From the NCBI GenBank assembly GCA_017416765.1, contig JAFQBE010000024.1, positions 1-64,000 of the forward strand: DNA of 64,000 nucleotides, read 5' to 3'. Source of the stretch: Clostridia bacterium (GTDB lineage Bacteria > Bacillota > Clostridia > Oscillospirales > Acutalibacteraceae). The translations under genes and the position numbers were made by a program. Below, piece after piece: positions 1-64,000 of this stretch (positions are counted from its first letter, which is position 1; the number at the start of each line of letters is the position of its first letter). The notes beneath the pieces are model-generated. The model saw only the letters and a list, made by a program, of their open reading frames with translations, ran no database searches and was not told the DNA's origin.

Positions 1-39
1 ATCTATTTCTACAACAATCAACGAATTCAACTTAAAACA

Positions 40-72
40 AAACTGACCCCGCTTGAAAAACGAAGTCAGTTT
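40..72 (-). terminator. Possible terminator of the PBP1A-to-DUF6873 operon
   Basis: An 8-bp perfect inverted repeat (40-47 and 65-72) has a 17-nt loop. Read on the minus strand it is followed by a T-rich stretch (positions 39 down to about 33). It lies about 65 nt beyond the last gene of the minus-strand operon. The stem is short and the loop long, so this is tentative. The rest of 1-136 shows no gene. Confidence 0.35.
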
Positions 73-136
73 ACCGCTTAATTAAATATTTCTGCCTTAG
101 GGGGCTTTTTGTACTGTCCGCACAATTTGGAGCAGT

Positions 137-874
137 TCAATATTCGGTAACCGGTATTATTGAACCTATATCAATCAAATCGCCTTTTATTAAAGAAAGC
201 GGATAAACATATCTTTCGTTAAGAAATGCTTTAATCTGTGCAAAATCGGAATGAGTTGTTAAATCACCGCAGAAAGCGAGCGTATCTTTAGCAATTTTGC
301 CGCAGCAGCCACCGATAAATCCGTAATTTAATCCCTTCAGCTGCACAGAGCCTTTTCGTACAAGAAGAACATCGAACTTTAATTTTGACAGAGTATTAAA
401 AATTGATTCATCGTCGGTAATTATACTGTTTTCATCAACCACAGCGCAGGAACATTTAGCATATCCTTGCTTAACATCAATTATTTTAAAACAATCTTTT
501 ACTGCTTGCGGCGTGTAATCGGCTTTGCAGATAAGATTTTTGCCGATAGCAACATGATTGAGCAAAATATCGTGAGGATACTCACGCAACAGTTCAACTT
601 TACCCTGACATTCAAAGCCATACGAATCAAGCTCATCCCTTAATTTTTGCTGCGATTTTTCACAAATGTATTTACCATTGCCGATATACGAAAACACCAT
701 ATCGGCATGTTCAGTTACGGGTTTAATAACGCTATTGCATTTTTCAATTCTAATCGGTGTGATACCGTTTTTCTGTAACGCCGAAAGAATTTGAGGATAC
801 TCGCCGGAAACTACCGTATGAACGACTTTTTTCGATGGAAGATTAGGATGTTCTAAAAATCTGATATCTTTCAT
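137..874 (-). CDS. DUF6873-family (GME-fold) protein, function unknown
   Basis: A 245-residue soluble protein without signal peptide or membrane segment. It resembles the clostridial DUF6873 family, which is assigned the guanidino-modifying-enzyme (GME, amidinotransferase-like) fold. Late in the sequence are a GFIGGCCGK segment and a CGDLTTHSD segment, the kind of Gly/Cys/His-containing patches that line the active site in such folds; which residues are catalytic I cannot say. Its start overlaps the radA stop by 4 nt (ATGA), so the two are probably translationally coupled. The reaction is not known. Gene reality is sure; the family call is from memory of the radA neighbourhood and sequence style. 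Confidence 0.7.
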   Translation of the reverse strand: MKDIRFLEHPNLPSKKVVHTVVSGEYPQILSALQKNGITPIRIEKCNSVIKPVTEHADMVFSYIGNGKYICEKSQQKLRDELDSYGFECQGKVELLREYPHDILLNHVAIGKNLICKADYTPQAVKDCFKIIDVKQGYAKCSCAVVDENSIITDDESIFNTLSKLKFDVLLVRKGSVQLKGLNYGFIGGCCGKIAKDTLAFCGDLTTHSDFAQIKAFLNERYVYPLSLIKGDLIDIGSIIPVTEY

Positions 875-2232
875 TTTGTAGCAGCCTCAAATGCTTCACG
901 AAGATTACGCACACCGATAATTTCAGTATCGCCCTGAATATCTGCCGAAAGGTTTTTTAGGTTGTGATGCGGAATAATACAACGCGAAAAGCCAAGTCTG
1001 ATTGCTTCTTTAAGCCTTTGTTCGCAGTTATTTACACCTCTGATTTCACCTGCAAGACCGATTTCACCGAAAGCAAGTGTATCATCACTTACAACAACAT
1101 CTTTAAGGCTTGAAACAAGCGCCATTGCAACAGAAAGGTCAGTTGCCGGTTCATCAAGCTTCAGACCGCCGACAATATTGATATAGGTATCCATAGTACC
1201 GAAAAAGTAGCCCGCCTTCTTTTCAAGCACAGCAAGAATCATTGCAACACGGTTATAATCAAAGCCCGTACACATTCTGCGCGGATTACCAAAGCCGGTA
1301 GGTGTAACCAAAGCCTGAACCTCTGCCATAATCGGACGGGAGCCTTCCATTGTACAAGCAATACATGAACCGGCAGTATTTTTAGGCTTACCGGAAATAA
1401 GCATCAGTGACGGATTTTCAACTTCACACAAGCCCTTGTCGCGCATTTCAAAAACGCCGATTTCATTGGTTGAACCGTATCTGTTTTTTACGGCACGCAG
1501 GATTCTGTATGAAAAATTTCTGTTACCTTCAAAATATAGTACTGCATCAACAATATGCTCAAGAACTTTCGGACCTGCAATATTACCGTCTTTATTTACA
1601 TGACCGACAAGTATAATCGGAATACCGAGTGATTTTGCGGTACGCATAAATACATTAGCTGATTCACGCACCTGAGTTACACTTCCTGGTGAAGAATTGA
1701 CCTCGGTATAATCCATAGTCTGAACCGAATCAACAAAAACTATGTCAGGCTTATTTTGTCGGATATATTCAACAATTGACAGCACATCAATTTCGCACAT
1801 AACAGAAAGCCTATCGTTTTTCACACCAAGCCTTTCAGCGCGCAGCTTAATCTGATGAGCTGATTCCTCGCCCGAAATATACAGTATGTTTAATCCGTTA
1901 TTAAGATAACGACAGATTTGCAGAAGCAAAGTAGATTTACCGATACCAGGGTCACCACTCAAAAGAACGAGCGACCCTTTAACAATACCGCCGCCTAAAA
2001 CACGGTCAAGCTCGTTAAGCCCTGTTTTGTATCGGACACCTTTGTCACTGTGAATTTCATCTAGCTTCAAAGCTGTTGCCGCTTTAACATTAGAAGAACG
2101 GGAAGTAACTGACTGTGAAAGTATTTCCTCATTCATCGTGTTCCATTCGCCGCAGCCGGGGCAACAGCCGTACCACTTGACGGACTCATATCCGCAAACA
2201 GAACAAATATAAAGCGATTTTGATTTTGCCAT
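871..2232 (-). CDS. radA: DNA repair protein RadA
   Basis: RadA (Sms) is a RecA-like, hexameric DNA-branch-migration ATPase acting in recombinational repair. The 453-residue protein is full length. It has an N-terminal C4 zinc finger (Cys10, Cys13, Cys24, Cys27), a Walker A motif GDPGIGKST at about 93-101, the family-specific KNRYG motif near residue 250, and a C-terminal Lon-protease-like domain that in RadA is structural. It starts 6 nt after the CwlD-like amidase gene, with a GGAG ribosome site inside the end of that gene, and overlaps the downstream DUF6873 gene by 4 nt. This places it in a cell-wall/DNA-maintenance operon. Confidence 0.97.
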   Translation of the reverse strand: MAKSKSLYICSVCGYESVKWYGCCPGCGEWNTMNEEILSQSVTSRSSNVKAATALKLDEIHSDKGVRYKTGLNELDRVLGGGIVKGSLVLLSGDPGIGKSTLLLQICRYLNNGLNILYISGEESAHQIKLRAERLGVKNDRLSVMCEIDVLSIVEYIRQNKPDIVFVDSVQTMDYTEVNSSPGSVTQVRESANVFMRTAKSLGIPIILVGHVNKDGNIAGPKVLEHIVDAVLYFEGNRNFSYRILRAVKNRYGSTNEIGVFEMRDKGLCEVENPSLMLISGKPKNTAGSCIACTMEGSRPIMAEVQALVTPTGFGNPRRMCTGFDYNRVAMILAVLEKKAGYFFGTMDTYINIVGGLKLDEPATDLSVAMALVSSLKDVVVSDDTLAFGEIGLAGEIRGVNNCEQRLKEAIRLGFSRCIIPHHNLKNLSADIQGDTEIIGVRNLREAFEAATK

Positions 2233-2238
2233 TAATTA

Positions 2239-2934
2239 TCACTCCAGATAATTTAAAATTCCGTTAACTACAGAAAAAGCAAGCTGCTTCTGATACACTT
2301 CGTTTTTTAACTTTTCTGCTTCTTCACGGTTTGATAAAAAACCGCATTCAACCATAATTGAAGGCAGATTACAATTATACAAAAGGTATATATTTGTACC
2401 AACAGCTTTTATCTGCCGATTATTATCAGGCTGAATATTTTCGACTATACTGCTCTGCACAGCCTGAGCAATTAATTTACTTGCAGGTGCATTTGGTGAA
2501 TAAAAAACCTGCGCACCGTTGTATTTTTCGACAGAATAATGATTCTGATGTATACTTATTAATACAGATTGCGGATAGCTGTGAGCAATACTCAGCCGTG
2601 TTTTTATATCCGATACTTTTCTTGCACGGATTGTTGAAAGTGAGTTATCCCCTATCAGTTCATCACCGGTTCGAAGCATTACCGTATTGAAGCCGCAGGC
2701 TTTAAACATTGAATCAAGCTTTTGGGCTATTGACAGATTGATATTTTTTTCAAGCGTACCGTCCGCCGCAGAGGTGCCGCCATCCATACCGCCGTGACCA
2801 GCATCAATAATTATATAAAAACCTTCATTCAGCTGTGCAGATGTTTTTCTGTTAAATCTTAAAAAAGCAACAGCAAAATTACATGCACATAAAACAAGAA
2901 AAACAGCAACCACACTAACAGCAAAACGCTTCAT
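2239..2934 (-). CDS. cwlD: N-acetylmuramoyl-L-alanine amidase, CwlD-like
   Basis: A zinc amidase (Amidase_3) that cuts the bond between N-acetylmuramic acid and L-alanine. An N-terminal hydrophobic anchor (about residues 5-25) is followed by the catalytic domain. This has the first zinc ligand in DAGHGGMDGG, the Glu ligand in the LEKNINL helix, SIHQNH with the second His ligand, and the catalytic Glu in VECGFLSN. Size and layout match B. subtilis CwlD (237 aa), which with PdaA makes muramic delta-lactam in spore cortex; that spore role is inferred. An ATG 6 nt upstream (2940) is possible, but the GGGGGATGA ribosome site is better spaced for 2934. Confidence 0.88.
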   Translation of the reverse strand: MKRFAVSVVAVFLVLCACNFAVAFLRFNRKTSAQLNEGFYIIIDAGHGGMDGGTSAADGTLEKNINLSIAQKLDSMFKACGFNTVMLRTGDELIGDNSLSTIRARKVSDIKTRLSIAHSYPQSVLISIHQNHYSVEKYNGAQVFYSPNAPASKLIAQAVQSSIVENIQPDNNRQIKAVGTNIYLLYNCNLPSIMVECGFLSNREEAEKLKNEVYQKQLAFSVVNGILNYLE

Positions 2935-2980
2935 AAACATTCATCCCCCATAAAAAGGTATGAATGATAATATAAAAATA

Positions 2981-3832
2981 TTAATTCCAGAAGGTCAGAC
3001 AGCGGTTTCTGCTTATTTTTCTAGCCAAAATATTTGTCAACGGACAAAGTAACGCCCCAAGCCAAAAGCCGACTGTATTCATTGAAATATCATCAAATTC
3101 ACAGTATCCGTTCTGAAAAAGATACTGCGACAATTCAAGACAAGAAAAAGCAAATATCGGGAAAACAAAAATAAAACAAACTCGAAAGCTAAGTTTTTTA
3201 CCATAAACTTTACGGCAAAGAATATAACCCAGAGGTGTGAAATAAAAAAAATTTCCAAAAACATTCATAAGTGTTTCATATGGGTCAACCGAATAATGCT
3301 GAATATAATTTTTTATTGTATAAAAAGGTATAAGCCTTATCGGATATTCGCCCGGACCAATTCTGATTAATACAAACGAATAAACAAGCAAAAAGGTATA
3401 AAAAATTATAAATGCAACACCTGAATACCTGAAATAGCCCGAATACTCTGATATATTTGTTTTTTTAGATAAAAGCCTGATAAAACAAATATAAAGTGTT
3501 GAACCGAGCCCTACAGAGCCGACAACAAGGAACTTATCAAAATAAAAATATTGAATCCATCGGTCAGCAAACCCAGCTTCAAGTTGAACGGCAAATTCTT
3601 TGAAAAGCGCAAAAATGATCCAGAAAGTAATAAATATAATTTGTGAATAACCTGCAACGGGAATTTTCTTTAGTTCAACCGCACAAGCACTGATAACTGC
3701 GCCGATAATAATACCCCAAATAACAGGAGCAAAAATATTGCCAGTCATACCGAACAGCGGACAGCAAGCAAAAATATATGCAATTGTACACAGTACGGTC
3801 AATGCCGCATTATGCCTGTTAATTACCTTCAT
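2981..3832 (-). CDS. VanZ-like family membrane protein
   Basis: A 283-residue integral membrane protein with roughly seven to eight hydrophobic segments. The C-terminal half carries the VanZ-like signature: a hydrophobic NVFGNFFYFTPLGY segment, then an E-L-S-Q-Y helix and FDDISMNTVGFWLGA near the end. VanZ itself gives low-level teicoplanin resistance by an unknown mechanism; most VanZ-like proteins have no known role and this is not evidence of resistance. The gene lies 6 nt downstream of ruvX and 40 nt upstream of the amidase, inside a cell-wall operon. Confidence 0.82.
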   Translation of the reverse strand: MKVINRHNAALTVLCTIAYIFACCPLFGMTGNIFAPVIWGIIIGAVISACAVELKKIPVAGYSQIIFITFWIIFALFKEFAVQLEAGFADRWIQYFYFDKFLVVGSVGLGSTLYICFIRLLSKKTNISEYSGYFRYSGVAFIIFYTFLLVYSFVLIRIGPGEYPIRLIPFYTIKNYIQHYSVDPYETLMNVFGNFFYFTPLGYILCRKVYGKKLSFRVCFIFVFPIFAFSCLELSQYLFQNGYCEFDDISMNTVGFWLGALLCPLTNILARKISRNRCLTFWN

Positions 3833-3838
3833 TTAATA

Positions 3839-4249
3839 TCACTTTCTGCTGTCAATAAAGCTTTGCAGTATTTCAACTGCAGAAGCCGCATCAACATTTG
3901 ATTTATGTTGTTTTTCTTTTTTACCGGTTGCATGCAACTGCCTGTGCGCAATAACGCTTGTAAGGCGTTCGTCCCACATTTTAACAGGCACACCGCAGGC
4001 GGAAGAAAGGTTTTCACCAAAAGCAGTGCAGGCTTCAGCCCTGAAACCGCATGAACCGTCCATATTCTTGGGAAGACCAACAACAATAAGCTCAGGCTTT
4101 TTTTCATTAATTACAGTACAAAGCTTTTCAATTAATTTCGGTTCATAGTTTTCTTTGATAACCATTAAAGGAACTGCAAGCATTTCAAATTTATCGCAGA
4201 CAGATACACCCGTTCTGACATCGCCGTAATCAATACCTAAAATAATCAT
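3839..4249 (-). CDS. ruvX: Holliday junction resolvase RuvX (YqgF)
   Basis: A 136-residue RNase H-fold protein of the YqgF/RuvX family, a putative Holliday-junction resolvase and pre-16S rRNA-processing nuclease. It opens with the metal-binding strand ILGIDYGDVRTG (first catalytic Asp), has a central IVVGLPKNMDGS strand, and ends with WDERLTSV and the Asp-containing helix NVDAASAVEILQ. The length is typical. There is no strong ribosome site before the ATG; a hairpin at 4265-4290 lies just upstream. It is followed after 6 nt by the VanZ-like gene. Confidence 0.95.
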   Translation of the reverse strand: MIILGIDYGDVRTGVSVCDKFEMLAVPLMVIKENYEPKLIEKLCTVINEKKPELIVVGLPKNMDGSCGFRAEACTAFGENLSSACGVPVKMWDERLTSVIAHRQLHATGKKEKQHKSNVDAASAVEILQSFIDSRK

Positions 4250-4264
4250 AATCCATAAATACCA

Positions 4265-4290
4265 AGAGCTGTTTATAATAAAACAGCTCT
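4265..4290 (-). terminator. Hairpin between the PBP1A gene and ruvX
   Basis: A perfect 10-bp stem (AGAGCTGTTT at 4265-4274, its complement at 4281-4290) with a 6-nt loop lies between the two genes. On the minus strand it is followed by TGGTATTTATGG rather than a clean T-run, so it may be a partial terminator, an attenuator that lowers expression of the downstream genes, or an mRNA-processing hairpin. Confidence 0.45.
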
Positions 4291-4308
4291 CATTTCCTTG
4301 TATATTTT

Positions 4309-6534
4309 TTAATTTCCGGGCAGTAATCCGCCACCTATTAAATCGAGTACGCTGCCGGGTGCTGCTGTAGTTGTTTCCTGCTGAACCTTATCCGTAGCAG
4401 ATTCGGGCGGTGCACCGGTACAGGATGTACAGGTTGCAGGAAGCTTTTTGAGCGAATACCAACCGGTTGCGGTTGAATAACACTTTTCGCTCGCAAGTAA
4501 ACCTGTGCGTGTACAATATTTCTTTTCAGTCACAAGCTTGGATTTTTCAAAATCCTTGGTTGCAAGACCGCTGTGTGCATCATCCATAACTGCTTTGAAT
4601 ATTTTACCAGCAGGGTTACCGCTTGTATTTGTAATTGACTTATTAAGGTCATAGCCGTACCATACAGCCGCCACATAATAAGGTGTACCGCCTACAAACC
4701 AACGGTCATAGTTATCCGTGGTTGTACCGGTTTTAGCCATTGTCGGAAAGCCTTTAACCTTATATGCGGTACCTGTACCTTCGCTTGCTGTAGTAACAGT
4801 CTGTAAAAGTTCACACATAATTTCTGAAGTTTCGCGGCTGATAATCTGTTCGCCTTCAGGTGCAGTATTATCAAAATAAACCGTTGAACCGTCGAAATTG
4901 GTTACTCTGTAATAGCAATAGGGCTTATAGTATTTACCGCCGTTACCGAATGCGGCATATGCCGCTGTCATTTCAAGTGTTGTGATGCCTCTGTGCATTG
5001 AACCCGTTGCAAGCGGTGCAGGCGCGGGATCATTTTCGGGGCTTGCGGTTGAAATCTTAAACTTTTCTGTAAGATATCTGTAGCTCTTATTTAAACCGAG
5101 TTCATGATAAATAAGTCTGCCCGGTACGGTATTAAGTGACCTTGCAAGCGCATTCTGTACCGTAACCGATCTACCGGAACCATAACTACCGCCATAATTT
5201 TTTGGCCACTGCTTACCCTGATAAGCAAAGGCTTTATCAAGAATCAATGATGACCAATTGATAATTCCTTCTTCAATTGCGGGAGCGTAAGCAGTAAGCG
5301 GTTTGATTGATGAACCGGGCTGACGCGGAGAATCGGACGCGCGGTTAAGGCTTCGGTTTTCTGTTTTTTCACCCGCCTGACCGCAGATTGCAATAACCCT
5401 GCCCGAATAGTCCATTATTGTCATTGCAGACTGAACCTTTACTTCCTTGCCGGCTTCATTGGGGAAAGTCTTACGGTTTTCATAAACATTTTCAAGTATT
5501 TCCTGAACTCTCAAATCAACAGCTGCATAAATTTTCAGACCGCCGTAATAAATCTTCTGAGTTGCCTGTCGCTCAGTCATATCGTACTGAGTCATAAACT
5601 GGTCATAGAGGCAATCTACTATATAATCTACATAAAAGCTCCAATAACCTTCATCTTCCTGTACGGGCTTTTTTTCTTCATCGTCAGAGGTATCGGGAAC
5701 ATATTTGTCGCTGTTGGTAAAAATAAGCTCATATGCAACAGCTTCATCATATTCAGCCTTGTTGATATAGCCTTCTTCAAGCATTGCATCAAGGCAGCGC
5801 TCCTGACGCTTTTTATTTTCAGCTGGGTCAACAAAGGGGTTAAAGGTATACGGCGCTTTTGTAATTGAAGCTATACAGGCAGCTTCAGCAACATTAAGCT
5901 CACTCGGGTCTTTGCCGAAATATACTTCGCAGGCCGTTTTTACACCGTAACAGCCCTCACCGAGATAAAGCGTATTTAAATATGCTTCAAGAATTTCGTC
6001 CTTTTCAAAATTGCGTTCAAGATTGAGCGCATAGCATATTTCCTTAAATTTTCTTACAAAGGTTGCATCGCGTTCATCTGTAAGGTTTTTAACAAGCTGC
6101 TGTGTAATAGATGAACCGCCCGTTGAAAGCTGGTCTTTTACAAAAACAGCAATAAAACGAATCCAGTCAACACCTTTATGCTTGGGGAAACGAGCATCCT
6201 CAAGTGCAATAAATGCATTCTGAATATTAGGTGAGATTTCTTCAAGGCTGACATAAATTCTGTTTTCGTTGCCGTGCAGACGCTGCATTTCAAAAATCTG
6301 ACCGTTTTCATCGTAACCATAGATAATTGAAGTCTGGCTCTGATTTGCCTGATAATCGTCAAGGTCTATTGCAACATCGCCATAGGTAAAAGAAAGCATA
6401 TAGCTGATAACATAGCCGCAGGTAATAACAGCGGTAAGCACAAACACGCAGGCAACGCAAAGCAAAACCTTCTTATAATTAAGTTTTACTTTTTGATTGG
6501 TATTATTATTCTTATGATTAGTTTTCTTTTCCAT
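4309..6534 (-). CDS. Bifunctional penicillin-binding protein 1A (GT51 glycosyltransferase / transpeptidase)
   Basis: A class A penicillin-binding protein that polymerises lipid II and cross-links the glycan outside the membrane. The 741-residue chain has a short basic tail, one membrane anchor (about 23-50), a GT51 domain with the EDARFPKHKG catalytic Glu near residue 113 and GGSSITQQL, and a transpeptidase domain. The transpeptidase motifs are SSIK near 407, SLN near 467 and KTGTT near 600. The tail has paired cysteines (CTRTG, CYST, CTSC) and a Thr/Ala/Pro/Gly-rich end. It is the first gene of the minus-strand operon running to DUF6873. Confidence 0.95.
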   Translation of the reverse strand: MEKKTNHKNNNTNQKVKLNYKKVLLCVACVFVLTAVITCGYVISYMLSFTYGDVAIDLDDYQANQSQTSIIYGYDENGQIFEMQRLHGNENRIYVSLEEISPNIQNAFIALEDARFPKHKGVDWIRFIAVFVKDQLSTGGSSITQQLVKNLTDERDATFVRKFKEICYALNLERNFEKDEILEAYLNTLYLGEGCYGVKTACEVYFGKDPSELNVAEAACIASITKAPYTFNPFVDPAENKKRQERCLDAMLEEGYINKAEYDEAVAYELIFTNSDKYVPDTSDDEEKKPVQEDEGYWSFYVDYIVDCLYDQFMTQYDMTERQATQKIYYGGLKIYAAVDLRVQEILENVYENRKTFPNEAGKEVKVQSAMTIMDYSGRVIAICGQAGEKTENRSLNRASDSPRQPGSSIKPLTAYAPAIEEGIINWSSLILDKAFAYQGKQWPKNYGGSYGSGRSVTVQNALARSLNTVPGRLIYHELGLNKSYRYLTEKFKISTASPENDPAPAPLATGSMHRGITTLEMTAAYAAFGNGGKYYKPYCYYRVTNFDGSTVYFDNTAPEGEQIISRETSEIMCELLQTVTTASEGTGTAYKVKGFPTMAKTGTTTDNYDRWFVGGTPYYVAAVWYGYDLNKSITNTSGNPAGKIFKAVMDDAHSGLATKDFEKSKLVTEKKYCTRTGLLASEKCYSTATGWYSLKKLPATCTSCTGAPPESATDKVQQETTTAAPGSVLDLIGGGLLPGN

Positions 6535-6594
6535 TTCTTTACACCTCGAACTGAGTACAGCAGTTTAAGCCGCTAATTCACAGTAATCTACTAT

Positions 6595-6600
6595 ATTATA
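6595..6600 (-). promoter_or_regulatory. Candidate extended -10 promoter for the PBP1A operon
   Basis: On the minus strand TGATATAAT forms an extended -10 element about 60 nt upstream of the PBP1A start. No good -35 is present 17 nt further up (AT-rich only), which extended -10 promoters tolerate. Confidence 0.4.
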
Positions 6601-6701
6601 TCATAGGTTTTAAAAAAATAAAGAGAAAATCAAAAAATTAACTTTTATCTGTAAAAATTTCAGTCAACAATAAAGCAAAAGACAATAAAGGAGAAAAAGC
6701 T

Positions 6702-7013
6702 GTGAAGAAAAATTTAATTATTCCGCTGATTTCAATATTTACCGTTGCCTGTGCTGCAATTCTGATTATTGGCTCAGATTTGCAGACAGAAACAAAAATA
6801 ACCGACCGCGAAAAGCACACAGTCGGTTATCAGTTTACAGTTAAAGAATATAACGGAAAGATTGCTGTATTTGATTACGGAACGGCAACACCCGTTGAAA
6901 TACTTGATTGCCCGTTAAGTGCATTGCCCCAAGATGAAGCAGACAAGCTGAAAGCGGGAATAAATATTTCAACCGAAACAGAACTGCAGCAGCTTATCGA
7001 AGCGTACGATTAA
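6702..7013 (+). CDS. Small membrane-anchored protein with BofC_C-like domain
   Basis: A 103-residue protein with an N-terminal membrane anchor or uncleaved signal (about residues 4-26) and an extracytoplasmic domain. The segment YTVKEYNGKIAVFDYG-type (here YQFTVKEYNGKIAVF), followed by P-VEILDCPLSALPQDEADKL and a final LQQLIEAYD, matches the small domain seen at the C terminus of BofC (bypass of forespore C), common as a stand-alone protein in clostridia. Start is GTG, supported by AAAGGAG 9 nt upstream. Its stop overlaps that of the convergent aminotransferase gene (shared TTAA), and no terminator separates them. Function unknown. Confidence 0.75.
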   Translation: MKKNLIIPLISIFTVACAAILIIGSDLQTETKITDREKHTVGYQFTVKEYNGKIAVFDYGTATPVEILDCPLSALPQDEADKLKAGINISTETELQQLIEAYD

Positions 7014-8227
7014 TTCTGTCTGTAATCTTTAAGGAAGTCGCCAAGGTCACGCATAGCCTTTGCAATCTTTTCGGGTTCAGGCAGCATAACAATGCGGAAA
7101 TGGTCAGGCTTATCCCAGCTGAAGCCTCTGCCGGGAATGATCATAACATTCTTGCTGTGGAGATAATCCATTGCAAACTGCTGGTCATCAGTAATGTTGA
7201 ACTTCTTTATATCAATTTTCGGGAAGATATAAAAGGCAGCACTGTTTTTAACAAAAGAAATACCGTCAATTTTTTCAAGCTCACGGCATGTTGCTTCACG
7301 CTGTTCATAAAGACGACCACCGGGAACAATCATTTCCCTTGTGCTTTCCGGGTCATTAAGTGCAGCAGGAATAACAAGCTGCATAAGTGCATTAGCACAA
7401 AGACGCATTGCAGAAAGCTGAACAAGACCGGCAATAAAATCTTTTGCGCTGTCTTTCGCACCGCTGACAACCATCCAACCGCAGCGGAAACCGCAGATGA
7501 TGTGTGATTTTGAAAGACCGTTCATTGTGCAGACAAGAAGGTCGGGAGCAAGAGTTGCTGTGGAGATATGTTCAAGGTCATCCATTACAAGTCTGTCGTA
7601 AATTTCATCAGAGAAAACTACAAGCTGATGCTCGCGTGCAACAGCAACAAGTTCTTCAAGAACCTCCTTCGGATAAAGCGCACCTGTGGGGTTGTTGGGG
7701 TTAATGATAACGATAGCCTTTGTTTTAGGCGTTATTTTTGATTTGATATCGTTAATATCGGGATACCAGTTGGATTCTTCATCACAAATATAGTGAACAG
7801 GCTTTGCACCGGCAATCCACACGGAATTTGTCCACAGTGAATAGTCGGGTGCGGGAACAAGAATTTCATCGCCGTAGTTGAGCAGAGCTGTAAGAGCCAT
7901 TGTAACAAGCTCGCTGACACCGTTGCCGATAAACACATCATCGGGTGTGATGCCTTCAATACCCTTGCTCTTGTGGTAAGCGCAGATTGATTCGCGTGCA
8001 TCGGGCATACCTTTAAGGTCACAATATGCAACAGCCTTATCAGCGTTATTTATCAATGCGTTGCGTACGCTGTCGGGCATCTTGAAATCGAATGTAGCGG
8101 GGTTACCAGTGTTCAGACGAAGAACATCAATACCCTCTTTACGCATTCTCATTGCTTCAACAAATACGGGACCGCGTATATCGGAATGTACATTTGCAAG
8201 TTTATCGGATCTGTTAATTTCTCTCAT
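7010..8227 (-). CDS. PLP-dependent aminotransferase, AlaA-like (glutamate-pyruvate type)
   Basis: A fold-type I, class I aminotransferase of about 405 residues, closest in style to E. coli AlaA, which makes alanine from pyruvate and glutamate. Visible features are the substrate-loop start RGPVFVEA, the GNGVSELV cofactor-phosphate segment, NPNNPTGALY, FSDEIYDRL with the cofactor Asp/Tyr, the PLP lysine in NGLSKSHIICGFRCGW, and a C-terminal HFRIVMLPE containing the substrate-carboxylate Arg. The ATG at 8227 is 9 nt from AAAGGGG; the ATG two codons upstream (8233) is too close. It has its own promoter at 8257-8286. Exact substrate is inferred. Confidence 0.88.
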   Translation of the reverse strand: MREINRSDKLANVHSDIRGPVFVEAMRMRKEGIDVLRLNTGNPATFDFKMPDSVRNALINNADKAVAYCDLKGMPDARESICAYHKSKGIEGITPDDVFIGNGVSELVTMALTALLNYGDEILVPAPDYSLWTNSVWIAGAKPVHYICDEESNWYPDINDIKSKITPKTKAIVIINPNNPTGALYPKEVLEELVAVAREHQLVVFSDEIYDRLVMDDLEHISTATLAPDLLVCTMNGLSKSHIICGFRCGWMVVSGAKDSAKDFIAGLVQLSAMRLCANALMQLVIPAALNDPESTREMIVPGGRLYEQREATCRELEKIDGISFVKNSAAFYIFPKIDIKKFNITDDQQFAMDYLHSKNVMIIPGRGFSWDKPDHFRIVMLPEPEKIAKAMRDLGDFLKDYRQN

Positions 8228-8256
8228 AACCATAATCCCCTTTCATTATGGACTCT

Positions 8257-8286
8257 ATTATAAATCCGCTTTATTTTGTTTGTCAA
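8257..8286 (-). promoter_or_regulatory. Sigma-A-type promoter of the aminotransferase gene
   Basis: On the minus strand, TTGACA (8281-8286), an 18-bp spacer and TATAAT (8257-8262) lie about 30 nt upstream of the start. Confidence 0.75.
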
Positions 8287-8341
8287 TAAGCAATAGAATT
8301 TTTTTCAACAGATTCTATAGCATTTAATTAGTTTCAAATGA

Positions 8342-8369
8342 TTGACAAGAAAACTTACTGTGATATAAT
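8342..8369 (+). promoter_or_regulatory. Sigma-A-type promoter of proB
   Basis: TTGACA (8342-8347), a 16-bp spacer and TATAAT (8364-8369). It lies inside the reading-frame extension upstream of proB and shows that the ATG at 8338 cannot be the main start. Confidence 0.8.
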
Positions 8370-8403
8370 ATATAAGATTTATAATAAGGAAGTGTTCTTC
8401 AAA

Positions 8404-9183
8404 ATGGTGAAAAATGAACGAATTGTTGTAAAGGTTGGTACTTCAACACTTACATACGCTACAGGTAAGGCAAACATAAGGCGTATGCAGCAGCTTGTGC
8501 GAACGCTTGCCGATTTACATAACAGCGGCTGTGAAATAGTTCTTGTAACAAGTGGTGCAATCGGCGTTGGTGTAGGCAAGCTCGGACTTAGCGAACGCCC
8601 CAAAACAACACCCGAAAAGCAGGCAGCAGCTTGTATCGGTCAATGCGAGCTTATGTTTATGTATGATAAATTCTTCGGTGAACTCGGCTGTACAATCGGT
8701 CAATTGCTTATAACCAAAAGTGATATTGAGAACGAAGAACGACGCACAAATCTGATAAACGCTTTTGAACATATTCTTAAATACGGAGCAATACCAGTAA
8801 TAAACGAAAACGATTCAATCGCTGTACATGAAATTGTTTACGGTGATAACGATAATCTTTCTGCGCAGGTTGCCAAACTGATAAATGCGGACAAACTGAT
8901 CATACTTACAGACACAGACGGACTTTTTGACAAAAATCCTATGGAATATGAAGATGCACAGCTTATTCCCGTAATTAAAGAAATCAACGAAGAAATTGAG
9001 GCACTCGCAGGCGGCAGCGGTACAAACAGGGGTACAGGCGGTATGATAACAAAAATACATGCCGCAAAGGAAGCCACAGCCGCACATATTGATACCTATA
9101 TTATTAACGGTGAAACGCCCGATGATATATATAGAATTATTCAGGGACACAGAATAGGTACACATTTTGTAAAGGCGGAATAA
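8404..9183 (+). CDS. proB: Glutamate 5-kinase
   Basis: First enzyme of proline synthesis: phosphorylates L-glutamate to gamma-glutamyl phosphate. The 259-residue amino-acid-kinase-fold protein begins VVKVGTSTLTY (phosphate loop) and contains LVTSGAIGVGVGKL, INENDSIA, FGDNDxLSA-type YGDNDNLSAQVA and the TDTDGLF and GTGGMITKI motifs. It is the short form without a C-terminal PUA domain. The open frame runs up to 8338, but the promoter sits there and AAGGAAG precedes the ATG at 8404. proA follows after 3 nt. Glutamate kinase is classically feedback-inhibited by proline. Confidence 0.96.
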   Translation: MVKNERIVVKVGTSTLTYATGKANIRRMQQLVRTLADLHNSGCEIVLVTSGAIGVGVGKLGLSERPKTTPEKQAAACIGQCELMFMYDKFFGELGCTIGQLLITKSDIENEERRTNLINAFEHILKYGAIPVINENDSIAVHEIVYGDNDNLSAQVAKLINADKLIILTDTDGLFDKNPMEYEDAQLIPVIKEINEEIEALAGGSGTNRGTGGMITKIHAAKEATAAHIDTYIINGETPDDIYRIIQGHRIGTHFVKAE

Positions 9184-9186
9184 ACA

Positions 9187-10428
9187 ATGGAATATATAGT
9201 TCAGCTTGGTATAAACGCAAAAAAAGCGCAGCCTTCACTTGCTTGCGCTTCTACAGATTTAAAAAACAAAGCACTTACAGCTATTGCTGGCGCATTAAAG
9301 ACAAATGTCAGTAAAATACTTGCCGCTAACGAAAAGGACCTCGAAAACGGCAAGGCTAACGGAATGAGCGAATCTTTGCTTGACAGACTTGCTTTGAGTG
9401 AAAAAAGAATTTTTGACATTGCAGACAGTGTACTTGAAATCGTAGCACTTCCCGACCCTGTCGGCAGAATTAAAGACGGCTCAGTAAGACCCAACGGACT
9501 TAACATTGAAAAGGTTGCCGTACCGCTTGGCACGGTTGCTGTTATTTATGAAGCACGCCCGAATGTAACCGTTGATGCGGCGGCACTTTGCCTGAAATCC
9601 GGCAATACTGTTATTCTGCGTGGAGGTAAAGAAGCAATTAATTCAAACATTGCAACCGCTTCCATTATGAGAAACGCAATAGAAAGAACCGGACTTAACC
9701 CCGACTGTATTCAGCTTGTTGAAGATACTTCACGCGAAACAGCCAACGCACTGATGAAGCTCAACGGCTATGTTGATGTGCTTATTCCCAGAGGCGGTAC
9801 AGGCTTAATCAACAGCGTTGTACAAAACTCCACAGTACCCGTTATTGAAACTGGTGTGGGCAACTGCCACATATATGTAGACGAAAATGCGGATATTGAT
9901 ATGGCTGTAAACATTATATTCAACGCCAAAACATCCCGTCCGTCAGTGTGCAATGCAGCTGAAAGCCTTGTAATCCACAAGAGTATTGCTAAAATTGCTT
10001 TACCTGCAATCAAGGCAAAGCTCGATGAAAAAGGTGTTACTTTATACGGCGATGATTTTGCAAAAAGCATTGTTGATATTCTTCCCGCAAGCGATGAAGA
10101 TTGGGGCAAAGAATATCTTGACTATAAAATGTCCGTAAAAACAGTTGAAAGCGTCGAGGAAGCAATTGAACACATAAACACATTTTCAACAGGACACAGC
10201 GAAGCGATAATAACAAACAATTATATAAGCGCACAGAAGTTTACCCAACTTGTAAATTCTTCAGCTGTTTATGTAAATGCAAGTACGAGATTTACAGATG
10301 GCGGTCAATTCGGTTTCGGTGCAGAAATCGGTATATCCACACAGAAACTTCACGCAAGAGGACCTATAGGTCTTCCCGAGCTTACAACAACAAAGTTCGT
10401 AATAAGGGGTAACGGACAAATAAGATAA
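9187..10428 (+). CDS. proA: Gamma-glutamyl phosphate reductase
   Basis: Second enzyme of proline synthesis: NADPH-dependent reduction of gamma-glutamyl phosphate to glutamate 5-semialdehyde, which cyclises to pyrroline-5-carboxylate. At 413 residues it is full length for this aldehyde-dehydrogenase-fold family, with IYEARPNVTVDAAALCLKSGN in the N-terminal half, the catalytic cysteine in SRPSVCNAAE near residue 257, and the family-specific DGGQFGFGAEIGIST near the C terminus. It is separated from proB by 3 nt and from araD by 24 nt with no terminator. proC is not in the window. Confidence 0.97.
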   Translation: MEYIVQLGINAKKAQPSLACASTDLKNKALTAIAGALKTNVSKILAANEKDLENGKANGMSESLLDRLALSEKRIFDIADSVLEIVALPDPVGRIKDGSVRPNGLNIEKVAVPLGTVAVIYEARPNVTVDAAALCLKSGNTVILRGGKEAINSNIATASIMRNAIERTGLNPDCIQLVEDTSRETANALMKLNGYVDVLIPRGGTGLINSVVQNSTVPVIETGVGNCHIYVDENADIDMAVNIIFNAKTSRPSVCNAAESLVIHKSIAKIALPAIKAKLDEKGVTLYGDDFAKSIVDILPASDEDWGKEYLDYKMSVKTVESVEEAIEHINTFSTGHSEAIITNNYISAQKFTQLVNSSAVYVNASTRFTDGGQFGFGAEIGISTQKLHARGPIGLPELTTTKFVIRGNGQIR

Positions 10429-10452
10429 AAAAAGTTAAGGGGAATAATAGAA

Positions 10453-11142
10453 ATGTTAGAACAACTCAAGGAACAGGTTTGCAAAGCTAACTGTATGCTG
10501 CCAAAGCACGGGCTTGTAACTTTCACATGGGGAAATGTTTCCGCAATCGACAGAGAAAGCGGACTTATAATAATAAAGCCGTCAGGTGTTGAATACGATG
10601 ACCTGACACCGGATAAAATGGTAGTTGTTGATTTGAACGGCAATATTATTGAAGGAGACCTTAGACCGTCAAGCGATACACCGACACATTTATACCTATA
10701 CCGCAATTTTGAGACAGCAGGCGGTATAGTACATACCCACTCAACAAATGCTACTGCTTTTGCACAGGCAAGAACACCTATAGCAGCATACGGTACGACA
10801 CATGCCGATTATTTTTACGGTGATATCCCCTGCACGCGTGAACTTACCGCAGGCGAAACTGCGCGCGACTATGAAATGAACACAGGCAGAGTTATTGTTG
10901 AAGCGTTCAAGTTACTTAACCCTGCCGCAATTCCCGGAGTTGTTGTTGCCAACCACGGTCCGTTTGCATGGGGGAAGGACGCTGCGGAAGCAGTACACAA
11001 CGCAGTTGTACTTGAAGAAGTGGCACGAATGGCAATACTTATGCACAGCATAAATCCCAACTCAAGACCTGTACCTAACTACATACTTGACAAGCACTAC
11101 TACCGTAAGCATGGCGACAATGCATACTACGGTCAAAAATAA
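10453..11142 (+). CDS. araD: L-ribulose-5-phosphate 4-epimerase
   Basis: A zinc class II aldolase-family enzyme that converts L-ribulose 5-phosphate to D-xylulose 5-phosphate, feeding arabinose into the pentose phosphate route. The 229-residue protein matches AraD in length. It shows GNVSAIDR, the phosphate-binding [17 protein letters not shown], the zinc ligands His95 and His97 in HTHST, and the third in [17 protein letters not shown] precedes the ATG. araA follows 24 nt downstream, supporting the arabinose assignment over fuculose aldolase. It lies directly behind proA without a visible terminator. Confidence 0.95.
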
Positions 11143-11166
11143 ATTTTATTGAAAGAGGTTTTACAT

Positions 11167-12612
11167 ATGAGCAATGTATGGTTTATAACCGGCAGCCAGC
11201 ACCTCTACGGCGATGATGCACTAAAACAGGTTGCGGCTGATTCAAAAATTATTGCCGATTATCTCAACGGCAAGGTTGGTGCAGAAGTTATCTGCACACC
11301 TGTTGTAACAACTGCACCGGAAATAACCGATGTTATGCGCAAAGCAAACGCTGACGATGACTGCATCGGTATTATTACATGGATGCACACATTTTCTCCT
11401 TCCAAAATGTGGATTGACGGACTTAAAACAATAGCTAAGCCCGTACTTCATTTCAGCACACAGTTCAATGAAGCACTCCCCTATTCGGAAATTGATATGG
11501 ACTTAATGAACCTTAACCAGTCTGCACACGGTGACAGAGAACACAGCCATATTTATGCACTTATGAGAAAAAGCCGTAAAGAGGTTGTAGGTCACTGGCA
11601 GGATGAAGAAGCAATTGAAGAAATAAAAACATGGGTAAGTGCCGCAAAGGCATTTGCACACGGCTCAAAGCTTCGCGTATGCCGTCTTGGCGACAATATG
11701 CGCGATGTTGCCGTAACCGAAGGTAACAAGGTTACAACCCAGGCAAAGCTCGGTTGGAGCGTTGATTACTACGGTATCGGCGACCTTGTTGAGGAAATAA
11801 ATAAAGTAACCGACGAAGAAGCAGACCAGTTAATTGAAGAATACAAGGAAACATATTCAGTTGTTACGGAAGATTTTGCTGCAATTAAAGAACAGGCAAA
11901 GTATGAAATTGCACTTGAACGCTTCCTTGCCAAAACCGATTGTGATGCATTCACAACCAACTTCCAGGACCTTCACGGTTTAAAACAACTTCCTGGCTTG
12001 AGCGCACAGCGACTTATGGCAAAAGGTTACGGCTTTGGTGCTGAAGGCGACTGGAAAACAGCCGCGCTGACAAGAGCAATGAAAATAATGTCCGGAAACG
12101 ATTCAACAGCGTTTATGGAAGACTATACATACCATCTTGTAAAGGGAGAAGAAGCAATACTCGGCGCACACATGCTTGAAGTATGCCCGACTATAGCTGA
12201 CGGTGAAATCAAGCTTGATGTTCAGCCGCTTGGTATAGGCGACAGAGAACCTCCAGCAAGACTTATTTTCAACGCCAAAGCCGGTGATGCAATCTGCGTT
12301 TCACTTGTTGACCTGGGCAACAGACTACGCCTTATCTGTGCAGAGGTTGAATGCATTTCAACGCCCGAACCTATGCCCAAACTTCCTGTTGCAAGCGCAA
12401 TGTGGAAGCCATACCCCGATTTTAAAAACGGAGTTAAGGCATGGCTTCTTGCAGGCGGCGCACACCATTCAGTACTCAGCTATACGCTTACAAAAGAACA
12501 CATTATTGATTTTGCAAGAATGGCTGGTATTGAATGCATAGTCATAGGTAAGGATACAAATATTTCTGATTTTGAAATAAAACTGATGCTTGGCGATGCT
12601 GCCTGGAAATAA
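11167..12612 (+). CDS. araA: L-arabinose isomerase
   Basis: Interconverts L-arabinose and L-ribulose with Mn2+ or similar metal. The sequence tracks E. coli AraA closely, with VWFITGSQHLYG at the N terminus, MHTFSPSKMWI, HFSTQFNEALP, MDLMNLNQSAHG, CRLGDNMRDVAVT, FQDLHGLKQLPGL, AEGDWKTAALTRAMKIM and MEDYTYH. Predicted length is 481 residues, close to the family norm near 500. An in-frame TTG 18 nt upstream exists, but AAAGAGG is correctly placed for the ATG at 11167. No L-ribulokinase gene (araB) is in the window, so the pathway must be completed elsewhere. Confidence 0.97.
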   Translation: MSNVWFITGSQHLYGDDALKQVAADSKIIADYLNGKVGAEVICTPVVTTAPEITDVMRKANADDDCIGIITWMHTFSPSKMWIDGLKTIAKPVLHFSTQFNEALPYSEIDMDLMNLNQSAHGDREHSHIYALMRKSRKEVVGHWQDEEAIEEIKTWVSAAKAFAHGSKLRVCRLGDNMRDVAVTEGNKVTTQAKLGWSVDYYGIGDLVEEINKVTDEEADQLIEEYKETYSVVTEDFAAIKEQAKYEIALERFLAKTDCDAFTTNFQDLHGLKQLPGLSAQRLMAKGYGFGAEGDWKTAALTRAMKIMSGNDSTAFMEDYTYHLVKGEEAILGAHMLEVCPTIADGEIKLDVQPLGIGDREPPARLIFNAKAGDAICVSLVDLGNRLRLICAEVECISTPEPMPKLPVASAMWKPYPDFKNGVKAWLLAGGAHHSVLSYTLTKEHIIDFARMAGIECIVIGKDTNISDFEIKLMLGDAAWK

Positions 12613-12646
12613 AATATGACAAAATATACGGTTTAGTAAAATTTGC

Positions 12647-12675
12647 TTGCCAAAACTGATTTATTGTGATATACT
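12647..12675 (+). promoter_or_regulatory. Extended -10 promoter of the first GPH symporter gene
   Basis: TTGCCA (12647-12652), 17-bp spacer, TATACT (12670-12675) preceded by TGA, giving an extended -10. It allows the transporter to be expressed separately from araDA. Confidence 0.6.
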
Positions 12676-12705
12676 TTTTTTATTATGTATAAAGGAGTGG
12701 CGCAG

Positions 12706-14253
12706 ATGTCAGCTGAAACGTCAGCAGTTTCAACCACCAATGAATCTAAAAAAGCTCTGAACAGACGCTATGTCGGCACTAAGGAAACTTTTGCCTACAT
12801 ACTTGACGACATAGCCCAAAGCTTCAACATCGGCAAATATGACGATATCTTCAAGATGAACATTCTGAAGATTGACCTCGTTCTGCAGTCGATTACAAAC
12901 GGTGTAATCGGCGTATGGGATATTATCAACGATATGTTCCTTGCAGCTATTGTCGATAAAACCCGTACCCGTTGGGGTAAATTCAAGCCTTGGCTTGTAG
13001 TTTATGCCGTACCCGGTGTTTTCATCACCGTACTTTACTGGGCATTGCCTATATTTATGGGTACTCAGGGTATCGGTTCAAACATACCGAGGTTTGCACT
13101 TTATCTGGTGTTGCAGATTTTCTCCAACCTTGCATCATCACTTATTTCAATTGTCCGTCAAGGTATGACTTCAACAATTACGCCCAATATTGTTGACAGA
13201 ACAAGACTTATAACTCAGGCTAACCTGCTTTCCGGTTTTATTGAAAAAGCGCCCGAAATTCTCATGGGTCTTCTTATTGATATTTACATCAACAATCCCG
13301 ACAATCAGGCTCTTGAAATCACAAACAATACGCTCTATCAGTCCGGCTACAACAAAATGTTCGTAATCGGTGGTGTATTCACAGCAGTTGTTGCAGGTGC
13401 ATTTGCCCTGTTCTATGCGTTTGTTGCTAAAGAAAGAGTTATGCAGACGGTTGAGCGTCCCAGCGTATTCAGCGGCATCAAATCCGTTGTTACCAACAAG
13501 CCTCTTCTTCTCATCACACTTTCCGAATTCCTTGCAGCATTCAGCCTTAACTCCGGCTTGAACCTTTATTACATCAATGTTCTTAACCTTGCATCAATGT
13601 CAACAATTGTTGGTATTCCCGGTGCAGTCGTATCCCCCATCTCCTATTCATATGTTCCGTGGGCACGTTCCAAGTTCTCAACAAAGGCTCTGTGGATTGC
13701 AGGCTCCCATGTTGACAGCGTGCTGATGCTCGGCGTATTTGCAGCAGGTGAGCTTATCAATGTAGGCGGTAAGAAGGGTTACGAAAACCTTGCAGTTATG
13801 ATTCCGTCATTTATGCTGCGCGAAACAATATGGATGTTCTTCTGGGGTATCAGAAAGGTTATCCCCGAAGAAATGCGTAACGAAGCTATTGACTACGGCG
13901 AATGGAAGAACGGCTTCCGTTCAGAAGGTATGACAGGCGTTGCTAAAGGTCTTGTTACCAAAATGGTTAACACTTTCAAGAACTTTATTCAGCCCCTTCT
14001 GCTCAAGCAGTTCGGTTACAATCCCAACGCTACACAGGGCAACCAGACAGTCAGAGCGCGTCATGCCCTCTTCTGGATGTCAACACTCCTTCCGGTTGTT
14101 ACAGGTATCCTCAGCATCGTTCCCCAGCTCTTCTATGACCTTCAGGGTGAAAAGAAGGACAAGATGTATCAGGAACTTTATGAACGCCGTAAGCTTATGC
14201 AGAGCGATGTTGATGCATCCAACGCTTCACTTGACGCTTCTACAGAAAACTGA
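12706..14253 (+). CDS. GPH/MelB-type sugar:cation symporter (major facilitator superfamily)
   Basis: A 515-residue inner-membrane transporter with about 12 hydrophobic segments. It has features of the glycoside-pentoside-hexuronide:cation symporters: an early WDIINDMFLAAIVDKTRTRWGKFKPWL (cytoplasmic loop with D-x-R-TRWG), and an EAIDYGEWKNGFRSEGM segment before the last helices. The cargo is not decided by sequence; the position behind araDA makes arabinose or an arabinoside plausible. The start is set by AAAGGAG before the ATG at 12706; a frame extension to 12685 contains that ribosome site. It is paralogous to the transporter at 45094-46590. Confidence 0.88.
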   Translation: MSAETSAVSTTNESKKALNRRYVGTKETFAYILDDIAQSFNIGKYDDIFKMNILKIDLVLQSITNGVIGVWDIINDMFLAAIVDKTRTRWGKFKPWLVVYAVPGVFITVLYWALPIFMGTQGIGSNIPRFALYLVLQIFSNLASSLISIVRQGMTSTITPNIVDRTRLITQANLLSGFIEKAPEILMGLLIDIYINNPDNQALEITNNTLYQSGYNKMFVIGGVFTAVVAGAFALFYAFVAKERVMQTVERPSVFSGIKSVVTNKPLLLITLSEFLAAFSLNSGLNLYYINVLNLASMSTIVGIPGAVVSPISYSYVPWARSKFSTKALWIAGSHVDSVLMLGVFAAGELINVGGKKGYENLAVMIPSFMLRETIWMFFWGIRKVIPEEMRNEAIDYGEWKNGFRSEGMTGVAKGLVTKMVNTFKNFIQPLLLKQFGYNPNATQGNQTVRARHALFWMSTLLPVVTGILSIVPQLFYDLQGEKKDKMYQELYERRKLMQSDVDASNASLDASTEN

Positions 14254-14262
14254 TAACACTGC

Positions 14263-14300
14263 AAATGACCCGATTTTACTTTCGGGTCATTTTTCTTTTT
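14263..14300 (+). terminator. Rho-independent terminator after the first GPH symporter
   Basis: An 11-bp perfect stem (14263-14273 with 14282-14292), 8-nt loop, followed by a T-rich run. It begins 10 nt past the stop codon. Confidence 0.9.
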
Positions 14301-14328
14301 ATAAAATTGTAAATTTTTTTAAAAAGCA

Positions 14329-14357
14329 TTGACATTATATAAAAATACTGCAATAAT
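14329..14357 (+). promoter_or_regulatory. Promoter of the ABC exporter-DUF1854-darA operon
   Basis: TTGACA (14329-14334), 17-bp spacer, AATAAT (14352-14357), 32 nt before the ABC gene start. Confidence 0.6.
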
Positions 14358-14389
14358 ACCCGCGAAAGATAAAAAAATGGGGTGATTTA

Positions 14390-16648
14390 ATGGAACAAAA
14401 AACGCTGTTGACAAACAAACCCATACCTGCCGAGCTTGAAGCAAAAGCCTGCTCACTTCTGTGCGGTGCTTCCCCCCTTATGGCTATTGTGGGTGATTTG
14501 AATCTCGACGGCAAATACGGAGTTTCAACGCTATATGTATGTGCCGACAGACTTGTCGCTTTAGACAGATTCCTGCCTGACGGCGGTGTAATGATGCTTT
14601 TTGAAGATATTGAAAAAGCATCTGTTAAGCGTCTGTACGGCAACGCAATTTTCCGCGTTGAGGATAAAAGCGGAAAAGTCAGCGATTTACTCAGATTCAC
14701 TTACTCAACGACAGATGTATGCGATGCTGTAGCCGACTTCATCAACAAAACAAACGAAGGTGCCGATATTGATGAACAGCTGCTTGTTGTAAAAAACACA
14801 TACCACAACCTGCGTTCCTTCTGTCCGAAATGCGGCAGAAAGCTTGCCAACCCCGAGGCAGACTGTATGAACTGTAAAGGAAAAGGCAAAATGGCGCAAG
14901 TGTTATACGGTTACATAAAGCCCTATATCAAGCCGCTTCTTATCAGCATATTCCTTTCAGTTGTTACTACCGGGATGGCTCTAGTTCCACCGTATATTAC
15001 TAAAATGATGGTTGACGATATTATTCCCGGAAAAAATGTTAAAAACCTTATTATAACCATCGCTGCATTATTAGGTGTATATCTCATGCAGTATGGACTT
15101 GGTGCTTTAAGAGCGTATTTACTCAGAATCACAGGTGACAAAATTATCGTAGACCTGAAAAAGGATATTTACGCAAAAGCGCAGTACCTACCCATGAAGT
15201 TTTATGATAAAACTTCAACAGGTGCAATTATAAACAGAATTAACAGCGACACTACTCAGCTTCAGAACTTTATGCTCAGAATCACACAGGAAGCAGTTGT
15301 CCAGTTTTTCATGATGATAGGTATTGTTGTAATAATGCTTGTTATGGACTGGAGATTAGCACTGTTTTCACTGGTTCCCGTTCCTGTTGTAGCTTTACTC
15401 AGCCGCTACTTTGGCAAAAAGCTTTCACCTATGTACCGCAGACTGTGGAGAAGGTCAAGTTCAATTTCAACTATTCTTACCGACACTATTCCAAGCGTTA
15501 GAATTGTTAAATCGTTTACAAGCGAGGAAAGAACAATAAACAGATTTTCACGCTATATGGACGACTGGTTTAACGAGGATAAACGAGCAGCAAAAACAGC
15601 AAGTGTATTCCCCAATGCAATAACCTTTTTTGTTACCTGTGGTTCACTGCTGATATGGTATGTCGGCGGCCGATATGTCATTGACGGTTCAACCGATTTG
15701 ACGCTCGGTGTTCTTGTATCGTTCATTTCATACGCAAGTATGTTCTATAACCCAGTAAACTTCTTTGCAAGTTTGAGCGACAGCTATCAGAACGCACTTG
15801 CTTCAACTGAAAAAATACTTGATATAATCAATGCCGAACCCGAACACAACTTCGGCAAAGGCAACTCTCCCAAGTTCTTTGAAGGTAAAATTGAGTTCAG
15901 AAATGTCAACTTTTCCTTTGACCGTTCAAAGAAGATACTTAACGATATCAACTTTGTAATTCAGCCCGGTGAAACTGTAGGTATTGTAGGTACAACCGGC
16001 TCGGGTAAATCAACAATAATCAACCTGCTGATGCGTTTTTACGACGATTACGAGGGTGAAATTCTTATTGATGATGTAAACATAAAAGATATTGATATGG
16101 AATTCTTCCGTTCAAAAATCGGCTATGTTCAACAGGAACCCATTATGTTCCGCGATACTATATTCAACAACATTTCTTATTCACTTCCCGGTGCGCATGT
16201 TGATCAGGTTCTCAACGCTGCAGATGTTGCAAACGCACATACCTTTATTTCACGCCTTCCCAACGCATATGACACAACCCTTGGTGAACGCGGCGTAGGC
16301 TTATCCGGCGGTGAAAAGCAAAGACTTTCAATTGCACGTGCTGTACTTAAAAATCCGAACCTCATGATATTTGACGAAGCAACATCAGCTGTTGACTCAG
16401 AAACAGAAAAACTTATTCAGGATGCTATTGATAAGGTTATCCGCGGCAGAACAACATTCATGATTGCTCACCGCCTTTCAACCCTTCGCAAAGCAAACCG
16501 AATTCTTGTTGTTGACAAAGGCAGAATTATCGAAAACGGCTCGCATGATGAGCTTATGGCACTCAAAGGTAAGTATTATAAGCTTATTCAGATTCAGTCT
16601 ATGTCCGAAAAAGTTGCGGCTGACAAGGCTGCAGAAAACTTTGAATAA
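14390..16648 (+). CDS. ABC exporter (fused permease/ATPase) with N-terminal soluble and zinc-ribbon region
   Basis: A 752-residue half-exporter that should act as a dimer at the membrane. Residues about 1-140 are soluble and look PH-like (strand-rich VSTLYVCADRLVALDR, MLFEDIEKASVKRLYGN). A four-cysteine ribbon follows (CPKCGRKL and CMNC, near 145-165), then about six membrane helices (ABC type I exporter). The ATPase has Walker A GTTGSGKST near 540, the signature LSGGEKQRL and Walker B LMIFDEATSAVD. Ribosome site GGGGTGA. The next gene, 14 nt on, is DUF1854, a known partner of this exporter type. The substrate is unknown. Confidence 0.9.
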   Translation: MEQKTLLTNKPIPAELEAKACSLLCGASPLMAIVGDLNLDGKYGVSTLYVCADRLVALDRFLPDGGVMMLFEDIEKASVKRLYGNAIFRVEDKSGKVSDLLRFTYSTTDVCDAVADFINKTNEGADIDEQLLVVKNTYHNLRSFCPKCGRKLANPEADCMNCKGKGKMAQVLYGYIKPYIKPLLISIFLSVVTTGMALVPPYITKMMVDDIIPGKNVKNLIITIAALLGVYLMQYGLGALRAYLLRITGDKIIVDLKKDIYAKAQYLPMKFYDKTSTGAIINRINSDTTQLQNFMLRITQEAVVQFFMMIGIVVIMLVMDWRLALFSLVPVPVVALLSRYFGKKLSPMYRRLWRRSSSISTILTDTIPSVRIVKSFTSEERTINRFSRYMDDWFNEDKRAAKTASVFPNAITFFVTCGSLLIWYVGGRYVIDGSTDLTLGVLVSFISYASMFYNPVNFFASLSDSYQNALASTEKILDIINAEPEHNFGKGNSPKFFEGKIEFRNVNFSFDRSKKILNDINFVIQPGETVGIVGTTGSGKSTIINLLMRFYDDYEGEILIDDVNIKDIDMEFFRSKIGYVQQEPIMFRDTIFNNISYSLPGAHVDQVLNAADVANAHTFISRLPNAYDTTLGERGVGLSGGEKQRLSIARAVLKNPNLMIFDEATSAVDSETEKLIQDAIDKVIRGRTTFMIAHRLSTLRKANRILVVDKGRIIENGSHDELMALKGKYYKLIQIQSMSEKVAADKAAENFE

Positions 16649-16662
16649 GGAGGACGAGTGAA

Positions 16663-17151
16663 ATGGCAAGAAATTTTATTGACCCCAATACAGTAAAATT
16701 CACGGTGCGTGATAAAATTTTTGTTGATGCAGAGCTATACACCGGCGAAAAATTCACCATGCTTGAACCGCACCGTCTTTTCCCTATCAGCGGTCTTATG
16801 AAATATATTTCATTACTTGACGAAGATGGAAACGAAGTATTCATAATCCGTGATATTGAACAGCTTCTGCCGGAATCAAAGGAAGTTATTCTCAAATGTC
16901 TTGATGAAAGATACATGATTCCGAAAATTACCAAGCTTATAAAAAGAACAGAAAAATTCCTTATTTGGATGTGGACTGTTGAAACAGACCGCGGTGAATT
17001 CACATTTGAAATTATCAACAGCTACCAATCAATTAAAATACTGTATGACGGAAGAATTTTAATAAAGGACGGTAATGATAACCTTTATGAAATTCCCGAT
17101 TTATATGCACTTGACAGCCGCAGTATCAAACTGATTCTGCCCGATGTTTAA
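16663..17151 (+). CDS. DUF1854 family protein, ABC exporter partner
   Basis: A 162-residue soluble protein matching DUF1854: an N-terminal strand-rich half (VDAELYTGEKFTMLEPHRLFPISG) with a leader-like YISLLDEDGNEVFII, then DIEQLLPESKEVILKCLDERY and a C-terminal sheet ending in DLYALDSRSIKLILPDV. In proteobacteria, DUF1854 genes sit beside cyanophycin genes with a similar ABC exporter; no cyanophycin gene is seen here. The strong GGAGG site and 14-nt spacing place it in one operon with the exporter before it and darA after it. Function is unknown, possibly an accessory or sensing subunit. Confidence 0.85.
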   Translation: MARNFIDPNTVKFTVRDKIFVDAELYTGEKFTMLEPHRLFPISGLMKYISLLDEDGNEVFIIRDIEQLLPESKEVILKCLDERYMIPKITKLIKRTEKFLIWMWTVETDRGEFTFEIINSYQSIKILYDGRILIKDGNDNLYEIPDLYALDSRSIKLILPDV

Positions 17152-17176
17152 TTAACTGAAACAAGGAGATTATATT

Positions 17177-17503
17177 ATGAAACTTATTATTGCAATTGTT
17201 AATAACGATGACAGCGCAGTTGTATCATCTGCACTTACAGGCGAAAACTTTATTGTAACAAAACTTTCTACCACAGGCGGCTTCCTTATGGTTGGCAACA
17301 CAACCTTCCTTATCGGCGCAGAAGACGGCGATGTTGCAAGAGTTAAGGAAATAATCAAGAAATACTCACAGACAAGAACAGCTTCCAACCCCTCAACCGC
17401 TTCCTTCGGCAGAAGTTTAAGCAAAGACGGTCTTCCCTCCGAAGTAAAGGTTGGCGGTGCAACAGTATTCGTACTTGATGTAAACAGCATGGAAAAATAC
17501 TAA
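17177..17503 (+). CDS. darA: Cyclic di-AMP receptor DarA/PstA (PII-like)
   Basis: A 108-residue PII-like trimeric protein that binds the second messenger c-di-AMP (B. subtilis DarA, formerly YaaQ; S. aureus PstA). It shows IIAIVNNDDSAVVSSAL at the N terminus and the signature TTGGFLMVGNTTFLIG, then the disordered B-loop-like segment (Ser/Thr-rich, residues about 72-90) and a final strand GGATVFVLDV. AAGGAG precedes the ATG. It is the last gene of the ABC-DUF1854 operon before a strong terminator. The downstream target of DarA proteins is unknown, and the exporter is a candidate partner by position only. Confidence 0.93.
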   Translation: MKLIIAIVNNDDSAVVSSALTGENFIVTKLSTTGGFLMVGNTTFLIGAEDGDVARVKEIIKKYSQTRTASNPSTASFGRSLSKDGLPSEVKVGGATVFVLDVNSMEKY

Positions 17504-17511
17504 TTGCTTTG

Positions 17512-17550
17512 ATATAACGGTAACCATAGCGGTTGCCGTTATATATTTTT
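17512..17550 (+). terminator. Rho-independent terminator after darA
   Basis: A 14-bp stem with one G-T pair (17512-17525 with 17531-17544), 5-nt loop, followed by ATTTTTAT. Confidence 0.9.
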
Positions 17551-17573
17551 ATCTATATAAATTAATGATTTTG

Positions 17574-17602
17574 TTGATATATTAAAATTAATATGGTATA
17601 AT
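17574..17602 (+). promoter_or_regulatory. Promoter of the ceramidase-like gene and ackA
   Basis: TTGATA (17574-17579), 17-bp spacer, TATAAT (17597-17602) with a TGG extended -10. It lies 34 nt before the start codon and is close to consensus, in keeping with strong expression. Confidence 0.75.
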
Positions 17603-17635
17603 TATATTTATAAAAATGAAAGGATGAATACACAC

Positions 17636-19219
17636 ATGAAAAAAAGAATTACAGCGTTAGTTCTCAGTATTGTGATGCTTTTCTCTGCAACAACAATCAC
17701 ATCATTTGCAGACGAGTACACAGAATCCGAAAAAACCATTAACACACTCGGTGAAGATTTGCTTCAGGGTCTTGTTGGTCTTATTGCAAAGCTTATTAAG
17801 GACCCTGCTGACTGGGTTGCCGAAGATGAATATTTTAAAAAGAACGGTGTAGCCGATAAAGCAACTGAATTTGTTGACGAAGCACAGGGCGATTATTGGT
17901 ACCTTGGCTACGGCAGCGGCTCACTCCAAACAGGTAAAGAGCTTGAATGCTATGTAGGCGGCAGCCTTTCCGTTACAAAAAAGCTTGCCACTGAAGTACG
18001 CGATGACCAGAGAGTAAGAACAGTTGCTGTTTCTGACGGCAGAGCTGTTCATGTTTTCGCTTCACTTGACTGCTTCGGCTTTGCAAACTCCGAGGTTGTT
18101 AAGGTTCGTAAGATGCTTGAAAAGTATGCAAAAGAAAACAATATCGCAAGCATCAATATTTCTGCACTTCATCAGCACAGCTGCGTTGATACATACGGCA
18201 TGAACGGCGATATTGTAAACGCTATTCTTCTCGGTCCGGTCAGAAATATTCTCGGTATTGAAAACCCCAGCGGCATGGACCCCGATTTTATGGACCACCT
18301 TTACAAGACCGTAATCAAATCCGTTGAAGATGCAGTTGAAGCAATGGAGCCCGGTAACCTTTACTACGGTGCTGTTGACGCTTCAAAATACATCCGTGAC
18401 AAGCGTGACCCGCAGGTTATCGACCCCAACATCAACCGTTTCCGCTTTGTTCCTCTCGATGCCGAATCAAACGAAACATGGCTTGTCAATACAGGTATCC
18501 ACACAGTCGGTATGGGTGCTTCCGGTACAATTGTTACAGCTGACTACCCCTACTATATGGAAAAATACATCAAGGAAGAAACAGGCGCTAACTTTATCAT
18601 GATTCAGGGTGCAGAGCTTGCCATCACTTCCGAATACGGCGAAGAGCTTGTTGCTGATGCAGAAGTTCTTAAAGAATATAATGATGAAGGCTATGCAAGA
18701 CTTGCTTCCTACGGCTATACTCTTGGCGAACTCACCTGCTCCATTCAGGACAGCAAAAAGCTTGACCCCATCCTTAACTATGCACGCGCAACATACACAC
18801 AGAGAGTTGAAAACAACATTATTACTCTTGCTGCCAAGTGCGGTCTTCTCAGCAATACTGTTGTTAAGAGCGGCGATGAATACAAGGTTGTAACCGAGCT
18901 CGGTTACATTGAATTCGGCAAGGATGTTGCTGTTGTAGTAGCTCCTGGTGAGCTTGCTCCCGAAATTGCTTTCGGCGGTGCAACAACTGCAGAAGAATCA
19001 TGGAGCGGAACAACATGGGATTTCGCCCCCATCAAGGACAATGTTGATGGCAGAACACTTATTGTATTCGGTCTTACAAACGGTCAGGTCGGCTACATGC
19101 TTACAGACAACAGCTGGCATTCATTCCTTTGCGAAAACGAAGAAATCGTTACAGCAGGTCCCGATGCAGGTTCAACATTTACTCTTAACTTCTATACACT
19201 TCTCGGTATGGTTAGATAA
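17636..19219 (+). CDS. Secreted neutral/alkaline ceramidase-like hydrolase
   Basis: A 527-residue exported protein with a clear signal peptide (basic start, hydrophobic core to about residue 20, cleavage probably after SFA). The mature part resembles the neutral (non-lysosomal) ceramidase N-terminal domain. Zinc-ligand motifs are all recognisable: ISALHQHSC (first His), NTGIHTVGMG (second His) before TADYP, APGELAPE (Glu), and NGQVGYMLT (Tyr). The usual GD-S nucleophile segment is changed: QGAELAITSEYG stands where QG-x-GDVSP is expected, so amidase activity on ceramide is uncertain. The ATG at 17636 suits AAAGGA; one 12 nt earlier is too close. ackA follows after 33 nt. Confidence 0.72.
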   Translation: MKKRITALVLSIVMLFSATTITSFADEYTESEKTINTLGEDLLQGLVGLIAKLIKDPADWVAEDEYFKKNGVADKATEFVDEAQGDYWYLGYGSGSLQTGKELECYVGGSLSVTKKLATEVRDDQRVRTVAVSDGRAVHVFASLDCFGFANSEVVKVRKMLEKYAKENNIASINISALHQHSCVDTYGMNGDIVNAILLGPVRNILGIENPSGMDPDFMDHLYKTVIKSVEDAVEAMEPGNLYYGAVDASKYIRDKRDPQVIDPNINRFRFVPLDAESNETWLVNTGIHTVGMGASGTIVTADYPYYMEKYIKEETGANFIMIQGAELAITSEYGEELVADAEVLKEYNDEGYARLASYGYTLGELTCSIQDSKKLDPILNYARATYTQRVENNIITLAAKCGLLSNTVVKSGDEYKVVTELGYIEFGKDVAVVVAPGELAPEIAFGGATTAEESWSGTTWDFAPIKDNVDGRTLIVFGLTNGQVGYMLTDNSWHSFLCENEEIVTAGPDAGSTFTLNFYTLLGMVR

Positions 19220-19252
19220 AATAATTTTCAGATATATTTTCGGAGGAAAAAC

Positions 19253-20458
19253 ATGAAAGTACTTGTTATTAACGCAGGCAGCTCATCTCTCAAGTTCCAG
19301 CTCATCGACATGAACGGTGAAGTTGTAATTGCTAAGGGTACCTGCGGCAGAGTCGGCGCTGAAATGGGCGAATTCGACATCAAAACTGAAAAAGGTAAGT
19401 TTGAAAAGGAAGTTGCAATGCCTGATCATACAGCGGCTTTCCAGGTCGTCAAAGAGGCTCTTACCACCGGTGAAACAAAGGTTATTGAATCACTTGATGA
19501 GATTTCCGCAATCGGTCACAGAGTTGTTCAGGGCGGTTCATTATTCAAGGAGAGCACACTTGTTACTGACGAAGTTATTGAGGGTATAAAGGGACTTTGC
19601 GACCTCGCTCCCCTGCACAACCCTGCACACATTCAGGGCATCAACGCTTGTATAGATGTTTTCGGTAAAGACGTTCCCGAAGTTGTTGTTTTCGATAACG
19701 CATTCCATTCAACAATGCCTGAAGAAGCTTATATGTTCGGTATTCCTTACGAGTACTATGAAAAGTATAAGATTCGTCGCTACGGCTTCCACGGCACATC
19801 TCACAGATTTGTCAGCGCCGAGTGTGCAAAGATTATGGGCAAGGATATCAAAGACCTCAAGATTATCACCTGCCACCTCGGCAACGGTTCATCAATCACA
19901 GCCGTTAAGGGCGGCAAGGTAATCGATACGTCAATGGGTCTTACTCCCCTCGACGGTTTCATCATGGGTACACGTTCAGGTAATCTTGACCCCTCTGTTG
20001 TTACATTCCTTCAGGAAAAAGAAGGTTGGACACCGGCAGAAACAAACGCAATTCTTAACAAGAAATCCGGTGTATTCGGTATTTCCGGTGGTCTCAGCGA
20101 TGACAGAGACATACTCAAGGCCGCTGCAGAAGGCGATGCAAGAGCTGAGCTTGCAAAGAAGATGCTCTGGTATCAGATCAGAAAGTATATAGGTCAGTAC
20201 ATCGCTGCTATGCAGGGTGTTGATGCAATCGTATTTACAGGCGGTATCGGCGAAAACTCACAGCCCCTTCGTCAGAATATCTGCGAGAGCTTCGGTTATA
20301 TCGGCGTAACATTTAACGCTGATGAAAACGCAAAGGCTATCAAAGGCAAGGGCGGCGAGCTTTCAGGTCCCGACTCAAAGGTTAAGGTTTATGTTATCCC
20401 CACCAATGAGGAACTTATGATTGCAAGAGATACAAAGGAAATCGCAGAAAGCCTTTAA
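19253..20458 (+). CDS. ackA: Acetate kinase
   Basis: Converts acetyl phosphate and ADP to acetate and ATP, the substrate-level ATP step of acetogenic fermentation. The 401-residue protein has the full signature set of the ASKHA fold: VLVINAGSSSLKFQLI at the N terminus, HRVVQGG, FDNAFHSTMP, RRYGFHGTSH, the CHLGNGSS phosphate-binding motif, GLTPLDGFIMGTRSGN and FTGGIGEN. GGAGG precedes the ATG. The usual partner, phosphotransacetylase (pta), is not adjacent. Codon use here and in the preceding gene looks like that of strongly expressed genes. Confidence 0.98.
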   Translation: MKVLVINAGSSSLKFQLIDMNGEVVIAKGTCGRVGAEMGEFDIKTEKGKFEKEVAMPDHTAAFQVVKEALTTGETKVIESLDEISAIGHRVVQGGSLFKESTLVTDEVIEGIKGLCDLAPLHNPAHIQGINACIDVFGKDVPEVVVFDNAFHSTMPEEAYMFGIPYEYYEKYKIRRYGFHGTSHRFVSAECAKIMGKDIKDLKIITCHLGNGSSITAVKGGKVIDTSMGLTPLDGFIMGTRSGNLDPSVVTFLQEKEGWTPAETNAILNKKSGVFGISGGLSDDRDILKAAAEGDARAELAKKMLWYQIRKYIGQYIAAMQGVDAIVFTGGIGENSQPLRQNICESFGYIGVTFNADENAKAIKGKGGELSGPDSKVKVYVIPTNEELMIARDTKEIAESL

Positions 20459-20473
20459 TAATCAATTTAATGC

Positions 20474-20510
20474 AAAAAACGGGCAGTTAAAAAACTGTCC
20501 GTTTTTTAGC
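20474..20510 (+). terminator. Rho-independent terminator after ackA
   Basis: A stem of about 15 bp (20474-20488 with 20493-20507, one G-T pair) whose 3' arm ends in a six-T run. Confidence 0.9.
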
Positions 20511-20514
20511 TTTA

Positions 20515-20543
20515 TTGACAAATTCTTTTTTGAGTAATATACT
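20515..20543 (+). promoter_or_regulatory. Promoter of the small membrane protein gene
   Basis: TTGACA (20515-20520), 17-bp spacer, TATACT (20538-20543), directly behind the ackA terminator. Confidence 0.65.
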
Positions 20544-20570
20544 TTTAATCAATGGAAAGTAGTTGATTTT

Positions 20571-21068
20571 TTGAAAAAATATTCCCAGAATAAAATGAAA
20601 ATTTTCTTTACAAGTATATTCCCTCATTTAATAATCATAGCCCTTATTATATTTTCATTTATTATTATAAAGAATAATGCTATCAAAAAAGCTATAATTA
20701 CAGGTACTGCTACATATATTCTTATCTTTTTTAAATTTTTCAAATTAATTTTAAGCGATTTTAAAAGAACTGTTGAAATTGAAGAAAATAAATTAATTTG
20801 CAAATCATTCATTGTAGGCGGTTTAACTGTAGCCGATGGAGAAATACCGTATACCTTAATGAAATATATAAAATTTAAAAGAAGTATCTTAATTCCCGGA
20901 ATGAAAGGACTTTTTATTGAAATTGAAGGCAATCCAAAAACGCCGCTTTTTTTAGCAAACACTTATCACAACTACAACGAATTATGGGATTCTGTTTGCC
21001 AAAAAATTCTCGTAAAGAACCCTAATGCTGAAATAGACCCTAAAATATATCATCATCTGAAAAAATGA
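20571..21068 (+). CDS. Small membrane protein with PH-like cytoplasmic domain, function unknown
   Basis: A 165-residue protein with two membrane helices (about 10-30 and 38-58) and a lysine-rich cytoplasmic domain. The latter reads like a bacterial PH fold: paired strands VEIEENKLICKSFIVGG, then IPYTLMKYIKFKRS and GLFIEIEGNPKTPLFLANTYHN, with an amphipathic helix near the end. It starts with TTG, 11 nt behind a GGAAAG ribosome site; an ATG nine codons in is the alternative. It has its own promoter and terminator. It is more AT-rich than its neighbours, hinting at acquisition or relaxed selection. No function can be assigned. Confidence 0.65.
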   Translation: MKKYSQNKMKIFFTSIFPHLIIIALIIFSFIIIKNNAIKKAIITGTATYILIFFKFFKLILSDFKRTVEIEENKLICKSFIVGGLTVADGEIPYTLMKYIKFKRSILIPGMKGLFIEIEGNPKTPLFLANTYHNYNELWDSVCQKILVKNPNAEIDPKIYHHLKK

Positions 21069-21071
21069 TTA

Positions 21072-21105
21072 AACAAGCCACGGAAATCCGTGGCTTGTTA
21101 TTTTT
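21072..21105. terminator. Terminator between the membrane-protein gene and pyrI (probably bidirectional)
   Basis: A 12-bp stem (21072-21083 with 21088-21099). On the plus strand it is followed by ATTTTTA; on the minus strand, beyond the pyrI stop, by TTTAATCATTTTT. It can serve both convergent transcripts. Confidence 0.8.
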
Positions 21106-21110
21106 AAAAC

Positions 21111-21542
21111 TTATTCCTTTTTTGCTGCTGTTTCGCAGTAAATGCAGCGATAAACTTTTCTTTCTTTATCGGTAAGCTTAAACATCTGCGGCAATTCCTG
21201 CTCTGTTGAAGTGATACAGCGCGGATTCTTGCACTTTATGACATTTGTAAGCTTTTCGGGAAGCTCTAACTTTTTCTTTTCAACCGTTACTTCATTCTTA
21301 ATGATATTTACCGTTGCACCGGGGTCAATATAGCCGAGAATATCAGTATCAACATCAATATCGGCATCTACCTTGATAATATCCTTCTTACCCATTTTAG
21401 AGCTTGAAACATTCTTGATAAGTGCAACACTGCAATCCATTGAATCAAGACCGAGAAGATTATAAATCTGCATAGCCTTGCCTGCCGTAATATGGTCAAT
21501 AACAATACCGTTTTTAATTGAATCAATTTTCATTTTATTCAA
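21111..21542 (-). CDS. pyrI: Aspartate carbamoyltransferase regulatory chain
   Basis: The regulatory subunit of ATCase, which binds nucleotides and lets CTP/ATP tune the enzyme. The 143-residue protein has the N-terminal allosteric domain ([18 protein letters not shown], near the nucleotide site) and the C-terminal zinc domain with CKNPRC and CIYC as the four cysteine ligands that hold it to PyrB. It overlaps pyrB by 8 nt and is the last gene of the pyr operon. PyrI is typical of enteric bacteria, archaea and some clostridia or Bacteroidetes, not of Bacillus. Confidence 0.96.
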
Positions 21543-22446
21543 CCTCCAACAGTTTTAGGATAAGTGCCATGCGGATATATTTGCCGTTCAAAACCTGCTT
21601 GAAATAGCAAGCTCTGGGGTCATTGTCTATTTCAACGCTGATTTCGTTTACTCTGGGCAGCGGATGCATAATAGCTAAATCTGCCTTTGCTGTATTCAGA
21701 CGCTCAGGACGGAGAATATAGCTATCTTTAAGACGAAGATAATCTTCTTCATTAAAGAAACGCTCACGCTGTACGCGGGTCATATAAAGAATATCAAGTT
21801 CAGGCATTACGCTGTCAAGGTCAGTTGTCTGAACATATTCAAGGTTGTTCTTCTTCAAAGTTTCCTTAACATAACTCGGAAGCTTTAGCTCTACAGGAGA
21901 AACAAGAACAAACTTAATATTTTCATACCTTGAAAGAGCATTGATAAGAGAATGAACAGTTCTGCCGAATTTAAGGTCACCGCAGAAGCCGACAGTAAGG
22001 TTATCAAGTCTGCCCTTTTCGCGGTAGATTGTAAGTAAATCGGTAAGAGTCTGTGTCGGGTGGTTATGACCACCGTCACCTGCGTTAATAACAGGAATTG
22101 AAGCGTTCATAGCCGCTACCAACGGCGCACCTTCTTTAGGATGACGCATAGCTATAATATCTGCATAGCATGAGGTAGTTTTAGCAGTATCAGCTATACT
22201 TTCACCTTTTGCGGCAGAAGAACTCTGCGCTTCGGAAAAGCCCAATACATTGCCGCCAAGTTCATACATAGCCGCTTCAAAGCTTAGCCTTGTTCTGGTA
22301 GAGGGTTCAAAGAAAAGCGTCGCTAACTTTTTACCCTTACACTTTTCGCTGTATTTTACCGGATTAGCAATAATATCGTTAGCTTTATCAATAAGCTGCT
22401 GAATTTCGGTGGTATCAAGTTCGAGAATATCAATTAAACTTCTCAT
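21535..22446 (-). CDS. pyrB: Aspartate carbamoyltransferase catalytic chain
   Basis: Joins carbamoyl phosphate and L-aspartate to make carbamoyl aspartate. The 303-residue chain has the carbamoyl-phosphate loop [13 protein letters not shown], the SxxKGES-type loop [31 protein letters not shown] and the C-terminal HPLPRVNEI. All the main active-site residues are present. It begins 3 nt after pyrE with little ribosome site of its own, so translation is probably coupled, and overlaps pyrI by 8 nt. With PyrI it should form an allosteric holoenzyme. Confidence 0.97.
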
Positions 22447-22449
22447 AAC

Positions 22450-23082
22450 TTATGCACCAATCCAGCTTTCATCAGAAGGATTATTGCGGAACTTGATAAG
22501 GCGTGCAATATCTTCTTCTGCAATATAGCCTTCTTCAGCAGCTACTTCTGCAATGCAGTCAAAATCTGTAAGGCTTACATTTTTAACATTTGCAGCTGCA
22601 AGTCTGTCAAGACCCTTCTGCATACCGTAAGTGAAAATAGAAGCAATACCGAGAACTTCAGCACCGACTTCGCGAAGAGCATCAACAACATCAATTACGC
22701 TGCCGCCTGTGGAGATAAGGTCTTCAACAACAACAACCTTCTGACCTGCTTCAAGCTTACCTTCAATTCTGTTCTGTCTGCCGTGGTCCTTGCTTGAACC
22801 GCGGACATAACCCATGGGAAGGCCCATGATTTCTGCTGTGATAGCAGCATGAGCAATACCTGCTGTTGAAGTACCCATAAGAACTTCAACCTCGGGATAG
22901 TTTTCTTTTATGATTGCTGCAAGACCGTTTTCTACATCCTTACGAGCTTCAGGTGCTGTGAGGATAAGGCGGTTATCGCAGTAAACGGGGCTTTTGATAC
23001 CGCTTGCCCATGTAAAGGGTTCTTCAGGACGGAAAAATACAGCCTTAATTTTAAGCAAATCTTTAGCAATTAATTTTTTCAT
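22450..23082 (-). CDS. pyrE: Orotate phosphoribosyltransferase
   Basis: Adds PRPP-derived ribose 5-phosphate to orotate to give OMP. The 210-residue protein has the type I PRTase fold with FTWASGIKSPVYCDNR at the N terminus, the lysine/arginine-bearing loop VRGSSKDHGRQNRIEG and the PRPP-binding motif VVVEDLISTGGS. AAGGAG lies 12 nt ahead of the ATG. It sits between pyrF and pyrB in the operon. Confidence 0.97.
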   Translation of the reverse strand: MKKLIAKDLLKIKAVFFRPEEPFTWASGIKSPVYCDNRLILTAPEARKDVENGLAAIIKENYPEVEVLMGTSTAGIAHAAITAEIMGLPMGYVRGSSKDHGRQNRIEGKLEAGQKVVVVEDLISTGGSVIDVVDALREVGAEVLGIASIFTYGMQKGLDRLAAANVKNVSLTDFDCIAEVAAEEGYIAEEDIARLIKFRNNPSDESWIGA

Positions 23083-23102
23083 ATCAATCTATCTCCTTAA
23101 TA

Positions 23103-23801
23103 TTAATCAACAAATTCAGCAACGCAACGCTTATAAGCTGCAACCGGATCTTCCGCTGCTGTAATCGGACGACCTACTACAATATAATCGCTGCCGATTT
23201 CCTTTGCCTGTGCAGGAGTCATAACTCTGGACTGGTCGCCTATATCGCCGTCTGCAAAACGGACACCAGGAGTAACGGTTAAGAACTTTTCACCGCAGGT
23301 TTCGTGAACCTTACCTGCTTCAAGCGGTGAACATACAACACCGTCAAGACCTGCTGTAGCGGCGTTCTTTGCATAGTGCATAACAACCTTATCAATAGGT
23401 TCATTAATAAGAAGGTCTGCTTCCATTCTTTCCTGACTTGTGGAGGTAAGCTGTGTAACAGCAATAAGCAACGGACGCGTACCGTCAGGACGGGTAAGAC
23501 CTTCAAGACCTGCCTGCATCATTGTGATTGTACCGCCTGCGTGAAGGTTAGTCATATCAACATCAAGGTGTGAAAGCACAGCCATTGATTTTTTAACTGT
23601 GTTGGGAATATCGTGCAGCTTAAGGTCAAGGAAAATTTTGTGACCTCTTGCCTTTATTTCCTTTACAATTGCAGGACCTTCTGCATAGTAAAGCTCCATA
23701 CCGATTTTAACAAAAGGCTTGCAATCAGTGAACTTGTCAAGGAAATTCATTACATCAGCCTTGCTAGCAAAATCGCAAGCAATAATTACGTCTTTACCCA
23801 T
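23103..23801 (-). CDS. pyrF: Orotidine 5'-phosphate decarboxylase
   Basis: Decarboxylates OMP to UMP, the last step of the pathway. The 232-residue TIM-barrel protein has [27 protein letters not shown], the catalytic tetrad segment [16 protein letters not shown] (Lys-Asp-Lys-x-x-Asp), [11 protein letters not shown] and DYIVVGRPI. The length is that of the short bacterial form. Its ATG shares the A of the pyrD stop codon (TAATG). Confidence 0.97.
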
Positions 23802-24712
23802 TAATGTGCGCCTCCTATAATCTTTGATAAATCATCTATTTTATATTTTTCCATTACCTTGGGAAGATTGTCAATGATATTCTTGCAGGCAAACGGGTCA
23901 ACAAGGTTTGCCGCACCTACCTGAACAGCAGTTGCACCGGCAAGCATCATTTCAATAACATCTTCAGCAGTTGCAATACCGCCCATACCGATAATCGGAA
24001 CTTTAACAGCTTCAAATACCTGATAAACCATACGCAGTGCAACAGGCTTTATTGCAGGACCGGAAAAGCCGCCCATTTTATTGGCAATCACAGGCTTTTT
24101 TGTTTTAAGGTCAATACGCATACCAAGCATGGTATTAATCATGCTTATGCCGTCCGCACCCGCTGCTTCGCAAGCTTTTGCAATATCAACAATGTTTGTA
24201 ACATTAGGTGAAAGCTTTATATAAAGCGGTTTTTTCGTAACTTTGCGGCAGGCTGCTGTAACCTCAGCAGCAGCTTCGGGTGAAGTTCCGAAGCTCATGC
24301 CTCCGCCGTGAACATTCGGGCATGATACATTAACTTCAAACCAGCCAATCTGCTCCTGAGAATCAAGCTTTTCAACCGTATAGGCATAATCTTCAACAGA
24401 AAAACCGCTGACATTTGCCATAACAGGCTTATTAAAGCAAACTTTCAACTTCGGCAGTTCATTTTCAATAACCTTTTCAACACCGGGATTCTGTAAACCA
24501 ACGGCGTTAATCATACCGCTGTCACATTCAGCTATTCTCGGACAGGGATTACCGAAACGCGGGTCTTTGGTTGTACCTTTAAAAGAAAAAGTACCAAGAC
24601 AGTTTATATCATAAATTTCAGCAAATTCATAGCCGAAACCAAATGTACCGCTTGCAGGGATAACAGGGTTATCAAGCACAATTCCGCTTAAATTAACCTT
24701 TGTGTTTACCAT
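23801..24712 (-). CDS. pyrD: Dihydroorotate dehydrogenase B (NAD+), catalytic subunit
   Basis: FMN enzyme oxidising dihydroorotate to orotate. The 303-residue class 1B form is shown by its cysteine base in [11 protein letters not shown] (class 2 enzymes use Ser) and by the adjacent pyrK. Other motifs are [30 protein letters not shown], the FMN phosphate loop in [19 protein letters not shown], and AVQVGAAN. It overlaps pyrK by about 7 nt and pyrF by 1 nt. Electrons pass through PyrK to NAD+. Confidence 0.97.
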
Positions 24713-25437
24713 ATAATTTCCTCCCTCTCAAGTACGGGACCGTCTTTACATATGCGTTTGTTACCGTACTTTGTTTTACAGGAGCAACCCATACATGCGC
24801 CAAAACCGCAGCCCATTCTTTCTTCAAAGCTGTACTGACCGCTTGTAACGGCAACAGCTTCAATAGCCTTGAACATAGGCATAGGACCGCATGTGAAGAA
24901 ATAGGTATATTCAATCTCCTTCATAGCATCGGTTACGAAACCTTTGACACCGTAGCTGCCGTCAGCGGTTGCAACAAAAACCTCTGCACCGAGAGCTTTA
25001 AAGTCAGATTCAAGAAAGATTTCATCTTTGGTATTGAAGCCGAGTACAACAGTAACCTTTTTGCCTTCATTAATAAGCTTTTTGCAAAGATTATAAAGCG
25101 GAGGTACACCGACACCGCCGCCGATAAGCAGCGGCTTATCGCCGCACTTATTAAGGCTGTAGCCGTTACCGAGACCAACAAGAATGTCAAGCACTTTACC
25201 GCAGCTCATTTCACTCATCTGCTCTGTGCCGACACCTACTACTTTATAAATCAGAGTAATCGTGTTTTCATCAAAATCGCAGATTGAAATGGGACGGCGC
25301 AAAAACTTGCCTTCAAGCTTTATATTTACAAACTGACCTGATGCTGTAATAGCCGAAGTATCGCCTTTCACAACCATTTTATAGACGGTTTCGGTCAGTT
25401 TTTCATTAGAGATAATTTCATATAACCCTTGAGTCAT
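24706..25437 (-). CDS. pyrK: Dihydroorotate dehydrogenase B, electron transfer subunit
   Basis: The FAD/[2Fe-2S] subunit that passes electrons from PyrD to NAD+. The 243-residue ferredoxin-reductase-like protein has the FAD motif RRPISICDF, the NAD-binding GGGVGVPPLYNL and the cysteine cluster GFGACMGCSCKTKYG with a further Cys in RICKDGPVL. Two adjacent ATG codons compete; AAGGAG is better spaced for the second (25437). It is followed by overlapping pyrD. Confidence 0.96.
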   Translation of the reverse strand: MTQGLYEIISNEKLTETVYKMVVKGDTSAITASGQFVNIKLEGKFLRRPISICDFDENTITLIYKVVGVGTEQMSEMSCGKVLDILVGLGNGYSLNKCGDKPLLIGGGVGVPPLYNLCKKLINEGKKVTVVLGFNTKDEIFLESDFKALGAEVFVATADGSYGVKGFVTDAMKEIEYTYFFTCGPMPMFKAIEAVAVTSGQYSFEERMGCGFGACMGCSCKTKYGNKRICKDGPVLEREEIIW

Positions 25438-25454
25438 CATAATCTCCTTTGTAA

Positions 25455-28400
25455 TTATGCATCAATAGTTGAAATAAAGAGTGTTGTTTCTTCAAGAACA
25501 TCAAGAAGAACCTTAACAGTATCAAGCGATGTGAACATTGTTACATTATTTTCAACAGCACACTGTCTGATTTCGTGCCCGTCGGAAAGAGCGCCTACAG
25601 AGCTTGTATCTCTTGTATTGATAACATATGTTACATAGCCCTGACGGATTGCACGGAGAATTTCATCGCTGCCGTCACCGATTTTGGGAAGCATATGTGT
25701 TCTAATACCGTTTGCTTTAAGGAAATCTGCCGTACCTTCTGTAGCCTGAATATTGAAGCCCATGTTGTAGAAACGGCGGATAAGCGGAAGGGCTTCTTCC
25801 TTATCCTTATCGGAAATTGTTGCAAATACGGTACCGTAATTCATAACATTCATACCGCTTGCCTGAAGTGCTTTGTAAAGAGCGCGTGTAAGGCTGTTAT
25901 CGTAGCCGATGGCTTCACCAGTTGACTTCATTTCAGGTGAAAGGTAAGCATCAAGACCTCTGAGCTTAGAGAATGAGAATGCAGGTGCCTTTACATACCA
26001 ACGCTTCTTTCTCGGAGCTACATCGTAGTCAATACCCTGCTCTTTAAGTGACTTACCGAGCATACAGAGTGTTGCAATATCAGCAAGGCTGTAACCGGTT
26101 GACTTTGAAAGGAACGGAACGGTTCTTGAAGAACGGGGATTAACTTCAATAATGAATACATTTTCGTTCTTATCAACAATAAACTGAATATTGAACAGAC
26201 CGACTATGCCAATACCCAGACCAAGCTTCTTTGTATAGTCAATAATTGTTTCCTGAACCTTTTCAGAAATGCTGAAGGTCGGATAAACGCTGATTGAGTC
26301 GCCGGAGTGGATACCTGTTCTTTCAACAAGCTCCATAATACCGGGGACAAATACATCCGTACCGTCACAGATTGCGTCAACCTCAACTTCTTTACCGACA
26401 ATATATTTATCAACAAGAACAGGCTTGTCCTCATCAATTTCAACAGCTGTGTTGAGGTATCTGCGAAGCTGTGCTTCATCGGCAACAATTTCCATTGCGC
26501 GACCGCCAAGAACAAAGGAAGGACGGACAAGCACGGGATAGCCGATTCTTGCTGCAGCAGCAACACCGTCTTCAATTTTTGTAACAGCCTGACCTTCGGG
26601 CTGAGGAATGTTGAGTGACTGAAGAACCTTCTGGAAGGAATCGCGGTTTTCTGCACGCTCAATTGCGTCACAGTCTGTACCGATAATTTTTACGCCGCGG
26701 TCTTTAAGACCTTCGGAAAGGTTAATGGCAGTCTGACCGCCGAGTGAAGCCACAACACCTTCCGGTTTTTCAAGGTGAATGATGTTCATAACATCTTCTA
26801 TGCAGAGCGGTTCAAAATAAAGCTTGTCGGAACAGGTGTAGTCGGTTGAAACTGTTTCAGGGTTGTTATTGATAATGATAGCTTCATAGCCGTGCTTTTT
26901 GATTGTTGTAACAGCATGAACTGTTGAATAGTCAAATTCGACACCCTGACCGATACGGATAGGACCTGAACCTAAAACAACAATCTTTTTCTTATCGGAA
27001 ACGATTGATTCGTTTTCAGCCTCATAGGTAGAATAAAGGTAAGGAATATTACCTGCAAACTCTGCCGCACAGGTATCAATCATCTTGTATACCGGGAACA
27101 TATCATTTTCAACGCGAAGCTGGTAAACTTCCTTACCGGGTACACCCCAGAGCTGACCAATAAAATCATCGGAGAAGCCCATTTTCTTTGCCTTATAAAG
27201 GGTAGCAACATCGCCCTTGTTAGCCTTGACTTCATATTCCATCATGACAATGTTCTTAATCTTTTCGATAAAGAGCATGTCAATCTTTGTTGCATGGTAA
27301 ATCATACCCATATCTGTGCCGCGGCTGATAAGCTCAGCAATTGCATAGAAACGGTCATCAGTACCGTTGACGATATATTTGAGAAGTTCTTCTTCTGTAT
27401 ATGTGTCAAACTTCTTCATATAAAGGTGGTTTACACCGATTTCAAGAGAACGAGTAGCTTTGAGAAGGCTTTCTTCAATTGTTCTGCCGATGCTCATTAC
27501 TTCGCCGGTAGCCTTCATCTGAGTTGAAAGTGTGTTGTTAGCAGTTGAGAACTTATCGAACGGGAAACGGGGCATCTTTGTAACGACATAGTCAATTGTG
27601 GGTTCAAAAGCTGCATAGGTATTTGCAATTTTAATTTCATCAAGAGTCATGCCCATTGCAATTTTAGCTGTTACGCGTGCAATCGGATATCCGCTTGCTT
27701 TGGAAGCAAGAGCTGATGAACGAGAAACTCTGGGGTTGACTTCAATAAGATAATATGTGAATGAAAGCGGGTCAAGAGCAAACTGAACATTACAGCCGCC
27801 TTCAATTTTCAGTGCGCGGATAATTTTAAGTGCGCTGTCACGAAGCATTGTGTTTTCTTTTGCTGTAAGAGTCTGTGTGGGACAAACAACAACAGAATCG
27901 CCTGTATGGATGCCGACGGGGTCAACATTTTCCATGTTACAAATTGCTATTGCAGTATCGTTGGCATCGCGCATTACTTCATATTCAATTTCCTTGTAGC
28001 CCTTTATGCTCTTTTCAACAAGAACCTGATGTACAGGAGAAAGAGCAAGGGCATTTTTAAGGATTTCTTCACATTCTTCAGCGTTATCTGCAAAGCCGCC
28101 GCCTGTACCGCCGAGTGTGAAAGCGGGACGCAGAACAACGGGATAACCGATTTCTTCAGCTGCATCAAGACCTTCCTGCATGGTGTTGGCAATAAGTGAA
28201 GGAAGAACAGGCTCGCCGAGTCTTTCGCAAAGCTCTTTGAACAGCTCTCTGTCTTCTGCCATTTCGATGCTCTTACTGCTTGTACCAAGAAGCTCAACGC
28301 CGCATTCTTTAAGAATACCCTTCTTTTCAAGCTGCATTGCAAGGTTAAGACCTGTCTGACCGCCGATGCCGGGAATAATTGCATCGGGACGCTCGTAGCG

Positions 28401-28634
28401 GATAACCTTTGCAACATATTCAAGTGTAAGCGGTTCCATATATACCTTATCGGCAATAGTGGTATCTGTCATGATTGTAGCAGGGTTAGAGTTGCAGAGA
28501 ACAACTTCGTAGCCCTCTTCTTTAAGGGCAAGACATGCCTGAGTGCCGGCATAGTCAAATTCGGCAGCCTGACCGATAACAATCGGACCGGAACCGATAA
28601 CAAGTACCTTTTTTATGTCAGTTCTTTTTGCCAT
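25455..28634 (-). CDS. carB: Carbamoyl-phosphate synthetase large chain
   Basis: Makes carbamoyl phosphate from bicarbonate, two ATP and ammonia. The 1,059-residue chain is complete, with duplicated ATP-grasp halves: [20 protein letters not shown] opens the first and [18 protein letters not shown] the second. Each half has LGGTGGG- or LGGRAMEIV-type loops and a VNPRxSR metal-site motif. A C-terminal allosteric (MGS-like) domain of about 130 residues, with YVINTRD, binds UMP or IMP in relatives. All synthetase motifs look intact, in contrast to the CarA partner, so ammonia-dependent activity is expected. Confidence 0.97.
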
Positions 28635-28635
28635 C

Positions 28636-29718
28636 TTACTTGTCCCCCTTCATAAGGTTAATAAATCTTTCATAGAACATTGAACCCTCGCTCGGTAAGT
28701 ACTGAACGGAATATACATTATCCTGTTCACAGCTCATACCTTCAACAGTTTTATCAAAAAGGTTGATATGAGTAACAACAAGCTCGGTACCTTCGACAGA
28801 AGCAGCATCAACTGCGTAACCGTGGTTCTGTGAATGGTTTTTGAATGTATTATTGATAAGTGACTGAACGGAATGGTTGCAGCCTCTGTGACCGCACTTG
28901 AGCTTAAATGTTTTTGCACCGTAGGCAAGACCGATAATTTCATGACCAAGACCTACACCGAAAATCGGGCATTTACCTTTAAGCTCTTTTACAAGTTCAA
29001 TAACAGGCTTGACATCTTCGGGGTTACCGGGACCATCGGAAATATAAATTCCGTCAGGCTTCATTTTCATAACTTCTTCAGAGCTTGTGTTGTAGGGAAC
29101 AACAGTTATATTACAGCCTCTTGCATTGAGTGTACGGATAAGGCTGAGTTTAATACCGCAGTCAATTGCAACAACATTGTATTTCATGTTGGGAGTTCTT
29201 GAATACCAGCGCTTTTTACAGCTTACCTTTTCAACCGCATCTGTAGGAATTTCAGTGCTGTTTAGAACTTCAAGAGCCTTTTCTTTGGGTGTATCGGCAG
29301 AAGTGAAAATCACCTTACAAGTTCCGTTATCGCGGAGCTTGCGGGTAAGCTCGCGTGTATCAAGTCCGCTGATACCGGGAATTTTATAATCTTCCATAAC
29401 TTCTGCAAGTGTTTTTGTTGCGCGGAAGTTTGAAGGAACATCGTTATATTCTCTGACTACAAGCCCACCGAGTGTGGGAACTTTGGTTTCAAAATCGTCA
29501 TCCGCCGTACCGCAGTTACCAATCAACGGATAAGTCATAACAACCGCCTGATAAGTGTAGGTTGGGTCAGAAATGATTTCCTGGTAGCCAAGCATTGCTG
29601 TGTTGAAAACAAGCTCGCATACGCGTTCACACTCGTAGCCGAAGCTGTATCCGTAATATTCGCTACCGTCTTCAAGCACGATTTTTCTGTCATAAGACAT
29701 CAGTTTGAGTTTATCCAT
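28636..29718 (-). CDS. carA: Carbamoyl-phosphate synthetase small chain with degenerate glutaminase site
   Basis: CarA normally hydrolyses glutamine and channels ammonia to CarB. The 360-residue chain has the whole fold: an N-terminal domain ([23 protein letters not shown]) and a class I amidotransferase domain ([19 protein letters not shown]). The catalytic triad is gone. The nucleophile elbow, normally G-I-C-L-G-H-Q, reads GVGLGHE (Cys to Gly), and the usual H-P-E near the C terminus reads YLPSEG (His to Leu, Glu to Ser). I checked both codon stretches on the DNA. GGAGG fixes the ATG at 29718, giving a 19-nt overlap with pyrC. It should not cleave glutamine; structural support of CarB is inferred. 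Confidence 0.93.
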
Positions 29719-30920
29719 ACTGCTTTACCTCCGCATACAGTTAATTTACTTATTCCATAAACCGCTTTTCCTTCAAAGGGAGTGCTTCTGCCCATTGAAA
29801 GGAATTCATCGGGATTTATAACATATTCTTTTTCAAGGTCGAAAACGCAGATATCATCGTTAAATTTCAGACCAAAGCGTTTACGGGGATTTATTGACAT
29901 CAGTTCAATCAGCTTTTCAAGGGTGATAACACCTTTTTTAACAAGCTCAGTATACAAAACCGGGAAAGCGGTTTCAATACCCACAACACCCATAAGACTG
30001 CCCGAAAGACCTTTTGATTTCTCTTCTGCACTGTGGGGTGCATGGTCGGTTGCTATCATATCAATAGTACCGTCTTTAATACCTTCAATAAGTTCAAGCC
30101 TGTCTTCTTCACTGCGTATCGGCGGATTCATTTTAAATCTGCCGTTTTCCTGCAGCATACTGTCGTTCATAACAAGGTAATGCGGAGCTGTTTCACAGGT
30201 TACGTCAACTCCCCTTTTCTTGGCTTCACGGATAAGACGCACACTCTCTTTTGTAGAAATATGGCAGACATGGTATTTGCAGCCCGTCTGCTCTGCAAGC
30301 TTTAAATCGCGTTCAATGGGCTTCCATTCGCTTTCGCTGCAAATGCCCTTGTGACCGTGTGCTTTAGCATATTCGCCATCGTGTATATAACCGCCGCGGA
30401 GCAAAGAATTATCTTCACAATGCGCAACTAAAATTTTATTAAGTGCTTTTGCCTTCTTCATGGCCTCAAGCATCAGTTCTTCGCTTTGAACTCCCCTGCC
30501 GTCGTCAGAAAAAGCACAGCAAAGCGGTGATAGACCTTCGAAATCAGAAAGCTTTTCACCCTGTTGACCAACAGTAATTGAAGCATAAGGGTGAACATTT
30601 ATCACTGCTGTTTTTTCAATAATATCACGCTGAAGATTAATTGCTTCAACGCAATCTGGAACGGGATTTAAATTGGGCATTGAAAAAACATCGGTATATC
30701 CGCCGCGGGCTGCAGCGGATGAACCGGATAAAATGGTTTCTTTATGAAAAAATCCCGGCTCTCTGAGGTGAACATGCACATCACAAAAAGCGGGAAATAT
30801 AAAGCAATTATTAAATTCAAGGTCAATATTCTGACCTCCCTGAAGATGAACTTCAGCGAAATCAGCTTTTGTGAATTTACCGTTATCGTATTTTGTGCAA
30901 TTGGTAAATACCGCCTTCAT
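29700..30920 (-). CDS. pyrC: Dihydroorotase
   Basis: Zinc amidohydrolase that cyclises carbamoyl aspartate to dihydroorotate. The 406-residue protein is of the class I (long) type, with CDVHVHLREPG (the two His ligands), the Asp/Lys region EDNSLL, CHISTKESVRLI, CETAPHYL and the catalytic Asp in IATDHAPHS. It is the first structural gene of the pyr operon, with AGGAG before the ATG, downstream of an attenuator leader. Confidence 0.96.
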   Translation of the reverse strand: MKAVFTNCTKYDNGKFTKADFAEVHLQGGQNIDLEFNNCFIFPAFCDVHVHLREPGFFHKETILSGSSAAARGGYTDVFSMPNLNPVPDCVEAINLQRDIIEKTAVINVHPYASITVGQQGEKLSDFEGLSPLCCAFSDDGRGVQSEELMLEAMKKAKALNKILVAHCEDNSLLRGGYIHDGEYAKAHGHKGICSESEWKPIERDLKLAEQTGCKYHVCHISTKESVRLIREAKKRGVDVTCETAPHYLVMNDSMLQENGRFKMNPPIRSEEDRLELIEGIKDGTIDMIATDHAPHSAEEKSKGLSGSLMGVVGIETAFPVLYTELVKKGVITLEKLIELMSINPRKRFGLKFNDDICVFDLEKEYVINPDEFLSMGRSTPFEGKAVYGISKLTVCGGKAVWINSN

Positions 30921-30935
30921 ACTAACTCCTTATAA

Positions 30936-30969
30936 GATAAAATAAAAACCTTGCATTACGGCAAGGTTT
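30936..30969 (-). terminator. Attenuator terminator in the pyr operon leader
   Basis: A 9-bp GC-containing stem (30961-30969 with 30946-30954), 6-nt loop, followed by TTATTTTATC, ending about 16 nt before the pyrC start codon. A terminator between promoter and first gene marks transcription attenuation. Its 5' arm can also pair with 31029-31041 (see the PyrR-type hairpin). Confidence 0.85.
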
Positions 30970-31032
30970 GATTAGAAATCGCATATGAAAACACACAATT
31001 TCCCTAAAGAAAATGCGCTTGAATTTATAATC

Positions 31033-31069
31033 AATCTTGCCGATGTCACTGCATCGTTCCTTAAAGATT
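31033..31069 (-). promoter_or_regulatory. PyrR-type binding hairpin (anti-antiterminator) of the pyr leader
   Basis: On the minus strand: lower stem AATCTT/AAGATT (31064-31069 with 31033-31038), a purine-rich internal bulge TAAGGAA opposite GC, upper stem CGATG/CATCG and the hexaloop CAGTGA (31046-31051). The hexaloop fits the CNGNGA loop known for PyrR binding sites, and the purine-rich 5' bulge also fits. The 3' arm (31029-31041) is complementary to the 5' arm of the terminator (30960-30973), with 6 + 6 pairs around a small bulge. This gives mutually exclusive antiterminator and terminator folds: uridine nucleotides should favour PyrR binding and termination. pyrR itself is not in the window. 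Confidence 0.75.
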
Positions 31070-31081
31070 TCATTAGAAGAT

Positions 31082-31110
31082 ATGTTACCATAATGCACAC
31101 ATTTTGTCAA
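31082..31110 (-). promoter_or_regulatory. Promoter of the pyr operon
   Basis: On the minus strand TTGACA (31105-31110), 17-bp spacer, TAACAT (31082-31087) preceded by TGG. This implies a leader of about 150 nt before pyrC. Confidence 0.75.
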
Positions 31111-31176
31111 GAAAAACGACAGTAAAACAATAGTTAATATTGGTTAAAATATTTATGCATAATAACTATATTATTA

Positions 31177-31205
31177 TTGAAATTAAGAAAAATATGTGAT
31201 ACGAT
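31177..31205 (+). promoter_or_regulatory. Candidate promoter of the 31233 membrane protein
   Basis: TTGAAA (31177-31182), 17-bp spacer, TACGAT (31200-31205) preceded by TGA. It is divergent from the pyr promoter. Confidence 0.45.
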
Positions 31206-31232
31206 AAACCTAAACTTACGGAGGTGGTTTGT

Positions 31233-32609
31233 TTGACAATAAAAAAGACTTATTCAACACCGCAAAAGCTATTATTCATACTGCTCGGTGCTCTGCTTAT
31301 GGGTATGCTGTGGAGAATTCGCGGTACGCATGGCTGGGGTTCATCCTGGGGTCTGCTCAATGCAGGTTTTCTGTTCACAATGTTTATTGTTATTATATGC
31401 GGTGAACGCAAAAAGCTGAGCATAGGCTGGCTTGGAATAGTATCGCTTGTTTTCATGCTTACAGTACCTGCTTGGGGTACCTTGCTCGGTCAGATTACAG
31501 GTGTGCTTTTTGACCCGACCGATTTCATTGATTTTCCCGGATATACGGGTGAAACAACCGTTTACTGTTCCGTTCCCTCTGCAATATTTATAATGCTGTG
31601 TCTTGGTTTCGGACTTGCTTCACTCTTCGGTATATTCCTTGGCGCATGCTACAGCGGCAAGCAGTGGAAAGTAAAGGATTATGTTATATTGCTCGCAGCT
31701 TTCTTTGCCACAGATTTAATTGCAAAAGCTACTGTATCACACCTTATTATCGCCATTGTCCAGCCTGAAGCTGCCGAAATTTTTGAAGAAGGTCTAAAAC
31801 TTACCGGTATAGAAACCGGCGCATGGAAAACATATCTGCAGCACTTTGACGATACTTCATGGGCTAAGAAATTACTTGGCGGCCGAAACTATTACGCAGA
31901 AGTCGAAATGATTTCCTTTGCAATCAAGTCTGTTGTAAGCCTTATTGTTACACGGTTTGTAATCAAGGATAAGGTTGCAGCAAAAACCGGTTTGGTTGTC
32001 TGCAGCGCATTCGCTTTTTCAATCACAATATCCGACCTTTTCTTCTATTTCGGAAACGGCGGATATCACATGCTTAACGAAAATTATTTCAGCGATTTCA
32101 TTGCCCCCTGGTCATGCTGGGAATACTTTACGGGCTTTATTGCAGGCGGAATTATAACAGCGCATATGTTAAGCCTTAAACCGGAAAAAGATGTATATGA
32201 TAAAGCATTTATTAACACACCAAAAATGGTATCAGACACGCTAAATTTCCTGCTCGGATATGTTGCATTGCTTGGCATAAGCATAGTAAGACCCGTTCTC
32301 GAAAGATTTGATGAGGTTGATTATCAGGCAATTGTAACTGTTGCCGCAGTTATTGCAGCAATTGCGCTTGTTGCAGTACTTACCAAGAAATGGGGAATGA
32401 CAGCACAGAAAACAAATATGACTACCGTTTGCAAAACCTTGCTCCCCATTATGGTTGCTTTTGAATTTATTGTTTATATGTTTGTAGGCTGTACTACATA
32501 CCCGAACTATACAGCAATAAACGGTCTGCACACAATACTGGTAATAATTTCAACAGCTTTACTTCTTATATGGTCAGCTTTGTCGTACAAAAGAATTAAT
32601 ACAAAATAG
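31233..32609 (+). CDS. Polytopic membrane protein of unknown function
   Basis: A 458-residue integral membrane protein with about 11-12 hydrophobic segments. I do not recognise the family. The N terminus has an unusual WRIRGTHGWGSSWGLL motif after the first helix, with Trp/Gly/Arg-rich composition. A hydrophilic loop of about 55 residues lies mid-protein (EAAEIFEEGLKL to GGRNYYAEVEM), and a charged loop follows SDFIAPWSCWEYFTG. It starts with TTG at 31233, 8 nt after a near-perfect GGAGGTG ribosome site that overlaps an in-frame GTG. It is monocistronic, with its own promoter and terminator, divergent from the pyr operon. Confidence 0.7.
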   Translation: MTIKKTYSTPQKLLFILLGALLMGMLWRIRGTHGWGSSWGLLNAGFLFTMFIVIICGERKKLSIGWLGIVSLVFMLTVPAWGTLLGQITGVLFDPTDFIDFPGYTGETTVYCSVPSAIFIMLCLGFGLASLFGIFLGACYSGKQWKVKDYVILLAAFFATDLIAKATVSHLIIAIVQPEAAEIFEEGLKLTGIETGAWKTYLQHFDDTSWAKKLLGGRNYYAEVEMISFAIKSVVSLIVTRFVIKDKVAAKTGLVVCSAFAFSITISDLFFYFGNGGYHMLNENYFSDFIAPWSCWEYFTGFIAGGIITAHMLSLKPEKDVYDKAFINTPKMVSDTLNFLLGYVALLGISIVRPVLERFDEVDYQAIVTVAAVIAAIALVAVLTKKWGMTAQKTNMTTVCKTLLPIMVAFEFIVYMFVGCTTYPNYTAINGLHTILVIISTALLLIWSALSYKRINTK

Positions 32610-32623
32610 GCATTAATAAAGTT

Positions 32624-32665
32624 AAGGCTTTCCGTCAAACGAAAACGGAAAGCCTTTGTTTTATT
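32624..32665 (+). terminator. Terminator after the 31233 membrane protein gene
   Basis: A 12-bp perfect stem (32624-32635 with 32645-32656), 9-nt loop, followed by TGTTTTATTTATT. On the minus strand it may also weakly terminate the convergent phosphodiesterase transcript. Confidence 0.88.
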
Positions 32666-33692
32666 TATTCATTTTTGTTACAACTTCGTAAGCCATATCG
32701 GGATAATCGGTCATAATACAGTCAGCACCGTTAGCGGTAAGATACTCAACAGCTTCTTCACCGTTGATTGTCCAATACTGTGCAGCGATATTGTACTTAT
32801 GCGCATAGTTGATAACTTCGCGTGTACCGAGGTTAATCAAACCGTTTGCAGCGCTGTCACCGTAAGGAATCTGTAAAGCTACATAAGAAACATCTGCAAC
32901 ATCAAGGTCCCAACCCATTCTTGCATAAATGTAAAACTGAAGAACCTCATCAATACCTGCCGAACGCGGTACTTCAGTATATTCTGTACGCATATAGTAT
33001 GAAACCATAGGCTTTGAGCTTGCCCAGATTACTCTGTCCCAAAGGCCACGCTCTGTAACGATTTCATAAAGCTTATCTGCAGCTTTATAGCCTTCTTTTC
33101 CGCTATTTTTAATTTCGATTATGTAATTATATTTCGTGCCGTTTTTGTTAGCTTCAATAAGGTCAATAACTTCTTGTGCAGTGGAAACACGAAGGTTATC
33201 GGGAATATCTTCACCTCTAAGTCCGCGGTAAGGATACTCGCCGTTCAGCTCGAAATTCTCGCCCATATTAAGGTTAGCTTTAGCTTCGGCAAGTGTAAGG
33301 TCTGTTGCTTTGACATCGCTTCTTCCGTAAAATTCAACGGCATTTGTAGTTGAATCATATGTAAGGTCGTGCATAACAATCAGTTCACCGTCAGCGGTAA
33401 GCTGAACATCAAACTCAAAGGTATCAACGCCATACTCGTCTGTCTGTTTAAGCATTGTTTCAAACGCCATAAGCGTATTCTGCGGCGCAACACCTGCACC
33501 TGAACGGTGCGCAGAAATATCGGGATTCCCGTATTCTACAATATACGGATTGGTGGCATTTTCATTGATAATAACTTCTGTACCGGGCTTATCGTTCATG
33601 CCCATGGTAACAAGCATGGGTATAAGCGCAAAAACGGTAGCAACAACATGATACAGCTTCTGCAAGCCAATAATAATGGTCCCTACTGACAT
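32661..33692 (-). CDS. Glycerophosphodiester phosphodiesterase, membrane-anchored (copy 1)
   Basis: A GDPD-family TIM-barrel enzyme that splits glycerophosphodiesters (deacylated phospholipids, or lipoteichoic-acid backbones) to glycerol 3-phosphate and an alcohol. The 343-residue protein has an N-terminal hydrophobic anchor (about 8-30). Its catalytic motifs are ISAHRSGAGVAPQNTLMAFE (first catalytic His), FEFDVQLTADGELIVMHDLTYDSTTN (metal Glu/Asp and second His) and YNYIIEIKNSG (metal Glu). AAGGAG lies 9 nt before the ATG. It is probably anchored and outward-facing. A related copy lies just upstream with a separate promoter and terminator. Confidence 0.9.
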   Translation of the reverse strand: MSVGTIIIGLQKLYHVVATVFALIPMLVTMGMNDKPGTEVIINENATNPYIVEYGNPDISAHRSGAGVAPQNTLMAFETMLKQTDEYGVDTFEFDVQLTADGELIVMHDLTYDSTTNAVEFYGRSDVKATDLTLAEAKANLNMGENFELNGEYPYRGLRGEDIPDNLRVSTAQEVIDLIEANKNGTKYNYIIEIKNSGKEGYKAADKLYEIVTERGLWDRVIWASSKPMVSYYMRTEYTEVPRSAGIDEVLQFYIYARMGWDLDVADVSYVALQIPYGDSAANGLINLGTREVINYAHKYNIAAQYWTINGEEAVEYLTANGADCIMTDYPDMAYEVVTKMNK

Positions 33693-33726
33693 TTTATCGT
33701 ACTCCTTAAATTAACAAATTATTCTT

Positions 33727-33754
33727 ATTATACATAATAAAATTTTCTTGTCAA
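33727..33754 (-). promoter_or_regulatory. Promoter of phosphodiesterase copy 1
   Basis: On the minus strand TTGACA (33749-33754), 16-bp spacer, TATAAT (33727-33732). The -35 lies in the T-run of the preceding terminator. Confidence 0.75.
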
Positions 33755-33783
33755 GAAAAAATCCCTTTGCAAAAACAAAGGGA
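33752..33783 (-). terminator. Terminator of phosphodiesterase copy 2
   Basis: On the minus strand an 8-bp stem (33776-33783 with 33762-33769), 6-nt loop, then a run of six Ts. It separates the two phosphodiesterase genes. Confidence 0.85.
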
Positions 33784-33795
33784 AAATATTTGATA

Positions 33796-34638
33796 TCAAT
33801 TGCAGAAAACATCAGTTTCCATATAACGAACACCCATGTCGTAGAGCATTTTTGCATCCTCTACAGTATTTACAGTCCAGAAGGAAACTCCGATACCGGC
33901 ATCAACAGCAAGCTGAATAGTAGCCTGATTGTTTCTTTCAAGGTTGGGAGAAAGCCAGACATTGCTGCCGAGCGCCTGTGCCTGAGCGATATTTTCCGCT
34001 GTAATTTCATCAATAAGATACCAGAGCTCTATACTCGGGTCAAGCTTGTGAATAATCTCAAGCTGCTTGAAATCAAAGGAAATTACAATAGCCTGTTCAG
34101 TAAGATTCTTTGCCTTGACCGCATCAACAACCGTATAAAGCAAATCATAGTTGTCAGCCTTGATTTCAATCTGCGGACGGGTTTTAGTACCAACGAAAAC
34201 ATCAAGGTATTCATCAAGCGTAGCAATTCTCAAATCTTCTTTCCAGAAGTTTGCCCCCCACTTGTAGCGGAAGGATTTAAGCTCTTCAAGTGTATATTCC
34301 TTTACTTCACCGTACTGGCAGAACTGTGCATCGGTTGTGCTGTTGTGAATAAGCACCCATTCATTATCCTTAGTAAGGTGAATATCGCATTCAGCAGTAT
34401 AGTAGCCGAGTTCAACTGAAGCTTCGTATGCAGGCAGAGAATTCTGCGGGGCAACCTTGTGAACACCGCGGTGTGCGGTAAGATAAACGGGGTCCTCCGC
34501 TGTGCCTACACCTTGCTCGCTTAAAGAAATAACCTCCTGCGGCTGATTGAACAGCTTTACAACATGCAGAAAAGGAAGAAAAGGAGAAAAATAGAGCGGA
34601 ACAAGAATCATAGAAATGAATTTATTGAGGAATACCAT
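33796..34638 (-). CDS. Glycerophosphodiester phosphodiesterase, membrane-anchored (copy 2)
   Basis: A second GDPD-family enzyme of 280 residues, also with an N-terminal hydrophobic segment (about 5-25). Motifs are TAHRGVHKVAPQNSLPAYE, AECDIHLTKDNEWVLIHNSTTD and RPQIEIKADNY, so all catalytic positions are present. It is shorter than copy 1 and diverged from it, more an old paralogue than a recent duplicate. It has its own promoter (34675-34703) and terminator, and is divergent from the alpha-galactosidase operon. Its substrate (phospholipid- or teichoic-acid-derived) cannot be told. Confidence 0.88.
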   Translation of the reverse strand: MVFLNKFISMILVPLYFSPFLPFLHVVKLFNQPQEVISLSEQGVGTAEDPVYLTAHRGVHKVAPQNSLPAYEASVELGYYTAECDIHLTKDNEWVLIHNSTTDAQFCQYGEVKEYTLEELKSFRYKWGANFWKEDLRIATLDEYLDVFVGTKTRPQIEIKADNYDLLYTVVDAVKAKNLTEQAIVISFDFKQLEIIHKLDPSIELWYLIDEITAENIAQAQALGSNVWLSPNLERNNQATIQLAVDAGIGVSFWTVNTVEDAKMLYDMGVRYMETDVFCN

Positions 34639-34674
34639 ATTATATTATCGCCTTTCTGTAATTTTTTCCAAAAT

Positions 34675-34703
34675 ATTATAGCAGAAAAACAAATATCTGT
34701 CCA
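34675..34703 (-). promoter_or_regulatory. Promoter of phosphodiesterase copy 2
   Basis: On the minus strand TGGACA (34698-34703), 17-bp spacer, TATAAT (34675-34680). Confidence 0.65.
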
Positions 34704-34761
34704 CAAAAATTCTCAAAAAATAATGTATTTATATTATTAATTCTTCTTTCTTTAATAAGTA

Positions 34762-34790
34762 TTGATTTTATATAACATATTTGATAATAT
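34762..34790 (+). promoter_or_regulatory. Promoter of the alpha-galactosidase operon
   Basis: TTGATT (34762-34767), 17-bp spacer, TAATAT (34785-34790) preceded by TGA, about 40 nt before the start codon. The 59 nt between this and the divergent promoter show no clear operator. Confidence 0.5.
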
Positions 34791-34830
34791 AGAAATATAT
34801 TGTTCGATAAAATATCGGAGGTAATGTTTT

Positions 34831-36552
34831 ATGCTTAAAGGATTTATTAAAAGTGCTGCTGCGGCTGTTGCCGCAACAGGAATTACCGTTGCACTTAAAA
34901 ACGGCACTGTTTCTGCACCTGCTGTTGCTGCCCGCGCTGCAAACGCAGTAAAGGTAACAACCAAAAGTGAAGTCGGCTACGATAACGGCGTTGCACTAAC
35001 CCCGCCCATGGGCTGGTCAAGCTGGAACACCTTCCGTAACCATATAAGCGAAGAACTTATACTGCAGATTGCCACCGCAATGAAAAACAGCGGACTCGCA
35101 GATGCAGGTTATCAATATGTTAACCTTGATGACTGTTGGCAATCATCAAAGCGCGATGAAAACGGCAGATTTATTGCCGACTACACCACCTTTCCCCGCG
35201 GTATCAAGCCGCTTGTTGATGATGTGAACGCTATGGGCTTAAAGCTCGGCATTTACTCTTCTAATGGTACATACACCTGTGAAGATTTGCCTGCTTCACT
35301 CGGTCATGAGGCAGTTGACGCTGCTACCTTTGCAGAATGGGGAATTGAATATTTCAAGTACGATTTCTGCCACAACAAGCCCTTCCCCACATCAGCACCC
35401 AACATTGAAAGAATTATTATCAGCAAGGCTGACGGAACAGATATCTGCACTGTTTTTGCCGCAGAAGCCAAACTTGAAGGACACGCAAGAATAGTGTCCG
35501 ATTCCCGCCACCCCGCTTCATATATTACAGGGCTGAGCGGCAACATAGGCACAGCTACATTCAGTGGCATTAATGTTGAAGAAGACGGCGAATATATCCT
35601 CAGCATTATCATCAGAAAACGCGGTAATTTTGAAAAGTACGCAAAGGTTATAGTTAACAAAACAAACGAATATGACCTTTATGCACCTTCTACAAAAGCT
35701 GCCACCTCTGACGGCAAGCTCCAGCTTACGGTAAATCTCAAGCAGGGTGAAAACACCATTAAATTCTTCAATCCCTATTCATCCCGCATGGATGCTGCTG
35801 CAAGCCAGTATATCAAGATGGGTGAAGAACTCAAAAAGGCTACAAAAGAGTTTGCGGAAAGAATGGGTACTGAAGAAAAGCCGATTTGCTACTCAATCTG
35901 TGAATGGGGCTTCAACAGACCGTGGCATTGGGGCAAGCAGGCTGGCAACCTATGGAGAACAACGCTCGACATTTCGGCAAACTGGAAATCAGTTCTTGCA
36001 ATTTACGAGCAGAATGTACGCCTTGCAAAGTACGCAGGCCCCGGCGGTTGGAATGACCCCGATATGCTTGAAGTCGGTAACGGCGACCTTACAATGAACG
36101 AAAACAGAGCACATTTCTCCGTATGGTGCATGATGGCAGCTCCACTTATTCTCGGCAACGATATCCGCCGCTTCCTTGATGAAAACGGCAACGCAAGAAA
36201 AGACGATGAAGTACTTAAAATACTCACCAACAAAGAGCTTATTGCTATTGACCAGGATGAACTCGGCGTACAATGCCGCAGACACAAGACAAACCTGCAG
36301 GTTGATGTGCTTGTAAAGCCGCTTGCAAACAATGGGATTGCTGTTTGTTTCTTCAACAAGTTCGGCGAAGAAGCTGACGAATCCGTCAGCATAAAAGAGC
36401 TGCTTGGCAAAGAATACTGCAACCTTCCCGAAGCTGATGAATATGTCTGCCGTGACCTCTGGACCGGTGAAGAATTTGAAATTGAAGATGAAATCGGCGT
36501 TTCACTTGAACCTCACAGCGTTAAAGTATTCAGAATTAAGGCAGATGACTGA
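34831..36552 (+). CDS. Alpha-galactosidase, GH27, with a domain inserted in the catalytic barrel
   Basis: A retaining glycosidase releasing terminal alpha-linked galactose, as in raffinose-type sugars or galactolipids. The 573-residue protein has an Ala-rich N terminus that may be a weak export signal. The barrel has TPPMGWSSWNTF near 57-68, NLDDCWQ, the nucleophile Asp178 in YFKYDFC, SICEWGF near 355, and the acid/base Asp411 in GGWNDPDMLEVGN; a C-terminal beta domain follows. Family members run directly from the nucleophile strand to a short helix. Here about 140 residues (186-325) intervene, with the strand-rich, CBM6/35-like look of FAAEAKLEGHARIV and ATFSGINVEEDGEYILSI. GGAGG precedes the ATG; the next gene starts 2 nt after. 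Confidence 0.92.
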   Translation: MLKGFIKSAAAAVAATGITVALKNGTVSAPAVAARAANAVKVTTKSEVGYDNGVALTPPMGWSSWNTFRNHISEELILQIATAMKNSGLADAGYQYVNLDDCWQSSKRDENGRFIADYTTFPRGIKPLVDDVNAMGLKLGIYSSNGTYTCEDLPASLGHEAVDAATFAEWGIEYFKYDFCHNKPFPTSAPNIERIIISKADGTDICTVFAAEAKLEGHARIVSDSRHPASYITGLSGNIGTATFSGINVEEDGEYILSIIIRKRGNFEKYAKVIVNKTNEYDLYAPSTKAATSDGKLQLTVNLKQGENTIKFFNPYSSRMDAAASQYIKMGEELKKATKEFAERMGTEEKPICYSICEWGFNRPWHWGKQAGNLWRTTLDISANWKSVLAIYEQNVRLAKYAGPGGWNDPDMLEVGNGDLTMNENRAHFSVWCMMAAPLILGNDIRRFLDENGNARKDDEVLKILTNKELIAIDQDELGVQCRRHKTNLQVDVLVKPLANNGIAVCFFNKFGEEADESVSIKELLGKEYCNLPEADEYVCRDLWTGEEFEIEDEIGVSLEPHSVKVFRIKADD

Positions 36553-36554
36553 TT

Positions 36555-38132
36555 ATGTCACTTAAAATCAAGGTTATAACCGACACACACTATTATTCAC
36601 CTGAAACCGGTACACAAGGTAAGGCTTATGAGGCTGCGCTTATGCGCAGCCAAAAGCTTTTAGCAGGCAGCAGAGAAGTAATAAAAGCTGCTTTCGATAG
36701 AATACTTGCTGATATTTCAAGCGATATTCTGCTTATTGCAGGCGATGTAACAAATGATGGTGAAAAGGCTGCGCATGAAGAATTCCGCGAAATGCTGCGT
36801 AATTTACAGCGCAATGGCAAAAAGGTTTTTGTAATAACCGCAACGCACGATTACAAAGAGAAATGCAGGAAATATGTCGGCGATGAAATCAAAGATATGC
36901 CCGGACTTTTGCGTGACGAGCTTTTTGAGTTCTACAGCGAATTCGGACCCGATTCAGCCATAAGCTGTAAGCCCGAATATATGAGCTATATTGTACAGCT
37001 GCCTGACAATGTACGCCTTTTCGCACTAAATGATGACCACGGAATAGAAGACGGAATGTACGAATGGGTAAAAGAGCAAGCAGAAGATGCCCGCAAAAAC
37101 GGACAGTTTATTGTAGCAATGACTCATCACCCTATCATTCCACCATCACCCATGTATGAGCTTATAGGCAAGGGCGATATGCACCGCCACTATAAGGACA
37201 GGCGTAAGGAATACGCCGATATGGGTATTCAGTTTATGCTCACAGGTCACACCCACACGCACAACATCGGAAGAATTTTCAGCGACAGAGGTAACGCATT
37301 TTACGCTGTAAGCACAGCGGCATTATGCGGCTACCCTGCCCCGATAAGAAATGTTGTAATTGACCAAGCAAACGGTAAGATTAATATTACGACGGAAACC
37401 GTAGAAAAAGCCGATATTGACACTAACGGTCTTACACTTAAAGAGCACCTAAAAAAACAGCTTATAGGCGTAATCAGCGATATGATAAAAGCTGCCGGCA
37501 GCGATATTGACAAATTCGCCTACATGGCACAGGGAATAAGCATAAAGCCAAAACTTGTATACAAATTCGGCTGGATAATAAAACCTATATTCAAATGGCT
37601 CAACAGTGTTAAATTCAAAACCTTTGCCGCATGGACAAAAAAAGAAACGGGCTTAACCGCTAAGGATATTGAAGGTATAAAGAACGAAAAGGTTATAGAT
37701 TTTATAACTGACCTTGTTTCAAACCTTTTCTCTGGCGAAAACCATATGGATTTATCTGACCCGAAATGCCGAATTTATATTGCATTTCTGCGGATAATTG
37801 ACAGCATACTTGCAACAATAAAGCTTGATTTGAGAAAGCTTATTAAGGTTGCACCTGATGCTGTTGGTCTGCTCGCTCCCCTTGCATTCAAGGGAGAATT
37901 TGATGCATATAACACAAGTCTTGATATTTTCAGTTATGTAGATGAAAATTCAAAGCGTGAGCTTTCGCCAAAGGCTGACCCGTTTGAAGCAATACCAAAA
38001 AGTAAAAAAGGACCTGCTATTCTAATTGGCGGCATAATTATGATTATAGCACTGTTACCGCTGTTGCTTCTTGCTTTAATAATCGGATTTATAAACAATC
38101 AGATTAAATTCGGCAATAAAATAAAGGATTAA
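36555..38132 (+). CDS. Calcineurin-like metallophosphoesterase with C-terminal membrane anchor
   Basis: A 525-residue two-metal phosphoesterase. The conserved blocks are all present: ITDTHYY (near residue 9), LLIAGDVTNDGE, TATHDYKE, MTHHPII and TGHTHTHNIG. After the catalytic domain (to about 290) comes an unassigned helical region, then one hydrophobic segment near 490-515 that should anchor it in the membrane. It begins 2 nt after the alpha-galactosidase stop and is followed after 3 nt by the inositol-phosphatase-family gene, so the three are one transcript. The substrate is unknown; a phosphodiester made or released at the membrane is a reasonable guess. Confidence 0.88.
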   Translation: MSLKIKVITDTHYYSPETGTQGKAYEAALMRSQKLLAGSREVIKAAFDRILADISSDILLIAGDVTNDGEKAAHEEFREMLRNLQRNGKKVFVITATHDYKEKCRKYVGDEIKDMPGLLRDELFEFYSEFGPDSAISCKPEYMSYIVQLPDNVRLFALNDDHGIEDGMYEWVKEQAEDARKNGQFIVAMTHHPIIPPSPMYELIGKGDMHRHYKDRRKEYADMGIQFMLTGHTHTHNIGRIFSDRGNAFYAVSTAALCGYPAPIRNVVIDQANGKINITTETVEKADIDTNGLTLKEHLKKQLIGVISDMIKAAGSDIDKFAYMAQGISIKPKLVYKFGWIIKPIFKWLNSVKFKTFAAWTKKETGLTAKDIEGIKNEKVIDFITDLVSNLFSGENHMDLSDPKCRIYIAFLRIIDSILATIKLDLRKLIKVAPDAVGLLAPLAFKGEFDAYNTSLDIFSYVDENSKRELSPKADPFEAIPKSKKGPAILIGGIIMIIALLPLLLLALIIGFINNQIKFGNKIKD

Positions 38133-38135
38133 AAT

Positions 38136-38894
38136 ATGACTGAAAAAATAATTGAAATAGTAAAAGAAGCCGGAAAGATAATTCTTTCCGCCCACAATCA
38201 GGAAAATGCCGTTACTGCTAAGGAAGGCAAAAAGAATTTTGTCACAAAATATGATGTTGCCGTTCAAGAGTATTTATTCAATGAACTTGGTCAGGCTTTT
38301 CCCGAAGCAGAATTTGTCGGCGAAGAGGGCGAAACAAACCTTGAAAGCAACGCATTGCGTTTTATAATCGACCCTATTGACGGTACAACTAACTTTATGC
38401 AGGATTACCGCTGCAGCTGCATTTCAGTAGCACTTTGTGAAGGAAACAGCATAATTGCAGGTGTTGTTTACAACCCCTACACCAACGAAATTTTCAGCGC
38501 AGAAAAAAGCAAAGGTGCTTACCTGAACGGTGAAAGAATCAGTGTAAGCAGCCGTACCCTTTCCGACGGGTTGGCGCTTTTCGGCACTTCACCCTACCAC
38601 CCGGAAAATACAGACGAAACCTTTGCCCTGTTAAGAAAGGTTTTTGACTATTCAAGGGATATACGCAGAAGCGGTTCGGCGGCATACGATATATGCATGG
38701 TTGCCTGCGGAAGATGTGAAGTTTTCTTTGAAAAAGAGCTACAGCCATGGGATGTTGCGGCAGGTACTTTAATATTAACCGAAGCCGGAGGAATTGCACA
38801 AACCTTTGAAGGAAATGAGATCTGCTTTTCAAAGCCATGTGATGTTATATTTGCTAACCTTAAAGCGTTAGAAGAATTCAGAACTTTGCTGTAA
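38136..38894 (+). CDS. Inositol monophosphatase family protein
   Basis: A Mg2+-dependent sugar/inositol phosphatase of 252 residues. It has the metal-binding GEEGET-type loop (FVGEEGETN), the hallmark IDPIDGTTNFMQDY near 90, RRSGSAAYDICMVACGR, and WDVAAGTLILTEAGG near the end, as in SuhB/IMPA. It is the last gene of the operon with the alpha-galactosidase and the metallophosphoesterase, 3 nt after the latter. Possible substrates are myo-inositol monophosphate or another sugar phosphate from the same pathway; family members are promiscuous, so this is open. Confidence 0.92.
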   Translation: MTEKIIEIVKEAGKIILSAHNQENAVTAKEGKKNFVTKYDVAVQEYLFNELGQAFPEAEFVGEEGETNLESNALRFIIDPIDGTTNFMQDYRCSCISVALCEGNSIIAGVVYNPYTNEIFSAEKSKGAYLNGERISVSSRTLSDGLALFGTSPYHPENTDETFALLRKVFDYSRDIRRSGSAAYDICMVACGRCEVFFEKELQPWDVAAGTLILTEAGGIAQTFEGNEICFSKPCDVIFANLKALEEFRTLL

Positions 38895-38903
38895 ATAAAA
38901 AAC

Positions 38904-38937
38904 TCTCTGTTAAGAACACAAGCTTAACAGAGAATTT
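38904..38937. terminator. Bidirectional terminator between the phosphatase and the APH-fold gene
   Basis: An 11-bp stem (38904-38914 with 38923-38933), 8-nt loop. It is flanked by ATTTTTC on the plus strand and by a T-rich run (TTTTTTATTTAC) on the minus strand, so it serves both convergent genes. Confidence 0.88.
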
Positions 38938-38938
38938 T

Positions 38939-39841
38939 TCATTTAAAGTGTATTTTCATTTGAGCCATTAATCTTTCCGAGCGGTATTTTAAATAATCAT
39001 GTCCAATTGTACCGAGCATCATATACCAATTGAGTTCATTGCACAAGGCATATAATTCCACCTTTAAATCACAAAATTCAGAAACCTTATTTATGCTTTT
39101 ATATTTTTCATAAAGTTTCAGATTTTTACCGTAAGTCATGGTAAGACAAAACAGCTCATATTCAGGTTCTGCCCAAAGCATATCAAACGGGTCAACAACT
39201 GAAACAAGCTCGGATTTCCAAAAATCAATAATCATGTTTGGAAACCAGAAATCGCCGTGACATAAACAAGCTTCACACTTGATATCCTGAAAAATTTTTT
39301 CAAAATTAAATTTGATTAATTCAACAGCCCGCATTACAATTTCTTCAATTTCGCCCGATAAAAACTTTTCTTTTGTAAAAGAATAAATTTTATTAAAGTA
39401 ATCCCTGTAATAATCATACCAAGTATCAAAAGCCGGATTGTCAAACTTACCGAATTTGCTGTTACGGTTGCTTTGTAAACTCATAAAACCATTAACAATA
39501 CTGTCAGTCAGATGCTTTTTATTCGGTACAAGCAACACCTTTGTGTTTCTACCGCTTATACCTTTTATATATTCCATACCTAAAAAAGTTATTCCGTTTT
39601 CCTGAACAACAAAATAGGTTTTCGGCACTTTAAAGCTGACCTTATCTGAAAGAAAAGCAAGCATTTGATTTTCACGGCAAACAGCTTCATAATACTCACT
39701 AGTTTTAACAGCAATTAAATATGGTTCTGTACGAATTTTAGCACAAAACACAGAACCGCTTGCACCTTTACCGACAGAATAAACTTTTTTAACCGATGTA
39801 TTAAGTTGAGTTTCAACTATAGATTTAATCTTTTGTTTCAT
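38939..39841 (-). CDS. APH/choline-kinase-fold phosphotransferase
   Basis: A 300-residue kinase-fold protein of the aminoglycoside phosphotransferase/choline kinase superfamily. Visible are the N-lobe strands (VKKVYSVGKGASGSVFCAKI, with the ATP-loop glycines), AVKTSEYYE with the conserved Lys, the catalytic loop LCHGDFWFPNMI (HGD-x4-N) and the metal-site VVDPFDMLWAEPEYEL. Such proteins phosphorylate small molecules such as sugars, choline or fructosamine. Nothing points to antibiotic resistance. The frame opens 45 nt earlier, but GGTGA sits 7 nt before the ATG at 39841. It is transcribed away from the Fe-S operon, separated from it by a terminator. Confidence 0.82.
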   Translation of the reverse strand: MKQKIKSIVETQLNTSVKKVYSVGKGASGSVFCAKIRTEPYLIAVKTSEYYEAVCRENQMLAFLSDKVSFKVPKTYFVVQENGITFLGMEYIKGISGRNTKVLLVPNKKHLTDSIVNGFMSLQSNRNSKFGKFDNPAFDTWYDYYRDYFNKIYSFTKEKFLSGEIEEIVMRAVELIKFNFEKIFQDIKCEACLCHGDFWFPNMIIDFWKSELVSVVDPFDMLWAEPEYELFCLTMTYGKNLKLYEKYKSINKVSEFCDLKVELYALCNELNWYMMLGTIGHDYLKYRSERLMAQMKIHFK

Positions 39842-39867
39842 AATAATCACCATTAGCAATATAACAT

Positions 39868-39903
39868 AAAAACGGTGAGATAGCAAACAAATACTATCTC
39901 ACC
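39868..39903 (-). terminator. Terminator of the Fe-S oxidoreductase operon
   Basis: On the minus strand a 10-bp perfect stem (39894-39903 with 39874-39883), 10-nt loop, then GTTTTTATG. It starts 8 nt after the last gene of the operon. Confidence 0.88.
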
Positions 39904-39910
39904 ATTTATT

Positions 39911-42589
39911 TTAATATATTGCTTTTGTCGTAACTATACCAGAACCTGTTGTGAATGAACAATCAGTTTCCATGGTTAATTCTGCACAAAGAACTATATC
40001 CGCATCTGTTTTTTCAAATACTTCCGCAGCAAGCAATTTACAGCTTATTTCAGGTACTTTTCCGCCTAAAACAACCGCGCTTTCATATTTTTCGCCGTTA
40101 TATTCCTCAATTCCAAGTGATTTTATCTTTGCAATATTTGCACCGAATCTGCGTTTGTCACCGAACACCTTGATTTCAGCATCAATATAATCAGTTGCGT
40201 TGAAATACATTATATCAGAATCATTTTCCTTTGCAAAGCTGACTGCTTCTTCAAGTGCTTCGTTACTCATTGAGCTGTTTACAAGAACAACCGTATTGTT
40301 CATTCTTGAAGCAGCTGCTTTGAGTGCATCTGCTCTTGATACAACTTCACCGTCAACCGTGCAGGTTTTAACTCTGTCAGGATTATTAAGCGCAGCAAAG
40401 CCGAAAGCACCTGTTTTACAAAGAATGTTATTTTCTGCGGGTTCACAGCGGACAACTGTTTTGCCGGAAGTATGAACCTTCATTTCGCAAAGCTTTGAAC
40501 AGCCTGTGCAAACAGTAGCTGTAACTTTGGTATCAAGCGGAACATTCTTTTTAAACGGTACTTTTGGTTCAAGCGCACCTGTAGGACACAGGGCAACACA
40601 CTGACCGCATGAAATACAGCGCGAAGAATCAAGGCTGTTATTGAATTCAGGTGAAACAACAGTAGCAAAACCGCGGTTTACGAGTCCGAGTGCGGTTACA
40701 CCCATAACCTCATCACAAACTCTGACGCATTGACCGCAAAGAATACACTTATCATTATCATGAATAATAAAAGGATGAGTCGAATCCTTGCCGACAAGTG
40801 TTTTTTCGCCGCTGTAAACAGCCGGCTCAACATCGTAATATCTTGAATATTTAAGAAGCTTACACTTGAAGTAATCAAGGCAGCCACATTCAAGGCAGCG
40901 TGATGCTTCCGCCATTGCGGTTTCTTTATCAAAACCGAGTGCAACCTCTTTAAAATTGTGCTTTCTTTCATCAGATGAAAGTGTGGGCATTTCAGCGGCT
41001 GAATTTCTTTCTATGCCCGCCAAATCCTCGGCTGTTACCTGCTTTTCAACAACAAACGGTTTACGGTAACCTACAGTAAAGCCATTGATGTAGCTATCAA
41101 TAACATCGGCTGCCTTTTGTGCTTCGCCTATAGCGGCAACTGCTATTGATGCACCCTTGTTTGTTGCATCTCCGACGGCAAACACACCATCAATATTAGT
41201 CATAAAGGTTGATTCGTCGGCAACAATTGTGTTCTTTCGTGTAAGTTCAAGTCCGTCAAGACCTTTAATATCAGTCTGCTGACCGATAGCCATTATGACG
41301 CTGTCAACATCTAAAATTTCAAACTTGCCTTCAACAGGTACAGGTGAACGCCTGCCGCTGGCATCGGGTTCACCAAGCTCCATAACCTGAAGCTTTACAG
41401 CTTTTACCTTACCGTCTGCACCGATAATTTCAGCGGGATTGGTGAGAAATTTATAAATTACGCCTTCTTCTTCAGCTTCATCAATTTCGAGTTTTTCAGC
41501 AGGCATTTCATCCCTTGTTCTGCGGTAAACAACATAAACCTCTTCCGCACCGAGCCTTACAGCTGTACGGCAGGCATCCATTGCTGTATTACCACCGCCG
41601 CAGACAGCAACCCTTTTGCCGATATCAAAGGGCTTGCCTTCAATTACGCTGCGCAGAAAATCAATACCTCCGTATACACCGTCAAGGTTTTCACCCTCAA
41701 CACGCATTGGGCTGCTTTTCCATGCGCCGACAGCAACTACAACTGCATCACTTTCAGCTTTAAGGCTGTCTATTGTGAAATCAACACCGAGAGTTTTATT
41801 GTTTATCATTTCAATGCCAAGGTCTTCAATCAGCTTGATTTCCTTATCAAGCAGTTCTTTAGGCAGTCTATACTGCGGAATACCGTAGCGAAGCATACCG
41901 CCCATTTTGGGCATTTTATCATAAATTTTAACACTATATCCTTTGATGCGAAGGAAATATGCAGCAGTCAGACCCGCAGGACCGCCGCCGATAACACTTA
42001 CCGTTTTACTGTTAAGAGGAGCAAGCTCGGGAACATAGGTGTTTTCACTTTCAAGGTCGATATCAGCAGCAAAGCTTTTAAGATATGCTATTTGAATCGG
42101 ATCTTCAACAAGGCTTCTGCGGCAGGCCGTCTGACATGGGTGCGGACAAACCCTGCCTATAGCTGCAGGCAGAGGAATCTTTTTCTTTATGAGTTTAAGT
42201 GCTTCTTCATACTCGCCGTTTGCTATCAGACCGACATAACCCTGGCAGTCCGTACCAGCAGGACAGGCAAGCGAACACGGGGCCTTACAGTCACCCGTGT
42301 GGTTTGAAAGAAGCATATCAAGCGCAAATTTTCGTGATTTTATAACTCTTTCAGACTTGGTGTTAACAATCATTCCGTTGAAGACTTTAGTTGAACAGGC
42401 ACGAAGAAGCTTCGGCACACCTTCAACCTCTACAACACAGATACCGCAGGCACCGTATTCTTCAATTCTTTTATCATGGCAAAGGGTGGGAATTTCTATT
42501 CCGACAGATTTTGCCGCTTCAACAATGGTCATATCGGGCGTTGCTTTAATTCCAACACCGTCAATGATAATATGGAACATATCACTCAT
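39911..42589 (-). CDS. GltD/NfnB-like NAD(P)-FAD oxidoreductase fused to NuoG-type iron-sulphur domains (StnA-like)
   Basis: An 892-residue multi-cofactor protein. Domains in order: [2Fe-2S] ferredoxin (Cys37, Cys48, Cys51, Cys65); a GltD-type 4Fe-4S region (CKAPCSLACPAGTDC and CPHPCQTACRR); FAD and NAD(P) Rossmann folds (VSVIGGGPAGLTAAYF, VAVCGGGNTAMDACR, GVFAVGDAT); two ferredoxin clusters (CILCGQCVRVC, CISCGQCVALCPTGAL); then a molybdopterin-oxidoreductase-like Fe-S motif (CTGCSKLC with later NNILCKTGAFGF) and a remnant domain of about 150 residues. No hydrogenase H-cluster motif is present. With the NuoF- and NuoE-like subunits next door it resembles the Sporomusa-type electron-bifurcating transhydrogenase StnABC (NADH, NADPH and ferredoxin). 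That assignment is inferred. Confidence 0.85.
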   Translation of the reverse strand: MSDMFHIIIDGVGIKATPDMTIVEAAKSVGIEIPTLCHDKRIEEYGACGICVVEVEGVPKLLRACSTKVFNGMIVNTKSERVIKSRKFALDMLLSNHTGDCKAPCSLACPAGTDCQGYVGLIANGEYEEALKLIKKKIPLPAAIGRVCPHPCQTACRRSLVEDPIQIAYLKSFAADIDLESENTYVPELAPLNSKTVSVIGGGPAGLTAAYFLRIKGYSVKIYDKMPKMGGMLRYGIPQYRLPKELLDKEIKLIEDLGIEMINNKTLGVDFTIDSLKAESDAVVVAVGAWKSSPMRVEGENLDGVYGGIDFLRSVIEGKPFDIGKRVAVCGGGNTAMDACRTAVRLGAEEVYVVYRRTRDEMPAEKLEIDEAEEEGVIYKFLTNPAEIIGADGKVKAVKLQVMELGEPDASGRRSPVPVEGKFEILDVDSVIMAIGQQTDIKGLDGLELTRKNTIVADESTFMTNIDGVFAVGDATNKGASIAVAAIGEAQKAADVIDSYINGFTVGYRKPFVVEKQVTAEDLAGIERNSAAEMPTLSSDERKHNFKEVALGFDKETAMAEASRCLECGCLDYFKCKLLKYSRYYDVEPAVYSGEKTLVGKDSTHPFIIHDNDKCILCGQCVRVCDEVMGVTALGLVNRGFATVVSPEFNNSLDSSRCISCGQCVALCPTGALEPKVPFKKNVPLDTKVTATVCTGCSKLCEMKVHTSGKTVVRCEPAENNILCKTGAFGFAALNNPDRVKTCTVDGEVVSRADALKAAASRMNNTVVLVNSSMSNEALEEAVSFAKENDSDIMYFNATDYIDAEIKVFGDKRRFGANIAKIKSLGIEEYNGEKYESAVVLGGKVPEISCKLLAAEVFEKTDADIVLCAELTMETDCSFTTGSGIVTTKAIY

Positions 42590-42605
42590 TATTCAATTCC
42601 CCTCC

Positions 42606-44351
42606 TTATCTTTTCTCTACCGCACCAAAGCGGCAGGCATCCAAACACTGACCGCACTTGATGCACTTTTCATTATCAATTGTAAAGGTCTTTTTAATTT
42701 CACCGGTGATTGCACCGACAGGGCATTTCCTGCTGCAAAGTGAACAGCCGATACATTTTTCGGGATTGATAGAATATTTAAGCAAATCAATACATTCGCC
42801 TGCAGGACAGCGTTTTTCTTTTATATGTGCCTCATATTCATCGCGGTAATATTTGATAGTTGTGAGAACAGGGTTAGGCGCAGTCTGACCCAAACCGCAT
42901 AGCGCACCCGCCTTGATTTCGTTGCAGGTTTCTTCAAGCAGCTCAATATCGCCTTCTCTGCCTTCGCCCTTACAGATTCTGTCAAGAATTTCAAGCAGAC
43001 GCTTTGTGCCTATACGGCAATGTGTACACTTTCCGCAGGATTCTTTAGCAGTAAAATCAAGGAAGAAGCGAGCCATACCAACCATACAGGTGCTTTCATC
43101 CATTACAACCATACCGCCCGAGCCCATAATTGCACCGGTTGCAGAGAGTTTCTTATAATCAATTTCCGTATCATGCATATCGGCGGGAATACATCCGCCC
43201 GAAGGGCCGCCAAGTTGGACACATTTAAAGTTTTTATCGGTCTTCATACCGCCGCCGATATCAAAAATAACATCGGAAATTTTCATACCCATGGGTATTT
43301 CAACAAGACCACCGCGTTTAATTTTACCTGTAATAGCAAAAACCTTTGTACCCTTGCTGTCAGGTGTACCGAGCTTTGCAAATTCTTCACCGCCGTTTTC
43401 GATTATCCATGAAACATTGGCAAAGGTTTCTACATTATTTATATTTGAAGGTTTACGCCAATAGCCTGACTGCGCAGGAAACGGCGGTTTCAAACGCGGC
43501 ATACCTCTTGAACCTTCAAGGGATTCTATAAGTGCTGTTTCTTCACCGCAGACAAATGCGCCTGCACCTGCCTTAATACGGAAAGAGCAGGAAAAACCGC
43601 TGCCAAAAATATTTTCGCCGACTATGCCATTTTCCTTTACCTGTTCAATAGCTCTTTCAAGGCGGATAATTGCAAGCGGATATTCAGCACGGACATAAAC
43701 AATTGCTTCCTTTGCACCGATTGCATACGCACCGATAAGCATACCTTCAATAAGGTTATGCGGGTTACTTTCAATAACAGCTCTGTCCATAAATGCACCG
43801 GGGTCGCCCTCGTCTGCATTACAGATGAGATACTTTTCTTCACCCTCACTTGCTCTTGCAGCATTCCATTTGAACCATGTCGGGAAGCCTGCACCGCCGC
43901 GACCAGCAAGACCGGCAATTTTTATCTCTTCAATAACACTTTCCGGTGTCATTTCGGTAAGTGCTTTTTTTAATGCAGTATAGCCGCCGTTTTCAACATA
44001 ATCGTCAATTTCATCGGGGTTGATTATACCGCAACCGCGAAGTGCAATTCTTGTCTGCTTTTTAAGGAAAAGGCTGTCTTCCTCACAAACAAGAAGCTTT
44101 TTAACCTTTGAAGCATCGCCTGTATTAACAAAATCAGCTATAGCTTGAGCATCGTTTTCGCTTACACGGACAAGACGGGTAAGCTCACCGTTTTCATCAT
44201 AAACATCAACAATCGGCTCGAGATAACACATACCAATACAGCCTGTAACGGTAAGCTTTGCGTTGAGATTGGTTTTTTCAAGGGCAGAATAAACCTTAGC
44301 CGCACCGGCAGAAATACCGCAGCTGCCCTGACCTACTTTAACCGTTTTCAT
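42606..44351 (-). CDS. NuoF/HydB-like NADH-binding flavoprotein subunit
   Basis: The FMN- and NADH-binding subunit of the complex. Its 581 residues carry a thioredoxin-like [2Fe-2S] domain (GQGSCGISAGA and TGCIGMCYLEP), the FMN/NADH core (GLAGRGGAGFPTWFKW, NADEGDPGAFMDR, GAGAFVCGEETALIESLEG), a 4Fe-4S site (ESCGKCTHCRIGTKR and LCGLGQTAPNP) and two C-terminal ferredoxin clusters (CIGCSLCSRKCP, CIKCGQCLDAC). This extended layout is that of HydB of bifurcating hydrogenases rather than of complex I NuoF. It starts at the stop of the NuoE-like gene and is followed 16 nt on by the GltD-like fusion gene. Confidence 0.93.
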   Translation of the reverse strand: MKTVKVGQGSCGISAGAAKVYSALEKTNLNAKLTVTGCIGMCYLEPIVDVYDENGELTRLVRVSENDAQAIADFVNTGDASKVKKLLVCEEDSLFLKKQTRIALRGCGIINPDEIDDYVENGGYTALKKALTEMTPESVIEEIKIAGLAGRGGAGFPTWFKWNAARASEGEEKYLICNADEGDPGAFMDRAVIESNPHNLIEGMLIGAYAIGAKEAIVYVRAEYPLAIIRLERAIEQVKENGIVGENIFGSGFSCSFRIKAGAGAFVCGEETALIESLEGSRGMPRLKPPFPAQSGYWRKPSNINNVETFANVSWIIENGGEEFAKLGTPDSKGTKVFAITGKIKRGGLVEIPMGMKISDVIFDIGGGMKTDKNFKCVQLGGPSGGCIPADMHDTEIDYKKLSATGAIMGSGGMVVMDESTCMVGMARFFLDFTAKESCGKCTHCRIGTKRLLEILDRICKGEGREGDIELLEETCNEIKAGALCGLGQTAPNPVLTTIKYYRDEYEAHIKEKRCPAGECIDLLKYSINPEKCIGCSLCSRKCPVGAITGEIKKTFTIDNEKCIKCGQCLDACRFGAVEKR

Positions 44352-44857
44352 TATTCCTGCGCCTCCTTTTCAGCTTCTTCACGAAGATGTGCAAGAATCT
44401 GACGCACCTTTTCGGGTGTAAGATTGCCGTAGGTTTCATCATTAACCATCATAACGGGTGAAAGTGAGCAGCAACCAAGGCAAGCAACATTTTTAAGGGT
44501 GAACAAGCCGTCAGCTGTTGTTTCGCCGTCTTTAATTCCGAGAGTATCAAAAATTGTTTTTTCAAGCATAAGCGAACCGTTTACATGACATGCAGTACCC
44601 TGGCAAAGCATGATAAGGTATTTACCTACAGGCTTAAAGCGGAACTGTGTATAAAAAGTAGCTACACCGAAAACCTTAGCAGCAGGTATTCCGGTTTTAT
44701 CCGAAATATAGTTCAGAACATCGGCAGGCAGATATCCGTAAATACCCTGCGCCTTCTGTAAAATTGTAATAAGGCTGCCGGGAACACTTGCATAATGTTC
44801 AAGTGTTTCATTGAGCAGCGTTAAATCGTTATTACCGCATGAACAGCAGTTCGACAT
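44351..44857 (-). CDS. NuoE/HydC-like [2Fe-2S] subunit
   Basis: The 24-kDa-type subunit of NADH-linked bifurcating enzymes. Its 168 residues form a helical domain (AQGIYGYLPADVLNYIS, KVFGVATFYTQFRF) and a thioredoxin-like [2Fe-2S] domain with CQGTACHVNGS and CLGCCSLSPVMMVND. The N terminus has an extra SNCCSCGNN motif. It is the first gene of the operon behind a good promoter, and overlaps the NuoF-like gene by one base. It relays electrons between clusters of the complex. Confidence 0.94.
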   Translation of the reverse strand: MSNCCSCGNNDLTLLNETLEHYASVPGSLITILQKAQGIYGYLPADVLNYISDKTGIPAAKVFGVATFYTQFRFKPVGKYLIMLCQGTACHVNGSLMLEKTIFDTLGIKDGETTADGLFTLKNVACLGCCSLSPVMMVNDETYGNLTPEKVRQILAHLREEAEKEAQE

Positions 44858-44894
44858 AAATTAATCACTCCGAAATCATTAATACTAATCTTTA

Positions 44895-44922
44895 ATTATA
44901 CGCCTTTATATAAAAATATCAA
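44895..44922 (-). promoter_or_regulatory. Promoter of the Fe-S oxidoreductase operon
   Basis: On the minus strand TTGATA (44917-44922), 16-bp spacer, TATAAT (44895-44900), about 38 nt before the NuoE-like start. No Rex-like or other operator was recognised. Confidence 0.65.
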
Positions 44923-45035
44923 GTAAATTATTAAGTAAAAACAAACAACAAATATTAACAAAGAATAAGAATTTTTTCTTTTTACAGCATTATTCCAATG
45001 CAGAAAATTAAATATCCAGTAAATTAAATATAGTA

Positions 45036-45064
45036 TTGAAAGAAAAAAGAAACTGTGTTATTAT
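45036..45064 (+). promoter_or_regulatory. Candidate promoter of the second GPH symporter
   Basis: TTGAAA (45036-45041), 17-bp spacer, TATTAT (45059-45064), about 30 nt before the start codon. The remaining intergenic bases are very AT-rich without further recognisable sites. Confidence 0.45.
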
Positions 45065-45093
45065 AAATTAGAAATATACAATGAGGTGAAAAC

Positions 45094-46590
45094 ATGCAGG
45101 AAACAACGACAAATGTTCTTGAAACAATTGAACCGTCGCCCAAGCCCTTGCTCGACAAGCAAAACCGCAAATTCTTAACGCCTAAAGAAATTGCCGCATA
45201 TGTTCTCACATCTTACGGCACAAAAAACTTAAATGCATATGTTGACACATGGAAGCAATATTTCCTGCTCAACTACACAGGTCTTTCCGGCTCGGCAATT
45301 GCGTCAATGAACGCAGTTACCAGCATATGGGATGCGCTTGACGACCCGCTTTCGGGCATCGTTATTGACCGAATGAGAACGCGTTGGGGCAGACTTCGTC
45401 CTTTCCTTATTCTGCCGATGCCTTTGTGGGCTATATGTACTATGCTGTTTTTCCTCGTTCCTTATGCAATTCCAATGGCATACAGACCGATATACGCAAT
45501 CGTAATCAGCGTTATAAACAGTATCGGTTGGTCATATTATAATGCATGGACAATTTTATTATACAACATAACACCCAACCTAAATGAACGAAACACACTT
45601 ATAACAGTTCAGAAATTTGTTGAGCTGTTTGGTGTATGGATCCCCTCAATGGTTCCTATTACGATTGACTTCCTTCCCGGACTTACCGGCTGGTCGCAGG
45701 AAGGCATTTACGGCGGATTCGCTTTTTTCTTTGTTGCAATACTAGTTGTCTGTTCAATATTCGCTTTCCGCAACATTAAAGAGCGTGTACCGATTGCTTC
45801 AAAGGAAGATATGGAAAATGTTTCAATTTTCCAGTCAATCAAATATACGCTCAGCAACAGACCGCTTTTTGTTCTTATCCTTTCAAGCTTCTTCGGAAGT
45901 GTCAAGAGTATCGGCGGTGCTAATGAAGGCTTATTCTGGCAGAACTGTACCGGCAAGCTTACAAACGGTACAATCTGCGGACTTTTTACCGGTATACCCA
46001 ACTACATTGTTACCCCCCTCGCACCCAAGCTTATCAAGCGATTCGGCGCAAGAAACTGTGCAGCAATCGGCGGAATTTTTTCCGGCGCGGCATATACAGC
46101 ACTTTACTTCTTCGGCTATACACCGTTCGGTGATGAATTCAATGCCGTAAACCTCGCTTTTGTTACATTTATGCTTACCGTATGCGGTCTGCCAAACTGC
46201 CTTATGGGCGTTTGCGGTCCCGTACTTCAGGGAGATGTTTACGATTACCTCGAATGGAAATCCGGTGTGCGCAACGAAGGTCTTGTAAACGCTGTTCAGG
46301 GTTATGTTACCAAGCTTTCGGGTACGGTTATCGGCGCACTTTCAGGACTTGTGCTTGAATTTATTCACTACTCACCCATTAAGGATATCGCCGGTAACAT
46401 TGTCCCCCACACTGACCCGTCAATTCTGCAGGGTATCTGGGGTATCTTCTGCCTTGCACCCGCTGTTGCACGCTTCGGATACGGCTTCTCGATGCTGCTG
46501 TTCAATGTTCACGGCAAATTCCGCGAAAATATGCTCGAAGAACTTAATGCAAAGCGAGCTATGAAAACACTTGAAAACAAGGAAAGCTGA
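45094..46590 (+). CDS. GPH/MelB-type sugar:cation symporter, second copy
   Basis: A 498-residue inner-membrane transporter with about 12 helices, of the same family as the one at 12706. It has SIWDALDDPLSGIVIDRMRTRWGRLRPFL (family loop with D-x-R-TRWG), NERNTLITVQKF, and the late GDVYDYLEWKSGVRNEGLV segment that matches the EAIDYGEWKNGFRSEG block of the first copy. No sugar-degrading gene lies beside it, so the substrate cannot be inferred. The ArsC-like gene follows after 3 nt. Confidence 0.87.
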   Translation: MQETTTNVLETIEPSPKPLLDKQNRKFLTPKEIAAYVLTSYGTKNLNAYVDTWKQYFLLNYTGLSGSAIASMNAVTSIWDALDDPLSGIVIDRMRTRWGRLRPFLILPMPLWAICTMLFFLVPYAIPMAYRPIYAIVISVINSIGWSYYNAWTILLYNITPNLNERNTLITVQKFVELFGVWIPSMVPITIDFLPGLTGWSQEGIYGGFAFFFVAILVVCSIFAFRNIKERVPIASKEDMENVSIFQSIKYTLSNRPLFVLILSSFFGSVKSIGGANEGLFWQNCTGKLTNGTICGLFTGIPNYIVTPLAPKLIKRFGARNCAAIGGIFSGAAYTALYFFGYTPFGDEFNAVNLAFVTFMLTVCGLPNCLMGVCGPVLQGDVYDYLEWKSGVRNEGLVNAVQGYVTKLSGTVIGALSGLVLEFIHYSPIKDIAGNIVPHTDPSILQGIWGIFCLAPAVARFGYGFSMLLFNVHGKFRENMLEELNAKRAMKTLENKES

Positions 46591-46593
46591 CAA

Positions 46594-46935
46594 ATGAATA
46601 TTCAGATTTTCGGCAAAGCCAAATGCTTTGACACAAAAAAGGCAGAGCGTTATTTTAAAGAACGCAGAATAAAATTTCAGCTAATTGATGTTGCAAAATT
46701 CGGTATGAGCAAGGGCGAATACCAAAGCGTTAAATCAGCAGTCGGCGGCTTTGATAACCTTGTAGATAAAGATTCAAAGCTGTATGAAGAACTTTTCATA
46801 GCCTATCTTGCTTCAATGGAAGCTAAGGAAGAAAAACTGCTTGAAAACCCCGCACTTTTCAAAACGCCTATTGTCCGCAACGGCAAAAAAGCAACAGTAG
46901 GCTATCAGCCCGATGTGTGGAAAAATTGGGAATAA
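46594..46935 (+). CDS. ArsC/Spx-family thioredoxin-fold protein
   Basis: A 113-residue protein of the ArsC/Spx/YffB fold. The N-terminal strand and active-site turn read IQIFGKAKCFDTKKAERYF, with a single cysteine (Cys11) and no CxxC, then a conserved FKTPIVRNGKKATVGYQPDVW with the cis-proline and the loop that holds substrate in ArsC. It is therefore closer to the YffB/ArsC-like group than to redox-sensing Spx. It is transcribed with the GPH symporter, 3 nt downstream, an unusual pairing. Arsenate reduction is not implied, since the ArsC arginines are not clearly present. Confidence 0.85.
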   Translation: MNIQIFGKAKCFDTKKAERYFKERRIKFQLIDVAKFGMSKGEYQSVKSAVGGFDNLVDKDSKLYEELFIAYLASMEAKEEKLLENPALFKTPIVRNGKKATVGYQPDVWKNWE

Positions 46936-46940
46936 AAAGT

Positions 46941-46985
46941 CAACCGCCATCTTCGTTTTGATTGAAGATAGCGGTTGTTTTATTA
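46941..46985. terminator. Bidirectional terminator between the ArsC-like gene and spoVM
   Basis: A 14-bp stem with one mismatch (46941-46954 with 46964-46977), 9-nt loop. The plus strand continues TTTTATTAT, the minus strand ACTTTTTATT. It ends both the symporter operon and the long yicC-to-spoVM cluster. Confidence 0.88.
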
Positions 46986-47069
46986 TACAGCTTCTAATTT
47001 TTTAATTCCAAATATCAGTCGGAGGACACCCTGCAAGGCTTTAGGGCTGCGCAATACAACAATTTTCAT
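46983..47069 (-). CDS. spoVM: Stage V sporulation protein SpoVM, 28 residues
   Basis: A 28-codon gene, too short for usual ORF cut-offs. I translated it as MKIVVLRSPKALQGV followed by LRLIFGIKKLEAV. SpoVM is an amphipathic helix peptide that recognises the convex forespore membrane and anchors the spore coat ATPase SpoIVA in the mother cell. Support: length (26 in B. subtilis), proline at position 9 as in B. subtilis, the basic amphipathic LRLIFGIKK end, a strong AAAGGGG ribosome site 8 nt before the ATG, and its position downstream of rsgA as in Bacillus. Sporulation sigma-factor control is expected, but I could not identify such a promoter in the 68-nt gap upstream. Confidence 0.9.
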   Translation of the reverse strand: MKIVVLRSPKALQGVLRLIFGIKKLEAV

Positions 47070-47137
47070 ATGTAATTCCCCTTTCTGTTTTCTGATATAT
47101 TTTATGAAAAAACAGCATAAAGGGTTACATATGATAA

Positions 47138-48025
47138 TTATTTAAGTTCCCAATCCTTAATATCCTTGACCTCGTTATACATTGAAATATAGCTTTCATG
47201 GCGGGATTTCATAATTTCGCCGTTTTCAATTGCTTCGCAAATTCTACACCCCTTATCAGCTACATGGGTACAGGTTGAAAACTTACAAGTACCAAGATAC
47301 GGCAGAAATTCTTTAAAGCAAAACGGCAGGTTTTCTTTACGGATAAGCAGCTTTGTATCGAGCATATCAATTGCCGCAAAACCGGGTGTATCGGCTATAT
47401 AGCCGTTTCCGACCTTAAACAGCTCAACCTGGCGGGTTGTGTGCCGTCCTCTGCCCAATTTTTCGCTTATTTCGCCAGTTTCAAGTGAAAGCTCGGGAAT
47501 TAAAGCGTTTAATAGCGTTGATTTACCTACACCCGAATTTCCGGAAAATACGCAGATATTGCCGTTTATTGCATTTCTTATTTCATCAAGACCTGCACCT
47601 GTAGCAGCTGAAACAGTATAGGTTTCAAACCCGGATTTTCTGTATACTTCGGCAAGACCTTCATCGGACTTTAAATCTTCTTTTGTAAAGACAATTGCAC
47701 AGTCGATATTTTTATCCTGCGCTATGGCAGTCATTTTATCAATAACCAGAGTACTGGGAAGAGGTTCACAGGTTGAAGCCAGAACAAAAAGCTTATCAAT
47801 ATTGGCTACGGGCGGACGAATTAAAAAATTCCTGCGCTCGTGTATTTTATCAAGCGAACAATATCCCTCGTTATTAATTGTAATCTGTACGCTGTCGCCC
47901 GCCAGAGGTGACATGCCTTTACGGCGGTGGATACCTTTAGCTTTACATTCGTATATTTCGCCGGCGGCTTCCACATAGTAGAAACCGCCGATTCCTTTAA
48001 TTAAAATTCCGTCAGTTACCGTCAT
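47138..48025 (-). CDS. rsgA: Ribosome small subunit-dependent GTPase A
   Basis: A circularly permuted GTPase that helps the last steps of 30S assembly. The 295-residue protein has an N-terminal OB-fold (KGIHRRKGMSPLAGD), then the GTPase motifs in permuted order: G4-like TKEDL, G1 GNSGVGKSTLLNAL, then the G3 DTPGF. A C-terminal zinc domain has CKFSTCTHVADKGCRI. It overlaps prkC by 4 nt (ATGA), and in Firmicutes the kinase, phosphatase and RsgA are regularly adjacent. Confidence 0.97.
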   Translation of the reverse strand: MTVTDGILIKGIGGFYYVEAAGEIYECKAKGIHRRKGMSPLAGDSVQITINNEGYCSLDKIHERRNFLIRPPVANIDKLFVLASTCEPLPSTLVIDKMTAIAQDKNIDCAIVFTKEDLKSDEGLAEVYRKSGFETYTVSAATGAGLDEIRNAINGNICVFSGNSGVGKSTLLNALIPELSLETGEISEKLGRGRHTTRQVELFKVGNGYIADTPGFAAIDMLDTKLLIRKENLPFCFKEFLPYLGTCKFSTCTHVADKGCRICEAIENGEIMKSRHESYISMYNEVKDIKDWELK

Positions 48026-50250
48026 CCGAGCACACCTTTACCAACAACAAGAACTATAGCCGTATCCGTTGAATACTGCTTGAAAACATCCAGACCTGAA
48101 ATTGACGGACGCTGACTCATAACAACACCTACCTTTGATGGATCAAGCGTAGTCTGTGTTTCAACTGTAACGTTGTAGAAGCCCTTCGCGTTCAGTTTTG
48201 CTGTTGCTTCGGCGCGTGTCATGCCCGTTACATCGGGTATTGTTGTTGTTTTGCCATAGTAGAATGACTCGTAATATGCATCGTCAATAGTCTTTTCATT
48301 TGAAACGGCTACAGGGTCAGTTGTGAAATTAAGCTTACAGGAATAAATGTCCGAACCGTTTATTTTAACGATAAGGGTATCTTCTTTACCCGAACCGCTG
48401 ACTGTAAACGAATAAGTGCTGCCGTTGAGAAGAACCTCTGCCGTAGCGTCAGACACAGCGGCATTGTTAAGGTAAACCTTGAGTTCACCGGCATCGCCGT
48501 TTTTGTAGGGCAGACGCACAGTCATATTAACTGCAACCGTCGGCGCATTGCCCGTGCTTACAGCAATGTCAACCTTATCGCCTGCATAAAGCGGTTCACC
48601 CTCTTCGGGAACCTGTTCAATAACAGTACCTGCGGGCTGAGTGCTGTCCTTCGGGGTAACTTCACCGATTACAAGACCAACGGAAATAAGCAGTTCTTCC
48701 GCTATATCCTGCGAATAGCCGACAATTTTAGGAACTTCAACCGCATTTTCATCGGTATGAGTTGAAATTTTAATAACAACAGTTGAACCCGCAGGCGCTT
48801 CATCACCGCGTTCGGGCGAGGTTGAAATAACCGAACCTTCATCAACCGATGTATCAAAAACAAATTCTTCCGTAACAACAAAGCCTGCAGCTTCAAGTGT
48901 TTGCTTTGCTGCGATGTAGGACTGACCATAAACATCGGTTATAATCACGGTTTTGTTGCTGTTGACAGTAAGAAGGATTGACTGACCCTCTTTAAGCTTT
49001 TCGCCTTCTTCAGGGCTTTGCCTTAAAACAACGCCGTAATCATATTCGGGGTTATATTCATATTCAACTTCAAATTTATAATCTTCATACTTCTTTTTAC
49101 CGATAATCTGCGATTCATAATTCAAATCGAGAAAATCGGGAACCTTTGTTGAAGAAGAAGCAAAGGTATCGGTAAACAAAAGCAGATAACCGAAAATCAG
49201 CACAAGTACTGCAACAAGACCAATTACTGCACCGGTAAGAATAGGAATAAGTTTAGAGTTATTCTCTGCCTGCTCATCATCAATATAATCGTCTTCATAA
49301 TCCTGCACAGGTTCATGTTCAGGCTCTTTAACAGAAACAACCTTTGCGTTATTTATTGCAGACCTGTCAATAAACTTTGTGGGTTCATTATCAACAAAAT
49401 ATGAATAATCAAACTTGATTGACGGATTTTTCTTGAACTCGTCAATATCCAGAAGCATCTGTGCGGCAGACTGGTAGCGCGCTTTCGGGTCCTTCTGCAT
49501 AGCGTGAATGGTTATTTGTTCAAGACCAAGCGGAATATTTTTGTTTATTTCACTCGGATTTACGGGCTCATTCTGCAGCTGCATAAGCGCAACGGATACG
49601 GCACTGTCTGACTGGAAAGGCAAAGTACCCGTAAGCATTTCATACATTACAACACCGACGGAATACAAATCAGCCTTTGCATCGGTAAAATCTCCCCTTG
49701 CCTGCTCGGGGCTGATATAGTGAACCGAACCGATTGCGCTGTCAGACATTGTTCTTGTATCGCTGCGGCTGAAGCTTGCTATACCGAAATCGGTAACCTT
49801 GATGCTGCCGTTCTGCAGAAGAATAATATTCTGCGGCTTGACATCGCGGTGAACTATACCCTTATCGTGTGCATGCTGCAAAGCACGAAGAATCTGTGTG
49901 GTAAAGTGAATAGCTTCTTTAGGCTGTATTATACCCTGCTGTTCAATATATTCTTTAAGCGTAATGCCTTCTATATGCTCCATAACAATATATTGCAGAC
50001 GGTCACCAAAGCTGACATCGTAAACCTTTACAATGTTGGGATGTGAAAGCACAGCAATATATTTTGATTCGTTTTTGAATCTACGGCGGAACTCTTCGTT
50101 GGCAATATATTCTTCTTTAAGTATTTTTACGGCAACGGTTCTGTCATCAATATTATCGTAGGCCTTATAAACAACGGCCATACCGCCGACGCCGATTATT
50201 TCTTCAATTTCATATCTGTCATCAATACGTTTACCAACATAGTTAACCAT
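48022..50250 (-). CDS. prkC: PASTA-domain serine/threonine kinase PrkC (Stk1)
   Basis: A membrane kinase that senses cell-wall fragments and controls division, dormancy exit and stationary-phase physiology. Its 742 residues form a Hanks-type kinase domain (GVGGMAVVYKA, AVKILK, HRDVKPQN, TDFGIA, APE-equivalent SPEQARGD), a charged linker and one membrane helix near 343-365. Outside are three consecutive PASTA repeats, an unassigned beta-rich stretch of about 100 residues, and a fourth PASTA repeat (IPDVTGMTRAEATAKL). The insertion before the last PASTA is unusual. The ATG at 50250 is 7 nt from GGGAGG. prpC lies 15 nt upstream. Confidence 0.96.
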   Translation of the reverse strand: MVNYVGKRIDDRYEIEEIIGVGGMAVVYKAYDNIDDRTVAVKILKEEYIANEEFRRRFKNESKYIAVLSHPNIVKVYDVSFGDRLQYIVMEHIEGITLKEYIEQQGIIQPKEAIHFTTQILRALQHAHDKGIVHRDVKPQNIILLQNGSIKVTDFGIASFSRSDTRTMSDSAIGSVHYISPEQARGDFTDAKADLYSVGVVMYEMLTGTLPFQSDSAVSVALMQLQNEPVNPSEINKNIPLGLEQITIHAMQKDPKARYQSAAQMLLDIDEFKKNPSIKFDYSYFVDNEPTKFIDRSAINNAKVVSVKEPEHEPVQDYEDDYIDDEQAENNSKLIPILTGAVIGLVAVLVLIFGYLLLFTDTFASSSTKVPDFLDLNYESQIIGKKKYEDYKFEVEYEYNPEYDYGVVLRQSPEEGEKLKEGQSILLTVNSNKTVIITDVYGQSYIAAKQTLEAAGFVVTEEFVFDTSVDEGSVISTSPERGDEAPAGSTVVIKISTHTDENAVEVPKIVGYSQDIAEELLISVGLVIGEVTPKDSTQPAGTVIEQVPEEGEPLYAGDKVDIAVSTGNAPTVAVNMTVRLPYKNGDAGELKVYLNNAAVSDATAEVLLNGSTYSFTVSGSGKEDTLIVKINGSDIYSCKLNFTTDPVAVSNEKTIDDAYYESFYYGKTTTIPDVTGMTRAEATAKLNAKGFYNVTVETQTTLDPSKVGVVMSQRPSISGLDVFKQYSTDTAIVLVVGKGVLG

Positions 50251-50264
50251 CACTATACCTCCCT

Positions 50265-50996
50265 TTAATATGCAATGGAAACAACGGTAATGTTGTCTCC
50301 GCCACCGTTTGAATTGGCAAGCTCTACCAGACGCTCAGCATATTCAAAATACTTACCGTCAGATGTAGCCGAAATTATATCATCATCACTTACAAAATTT
50401 GTAAGTCCGTCCGTACAGATAAGGAGTATGTCATCATCCGCAAAATCTTCCTCGCAGAAATCAACACAGATGCTTTCATCAACACCGAGCGCACGAGTAA
50501 TTATATTTCTGCCGGGATAGTTTTTTGCTTCATCCTTTGTCAGCTTACCCGTTTCTACCAAATCCTGCACTACAGAATGGTCCCGCGTGAGCTGACGGAG
50601 ATTACCGTTTGCTGAAATTATATAAGCGCGGCTGTCACCTACATGGGAAATATAAACCGTAGAATCTGCAATCAGCGCAGCTACGCAGGTAGTTCCCATA
50701 CCGGAAAGAGCTTCATCATTCTGCGACATATCAAAAACGGCAGCATTTGCACCTGAAATAGCAGATTCAAGCATATTTCTGATTGATGACGGGCGCATTC
50801 CGTTGCGGTAGCCTTCATCAATAGAATGCGAAATCATGCGCACGGAAACAGAGCTTGCAACATTGCCGCCATTAGCTCCACCCATACCATCGCAAACAAC
50901 CGCCCATGCCACACCGCCGGGTAATTCACCCGCCGAGTATGAATCCTGATTAGTGCTTCTAACCTTACCGATATCGGTTTTTGCAGTAATTCTCAT
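50265..50996 (-). CDS. prpC: PP2C-type protein phosphatase PrpC (Stp1)
   Basis: The metal-dependent phosphatase that reverses PrkC phosphorylation. The 243-residue protein has the PPM motifs VRSTNQDSY, AVVCDGMGGANGG, SGMGTTCVAAL, SHVGDSRAYI, LLICTDGLTNFVSDDDI and the final GGGDNITVV. It directly precedes prkC. No ribosome site is within the normal distance of the ATG: a strong AAGGGGGAGG lies 31 nt further up, with a hairpin between (51008-51029). Confidence 0.96.
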   Translation of the reverse strand: MRITAKTDIGKVRSTNQDSYSAGELPGGVAWAVVCDGMGGANGGNVASSVSVRMISHSIDEGYRNGMRPSSIRNMLESAISGANAAVFDMSQNDEALSGMGTTCVAALIADSTVYISHVGDSRAYIISANGNLRQLTRDHSVVQDLVETGKLTKDEAKNYPGRNIITRALGVDESICVDFCEEDFADDDILLICTDGLTNFVSDDDIISATSDGKYFEYAERLVELANSNGGGDNITVVSIAY

Positions 50997-51007
50997 TTTT
51001 GATTTTC

Positions 51008-51037
51008 GGCACAGAAATTAAACTGTGCCTCCCCCTT
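51008..51037 (-). promoter_or_regulatory. Hairpin between ribosome-binding site and start codon of prpC
   Basis: On the minus strand the ribosome site AAGGGGGAGG (51028-51037) is followed by a 7-bp perfect stem (51023-51029 with 51008-51014) with an 8-nt loop, then GAAAATCAAAA and the prpC ATG. Folding would bring the site to about 11 nt from the ATG. The first stem bases overlap the ribosome site. Confidence 0.55.
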
Positions 51038-51052
51038 TCCATGGAGTTAAAC

Positions 51053-52087
51053 TTATGCATTTTTTGTATGCTTACTTCTTAACTGACCGCAAGAAGCATC
51101 AATATCGCCGCCAAGGCTGCGTCTGACAGTAACATTTCTTCCGCTGTTTTCAAGAATTTGCGCAAAGCGTTTAATGCGTTCGGGTGTACTGGATTTAAGA
51201 CCGCTTTCCGTAACATCGTTTGCAGGAATCAAGTTGATATGCGCAAGCGTACCTTTTAGCTTTTCGGCAAGCTCTTTAGCACATTCGTCAGTATCGTTAA
51301 CACCACCGAACATGGCATATTCGTACGAAATGCGGCGCGAAGTTCTGTCAGCATACGCTTTACAGGCTTTCAAAAGCTCATCTACACCGTATTTGCGGTT
51401 AACAGGCATAAGCCTTGAGCGAATTTCATCATTGGGTGCATGAAGTGAAACAGACAGGGTAAGCTGTAAATCCTCTTTGGCAAGCTTTTCAATACCGGGA
51501 ATTATTCCGCAGGTTGAAAGCGAAATATTGCGCATACCGAGATTAAGTCCCGTATCATCATTAACAAGCTTTAAAAATTTAATTACATTATCATAATTAT
51601 CCATCGGTTCACCCATGCCCATAAGTACAATGTGTGAAACGCGGATATTCATATCATTCTGTGCAGCGTGAATCTGGCTTAATATTTCCGATGCATTGAG
51701 GTTACGCACAAAGCCGCCGACTCCTGTAGCGCAAAACGCACAGTTCATACGGCAACCTACCTGTGTTGAAACGCAAAGAGAATAACCGTATTTATATTTC
51801 ATCAGTACACTTTCGATAAATTCTCCGTCATACAGTTTGAATAGATATTTAACAGTTGAATCAAGCGCGGAAACAGATTTCTTTTCGACCTCGCAACCGC
51901 AGATAATAAATTCATCCTTGAGCTTTTCACGCAAATCTTTTGAAAGATTTGTCATTAAATCAAAGCTCATAACACCTTTTTCCTGAATCCATTGCCAGAC
52001 CTGCTTAGCACGAAATGCCGGCAAAGACAGCGCGGAAAACTCAGAAGAAAGTTCGCTGAAAGACATTGATTTAATATCCTTTTTCAA
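51053..52087 (-). CDS. rlmN: Dual-specificity 23S rRNA / tRNA adenine-C2 methyltransferase RlmN
   Basis: A radical-SAM enzyme that methylates C2 of A2503 in 23S rRNA and A37 in some tRNAs. It has FRAKQVWQWIQ near the N terminus, the radical-SAM motif CRMNCAFCATG, GMGEPMDN, LSLHAPNDE, and near the C terminus the SLGGDIDASCGQL segment bearing the methyl-carrying cysteine. The frame continues to a TTG overlapping the rsmB stop, but AAGGAG is better placed for the TTG two codons later (52087), giving 344 residues. It sits between rsmB and prpC. Confidence 0.96.
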   Translation of the reverse strand: MKKDIKSMSFSELSSEFSALSLPAFRAKQVWQWIQEKGVMSFDLMTNLSKDLREKLKDEFIICGCEVEKKSVSALDSTVKYLFKLYDGEFIESVLMKYKYGYSLCVSTQVGCRMNCAFCATGVGGFVRNLNASEILSQIHAAQNDMNIRVSHIVLMGMGEPMDNYDNVIKFLKLVNDDTGLNLGMRNISLSTCGIIPGIEKLAKEDLQLTLSVSLHAPNDEIRSRLMPVNRKYGVDELLKACKAYADRTSRRISYEYAMFGGVNDTDECAKELAEKLKGTLAHINLIPANDVTESGLKSSTPERIKRFAQILENSGRNVTVRRSLGGDIDASCGQLRSKHTKNA

Positions 52088-52089
52088 CG

Positions 52090-53409
52090 TCAATTTCTCC
52101 TTTCAAAAGCCGCTATAAAAAATCCGTCTGTCTGTGTGATATGCGGCATAAGTGTAACGGTTTTGTTATTAGTGTATGCACCAGGTGCAACAGAAGAAAT
52201 ATCAACAATTTCAAAATTACTGTTTTCCCTCAAAAACTTTGCACATACTTCTTCATTTTCTTTAGGGTTAAGTGCACAGGTTGAATAAATAAGTCTGCCG
52301 CCTTTTTTTACATATCTTGCAGCATTGGTAAGAATACTGTACTGAAGTTCAGGGAGCTTTTCAATTTCCGCAGACGCTTTAAATCTGATTTCAGGCTTAC
52401 GGCGGACTATACCAAGCCCTGAACAAGGCACATCACAAAGTACTCTGTCAGCCTGAGGCATATCTTCACAAAAATGTGAAGCATCACAGCGTTTTACATC
52501 TATAATATTAATTCCAAGCCTGTTTGCGCCTTCTTTAATTAAAGCAAGACGGTGGCTGTGGATATCGCAGGCAATTATTCTGCCGTTGTTTTCCATTTTT
52601 TCAGCACATGTAAACGCTTTTCCACCGGGTGCTGAGCAAAGGTCAAGCACAGTATCACCGGGCTTTGCATCAAGCGCAGCTGCGCAAAGCTGCGAAGCAC
52701 CATCCTGTACATGGAAAAGACCGCTGTTAAATGCAGAAAGGTTTTCGATACTTCCGCATTTTTCGAGGTTGAGTGCATTATCAATATTATTGACAGACAA
52801 AGCAGTCACACCATCATCCGCCAAAAATGAAACAAGTTTTTCTTTTGTAGTTTTAAGTGTATTAACTCTTACTGTCAGCGGCGGTCTGCCTGCACAGCTT
52901 TCCATTATTCCTACGGCATTTTCTTCTCCATAGCTCTCAACCCATAGTTTAATAAGCCATTCGGGGAAGGAATATTTAACCGAATAAAAATGTATTATAT
53001 CTTCTTCGTCAGGCAAAACCAAGCCATCACGCGCAACAGCACGCAGGACTGCATTTGTAAGCCCCGCAGCAAAGGCACAGCCGTTTTTCTTTACAAGCGT
53101 AACGCTTTCATTTACCGCCGCAGACTGCGGAATTTTATCCATAAACAAAAGCTGATATGTACCTAAGCGCAAGGCAGTAAGCACCTGCGGTTTAAGTTTT
53201 TTAAGCGGCTGTTTAAGCTGACGCGAAAGGGAATAATCAATAGTTAATGTTCTTTCAAGCACACCGTAAACCAAAGCACTAACGAGTGAATTATCCGCCT
53301 TTGAAAGGTTAGCTGCATACAAAACGCTGTCAAGAGTCAAGTTGGAATAAGATTTATCGCGTTCAATTTTATTGAGTGCTTCAAAAGCAATCTGTCGTGC
53401 AGTTTTCAT
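52090..53409 (-). CDS. rsmB: 16S rRNA (cytosine967-C5)-methyltransferase RsmB
   Basis: Methylates C5 of C967 in 16S rRNA. The 439-residue protein has a NusB-like N-terminal RNA-binding domain (ARQIAFEALNKIERD) and a SAM-dependent catalytic domain with VLDLCSAPGGKAFTCAE, CDASHFCEDMPQADRVLCDVPCSGLG (motif IV cysteine) and STCALNPKENEEV (catalytic cysteine). Its ATG shares a base with the preceding metallopeptidase stop (TAATG), and rlmN begins at its own stop. The gene order fmt-rsmB-rlmN is conserved in Firmicutes. Confidence 0.97.
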   Translation of the reverse strand: MKTARQIAFEALNKIERDKSYSNLTLDSVLYAANLSKADNSLVSALVYGVLERTLTIDYSLSRQLKQPLKKLKPQVLTALRLGTYQLLFMDKIPQSAAVNESVTLVKKNGCAFAAGLTNAVLRAVARDGLVLPDEEDIIHFYSVKYSFPEWLIKLWVESYGEENAVGIMESCAGRPPLTVRVNTLKTTKEKLVSFLADDGVTALSVNNIDNALNLEKCGSIENLSAFNSGLFHVQDGASQLCAAALDAKPGDTVLDLCSAPGGKAFTCAEKMENNGRIIACDIHSHRLALIKEGANRLGINIIDVKRCDASHFCEDMPQADRVLCDVPCSGLGIVRRKPEIRFKASAEIEKLPELQYSILTNAARYVKKGGRLIYSTCALNPKENEEVCAKFLRENSNFEIVDISSVAPGAYTNNKTVTLMPHITQTDGFFIAAFERRN

Positions 53410-54104
53410 TATCTTCTCCGTGAATTAAATCGAAGCACAAGCCTTAAAAGCTGTGCAAGTGAAACGAGCAAAGCAGTAACATATGTCATAGCTGCAGCAG
53501 TAAGAACTTTTTTTGCACCGCCGATTTCTTCTTCACCAAGCATATTGGTTTCATCAATAACTGCCAAAGCGCGCTTGCTTGCATTGAGTTCAACAGGAAG
53601 CGTTACAAGCTGAAAAACAGCAACAAGTGCATAAAGCAGCAGACCTATTGAAACAAGCGGTTCAAAGCCCATAAAATATCCGAGAATTGCAAGCGGTATG
53701 CCAAGACGGGAACCAATATTGCAAACAGGAAGAATAGCATTTCTGACTTTAATGGGTAAATAACCTTTTGCGTGCTGTGCTGCATGACCTGCTTCATGGC
53801 AGGCAACGCCTATAGCAGCAACACTGGAGCTGTTAAAAACACCGTCAGAAAGACGGATTACATTACTTCTCGGGTCAAAATGGTCAGACAGTCTGCCCGA
53901 AGGTGAATGTTCAATTCTGACATCAGTAATACCGTAATGGTAAAGCACCCTTGCCGCAGCCTGTTCACCTGTAAGTCCCCTTGCAGAAAAAACCTTTGAC
54001 TGTTTATTGAAGGTTGATTTTACCATTGCCTGTGCGACAATTGAAAGAATCAGCATAGGTACTACCAATAAAATATAATATCTGTCATAATAAAGCCAAC
54101 CCAT
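53409..54104 (-). CDS. YugP-type membrane zinc metallopeptidase
   Basis: A 231-residue membrane-bound protease-like protein. It has an N-terminal helix (about 9-28), the zinc motif GVACHEAGHAAQHAKGY (HEAGH) near residue 106, hydrophobic helices in the second half, and a conserved ASKRALAVIDE segment that carries the third ligand region in this family. Members are widespread in clostridia near fmt/rsmB, but substrates are unknown. It is placed between fmt and rsmB, where Bacillus has no such gene. Confidence 0.9.
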   Translation of the reverse strand: MGWLYYDRYYILLVVPMLILSIVAQAMVKSTFNKQSKVFSARGLTGEQAAARVLYHYGITDVRIEHSPSGRLSDHFDPRSNVIRLSDGVFNSSSVAAIGVACHEAGHAAQHAKGYLPIKVRNAILPVCNIGSRLGIPLAILGYFMGFEPLVSIGLLLYALVAVFQLVTLPVELNASKRALAVIDETNMLGEEEIGGAKKVLTAAAMTYVTALLVSLAQLLRLVLRFNSRRR

Positions 54105-54126
54105 AATTTACTCCTTCTTTCTTAAA

Positions 54127-55062
54127 TTATTTGAGAATTGTTCCTTTTTCAATTTTAAATCCTCGCAGGAAATCTGCGGAAGAAAGCTTATTTTTTCCTT
54201 GTGCCTGAAGCTGTGTAATAACAACGGATTTACCGTCACCGCAGCAAACTTCAAGCTGTTTTTCTGCGTTTACAACCTCACCTGCCGCTTTGCCGCAGGC
54301 ATTACCCATTCGGGAGCCGAAAAGTTTAACGGGTTTTCCGTTTATCTCGGTTGTGGCAACAGGCCAGGGTTCAAGACCGCGTATGTGATTATGAACTTCT
54401 AAAGCGGATTTAGACCAATCTACGGGTGAAATTGATTTATTGAGCATTGATGCATAGGTAGCTTTGGAATCATCTTGCTTTACGGGATTCAGTTCACCTT
54501 TTAACATTGCATCAATTGTTTCCAAAAGAACTTCGGCACCGAGTACTTTAAGTCGGTCAAAAAGCTCACCCGAGGTTTCATTTTCGCCGATTTCCGTTTC
54601 TTTGACAAGCAATATATCGCCTGTATCAAGCCCTGCATCAAGTTGCATAGTGGTTACACCTGTAACCTTTTCGCCGTTTATAACCGCCCACTGTATGGGA
54701 GCAGCACCGCGGAGTTTCGGCAGAATTGAACCGTGAACATTGACACATCCGTATTGCGGAATATCAAGTATTTCCTGCGGGATAAGCTTACCGTAGGCAA
54801 CAACAACAATTAAATCGGGGTTAAGCTCCTTTAAAAGCCGGGTTGATGCTCCGTCCTTTAAAGTAGCGGGCTGATAAACGGGTATACCGTATTTTTCTGC
54901 GCAAACTTTAACTTCTGGCGGCGTCATAATCTGTTTTCTGCCCTGCGGTTTATCCGGCTGTGAAAAAACAGCAACAACATCATGTGTACTGTTGAAAAGT
55001 GCCTCAAGGCAATCAACAGCAAAATCGGGTGTACCCATAAAAACAATACGCATACTGTTCAC
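54127..55062 (-). CDS. fmt: Methionyl-tRNA formyltransferase
   Basis: Formylates initiator Met-tRNA using 10-formyl-tetrahydrofolate. The 311-residue protein has RIVFMGTPDFAVDCLEAL at the start, the folate-site VVVAYGKLIPQEIL, the catalytic NVHGSILPKLRGAAPIQWAVINGE and MQLDAGLDTGDIL, and a C-terminal OB-like tRNA-binding domain. It lies 3 nt downstream of def, the enzyme that later removes the formyl group. Confidence 0.97.
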   Translation of the reverse strand: MNSMRIVFMGTPDFAVDCLEALFNSTHDVVAVFSQPDKPQGRKQIMTPPEVKVCAEKYGIPVYQPATLKDGASTRLLKELNPDLIVVVAYGKLIPQEILDIPQYGCVNVHGSILPKLRGAAPIQWAVINGEKVTGVTTMQLDAGLDTGDILLVKETEIGENETSGELFDRLKVLGAEVLLETIDAMLKGELNPVKQDDSKATYASMLNKSISPVDWSKSALEVHNHIRGLEPWPVATTEINGKPVKLFGSRMGNACGKAAGEVVNAEKQLEVCCGDGKSVVITQLQAQGKNKLSSADFLRGFKIEKGTILK

Positions 55063-55065
55063 CCC

Positions 55066-55524
55066 TTAATGATTCTGATTAGGTGAAAGTCTGTCAATAT
55101 AAAGTACACCGTCAAGATGGTCAAGCTCATGGCAGAAAGCCCTTGCCTTCAAGCCTTCGCCTGTGTAAAAATACCATTTACCCTCACGATTCTGTGCCTT
55201 TACCTTAACCTTCATCGGGCGCAGAGTAACTCCGCTTTCACCGGGCAGCGAAAGGCAGCCTTCAACTTCTTCCTGTGAACCTTCGCGCTCAATAATTTCA
55301 GGGTTGATAAGCTCCATAAGTCCGTCACCGCAATCAATTACTACAACACGGCGAAGCACACCGACCTGAACTGCTGCAAGACCTACACCTTCTGCCTTAT
55401 ACATAGTCTGAATCATATCGTCAAGCAAAGTTGCAAGCCTGTCATCAAACACTTCAACCGGTCTGCTTTTTTTTCGCAGGAGCGGATTATCTTTTTTTAT
55501 TATATTTCGAATAGCCATTTTCAA
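55066..55524 (-). CDS. def: Peptide deformylase
   Basis: Removes the formyl group from new proteins with an Fe2+/Zn2+ centre. The 152-residue protein has the three family motifs in order: [19 protein letters not shown] (Cys ligand) and [15 protein letters not shown] (HExxH ligands and catalytic Glu). It lies between priA and fmt, the usual arrangement. Confidence 0.97.
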
Positions 55525-55535
55525 GACCGCCTTAA

Positions 55536-57977
55536 TTATAGTATGCTCTCGGGATTTATATCCGCGAAAACTGAAACATCGCTAAATTTTGTATTTTTTC
55601 CGAATTCTGTCAAAAGTGTTGAAATCATTTTTCTGAATTCGGATGAATTTTTGCATTTGATTATCATTCTGTATCTGTATTTATTGCTGATTTTTGCTAT
55701 ACGAGGTTGCATTGGACCAAGAACAATCAGTTTTTGATTTGTATATTCATTAGCAGCAAGCTCTTTAAATGAATTGAAAAACATCTTTGCCGCAAGACGG
55801 GTTTTATTTTCGTCCGTTCCCGAAAAACCTATTACGCACAAATCACAAAACGGCGGATAAGTCAGCATTTTGCGAAGTGAAATTTCCGTTTCATAAAAAG
55901 CATCGTAATCCTGCTTTGCGGCAAGGCATATAATTTCATTCTCAGGTGTCAATGTCTGAATGATTGCTCTGCCCTCGTTTTTTCCTCTTCCTGCTCTGCC
56001 GACAACCTGGGTAAGCAACGAAAAAGTGCGCTCAAGTGAACGGAAATCGTCATTATAAAGCTGTTGGTCAACAGAAACAACACCAACAAGCGTTACATTT
56101 TCAAAGTCAATGCCCTTGGCAACCATTTGTGTACCAAGAAGAATATCGTATTCACCTGCGGCAAAGGCACTGAGCGCTTGCTCGTGAGAATTTTTACGCA
56201 TTGTGGTATCTTGATCCATACGCAGAATACGCGCTGACGGGAATAGAGAAGATATTTCATCCTCAATCATCTGTGTACCGAAGCCTGAATAGCGTATTTC
56301 TTTTTTGCCGCATTCGGGACAACTTTCCGTAAGCGGTTGAGAATAGCCGCAGTAATGGCACATCAGCCTGCCGTTTGCGTGATGATATGTTAACGAAATA
56401 CTGCAATTCGGACACGATACGACAGTTTTACACGACTTACAAGCTGCAAAAGTATTATAACCCCTGCGATTAATAAGCAGAATTGCCTGTTTTTTCTGCT
56501 TAAGCGTTTCGTCAAGTGCAACAGCAAGCTGTGAGCTTATATTATTATCAATATCCCCTGCCATATCAACAGTAATTACCTGCGGCAGAGTTGCACCTGC
56601 ATAACGGTTTTTTAGCTTATTCAATGAATATATGCCGTTTTTTGCGCGAGCAAAGCTTTCAATATCGGGTGTAGCTGAACCGAGAACAAGCAAAGCTTTA
56701 TTTTCCTCGCAGCGAAAACGGGCAACTTCTTTTGCGTTATAGCGCGGTGACTGCTCGGATTTATAGGTATGCTCCTGCTCTTCATCAATAATAATCAGCC
56801 CAAGATTCTTAACAGGTGCAAAAACTGCAGAACGCGTACCTATAACAACGCTGACTTCGCCGCGGTTTACACGCTTCCATTCATCCATTCTTTCACCTAA
56901 AGAGAGTGCGGAATGGAACACAGCAATTTTATCGCCGAAATATGAGCAGAAGCGTTCAATTATCTGCGGTGTGAGCGAAATTTCAGGCACCATCATAATA
57001 GCTGATTTGCCTTCTTCAAGCATTTTTTCAATAAGTTTGATATAAACCTGTGTTTTGCCGCTGCCTGTTACACCGTATAGCAAAGAAACGGTTTTTTCGC
57101 CCTTTTTTGCTTGAGAAACAAGCGCATCAAAAGCTGCCTGCTGTTCATTGTTTAATACTATTTCAGCTTTATTTTTGCTTTTTTTACCTTCAATCGGACT
57201 GCGGTAAATTTCATTTTCAAAGCGTTCAAGTATACCCTTTTGTTCAAGCGTTTTAATAACAGCATTGGTAACACCAGTAAAATAGCAAATCTCTTTAAGT
57301 GTTGCGCCGCCGTTACTTTCAAGGAAATCACAAACAGAAGCCTGCTTTTTGGTAAGGCTTACCCTGCGTTTTTCAAGCTCATCGCCTTGAATACAAAGCC
57401 TGTACATATTCTGCGTTTTGTCTTCAAGCGTGCGCTTGGCATCAATATTGCGTATTAGCGCACCTTTTTTATACATTCGGTCAAGAATATTGCTGTCCGA
57501 TTTAAAGCCAAAGGCAGACAAAAGCTTTGATTTTTCAACAAAGCGGCAGGTTTTAAGAAGTGAAAAATAAATATCCTTTTCATCATTAGGCAATTCTTCC
57601 GCACTTTGTTCAAATTGCGGGTCAGCACCGTAAAGATGATTGATTTTAAGGTTAATGCCTGCGGGCAAAATACACTTAAACGCATCAAAATAAGTGCAAA
57701 AAGTCCTGTCTTTAAGCCAGAAAACAAGCTTTAACAAATCATCGCTCAATAAGGGAGCTTCGTCTTTTATTTCGCTTATGCTTTTTAATTTCGCCTTCGG
57801 ATTATCAGTATTAATACGCAGAATAACACCCTGACGCTTCGAATTTGAATTACCGAAAGGTACAAGTACTCTGACCCCTAAAGCAGCTTTTTCTGCCATA
57901 GAAGCGGGTACACTGTAATCATAAAGTTTATCGAAATGGTACGCTGTATTTTCAAGCGCAACTCCGACAGTAATCAT
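55536..57977 (-). CDS. priA: Primosomal replication protein PriA
   Basis: A DEAH-type superfamily 2 helicase that restarts stalled forks by reloading the primosome. The 813-residue protein has the N-terminal 3'-DNA-binding domain ([23 protein letters not shown]), Walker [30 protein letters not shown], a zinc-binding insert with paired cysteines ([23 protein letters not shown]) and helicase motifs [13 protein letters not shown] and QVVGRAGRG. Its position after rpoZ matches other Firmicutes, but coaBC, which normally lies between, is absent. Confidence 0.97.
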
Positions 57978-57985
57978 AGCTTCAA

Positions 57986-58219
57986 TCAGATATTTCTGAT
58001 TTCTTCGGGTTCAACAAGCACATAATCGCCGTTGATAAACTCATTAAGAGCAAGGCTTACAGGTTTTTCGATTATTGATTCACCTGCTGCATCAGCCTCT
58101 TCGGAAATTTCGCGTGCACGCTTTGCTGTAGCGATTACAAGTGAATAACGGCTTGTGTGGCCTTTAAGTACACCGCTGAGATCGGGATTAAACTTCATTT
58201 CAATTCTTTTTTCGGACAT
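57986..58219 (-). CDS. rpoZ: RNA polymerase omega subunit
   Basis: A 77-residue subunit that helps beta-prime fold and assemble. It has SRYSLVIATAKRAREISEEADA with the conserved arginine/alanine helix, then KPVSLALNEFINGDYVLV, as in clostridial omega. It is immediately downstream of gmk (1 nt), the canonical arrangement. Confidence 0.94.
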   Translation of the reverse strand: MSEKRIEMKFNPDLSGVLKGHTSRYSLVIATAKRAREISEEADAAGESIIEKPVSLALNEFINGDYVLVEPEEIRNI

Positions 58220-58220
58220 T

Positions 58221-58802
58221 TTATTCAGTCTCCTTTATATTTTTTACTGTTTGATATAATTCTTCGGCTGCACGCTCAAGAACATCGTTGACTATCCTGT
58301 AATCAAAATCGCTGCTCTTTGCTATTTCAAGCGGTGCAAGCGCAATACGCTTTTCAATGGTTTCGGGTGAATCGGTCTTTCTGTTGCGCAAACGCCTTTC
58401 AAGCTCTTCAAGAGAGGGCGGCAAAATAAAAATACTCACCGCATCGGGACGCTTTTTGCGGACCTTTTCCGCACCCTGAACTTCAATTTCAAGAAATACC
58501 GTTTTACCTTCATTAAGCCATTGCTCAACGGGGTCTTTCGGTGTTCCGTAATAGTTTCCGTTATATTCGGCAAATTCAATAAGCTTGTCCTGCGAAATCA
58601 GTTCTTCAAAATAATCACGCGTTACAAAGTGGTAATCAACACCGTCTTTTTCTTCGTTTCGCGGTGAACGCGTTGTCATTGAACAGGAAAGAGCAAATTC
58701 GCCGTTTGTATCGCGGTCAAATAATTCACGGAGTAATGTATCCTTACCGCAGCCTGACGGTGCAGAAAAAATAATCAGCTTGCCGTGCTTATTGCTCATC
58801 AT
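58221..58802 (-). CDS. gmk: Guanylate kinase
   Basis: Phosphorylates GMP to GDP. The 193-residue protein has a P-loop [15 protein letters not shown], the GMP-binding [18 protein letters not shown], and the lid [22 protein letters not shown]. The open frame runs 18 codons further upstream through remA. GAGG is 9 nt from the ATG at 58802, with a second ATG directly after it; both start the natural MSNKHGK-type N terminus. The start overlaps the remA stop by 14 nt. Confidence 0.95.
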
Positions 58803-59067
58803 TTTCACCGTCCTCTTCATCAAGTCCGTCATCATAATCATTAAGTCTGTTTGCAACAGTTTCCGACTGCAAATATGTCAATATAACATGATCGCTGTCA
58901 GTAATAATAACAGCCCTTGTTCTTCTGCCGTGGGTGGCATCAATGAGCATGCCACGCTCCTTACTGTCCTGAATGATGCGCTTAATCGGAGCAGATTCAG
59001 GACTGACAATTGCAACAAGACGGTTGGCATTGATTAGGTTGCCAAAACCGATATTGATAAGTTTCAT
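58789..59067 (-). CDS. remA: DNA-binding regulator RemA (DUF370)
   Basis: A 92-residue protein of the RemA family, which in B. subtilis binds DNA as an oligomeric ring and activates biofilm-matrix and osmoprotection genes. It has the family segments [52 protein letters not shown] and [10 protein letters not shown], followed by an acidic tail. Its position between yicC and gmk is conserved. Other RemA targets are not known here. Confidence 0.94.
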
Positions 59068-59087
59068 ACAATATACATCCTTAAAAT

Positions 59088-59969
59088 TTATTCAATGTTC
59101 TGAATCTGTTCTCTAATTTTTTCAACTTCAGCCTTTATGTTAAGAACGCGCTTGGTAATATCAACATTCTGACACTTTGAGCCGATTGTGTTAGCTTCCC
59201 TGTTCATTTCCTGGGCAAGAAAATCAAGCTTTCTGCCAACAGGTTCTTCACTTTCAAGTAAAGTGTGAAGCTGGTCAATATGACTGCGAAGGCGAACGGT
59301 TTCTTCCGCAACGGCAATTTTATCGGCAAATATTGCGGCTTCTGTTAATAAACGCTGCTCATCAACATTTACATCACCAATAAGGTTTCTGATGCGTTCG
59401 AGAAGTTTATCGTTATATTCCTTAACCGTCTGCGGTGAGCGTTCTTCAATAAACTCTACATCGGAAATAATAACATCCGCGCGGGAAAGGACATCAGCCT
59501 TGAGCTTTTCACCTTCGGTTTCGCGCATTGAAATAAAGGAAGCTGCCGCTTCAAGCGCAACGGATTTTACTGCCTCCCATACAGCATCCTCATCAGCTGC
59601 CGCTTTGCGGACAACAAAAATATCGTTGCTGCACCTTGCAAGAGAAGAAACAGTAAAGTCTTCCTTCAACCCATATCTTTCAGCAAGCTCTTTGAGAGCG
59701 TTATAATAGCCGCCTGCAAGTGAATGGTTTACTTCAACAATACAGTCATCCGTATCAAGTGCGCTTATCATAACATAGCACTCAACCTTACCGCGGGAAA
59801 TAACACTCTGAAAAAGTGATTTCAGCTTATCATCAAGAAAGCCGTATGTTCTGGGGGTTTTGCAGTTAAATTCAAAGCTTTTGTGGTTCACGCTTTTAAG
59901 CTCAACAGATATTGTCATTCCGTCAATCTCTTTTTGTGACCTGCCAAAGCCTGTCATGCTTTTAATCAT
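59088..59969 (-). CDS. yicC: YicC/YloC-family endoribonuclease
   Basis: A 293-residue protein of the YicC family, shown in relatives to be an endoribonuclease acting on small RNAs or mRNAs. It starts [16 protein letters not shown] with the invariant SMTGFGR, and has [18 protein letters not shown] and the C-terminal [20 protein letters not shown]. It leads the cluster toward spoVM, with a possible promoter at 60011-60040. Confidence 0.95.
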
Positions 59970-60010
59970 ATCAATTTAACTCCTTAACTATTAACAACAG
60001 TTTAATGAAT

Positions 60011-60040
60011 AATTTATCAAATATTTATATTACAAGTCAA
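60011..60040 (-). promoter_or_regulatory. Candidate promoter of the yicC-to-spoVM cluster
   Basis: On the minus strand TTGACT (60035-60040), 18-bp spacer, TAAATT (60011-60016), about 40 nt before the yicC start. Confidence 0.45.
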
Positions 60041-60063
60041 TCAAATGACATTATTTACCATTT

Positions 60064-60387
60064 TTAGTGATGACATCCGCAACAGCCTGTAAGCAAAAAC
60101 GGAATTTCGCCCCATAATTTACCTTCTTTTTCGGTAAACCCAAGGAGTTTAGCAACGCTTATAAATTCCTGCGGCTCATAAAAGCAGGTATATGCATCGC
60201 GGTTTGCCGCAGCAGACAAGGCACTTCGGATAAGTCCTTCTGCTGTTTCGTCATCATTAGCTTCTATAAATTTTAAATCTGCATGAGTTTTTTTATAAGT
60301 AAGAGTAACTCTGCCTGTTATTTCACCGCCTTCATAAGCGCGGTAAATTATAATATCGCCCTTGATATCAGGCTTAAATTCAATCAT
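60064..60387 (-). CDS. GNAT-like small protein with a Cys/His-rich C terminus
   Basis: A 107-residue protein that reads like a shortened GNAT acetyltransferase: strand-rich GDIIIYRAYEGGEITGRVTLTYKKTHADLKFIEAND, a helix AEGLIRSALSAAANRDAYTCFY, and LLGFTEKEGKLWGEIPFLLTG. The chain ends TGCCGCHH, an unusual metal-ligand-like tail. The acetyl-CoA P-loop (R/Q-x-x-G-x-G/A) is not evident, so catalysis is uncertain. The ATG at 60387, 8 nt after AAAGGGG, overlaps the rluB stop by 8 nt. It is the last gene of the dacF-rluB operon. Confidence 0.72.
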   Translation of the reverse strand: MIEFKPDIKGDIIIYRAYEGGEITGRVTLTYKKTHADLKFIEANDDETAEGLIRSALSAAANRDAYTCFYEPQEFISVAKLLGFTEKEGKLWGEIPFLLTGCCGCHH

Positions 60388-61123
60388 TTTCGCTTCCCCT
60401 TTCAGCGGCAAGCATGAGCTTTCTTACTTCTTCTTCTGTAAGCTCGCGCCATTTACCGGGAGCTAACATACCGAGTTTTACCGAACCGACTGCGGTTCTT
60501 TTGAGCCTTGCCACATCAATTCCGAGTTCTTCAAACATTCGCCTTATCTGGCGGTTTCTGCCTTCATAAAGTATAACCTCGCAAACAACTCTGCCCTCGG
60601 TTTTCTCGAGAACACGAAGTCCTGCAGGAGCAGTCATTCTCCCGTCAATTTCTATACCGTTATGGAATGCATTAATCTGTTCATCGGTAATCGAAGGACG
60701 GATAGTAACTCTGTAGGTTTTTGGAACATGACGGCGCGGATGGGTCATAGCATTAGAAAAAGCACCGTCGTTAGTCATAAGAAGCATACCTTCTGACTCC
60801 CTGTCAAGTCTGCCGACAGGGTAAATACGCATACCTACATCGCTTACAAGCTCTGCAACGCATTTTCTGCCCTGCTCGTCCTGCATGGTAGTAATATATC
60901 CTCTGGGTTTGTGAAGAAGGATATATTTCAGCTTTTTCTGCGCTTCTATTTTTTTGCCGTTTACGGATACTCTGTCTCTTTTAGGGTCAACCTTATCGCC
61001 TATTCTTGCGCGGTTGCCGTTAACCTTAACAAGTCCCTGCTCAATCATTTCTTCACATTTTCTGCGGGAAGCGATACCGTTATCCGCCATGTATTTCTGA
61101 AGTCTTACTTTATTATCGGGCAT
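60380..61123 (-). CDS. rluB: Pseudouridine synthase RluB/RsuA family
   Basis: Isomerises uridine to pseudouridine in rRNA (in relatives U2605 of 23S rRNA). The 247-residue protein has an S4 RNA-binding domain (RLQKYMADNGIASRRKCEEMI) and the catalytic domain with the Asp in PVGRLDRESEGMLLMTNDG and the family segment YEGRNRQIRRMFE. It lies 27 nt after the carboxypeptidase gene. RluB rather than RsuA is favoured by the Bacillus gene neighbourhood. Confidence 0.93.
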   Translation of the reverse strand: MPDNKVRLQKYMADNGIASRRKCEEMIEQGLVKVNGNRARIGDKVDPKRDRVSVNGKKIEAQKKLKYILLHKPRGYITTMQDEQGRKCVAELVSDVGMRIYPVGRLDRESEGMLLMTNDGAFSNAMTHPRRHVPKTYRVTIRPSITDEQINAFHNGIEIDGRMTAPAGLRVLEKTEGRVVCEVILYEGRNRQIRRMFEELGIDVARLKRTAVGSVKLGMLAPGKWRELTEEEVRKLMLAAERGSEND

Positions 61124-61150
61124 AGTTAATATAGGGCAGTCTTTTACTGC

Positions 61151-62296
61151 CTACCTTTCTCTGATACTGCTTAAAATTTTATTTAAAAAATCTGAAATAA
61201 ACTTCTTTATACGGTCTGTAATTTTTGGCTTTTCAAAAGTTTCTGCCGTAGTGGCAGTGACATTTTCATCTGCCGTAAGCTCAACAGTACATACCGTTTT
61301 ACCATTTAACACTATTTTTGCTTCGCCGAGAATTTCTCCCTTTTTAACAGGTGCAACCGTATAGGGCTTTAAACTTACTTGTGTTTCAAAGCCGTCAGCT
61401 GAACCAAGCGAAGAAAACTCCGCAGCATCTGCACTAACATTGACACTTGCTTTATTTCCGCCGAAAACATCAATACTGTATGAACCTATATCTATGCTTT
61501 TTTTACTGACCACAGAAAAGCCGTATTCAAGCAGGCTTTTATGGTCCTGCCAGTCATTCGGGGCATTGAGCGTAACGCATACAAGCCTTATTCCGTCGCG
61601 TTCTGCGGCAGAAACAAGGCAACGCCCGCTCTTTTTTGTAAAGCCGGTTTTTATACCGAACGCACCGTCAAAAGCCTTTAAAAGCTTATTGTGGTTAGAA
61701 AGCCAGCGTGCATAGGGTTCATTTCCGTAAAAAAGCTTTGCATTTGTTGAAGAACAAACCTGACAAAAATCGGGATTGTCAATCGCTTCGCAACCGAGCA
61801 AAGCCATATCATACGCTGTGGAATAATGGTTTTCGGCATCAAGACCTGAAGGCGTGACAAAATTAGTGTTTGTCATACCAATTTCAGCCGCTCTTTTGTT
61901 CATCATCTCTGCAAAATCTGCCACATTACCGCCGATTGAAATTGCAGCTGTATTTGCCGCATCGTTACCGGAAGCTAAAAGCATACCATAAACCAAATCG
62001 TGAAAGGTCACTTTATCGCCGGGCAAAAGCCCCATTGAAGTACCTTCAACAGCTACCATTTCATTACTTACAGTTATTACCCTTTCGGGATAGGCGCACT
62101 CAAGAGTGAGCAAAGCGGTCATAATTTTAGTGGTGCTTGCCATACCGCATTGCTCATGCTCGTTTTTGCCGTAAATCATTTCCCTTGTGTCCGCCACCAT
62201 GAGTGCAGCGCGTCTTGCCGAAACATCAGGTGCGGCAGCAACGGAAAACTGAAAGGATAACAAAAGAACAAAAAACACAGCTATTCTTTTAATCAC
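61151..62296 (-). CDS. Secreted D-alanyl-D-alanine carboxypeptidase (DacF-like)
   Basis: A low-molecular-weight penicillin-binding protein that removes the terminal D-Ala from peptidoglycan. The 381-residue protein has an N-terminal signal (about 3-22), the SxxK motif in MASTTKIMTALLTLE, the SGN motif in LLASGNDAAN, the KTG motif in GIKTGFTKKSGRCLV, and a C-terminal beta-rich domain ending in a basic amphipathic helix (ITDRIKKFISDFLNK) typical of membrane-associated PBP5/DacF enzymes. It lies downstream of ytfJ. DacF in Bacillus is a sporulation enzyme; whether that is so here is inferred only from context. Confidence 0.92.
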   Translation of the reverse strand: MIKRIAVFFVLLLSFQFSVAAAPDVSARRAALMVADTREMIYGKNEHEQCGMASTTKIMTALLTLECAYPERVITVSNEMVAVEGTSMGLLPGDKVTFHDLVYGMLLASGNDAANTAAISIGGNVADFAEMMNKRAAEIGMTNTNFVTPSGLDAENHYSTAYDMALLGCEAIDNPDFCQVCSSTNAKLFYGNEPYARWLSNHNKLLKAFDGAFGIKTGFTKKSGRCLVSAAERDGIRLVCVTLNAPNDWQDHKSLLEYGFSVVSKKSIDIGSYSIDVFGGNKASVNVSADAAEFSSLGSADGFETQVSLKPYTVAPVKKGEILGEAKIVLNGKTVCTVELTADENVTATTAETFEKPKITDRIKKFISDFLNKILSSIRER

Positions 62297-62369
62297 ACAA
62301 CCACCCGTATATTAATAATTAATAACATTATTAATACATATGCACGGTTGATTGAGTATTTGCTAAAAC

Positions 62370-62783
62370 TTAAAGTACAGTTTCAACTGCTGCAGCTTCA
62401 GCAGCCTTTACTTCCTTGTTCTTGTTGATAAGACCGTTAACGGTATCTACCATTTCGGGAACAAGGCTTACAAGTCTTTCAGCTGTGTTGTCACCGGACG
62501 GTACAGACTTGATTGTTACACTGCCGTTGTTGATAACAACAAACGCTACGGGAGTAATTGTAATGCCGGCACCGCCGCCGCCACCGAAAAGCTCTGCATT
62601 TGACTTTGACGGGAAATCTGAACCGCCTGAAGCAAAGCCGTAGGAAACCTTTGAAACGGGAATAATTGTAATGCCGTCTGCTGAAAATACAGGTTCACCT
62701 ACAATTGTCTTTACATCGACAAGGTCACGGATTTTTTCAATTGCTGTGCCGAGAATTCCTGCTGCTGACTGTTGTTCTTTCAT
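62370..62783 (-). CDS. ytfJ: GerW-family sporulation protein YtfJ
   Basis: A 137-residue protein of the YtfJ/GerW family, needed for normal spore germination in B. subtilis. It has IVGEPVFSADGITIIPVSKVSYGFASGG, the glycine-rich FGGGGGAGITITPVAFVVI, and a final helix. It overlaps DUF2953 by 4 nt (ATGA). Homologues also occur in Actinobacteria and non-sporulating bacteria, so it is supportive, not conclusive, of sporulation. Confidence 0.92.
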   Translation of the reverse strand: MKEQQSAAGILGTAIEKIRDLVDVKTIVGEPVFSADGITIIPVSKVSYGFASGGSDFPSKSNAELFGGGGGAGITITPVAFVVINNGSVTIKSVPSGDNTAERLVSLVPEMVDTVNGLINKNKEVKAAEAAAVETVL

Positions 62784-63508
62784 TGTTTTATATCCTCCTT
62801 GATATTGTTTACATTTTGATTTTTGGCATCAGCCTGTACAGCTTCTGCCTTTGGTTTATTTTTAAGCAGTTTGAAAACCACTTTAAATAACATTCTGAAT
62901 GCCATAACAACAACCGCATTGGTTGCAAATATGGGTCGGTACGAAATTACCGCACGGAAAACCGCAGTTTTTTCTGCTGCAATAAAGTTTGGTCTTACAG
63001 CGCAATCGTATTCTTTAACCTTACAGGTGCTTGTAATAAGACCCATTGCAGGGAATATTGCCGAACAGGTTTTACCATATAACATAGACGTTTCGCAAGC
63101 ATCATTTGCACCCACGGTCAGATAAAGTTTAAGCTCATCAAAAACAACATGCCTGAACATTGAGCCAAACATTCCGTTAATTGCTTTTACAGTATCACGA
63201 AGTAGCTGTAAAACGCCGGAAAAGCCCTGATTATTATAGAATGCCTTAATGATGTTATCCTTCTTCGGAGCATTCGGGTCTGCAGGTTTTTCTTCTTCCT
63301 TCGGTTTCTCTTCCTTCTTTGGCTTTTCCTTTTTAGGCTTCTTTTCCTTTTCGGGTTTTTCTTTCTTTGGCAGGATGGGCAGCTTGATAAAAAGCCAGCG
63401 TACATCAAGCTTAAAATCTTCATCATAAGTCATATAAACAGTGACTTTAACAGAAAACACAAACACAAAGAAAGCTATAATACCGAGTATAATCCAAAGT
63501 GCCGTCAA
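62780..63508 (-). CDS. DUF2953 membrane protein with a Lys/Glu-rich linker
   Basis: A 242-residue protein with an N-terminal membrane helix (about 3-20), the family segment DFKLDVRWLFIKLPILP, and a low-complexity Lys-Glu-Pro stretch (about residues 48-85). The C-terminal globular part contains HVVFDELKLYLTVGANDAC and a final weak hydrophobic segment. DUF2953 proteins regularly stand beside ytfJ and scpB in clostridia. Function is unknown. It overlaps ytfJ by 4 nt. Confidence 0.86.
   Translation of the reverse strand: MTALWIILGIIAFFVFVFSVKVTVYMTYDEDFKLDVRWLFIKLPILPKKEKPEKEKKPKKEKPKKEEKPKEEEKPADPNAPKKDNIIKAFYNNQGFSGVLQLLRDTVKAINGMFGSMFRHVVFDELKLYLTVGANDACETSMLYGKTCSAIFPAMGLITSTCKVKEYDCAVRPNFIAAEKTAVFRAVISYRPIFATNAVVVMAFRMLFKVVFKLLKNKPKAEAVQADAKNQNVNNIKEDIKQ
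63255..63371 (-). repeat. Low-complexity purine-rich coding tract in the DUF2953 gene
   Basis: About 115 bp are almost pure A/G on the coding (minus) strand, encoding iterations of Lys-Lys-Glu-Lys-Pro type. Imperfect repetition of AAGGAAAAG-like units makes it prone to length change. Confidence 0.7.
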
Positions 63509-63528
63509 GCTGACACCTCCTTATAAAA

Positions 63529-64000
63529 TCAAGTGAAGTCTTCGTTAAACAGCTCATCATCCGCTTCGGAAATAAGGTTTTCATCCTGCGGAAGAACAAG
63601 CATTTCGGGACCTTTTTTAGCCTTTTCGGGTGCTTCGGGGGCTGCTTCAAGAGCCTGCTTGAGTTCGTCCTCCTTCTTTTCGGGAAGGGGCGGCAATTCA
63701 CTCAAATCCGATACGCAGAAGCTGCGCAGGAAATGAGCGGTTGTACCGTAAATCAGAGGTCTGCCGGGAAGTTCAAGTCTGCCCTTTTCTTCGATAAGTC
63801 CGCGTTGACAAAGGGTAGCTATAACGCCTGAACAGTCAACACCGCGTACCTGCTCAACGAACGATTTTGTTACCGGCTGATTATATGCAATAACAGCAAG
63901 CACTTCAAAAGCAGCAGAAGACAGGGGTGTATTACGCTTGAGGTCGAGTATTTCGCGGATAAGCGGTGCAAATTCCTGCTTGGAGCAAAGCTGAAGCTTG
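63529..64000 (-). CDS. scpB: Segregation and condensation protein ScpB (5' end outside the window)
   Basis: The winged-helix subunit of the SMC-ScpA-ScpB condensin. The visible part runs from the window edge: reading in from position 64000 gives LQLCSKQEFAPLIREI, KRNTPLSSAAFEVLAVIAYNQPVTKSFVEQVRGVDCSGVI and GRPLIYGTTAHFLRSF, all ScpB hallmarks. A C-terminal acidic, Ala/Glu-rich tail follows. An in-frame GTG at 63903 is internal, not the true start. It is followed by DUF2953 after 20 nt. Confidence 0.93.
   Translation of the reverse strand, partial: KLQLCSKQEFAPLIREILDLKRNTPLSSAAFEVLAVIAYNQPVTKSFVEQVRGVDCSGVIATLCQRGLIEEKGRLELPGRPLIYGTTAHFLRSFCVSDLSELPPLPEKKEDELKQALEAAPEAPEKAKKGPEMLVLPQDENLISEADDELFNEDFT

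Follow-up and report, generated by a model that had tools for sequence, protein, structure and literature searches.

The small subunit of carbamoyl phosphate synthetase (CPS) encoded in the window, by which we mean the whole 64,000-nucleotide stretch of DNA analysed here, is very probably a pseudo-glutaminase. We argue that this CarA serves as the scaffold of an ammonia-dependent CarAB, and that its change belongs to a lineage-wide move from glutamine to ammonia. The argument starts from what comparison of sequences establishes: the loss of the catalytic triad and pocket, purifying selection, a conserved CarB, the recurrence of the loss and its linkage to GuaA and PyrG.

The lost active site

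The frame of carA is open from an ATG start with GGAGG 9 bases upstream, and this start overlaps the 3' end of pyrC by 19 bases. The preliminary description had the coordinates of the gene right but left its strand unstated (Table 1). The product scores 386.7 bits against TIGR01368 (cut-off 307.35) and the gene lies next to carB, which identifies it as the CPS small subunit. Both Pfam domains score above their cut-offs and stand in order, PF00988 at residues 13-136 and PF00117 at 184-340.

When the protein is aligned to E. coli CarA, whose numbers are used for sites here, its nucleophile elbow reads GVGLGHE, with Gly256 in the place of the catalytic Cys269. In the stretch QYLPSE, Leu341 falls on His353 and Ser343 on Glu355. 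The earlier claim that the whole triad is replaced is borne out by the alignment and by the codons. Of the residues that we take to form the glutamine pocket, S47 and Q273 are replaced by Thr53 and Glu260, and N311 is kept as Asn298. The loop after H-P-E, which contributes to the ammonia tunnel on the CarA side, is shortened in six of the seven dead-CarA species of the genus, including that of the window. The Gly293 site holds Cys in the window CarA and in 11 of the 28 dead CarA of the window's type. This site is also variable (Ala, Val, Ile) among intact CarA of a second type. A glutamine-hydrolysing CPS (CPS II) is recognised by the Cys-His-Glu triad of a class-I amidotransferase and by the S47/Q273/N311 pocket; the window CarA has none of the first and only the Asn of the second. 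An ammonia-dependent CPS is recognised by a glutaminase-like domain without the triad alongside kept synthetase residues. The window enzyme has this combination, and on its sequence it would be classed there.

The gene belongs to the run pyrC-carA-carB-pyrK-pyrD-pyrF-pyrE-pyrB. A search of the whole genome (2.77 Mb, 98% complete) for a second CarA, a check that the preliminary description had proposed, found none. The weak second match of this search is a PuuD-like hydrolase and was rejected as a CarA. In the CarB of the window the positions that correspond to E. coli R129, R169, E215, N283, E299, N301 and R306 are conserved, as are the gate residues C232 and A314. Its A251 site is Cys, as it is in 25 of the 72 intact CarB. 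Elsewhere in the window, two adjoining ORFs at 32661-34638 resemble glycerophosphodiester phosphodiesterases by eye.

Table 1. Genes of the pyr operon and codons of carA discussed in the text. Positions are those of the window and site numbers those of E. coli CarA.
Feature	Position	Strand	Remark
pyrB	21535..22446	minus	named by eye; order conserved in relatives
pyrE	22450..23082	minus	named by eye; order conserved in relatives
pyrF	23103..23801	minus	named by eye; order conserved in relatives
pyrD	23801..24712	minus	named by eye; order conserved in relatives
pyrK	24706..25440	minus	named by eye; order conserved in relatives
carB, synthetase subunit	25455..28634	minus	same strand as carA, 1 base apart
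carA, CPS small subunit, dead glutaminase domain, 360 aa	28636..29718	minus	ORF and profile matches
carA codon 343, AGC (Ser), at Glu355	28690..28692	minus	loop after it shortened
carA codon 341, TTA (Leu), at His353	28696..28698	minus	
carA codon 280, TGC (Cys), at Gly293 site	28879..28881	minus	
carA codon 260, GAA (Glu), at Gln273	28939..28941	minus	
carA codon 256, GGT (Gly), at catalytic Cys269	28951..28953	minus	
carA codon 53, ACC (Thr), at Ser47	29560..29562	minus	
pyrC, upstream of carA	29700..30920	minus	named by eye

Selection and recurrence

Seven of the 11 genomes of the genus share this form of CarA (75-100% identity); their elbow is GVGLGHE or GAGLGHE, and H-P-E is missing. The proposed check on close relatives has therefore turned out in favour of a shared loss, common to seven species. 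One of the seven, G010, holds an intact copy as well. The other four genomes are 77-86% complete; three of them yielded a distant intact CarA and nothing else, and the fourth yielded no CarA. Two of the three named records of the clade come from goat and water-deer cecum and the third names no host. Since two are cecal, a gut setting fits the clade. The gut habitat suggested earlier agrees with these records, among which the host of the window's own genome does not figure.

The dead glutaminase domain is under purifying selection nearly as strong as that on the intact one. Its omega (dN/dS) is 0.074 and 0.044 in two dead clades, compared with 0.042 in an intact clade. Fixing omega at 1 (kappa held at 1.6) makes the fit of the dead domain worse by 229 and 261 log units. 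The ratio that the preliminary description wanted estimated is thus far below 1 in the dead domain itself. Omega is 0.067 over the whole of carA, and 0.031 and 0.015 for carB in the two dead clades (five of the six genomes were used in the second). One can imagine that the missing residues reflect a pseudogene or a sequencing artefact, but nothing further speaks for this. A pseudogene should have a broken frame or a ratio near 1. Instead the same kind of elbow recurs in seven separately assembled species, with the frame open in all seven, the ribosome site in place and dN/dS low. This effectively rules out both decay and error, and the earlier judgement that the gene is not a decayed pseudogene stands.

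For a wider view, we read 272 different CarA, each 280 aa or longer, from fetched loci, with matches shorter than 600 bases dropped. It must be noted that this sample is biased: a locus entered it by resembling either the window CarA or the G307 CPS without glutaminase described below, and some genomes with two CarA matches had one read only (e.g. G190, G263). The residue at Cys269 is Cys in 210 of these proteins, Gly in 52, Ser in 6, Ala in 2 and Asp in 2. Cys is missing from 62 of the 272, and 52 of these 62 have Gly. Gly eases the strain of the nucleophile elbow, so its dominance would suit a protein that is kept for its fold. The rest of the site has loosened unevenly. In intact CarA (n=205, with C, H and E all present) S47 is kept in 204 and K202, Q273 and N311 in 205 each. 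In dead CarA (n=62) the same residues are kept in 16, 37, 37 and 50, while G241 is kept in all 62 and L270 in 58.

A tree of 96 rows was built after removal of the trait columns. It requires 24 changes of the Cys/non-Cys label (bootstrap 22-25), of which 12 are forced by the supported branches taken by themselves. In a quick preliminary tree with 137 rows the corresponding figures were 19 and 8. These trees count changes and do not by themselves split loss from gain. Judged by the proteins read, loss of the CarA glutaminase is recurrent among gut bacteria. The triad loss first described in the window is real, but its scope has to be corrected, as it is not limited to this genus. Six species of another genus have GIGLGNL at the elbow and a further pair has GIGLGCL. 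G299 has Cys replaced by Ser with His and Glu kept, and 29 other copies of its genus read alongside it are intact. Six records of Rikenellaceae (Bacteroidota) have a dead CarA in pyr operons, with Cys changed to Asp, Gly or Ser (L178, L183, L171, L176, L208, L211).

Another dead-CarA clade comprises 8 rows from 8 genomes in 6 genera, and each of these genomes has an intact CarA too (L220, L236, L242, L272, L274, L283, L284, L286). Retention beside an intact copy in all eight would suit a dead CarA that has been turned to a new role, such as a regulator or a binder of some other metabolite, with the nitrogen donor being secondary. However, the window CarA is the only one found in its genome, and it sits in the pyr operon with carB. 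The pocket positions S47, Q273, H353 and E355 also differ between dead lineages, a variety that gives no hint of a new conserved ligand. We consider a new role very unlikely.

In two Lapin assemblies (L210, L212) carA is interrupted by frame breaks around residue 65. G014, G032, G036 and others of the family gave no CarA match, and a weak match to the query that ends in a CarB start hints at CarB without CarA; we do not count this hint as evidence. An apparent stand-alone CarA N-domain in G098 was rejected because the contig ends there.

The CarB partners of dead CarA share changes of their own. We took columns at least 93% conserved in the 63 intact CarB that are more than 68% identical to the window's. 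Fifteen of these columns are changed in at least 4 of 12 dead lineages. When 12 intact CarB were drawn at random 1000 times, 2 draws reached this count (mean 0.68). The thresholds of 93% and four lineages were our choice. The identity filter and one extra lineage were added after a first run, and before that the result was weaker, with 8 columns in 11 lineages against all 72 intact CarB and 8 of 500 random sets reaching 8. No single column is significant on independent pairs (6 pairs). By the domain limits that we assume, 12 of the 15 columns lie in the carboxyphosphate domain and 3 in the oligomerisation domain. All 15 are within residues 1-553, where 320 of the 570 eligible columns are found (Fisher p 0.0002). 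These two domains are the ones described in PMC6245113 as touching the small subunit.

GuaA, PyrG and gene neighbourhoods

The search of the window's genome for class-I GATases turned up three: the dead CarA, a HisH with its triad and the PuuD-like hydrolase. The latter two keep their catalytic motifs, so glutamine has not been wholly abandoned. The GMP synthetase (GuaA) is 338 aa long and has no GATase domain (L306:1495-2511, contig C46 of this genome). CTP synthase (PyrG) was not found in this genome by a search that was positive in 14 of 14 control genomes. This glutaminase-free GuaA scores 436 bits against an NCBIfam cut-off of 400 for the name glutamine-hydrolysing GMP synthase.

A separate amidase could hydrolyse glutamine in trans and hand the ammonia to CarAB, in which case the dependence on glutamine would stay. 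Glutamine amidotransferases commonly channel ammonia, and HisH and the PuuD-like hydrolase are present with intact motifs. Against this, only those three class-I GATases were found in the genome, GuaA has lost its glutaminase domain too, and in the window operon the genes from pyrC to pyrB leave no space for another. Donation in trans seems to us highly improbable.

The absence of PyrG extends well beyond this genome. PF06418 (CTP synthase) has no match in 109 of 300 genomes of the family, the window's included; among the 230 genomes with a completeness of 90% or more, 66 have no match. CarA was read in 145 genomes of the family sample, from which G094 was dropped as its CarA is cut by a contig end. 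PyrG is absent from 32 of the 33 genomes in which all CarA read are triad-broken (29 without Cys and 4 with Cys but without His), compared with 9 of the 111 with an intact CarA (Fisher 1e-22). Five of these nine are less than 85% complete and a sixth, G268, holds a dead copy too. It must be noted that 12 genomes were read because PyrG was absent. Eleven gave a CarA (8 triad-broken, 3 intact) and one, G120, gave none. Without those 11 a hand count still has PyrG absent in 24 of 25 triad-broken genomes and in 6 of 108 intact ones. We scored PyrG and GuaA manually and counted a weak PyrG match in G195 (E 5e-4) as absence. On independent pairs of the CarA tree the association of PyrG with CarA holds: of 9 pairs, 6.5 on average go the same way and none the opposite way (median p 0.016).

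GuaA follows the same pattern less tightly. Where its state is known, only a short or stub GuaA is present in 20 of 25 triad-broken genomes and in 2 of 90 intact ones. On independent pairs this is not significant (7 pairs, 4.2 the same way, none opposite, median p 0.125). There are exceptions. G140 has a dead CarA with both PyrG and a full-length GuaA; G016, G216 and G280 have a dead CarA and a full-length GuaA; and G195 has a full one plus a stub. In G299 and G172 GuaA is about 430 aa long with a shrunken glutaminase remnant (L351:1495-2787, L357:114-1403). The Pfam match there covers the first 77 of 190 positions and, going by length and match, there is no Cys elbow; at the level of sequence this remnant is an intermediate of domain erosion. 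PyrG was found near guaA in 1 of 16 fetched stretches (G010), and the other match was a PuuD-like hydrolase. The glutaminase-free GuaA and the absence of PyrG, both tied to a triad-broken CarA in the family sample, strengthen the earlier suggestion that this synthetase may use ammonia directly.

The neighbourhoods of intact and dead CarA differ. We labelled a nitrogen cluster where carA is beside at least one of glutamine synthetase III, AmtB, AsnB, GlmS, PurF, PyrG or full GuaA. Neighbour names were checked on examples, and dead loci of the second type were left out because their flanks are too short. For 84 intact CarA the context spans 6.5 kb or more; 16 of them have such nitrogen or glutamine-enzyme neighbours, 34 are in pyr operons, 5 are beside an argF-like gene and 29 are elsewhere. 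Among dead CarA with context (n=25), 22 are in pyr operons, none is in a nitrogen cluster and 3 are elsewhere. One intact locus (L043) has the order asnB-guaA-pyrG-carA-carB-nadE. A related cluster of Prevotella ruminicola (amtB, glnK, asnB, glnN, gltBD, dapF) rises with ample ammonium (PMC5552732), so we do not call the nitrogen cluster a low-nitrogen one.

These neighbourhoods raise the possibility of two parallel enzyme sets. An ammonia-type set would comprise the pyr-operon CarAB with its dead CarA and the short GuaA. A glutamine-type set, housed in the nitrogen-assimilation cluster, would comprise GuaA, PyrG, CarAB, PurF, GlmS and AsnB with glutamine synthetase III and AmtB, in varied combinations. 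Loss of the cluster would remove intact CarA, full GuaA and PyrG together, and the tight co-loss of these three is the outcome expected from such an event. The cluster neighbours at 16 of 84 intact loci and at none of 25 dead ones agree with this, as do the eight intact-CarA genomes that hold full and short GuaA together. G010 holds both sets, but it may be a mixed assembly; a contig of 6.5 kb carries its full GuaA and its PyrG. The 34 intact CarA in pyr operons without the cluster and the 29 elsewhere speak against two sets, and no ammonia-type CTP synthase is known that would complete the ammonia set. On balance the existence of two sets is a serious possibility that we would put a little short of even. 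It refines the explanation of CarA as a pseudo-glutaminase and does not oppose it. More tentatively still, gut Clostridia and perhaps some Bacteroidota may carry interchangeable glutamine-type and ammonia-type amidating sets, of which specialists of the ammonia-rich gut, like the organism of the window, kept the ammonia set only. That set would then consist of the dead-CarA CPS, the glutaminase-free GuaA and a candidate CTP-forming enzyme, not yet recognised, in place of PyrG, while the glutamine set would be bundled with glutamine synthetase III and AmtB.

A probable ammonia-dependent CarAB and its meaning

We return to CarA as a pseudo-glutaminase. Going by its profile matches, the protein would keep its fold and its partnership with CarB and would be unable to hydrolyse glutamine. 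Free ammonia would then enter CarB directly, and CarAB would use it to make the carbamoyl phosphate needed for pyrimidines; we infer both ammonia as the physiological donor and its path. CarB would need the N-terminal domain of CarA, which would explain why this domain is kept, with the dead domain remaining as scaffold. Nucleotide amidation would have shifted from glutamine to ammonia across the lineage, as the GuaA glutaminase is lost and PyrG was not found in the genome searched.

G307, whose pyr-operon CarA is dead, carries the extreme case. A fused ORF of 1511 aa (L122:5817-10352) has no GATase domain and runs from the CarA N-terminal domain (PF00988, 8-130) through CarB to DapF, within what looks by eye like an argG-argH-argF cluster. 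The glutaminase is gone here and the N-terminal domain remains, which suggests that the latter is the part of CarA that the synthetase needs. At four other loci (L050, L053, L055, L056) the CarB C-terminus is fused to a DapF-like stretch, giving 1343-1356 aa, beside an argF-like gene and an intact CarA.

Compared with E. coli CarAB (CPS II), the window enzyme has the same two subunits and domain order, with CarB aligned over 1037 residues, but its CarA lacks the triad, has S47 and Q273 changed and has the loop after H-P-E shortened. Variants of the E. coli enzyme whose tunnel is blocked or perforated have normal activity with external ammonia (PMC4655335). Human CPS1 (PDB 5DOT/5DOU) likewise has an inactive glutaminase-like domain with the catalytic Cys replaced, by Ser, and uses outside ammonia, for which a path along the interface of the two moieties has been proposed (PMC4655335). 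Its Gly293 site is Gln, which blocks the old ammonia tunnel (PMC4655335), whereas that of the window CarA is Cys. The preliminary description had vertebrate CPS1 losing the same cysteine. This holds for human CPS1 but not for vertebrates at large, as frog CPS1 keeps the triad and yet cannot use glutamine (PMC4655335). The vertebrate CPS I family is single-chain. The window enzyme is two chains from two genes of a bacterial pyrimidine operon, has lost His and Glu in addition to the change of Cys to Gly, and by its operon is biosynthetic and does not serve ammonia disposal. It would work like a CPS I but, with its two genes, is not a CPS I.

Other enzymes offer looser parallels. Single-domain NAD synthetases take ammonia without a glutaminase domain, and there is evidence for ammonia as their physiological donor (PMC3376133). 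That form is thought to be ancestral, while here the glutaminase was lost and the dead CPS domain mostly remains. Archaeal PurF' without the catalytic Cys is a proposed ammonia-dependent amidotransferase form (PMC3261824), but it is another enzyme and its ammonia-dependent form is only predicted. The 41 kDa CPS of Methanobrevibacter smithii also comes from a gut organism and is described as a dimer of synthetase units only (PMC6022934), but it is a single small synthetase unit and not a CarAB minus its glutaminase.

Glutamine-dependent carbamoyl-phosphate synthesis is a textbook bacterial trait, and loss of the CPS glutaminase is presented as an event of vertebrate evolution. Among the papers listed from one open-access library, which most subscription papers fall outside, we found none with glutaminase-dead bacterial CarA as its topic by title or opening lines. 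Supported branches of the bacterial CarA tree show at least 12 changes of the trait. Steps of erosion can be seen side by side: the triad Cys alone in G299, the triad and much of the pocket in the window, and the whole domain in the fused CPS of G307. The finding also exposes an error in annotation: NCBIfam models that match over their cut-offs call these proteins glutamine-hydrolysing. For enzymology, these natural variants of CarA and CarB could be used to map how external ammonia enters CPS. For the organisms themselves, the pattern predicts which gut bacteria would have to have free ammonia to make their nucleotides.
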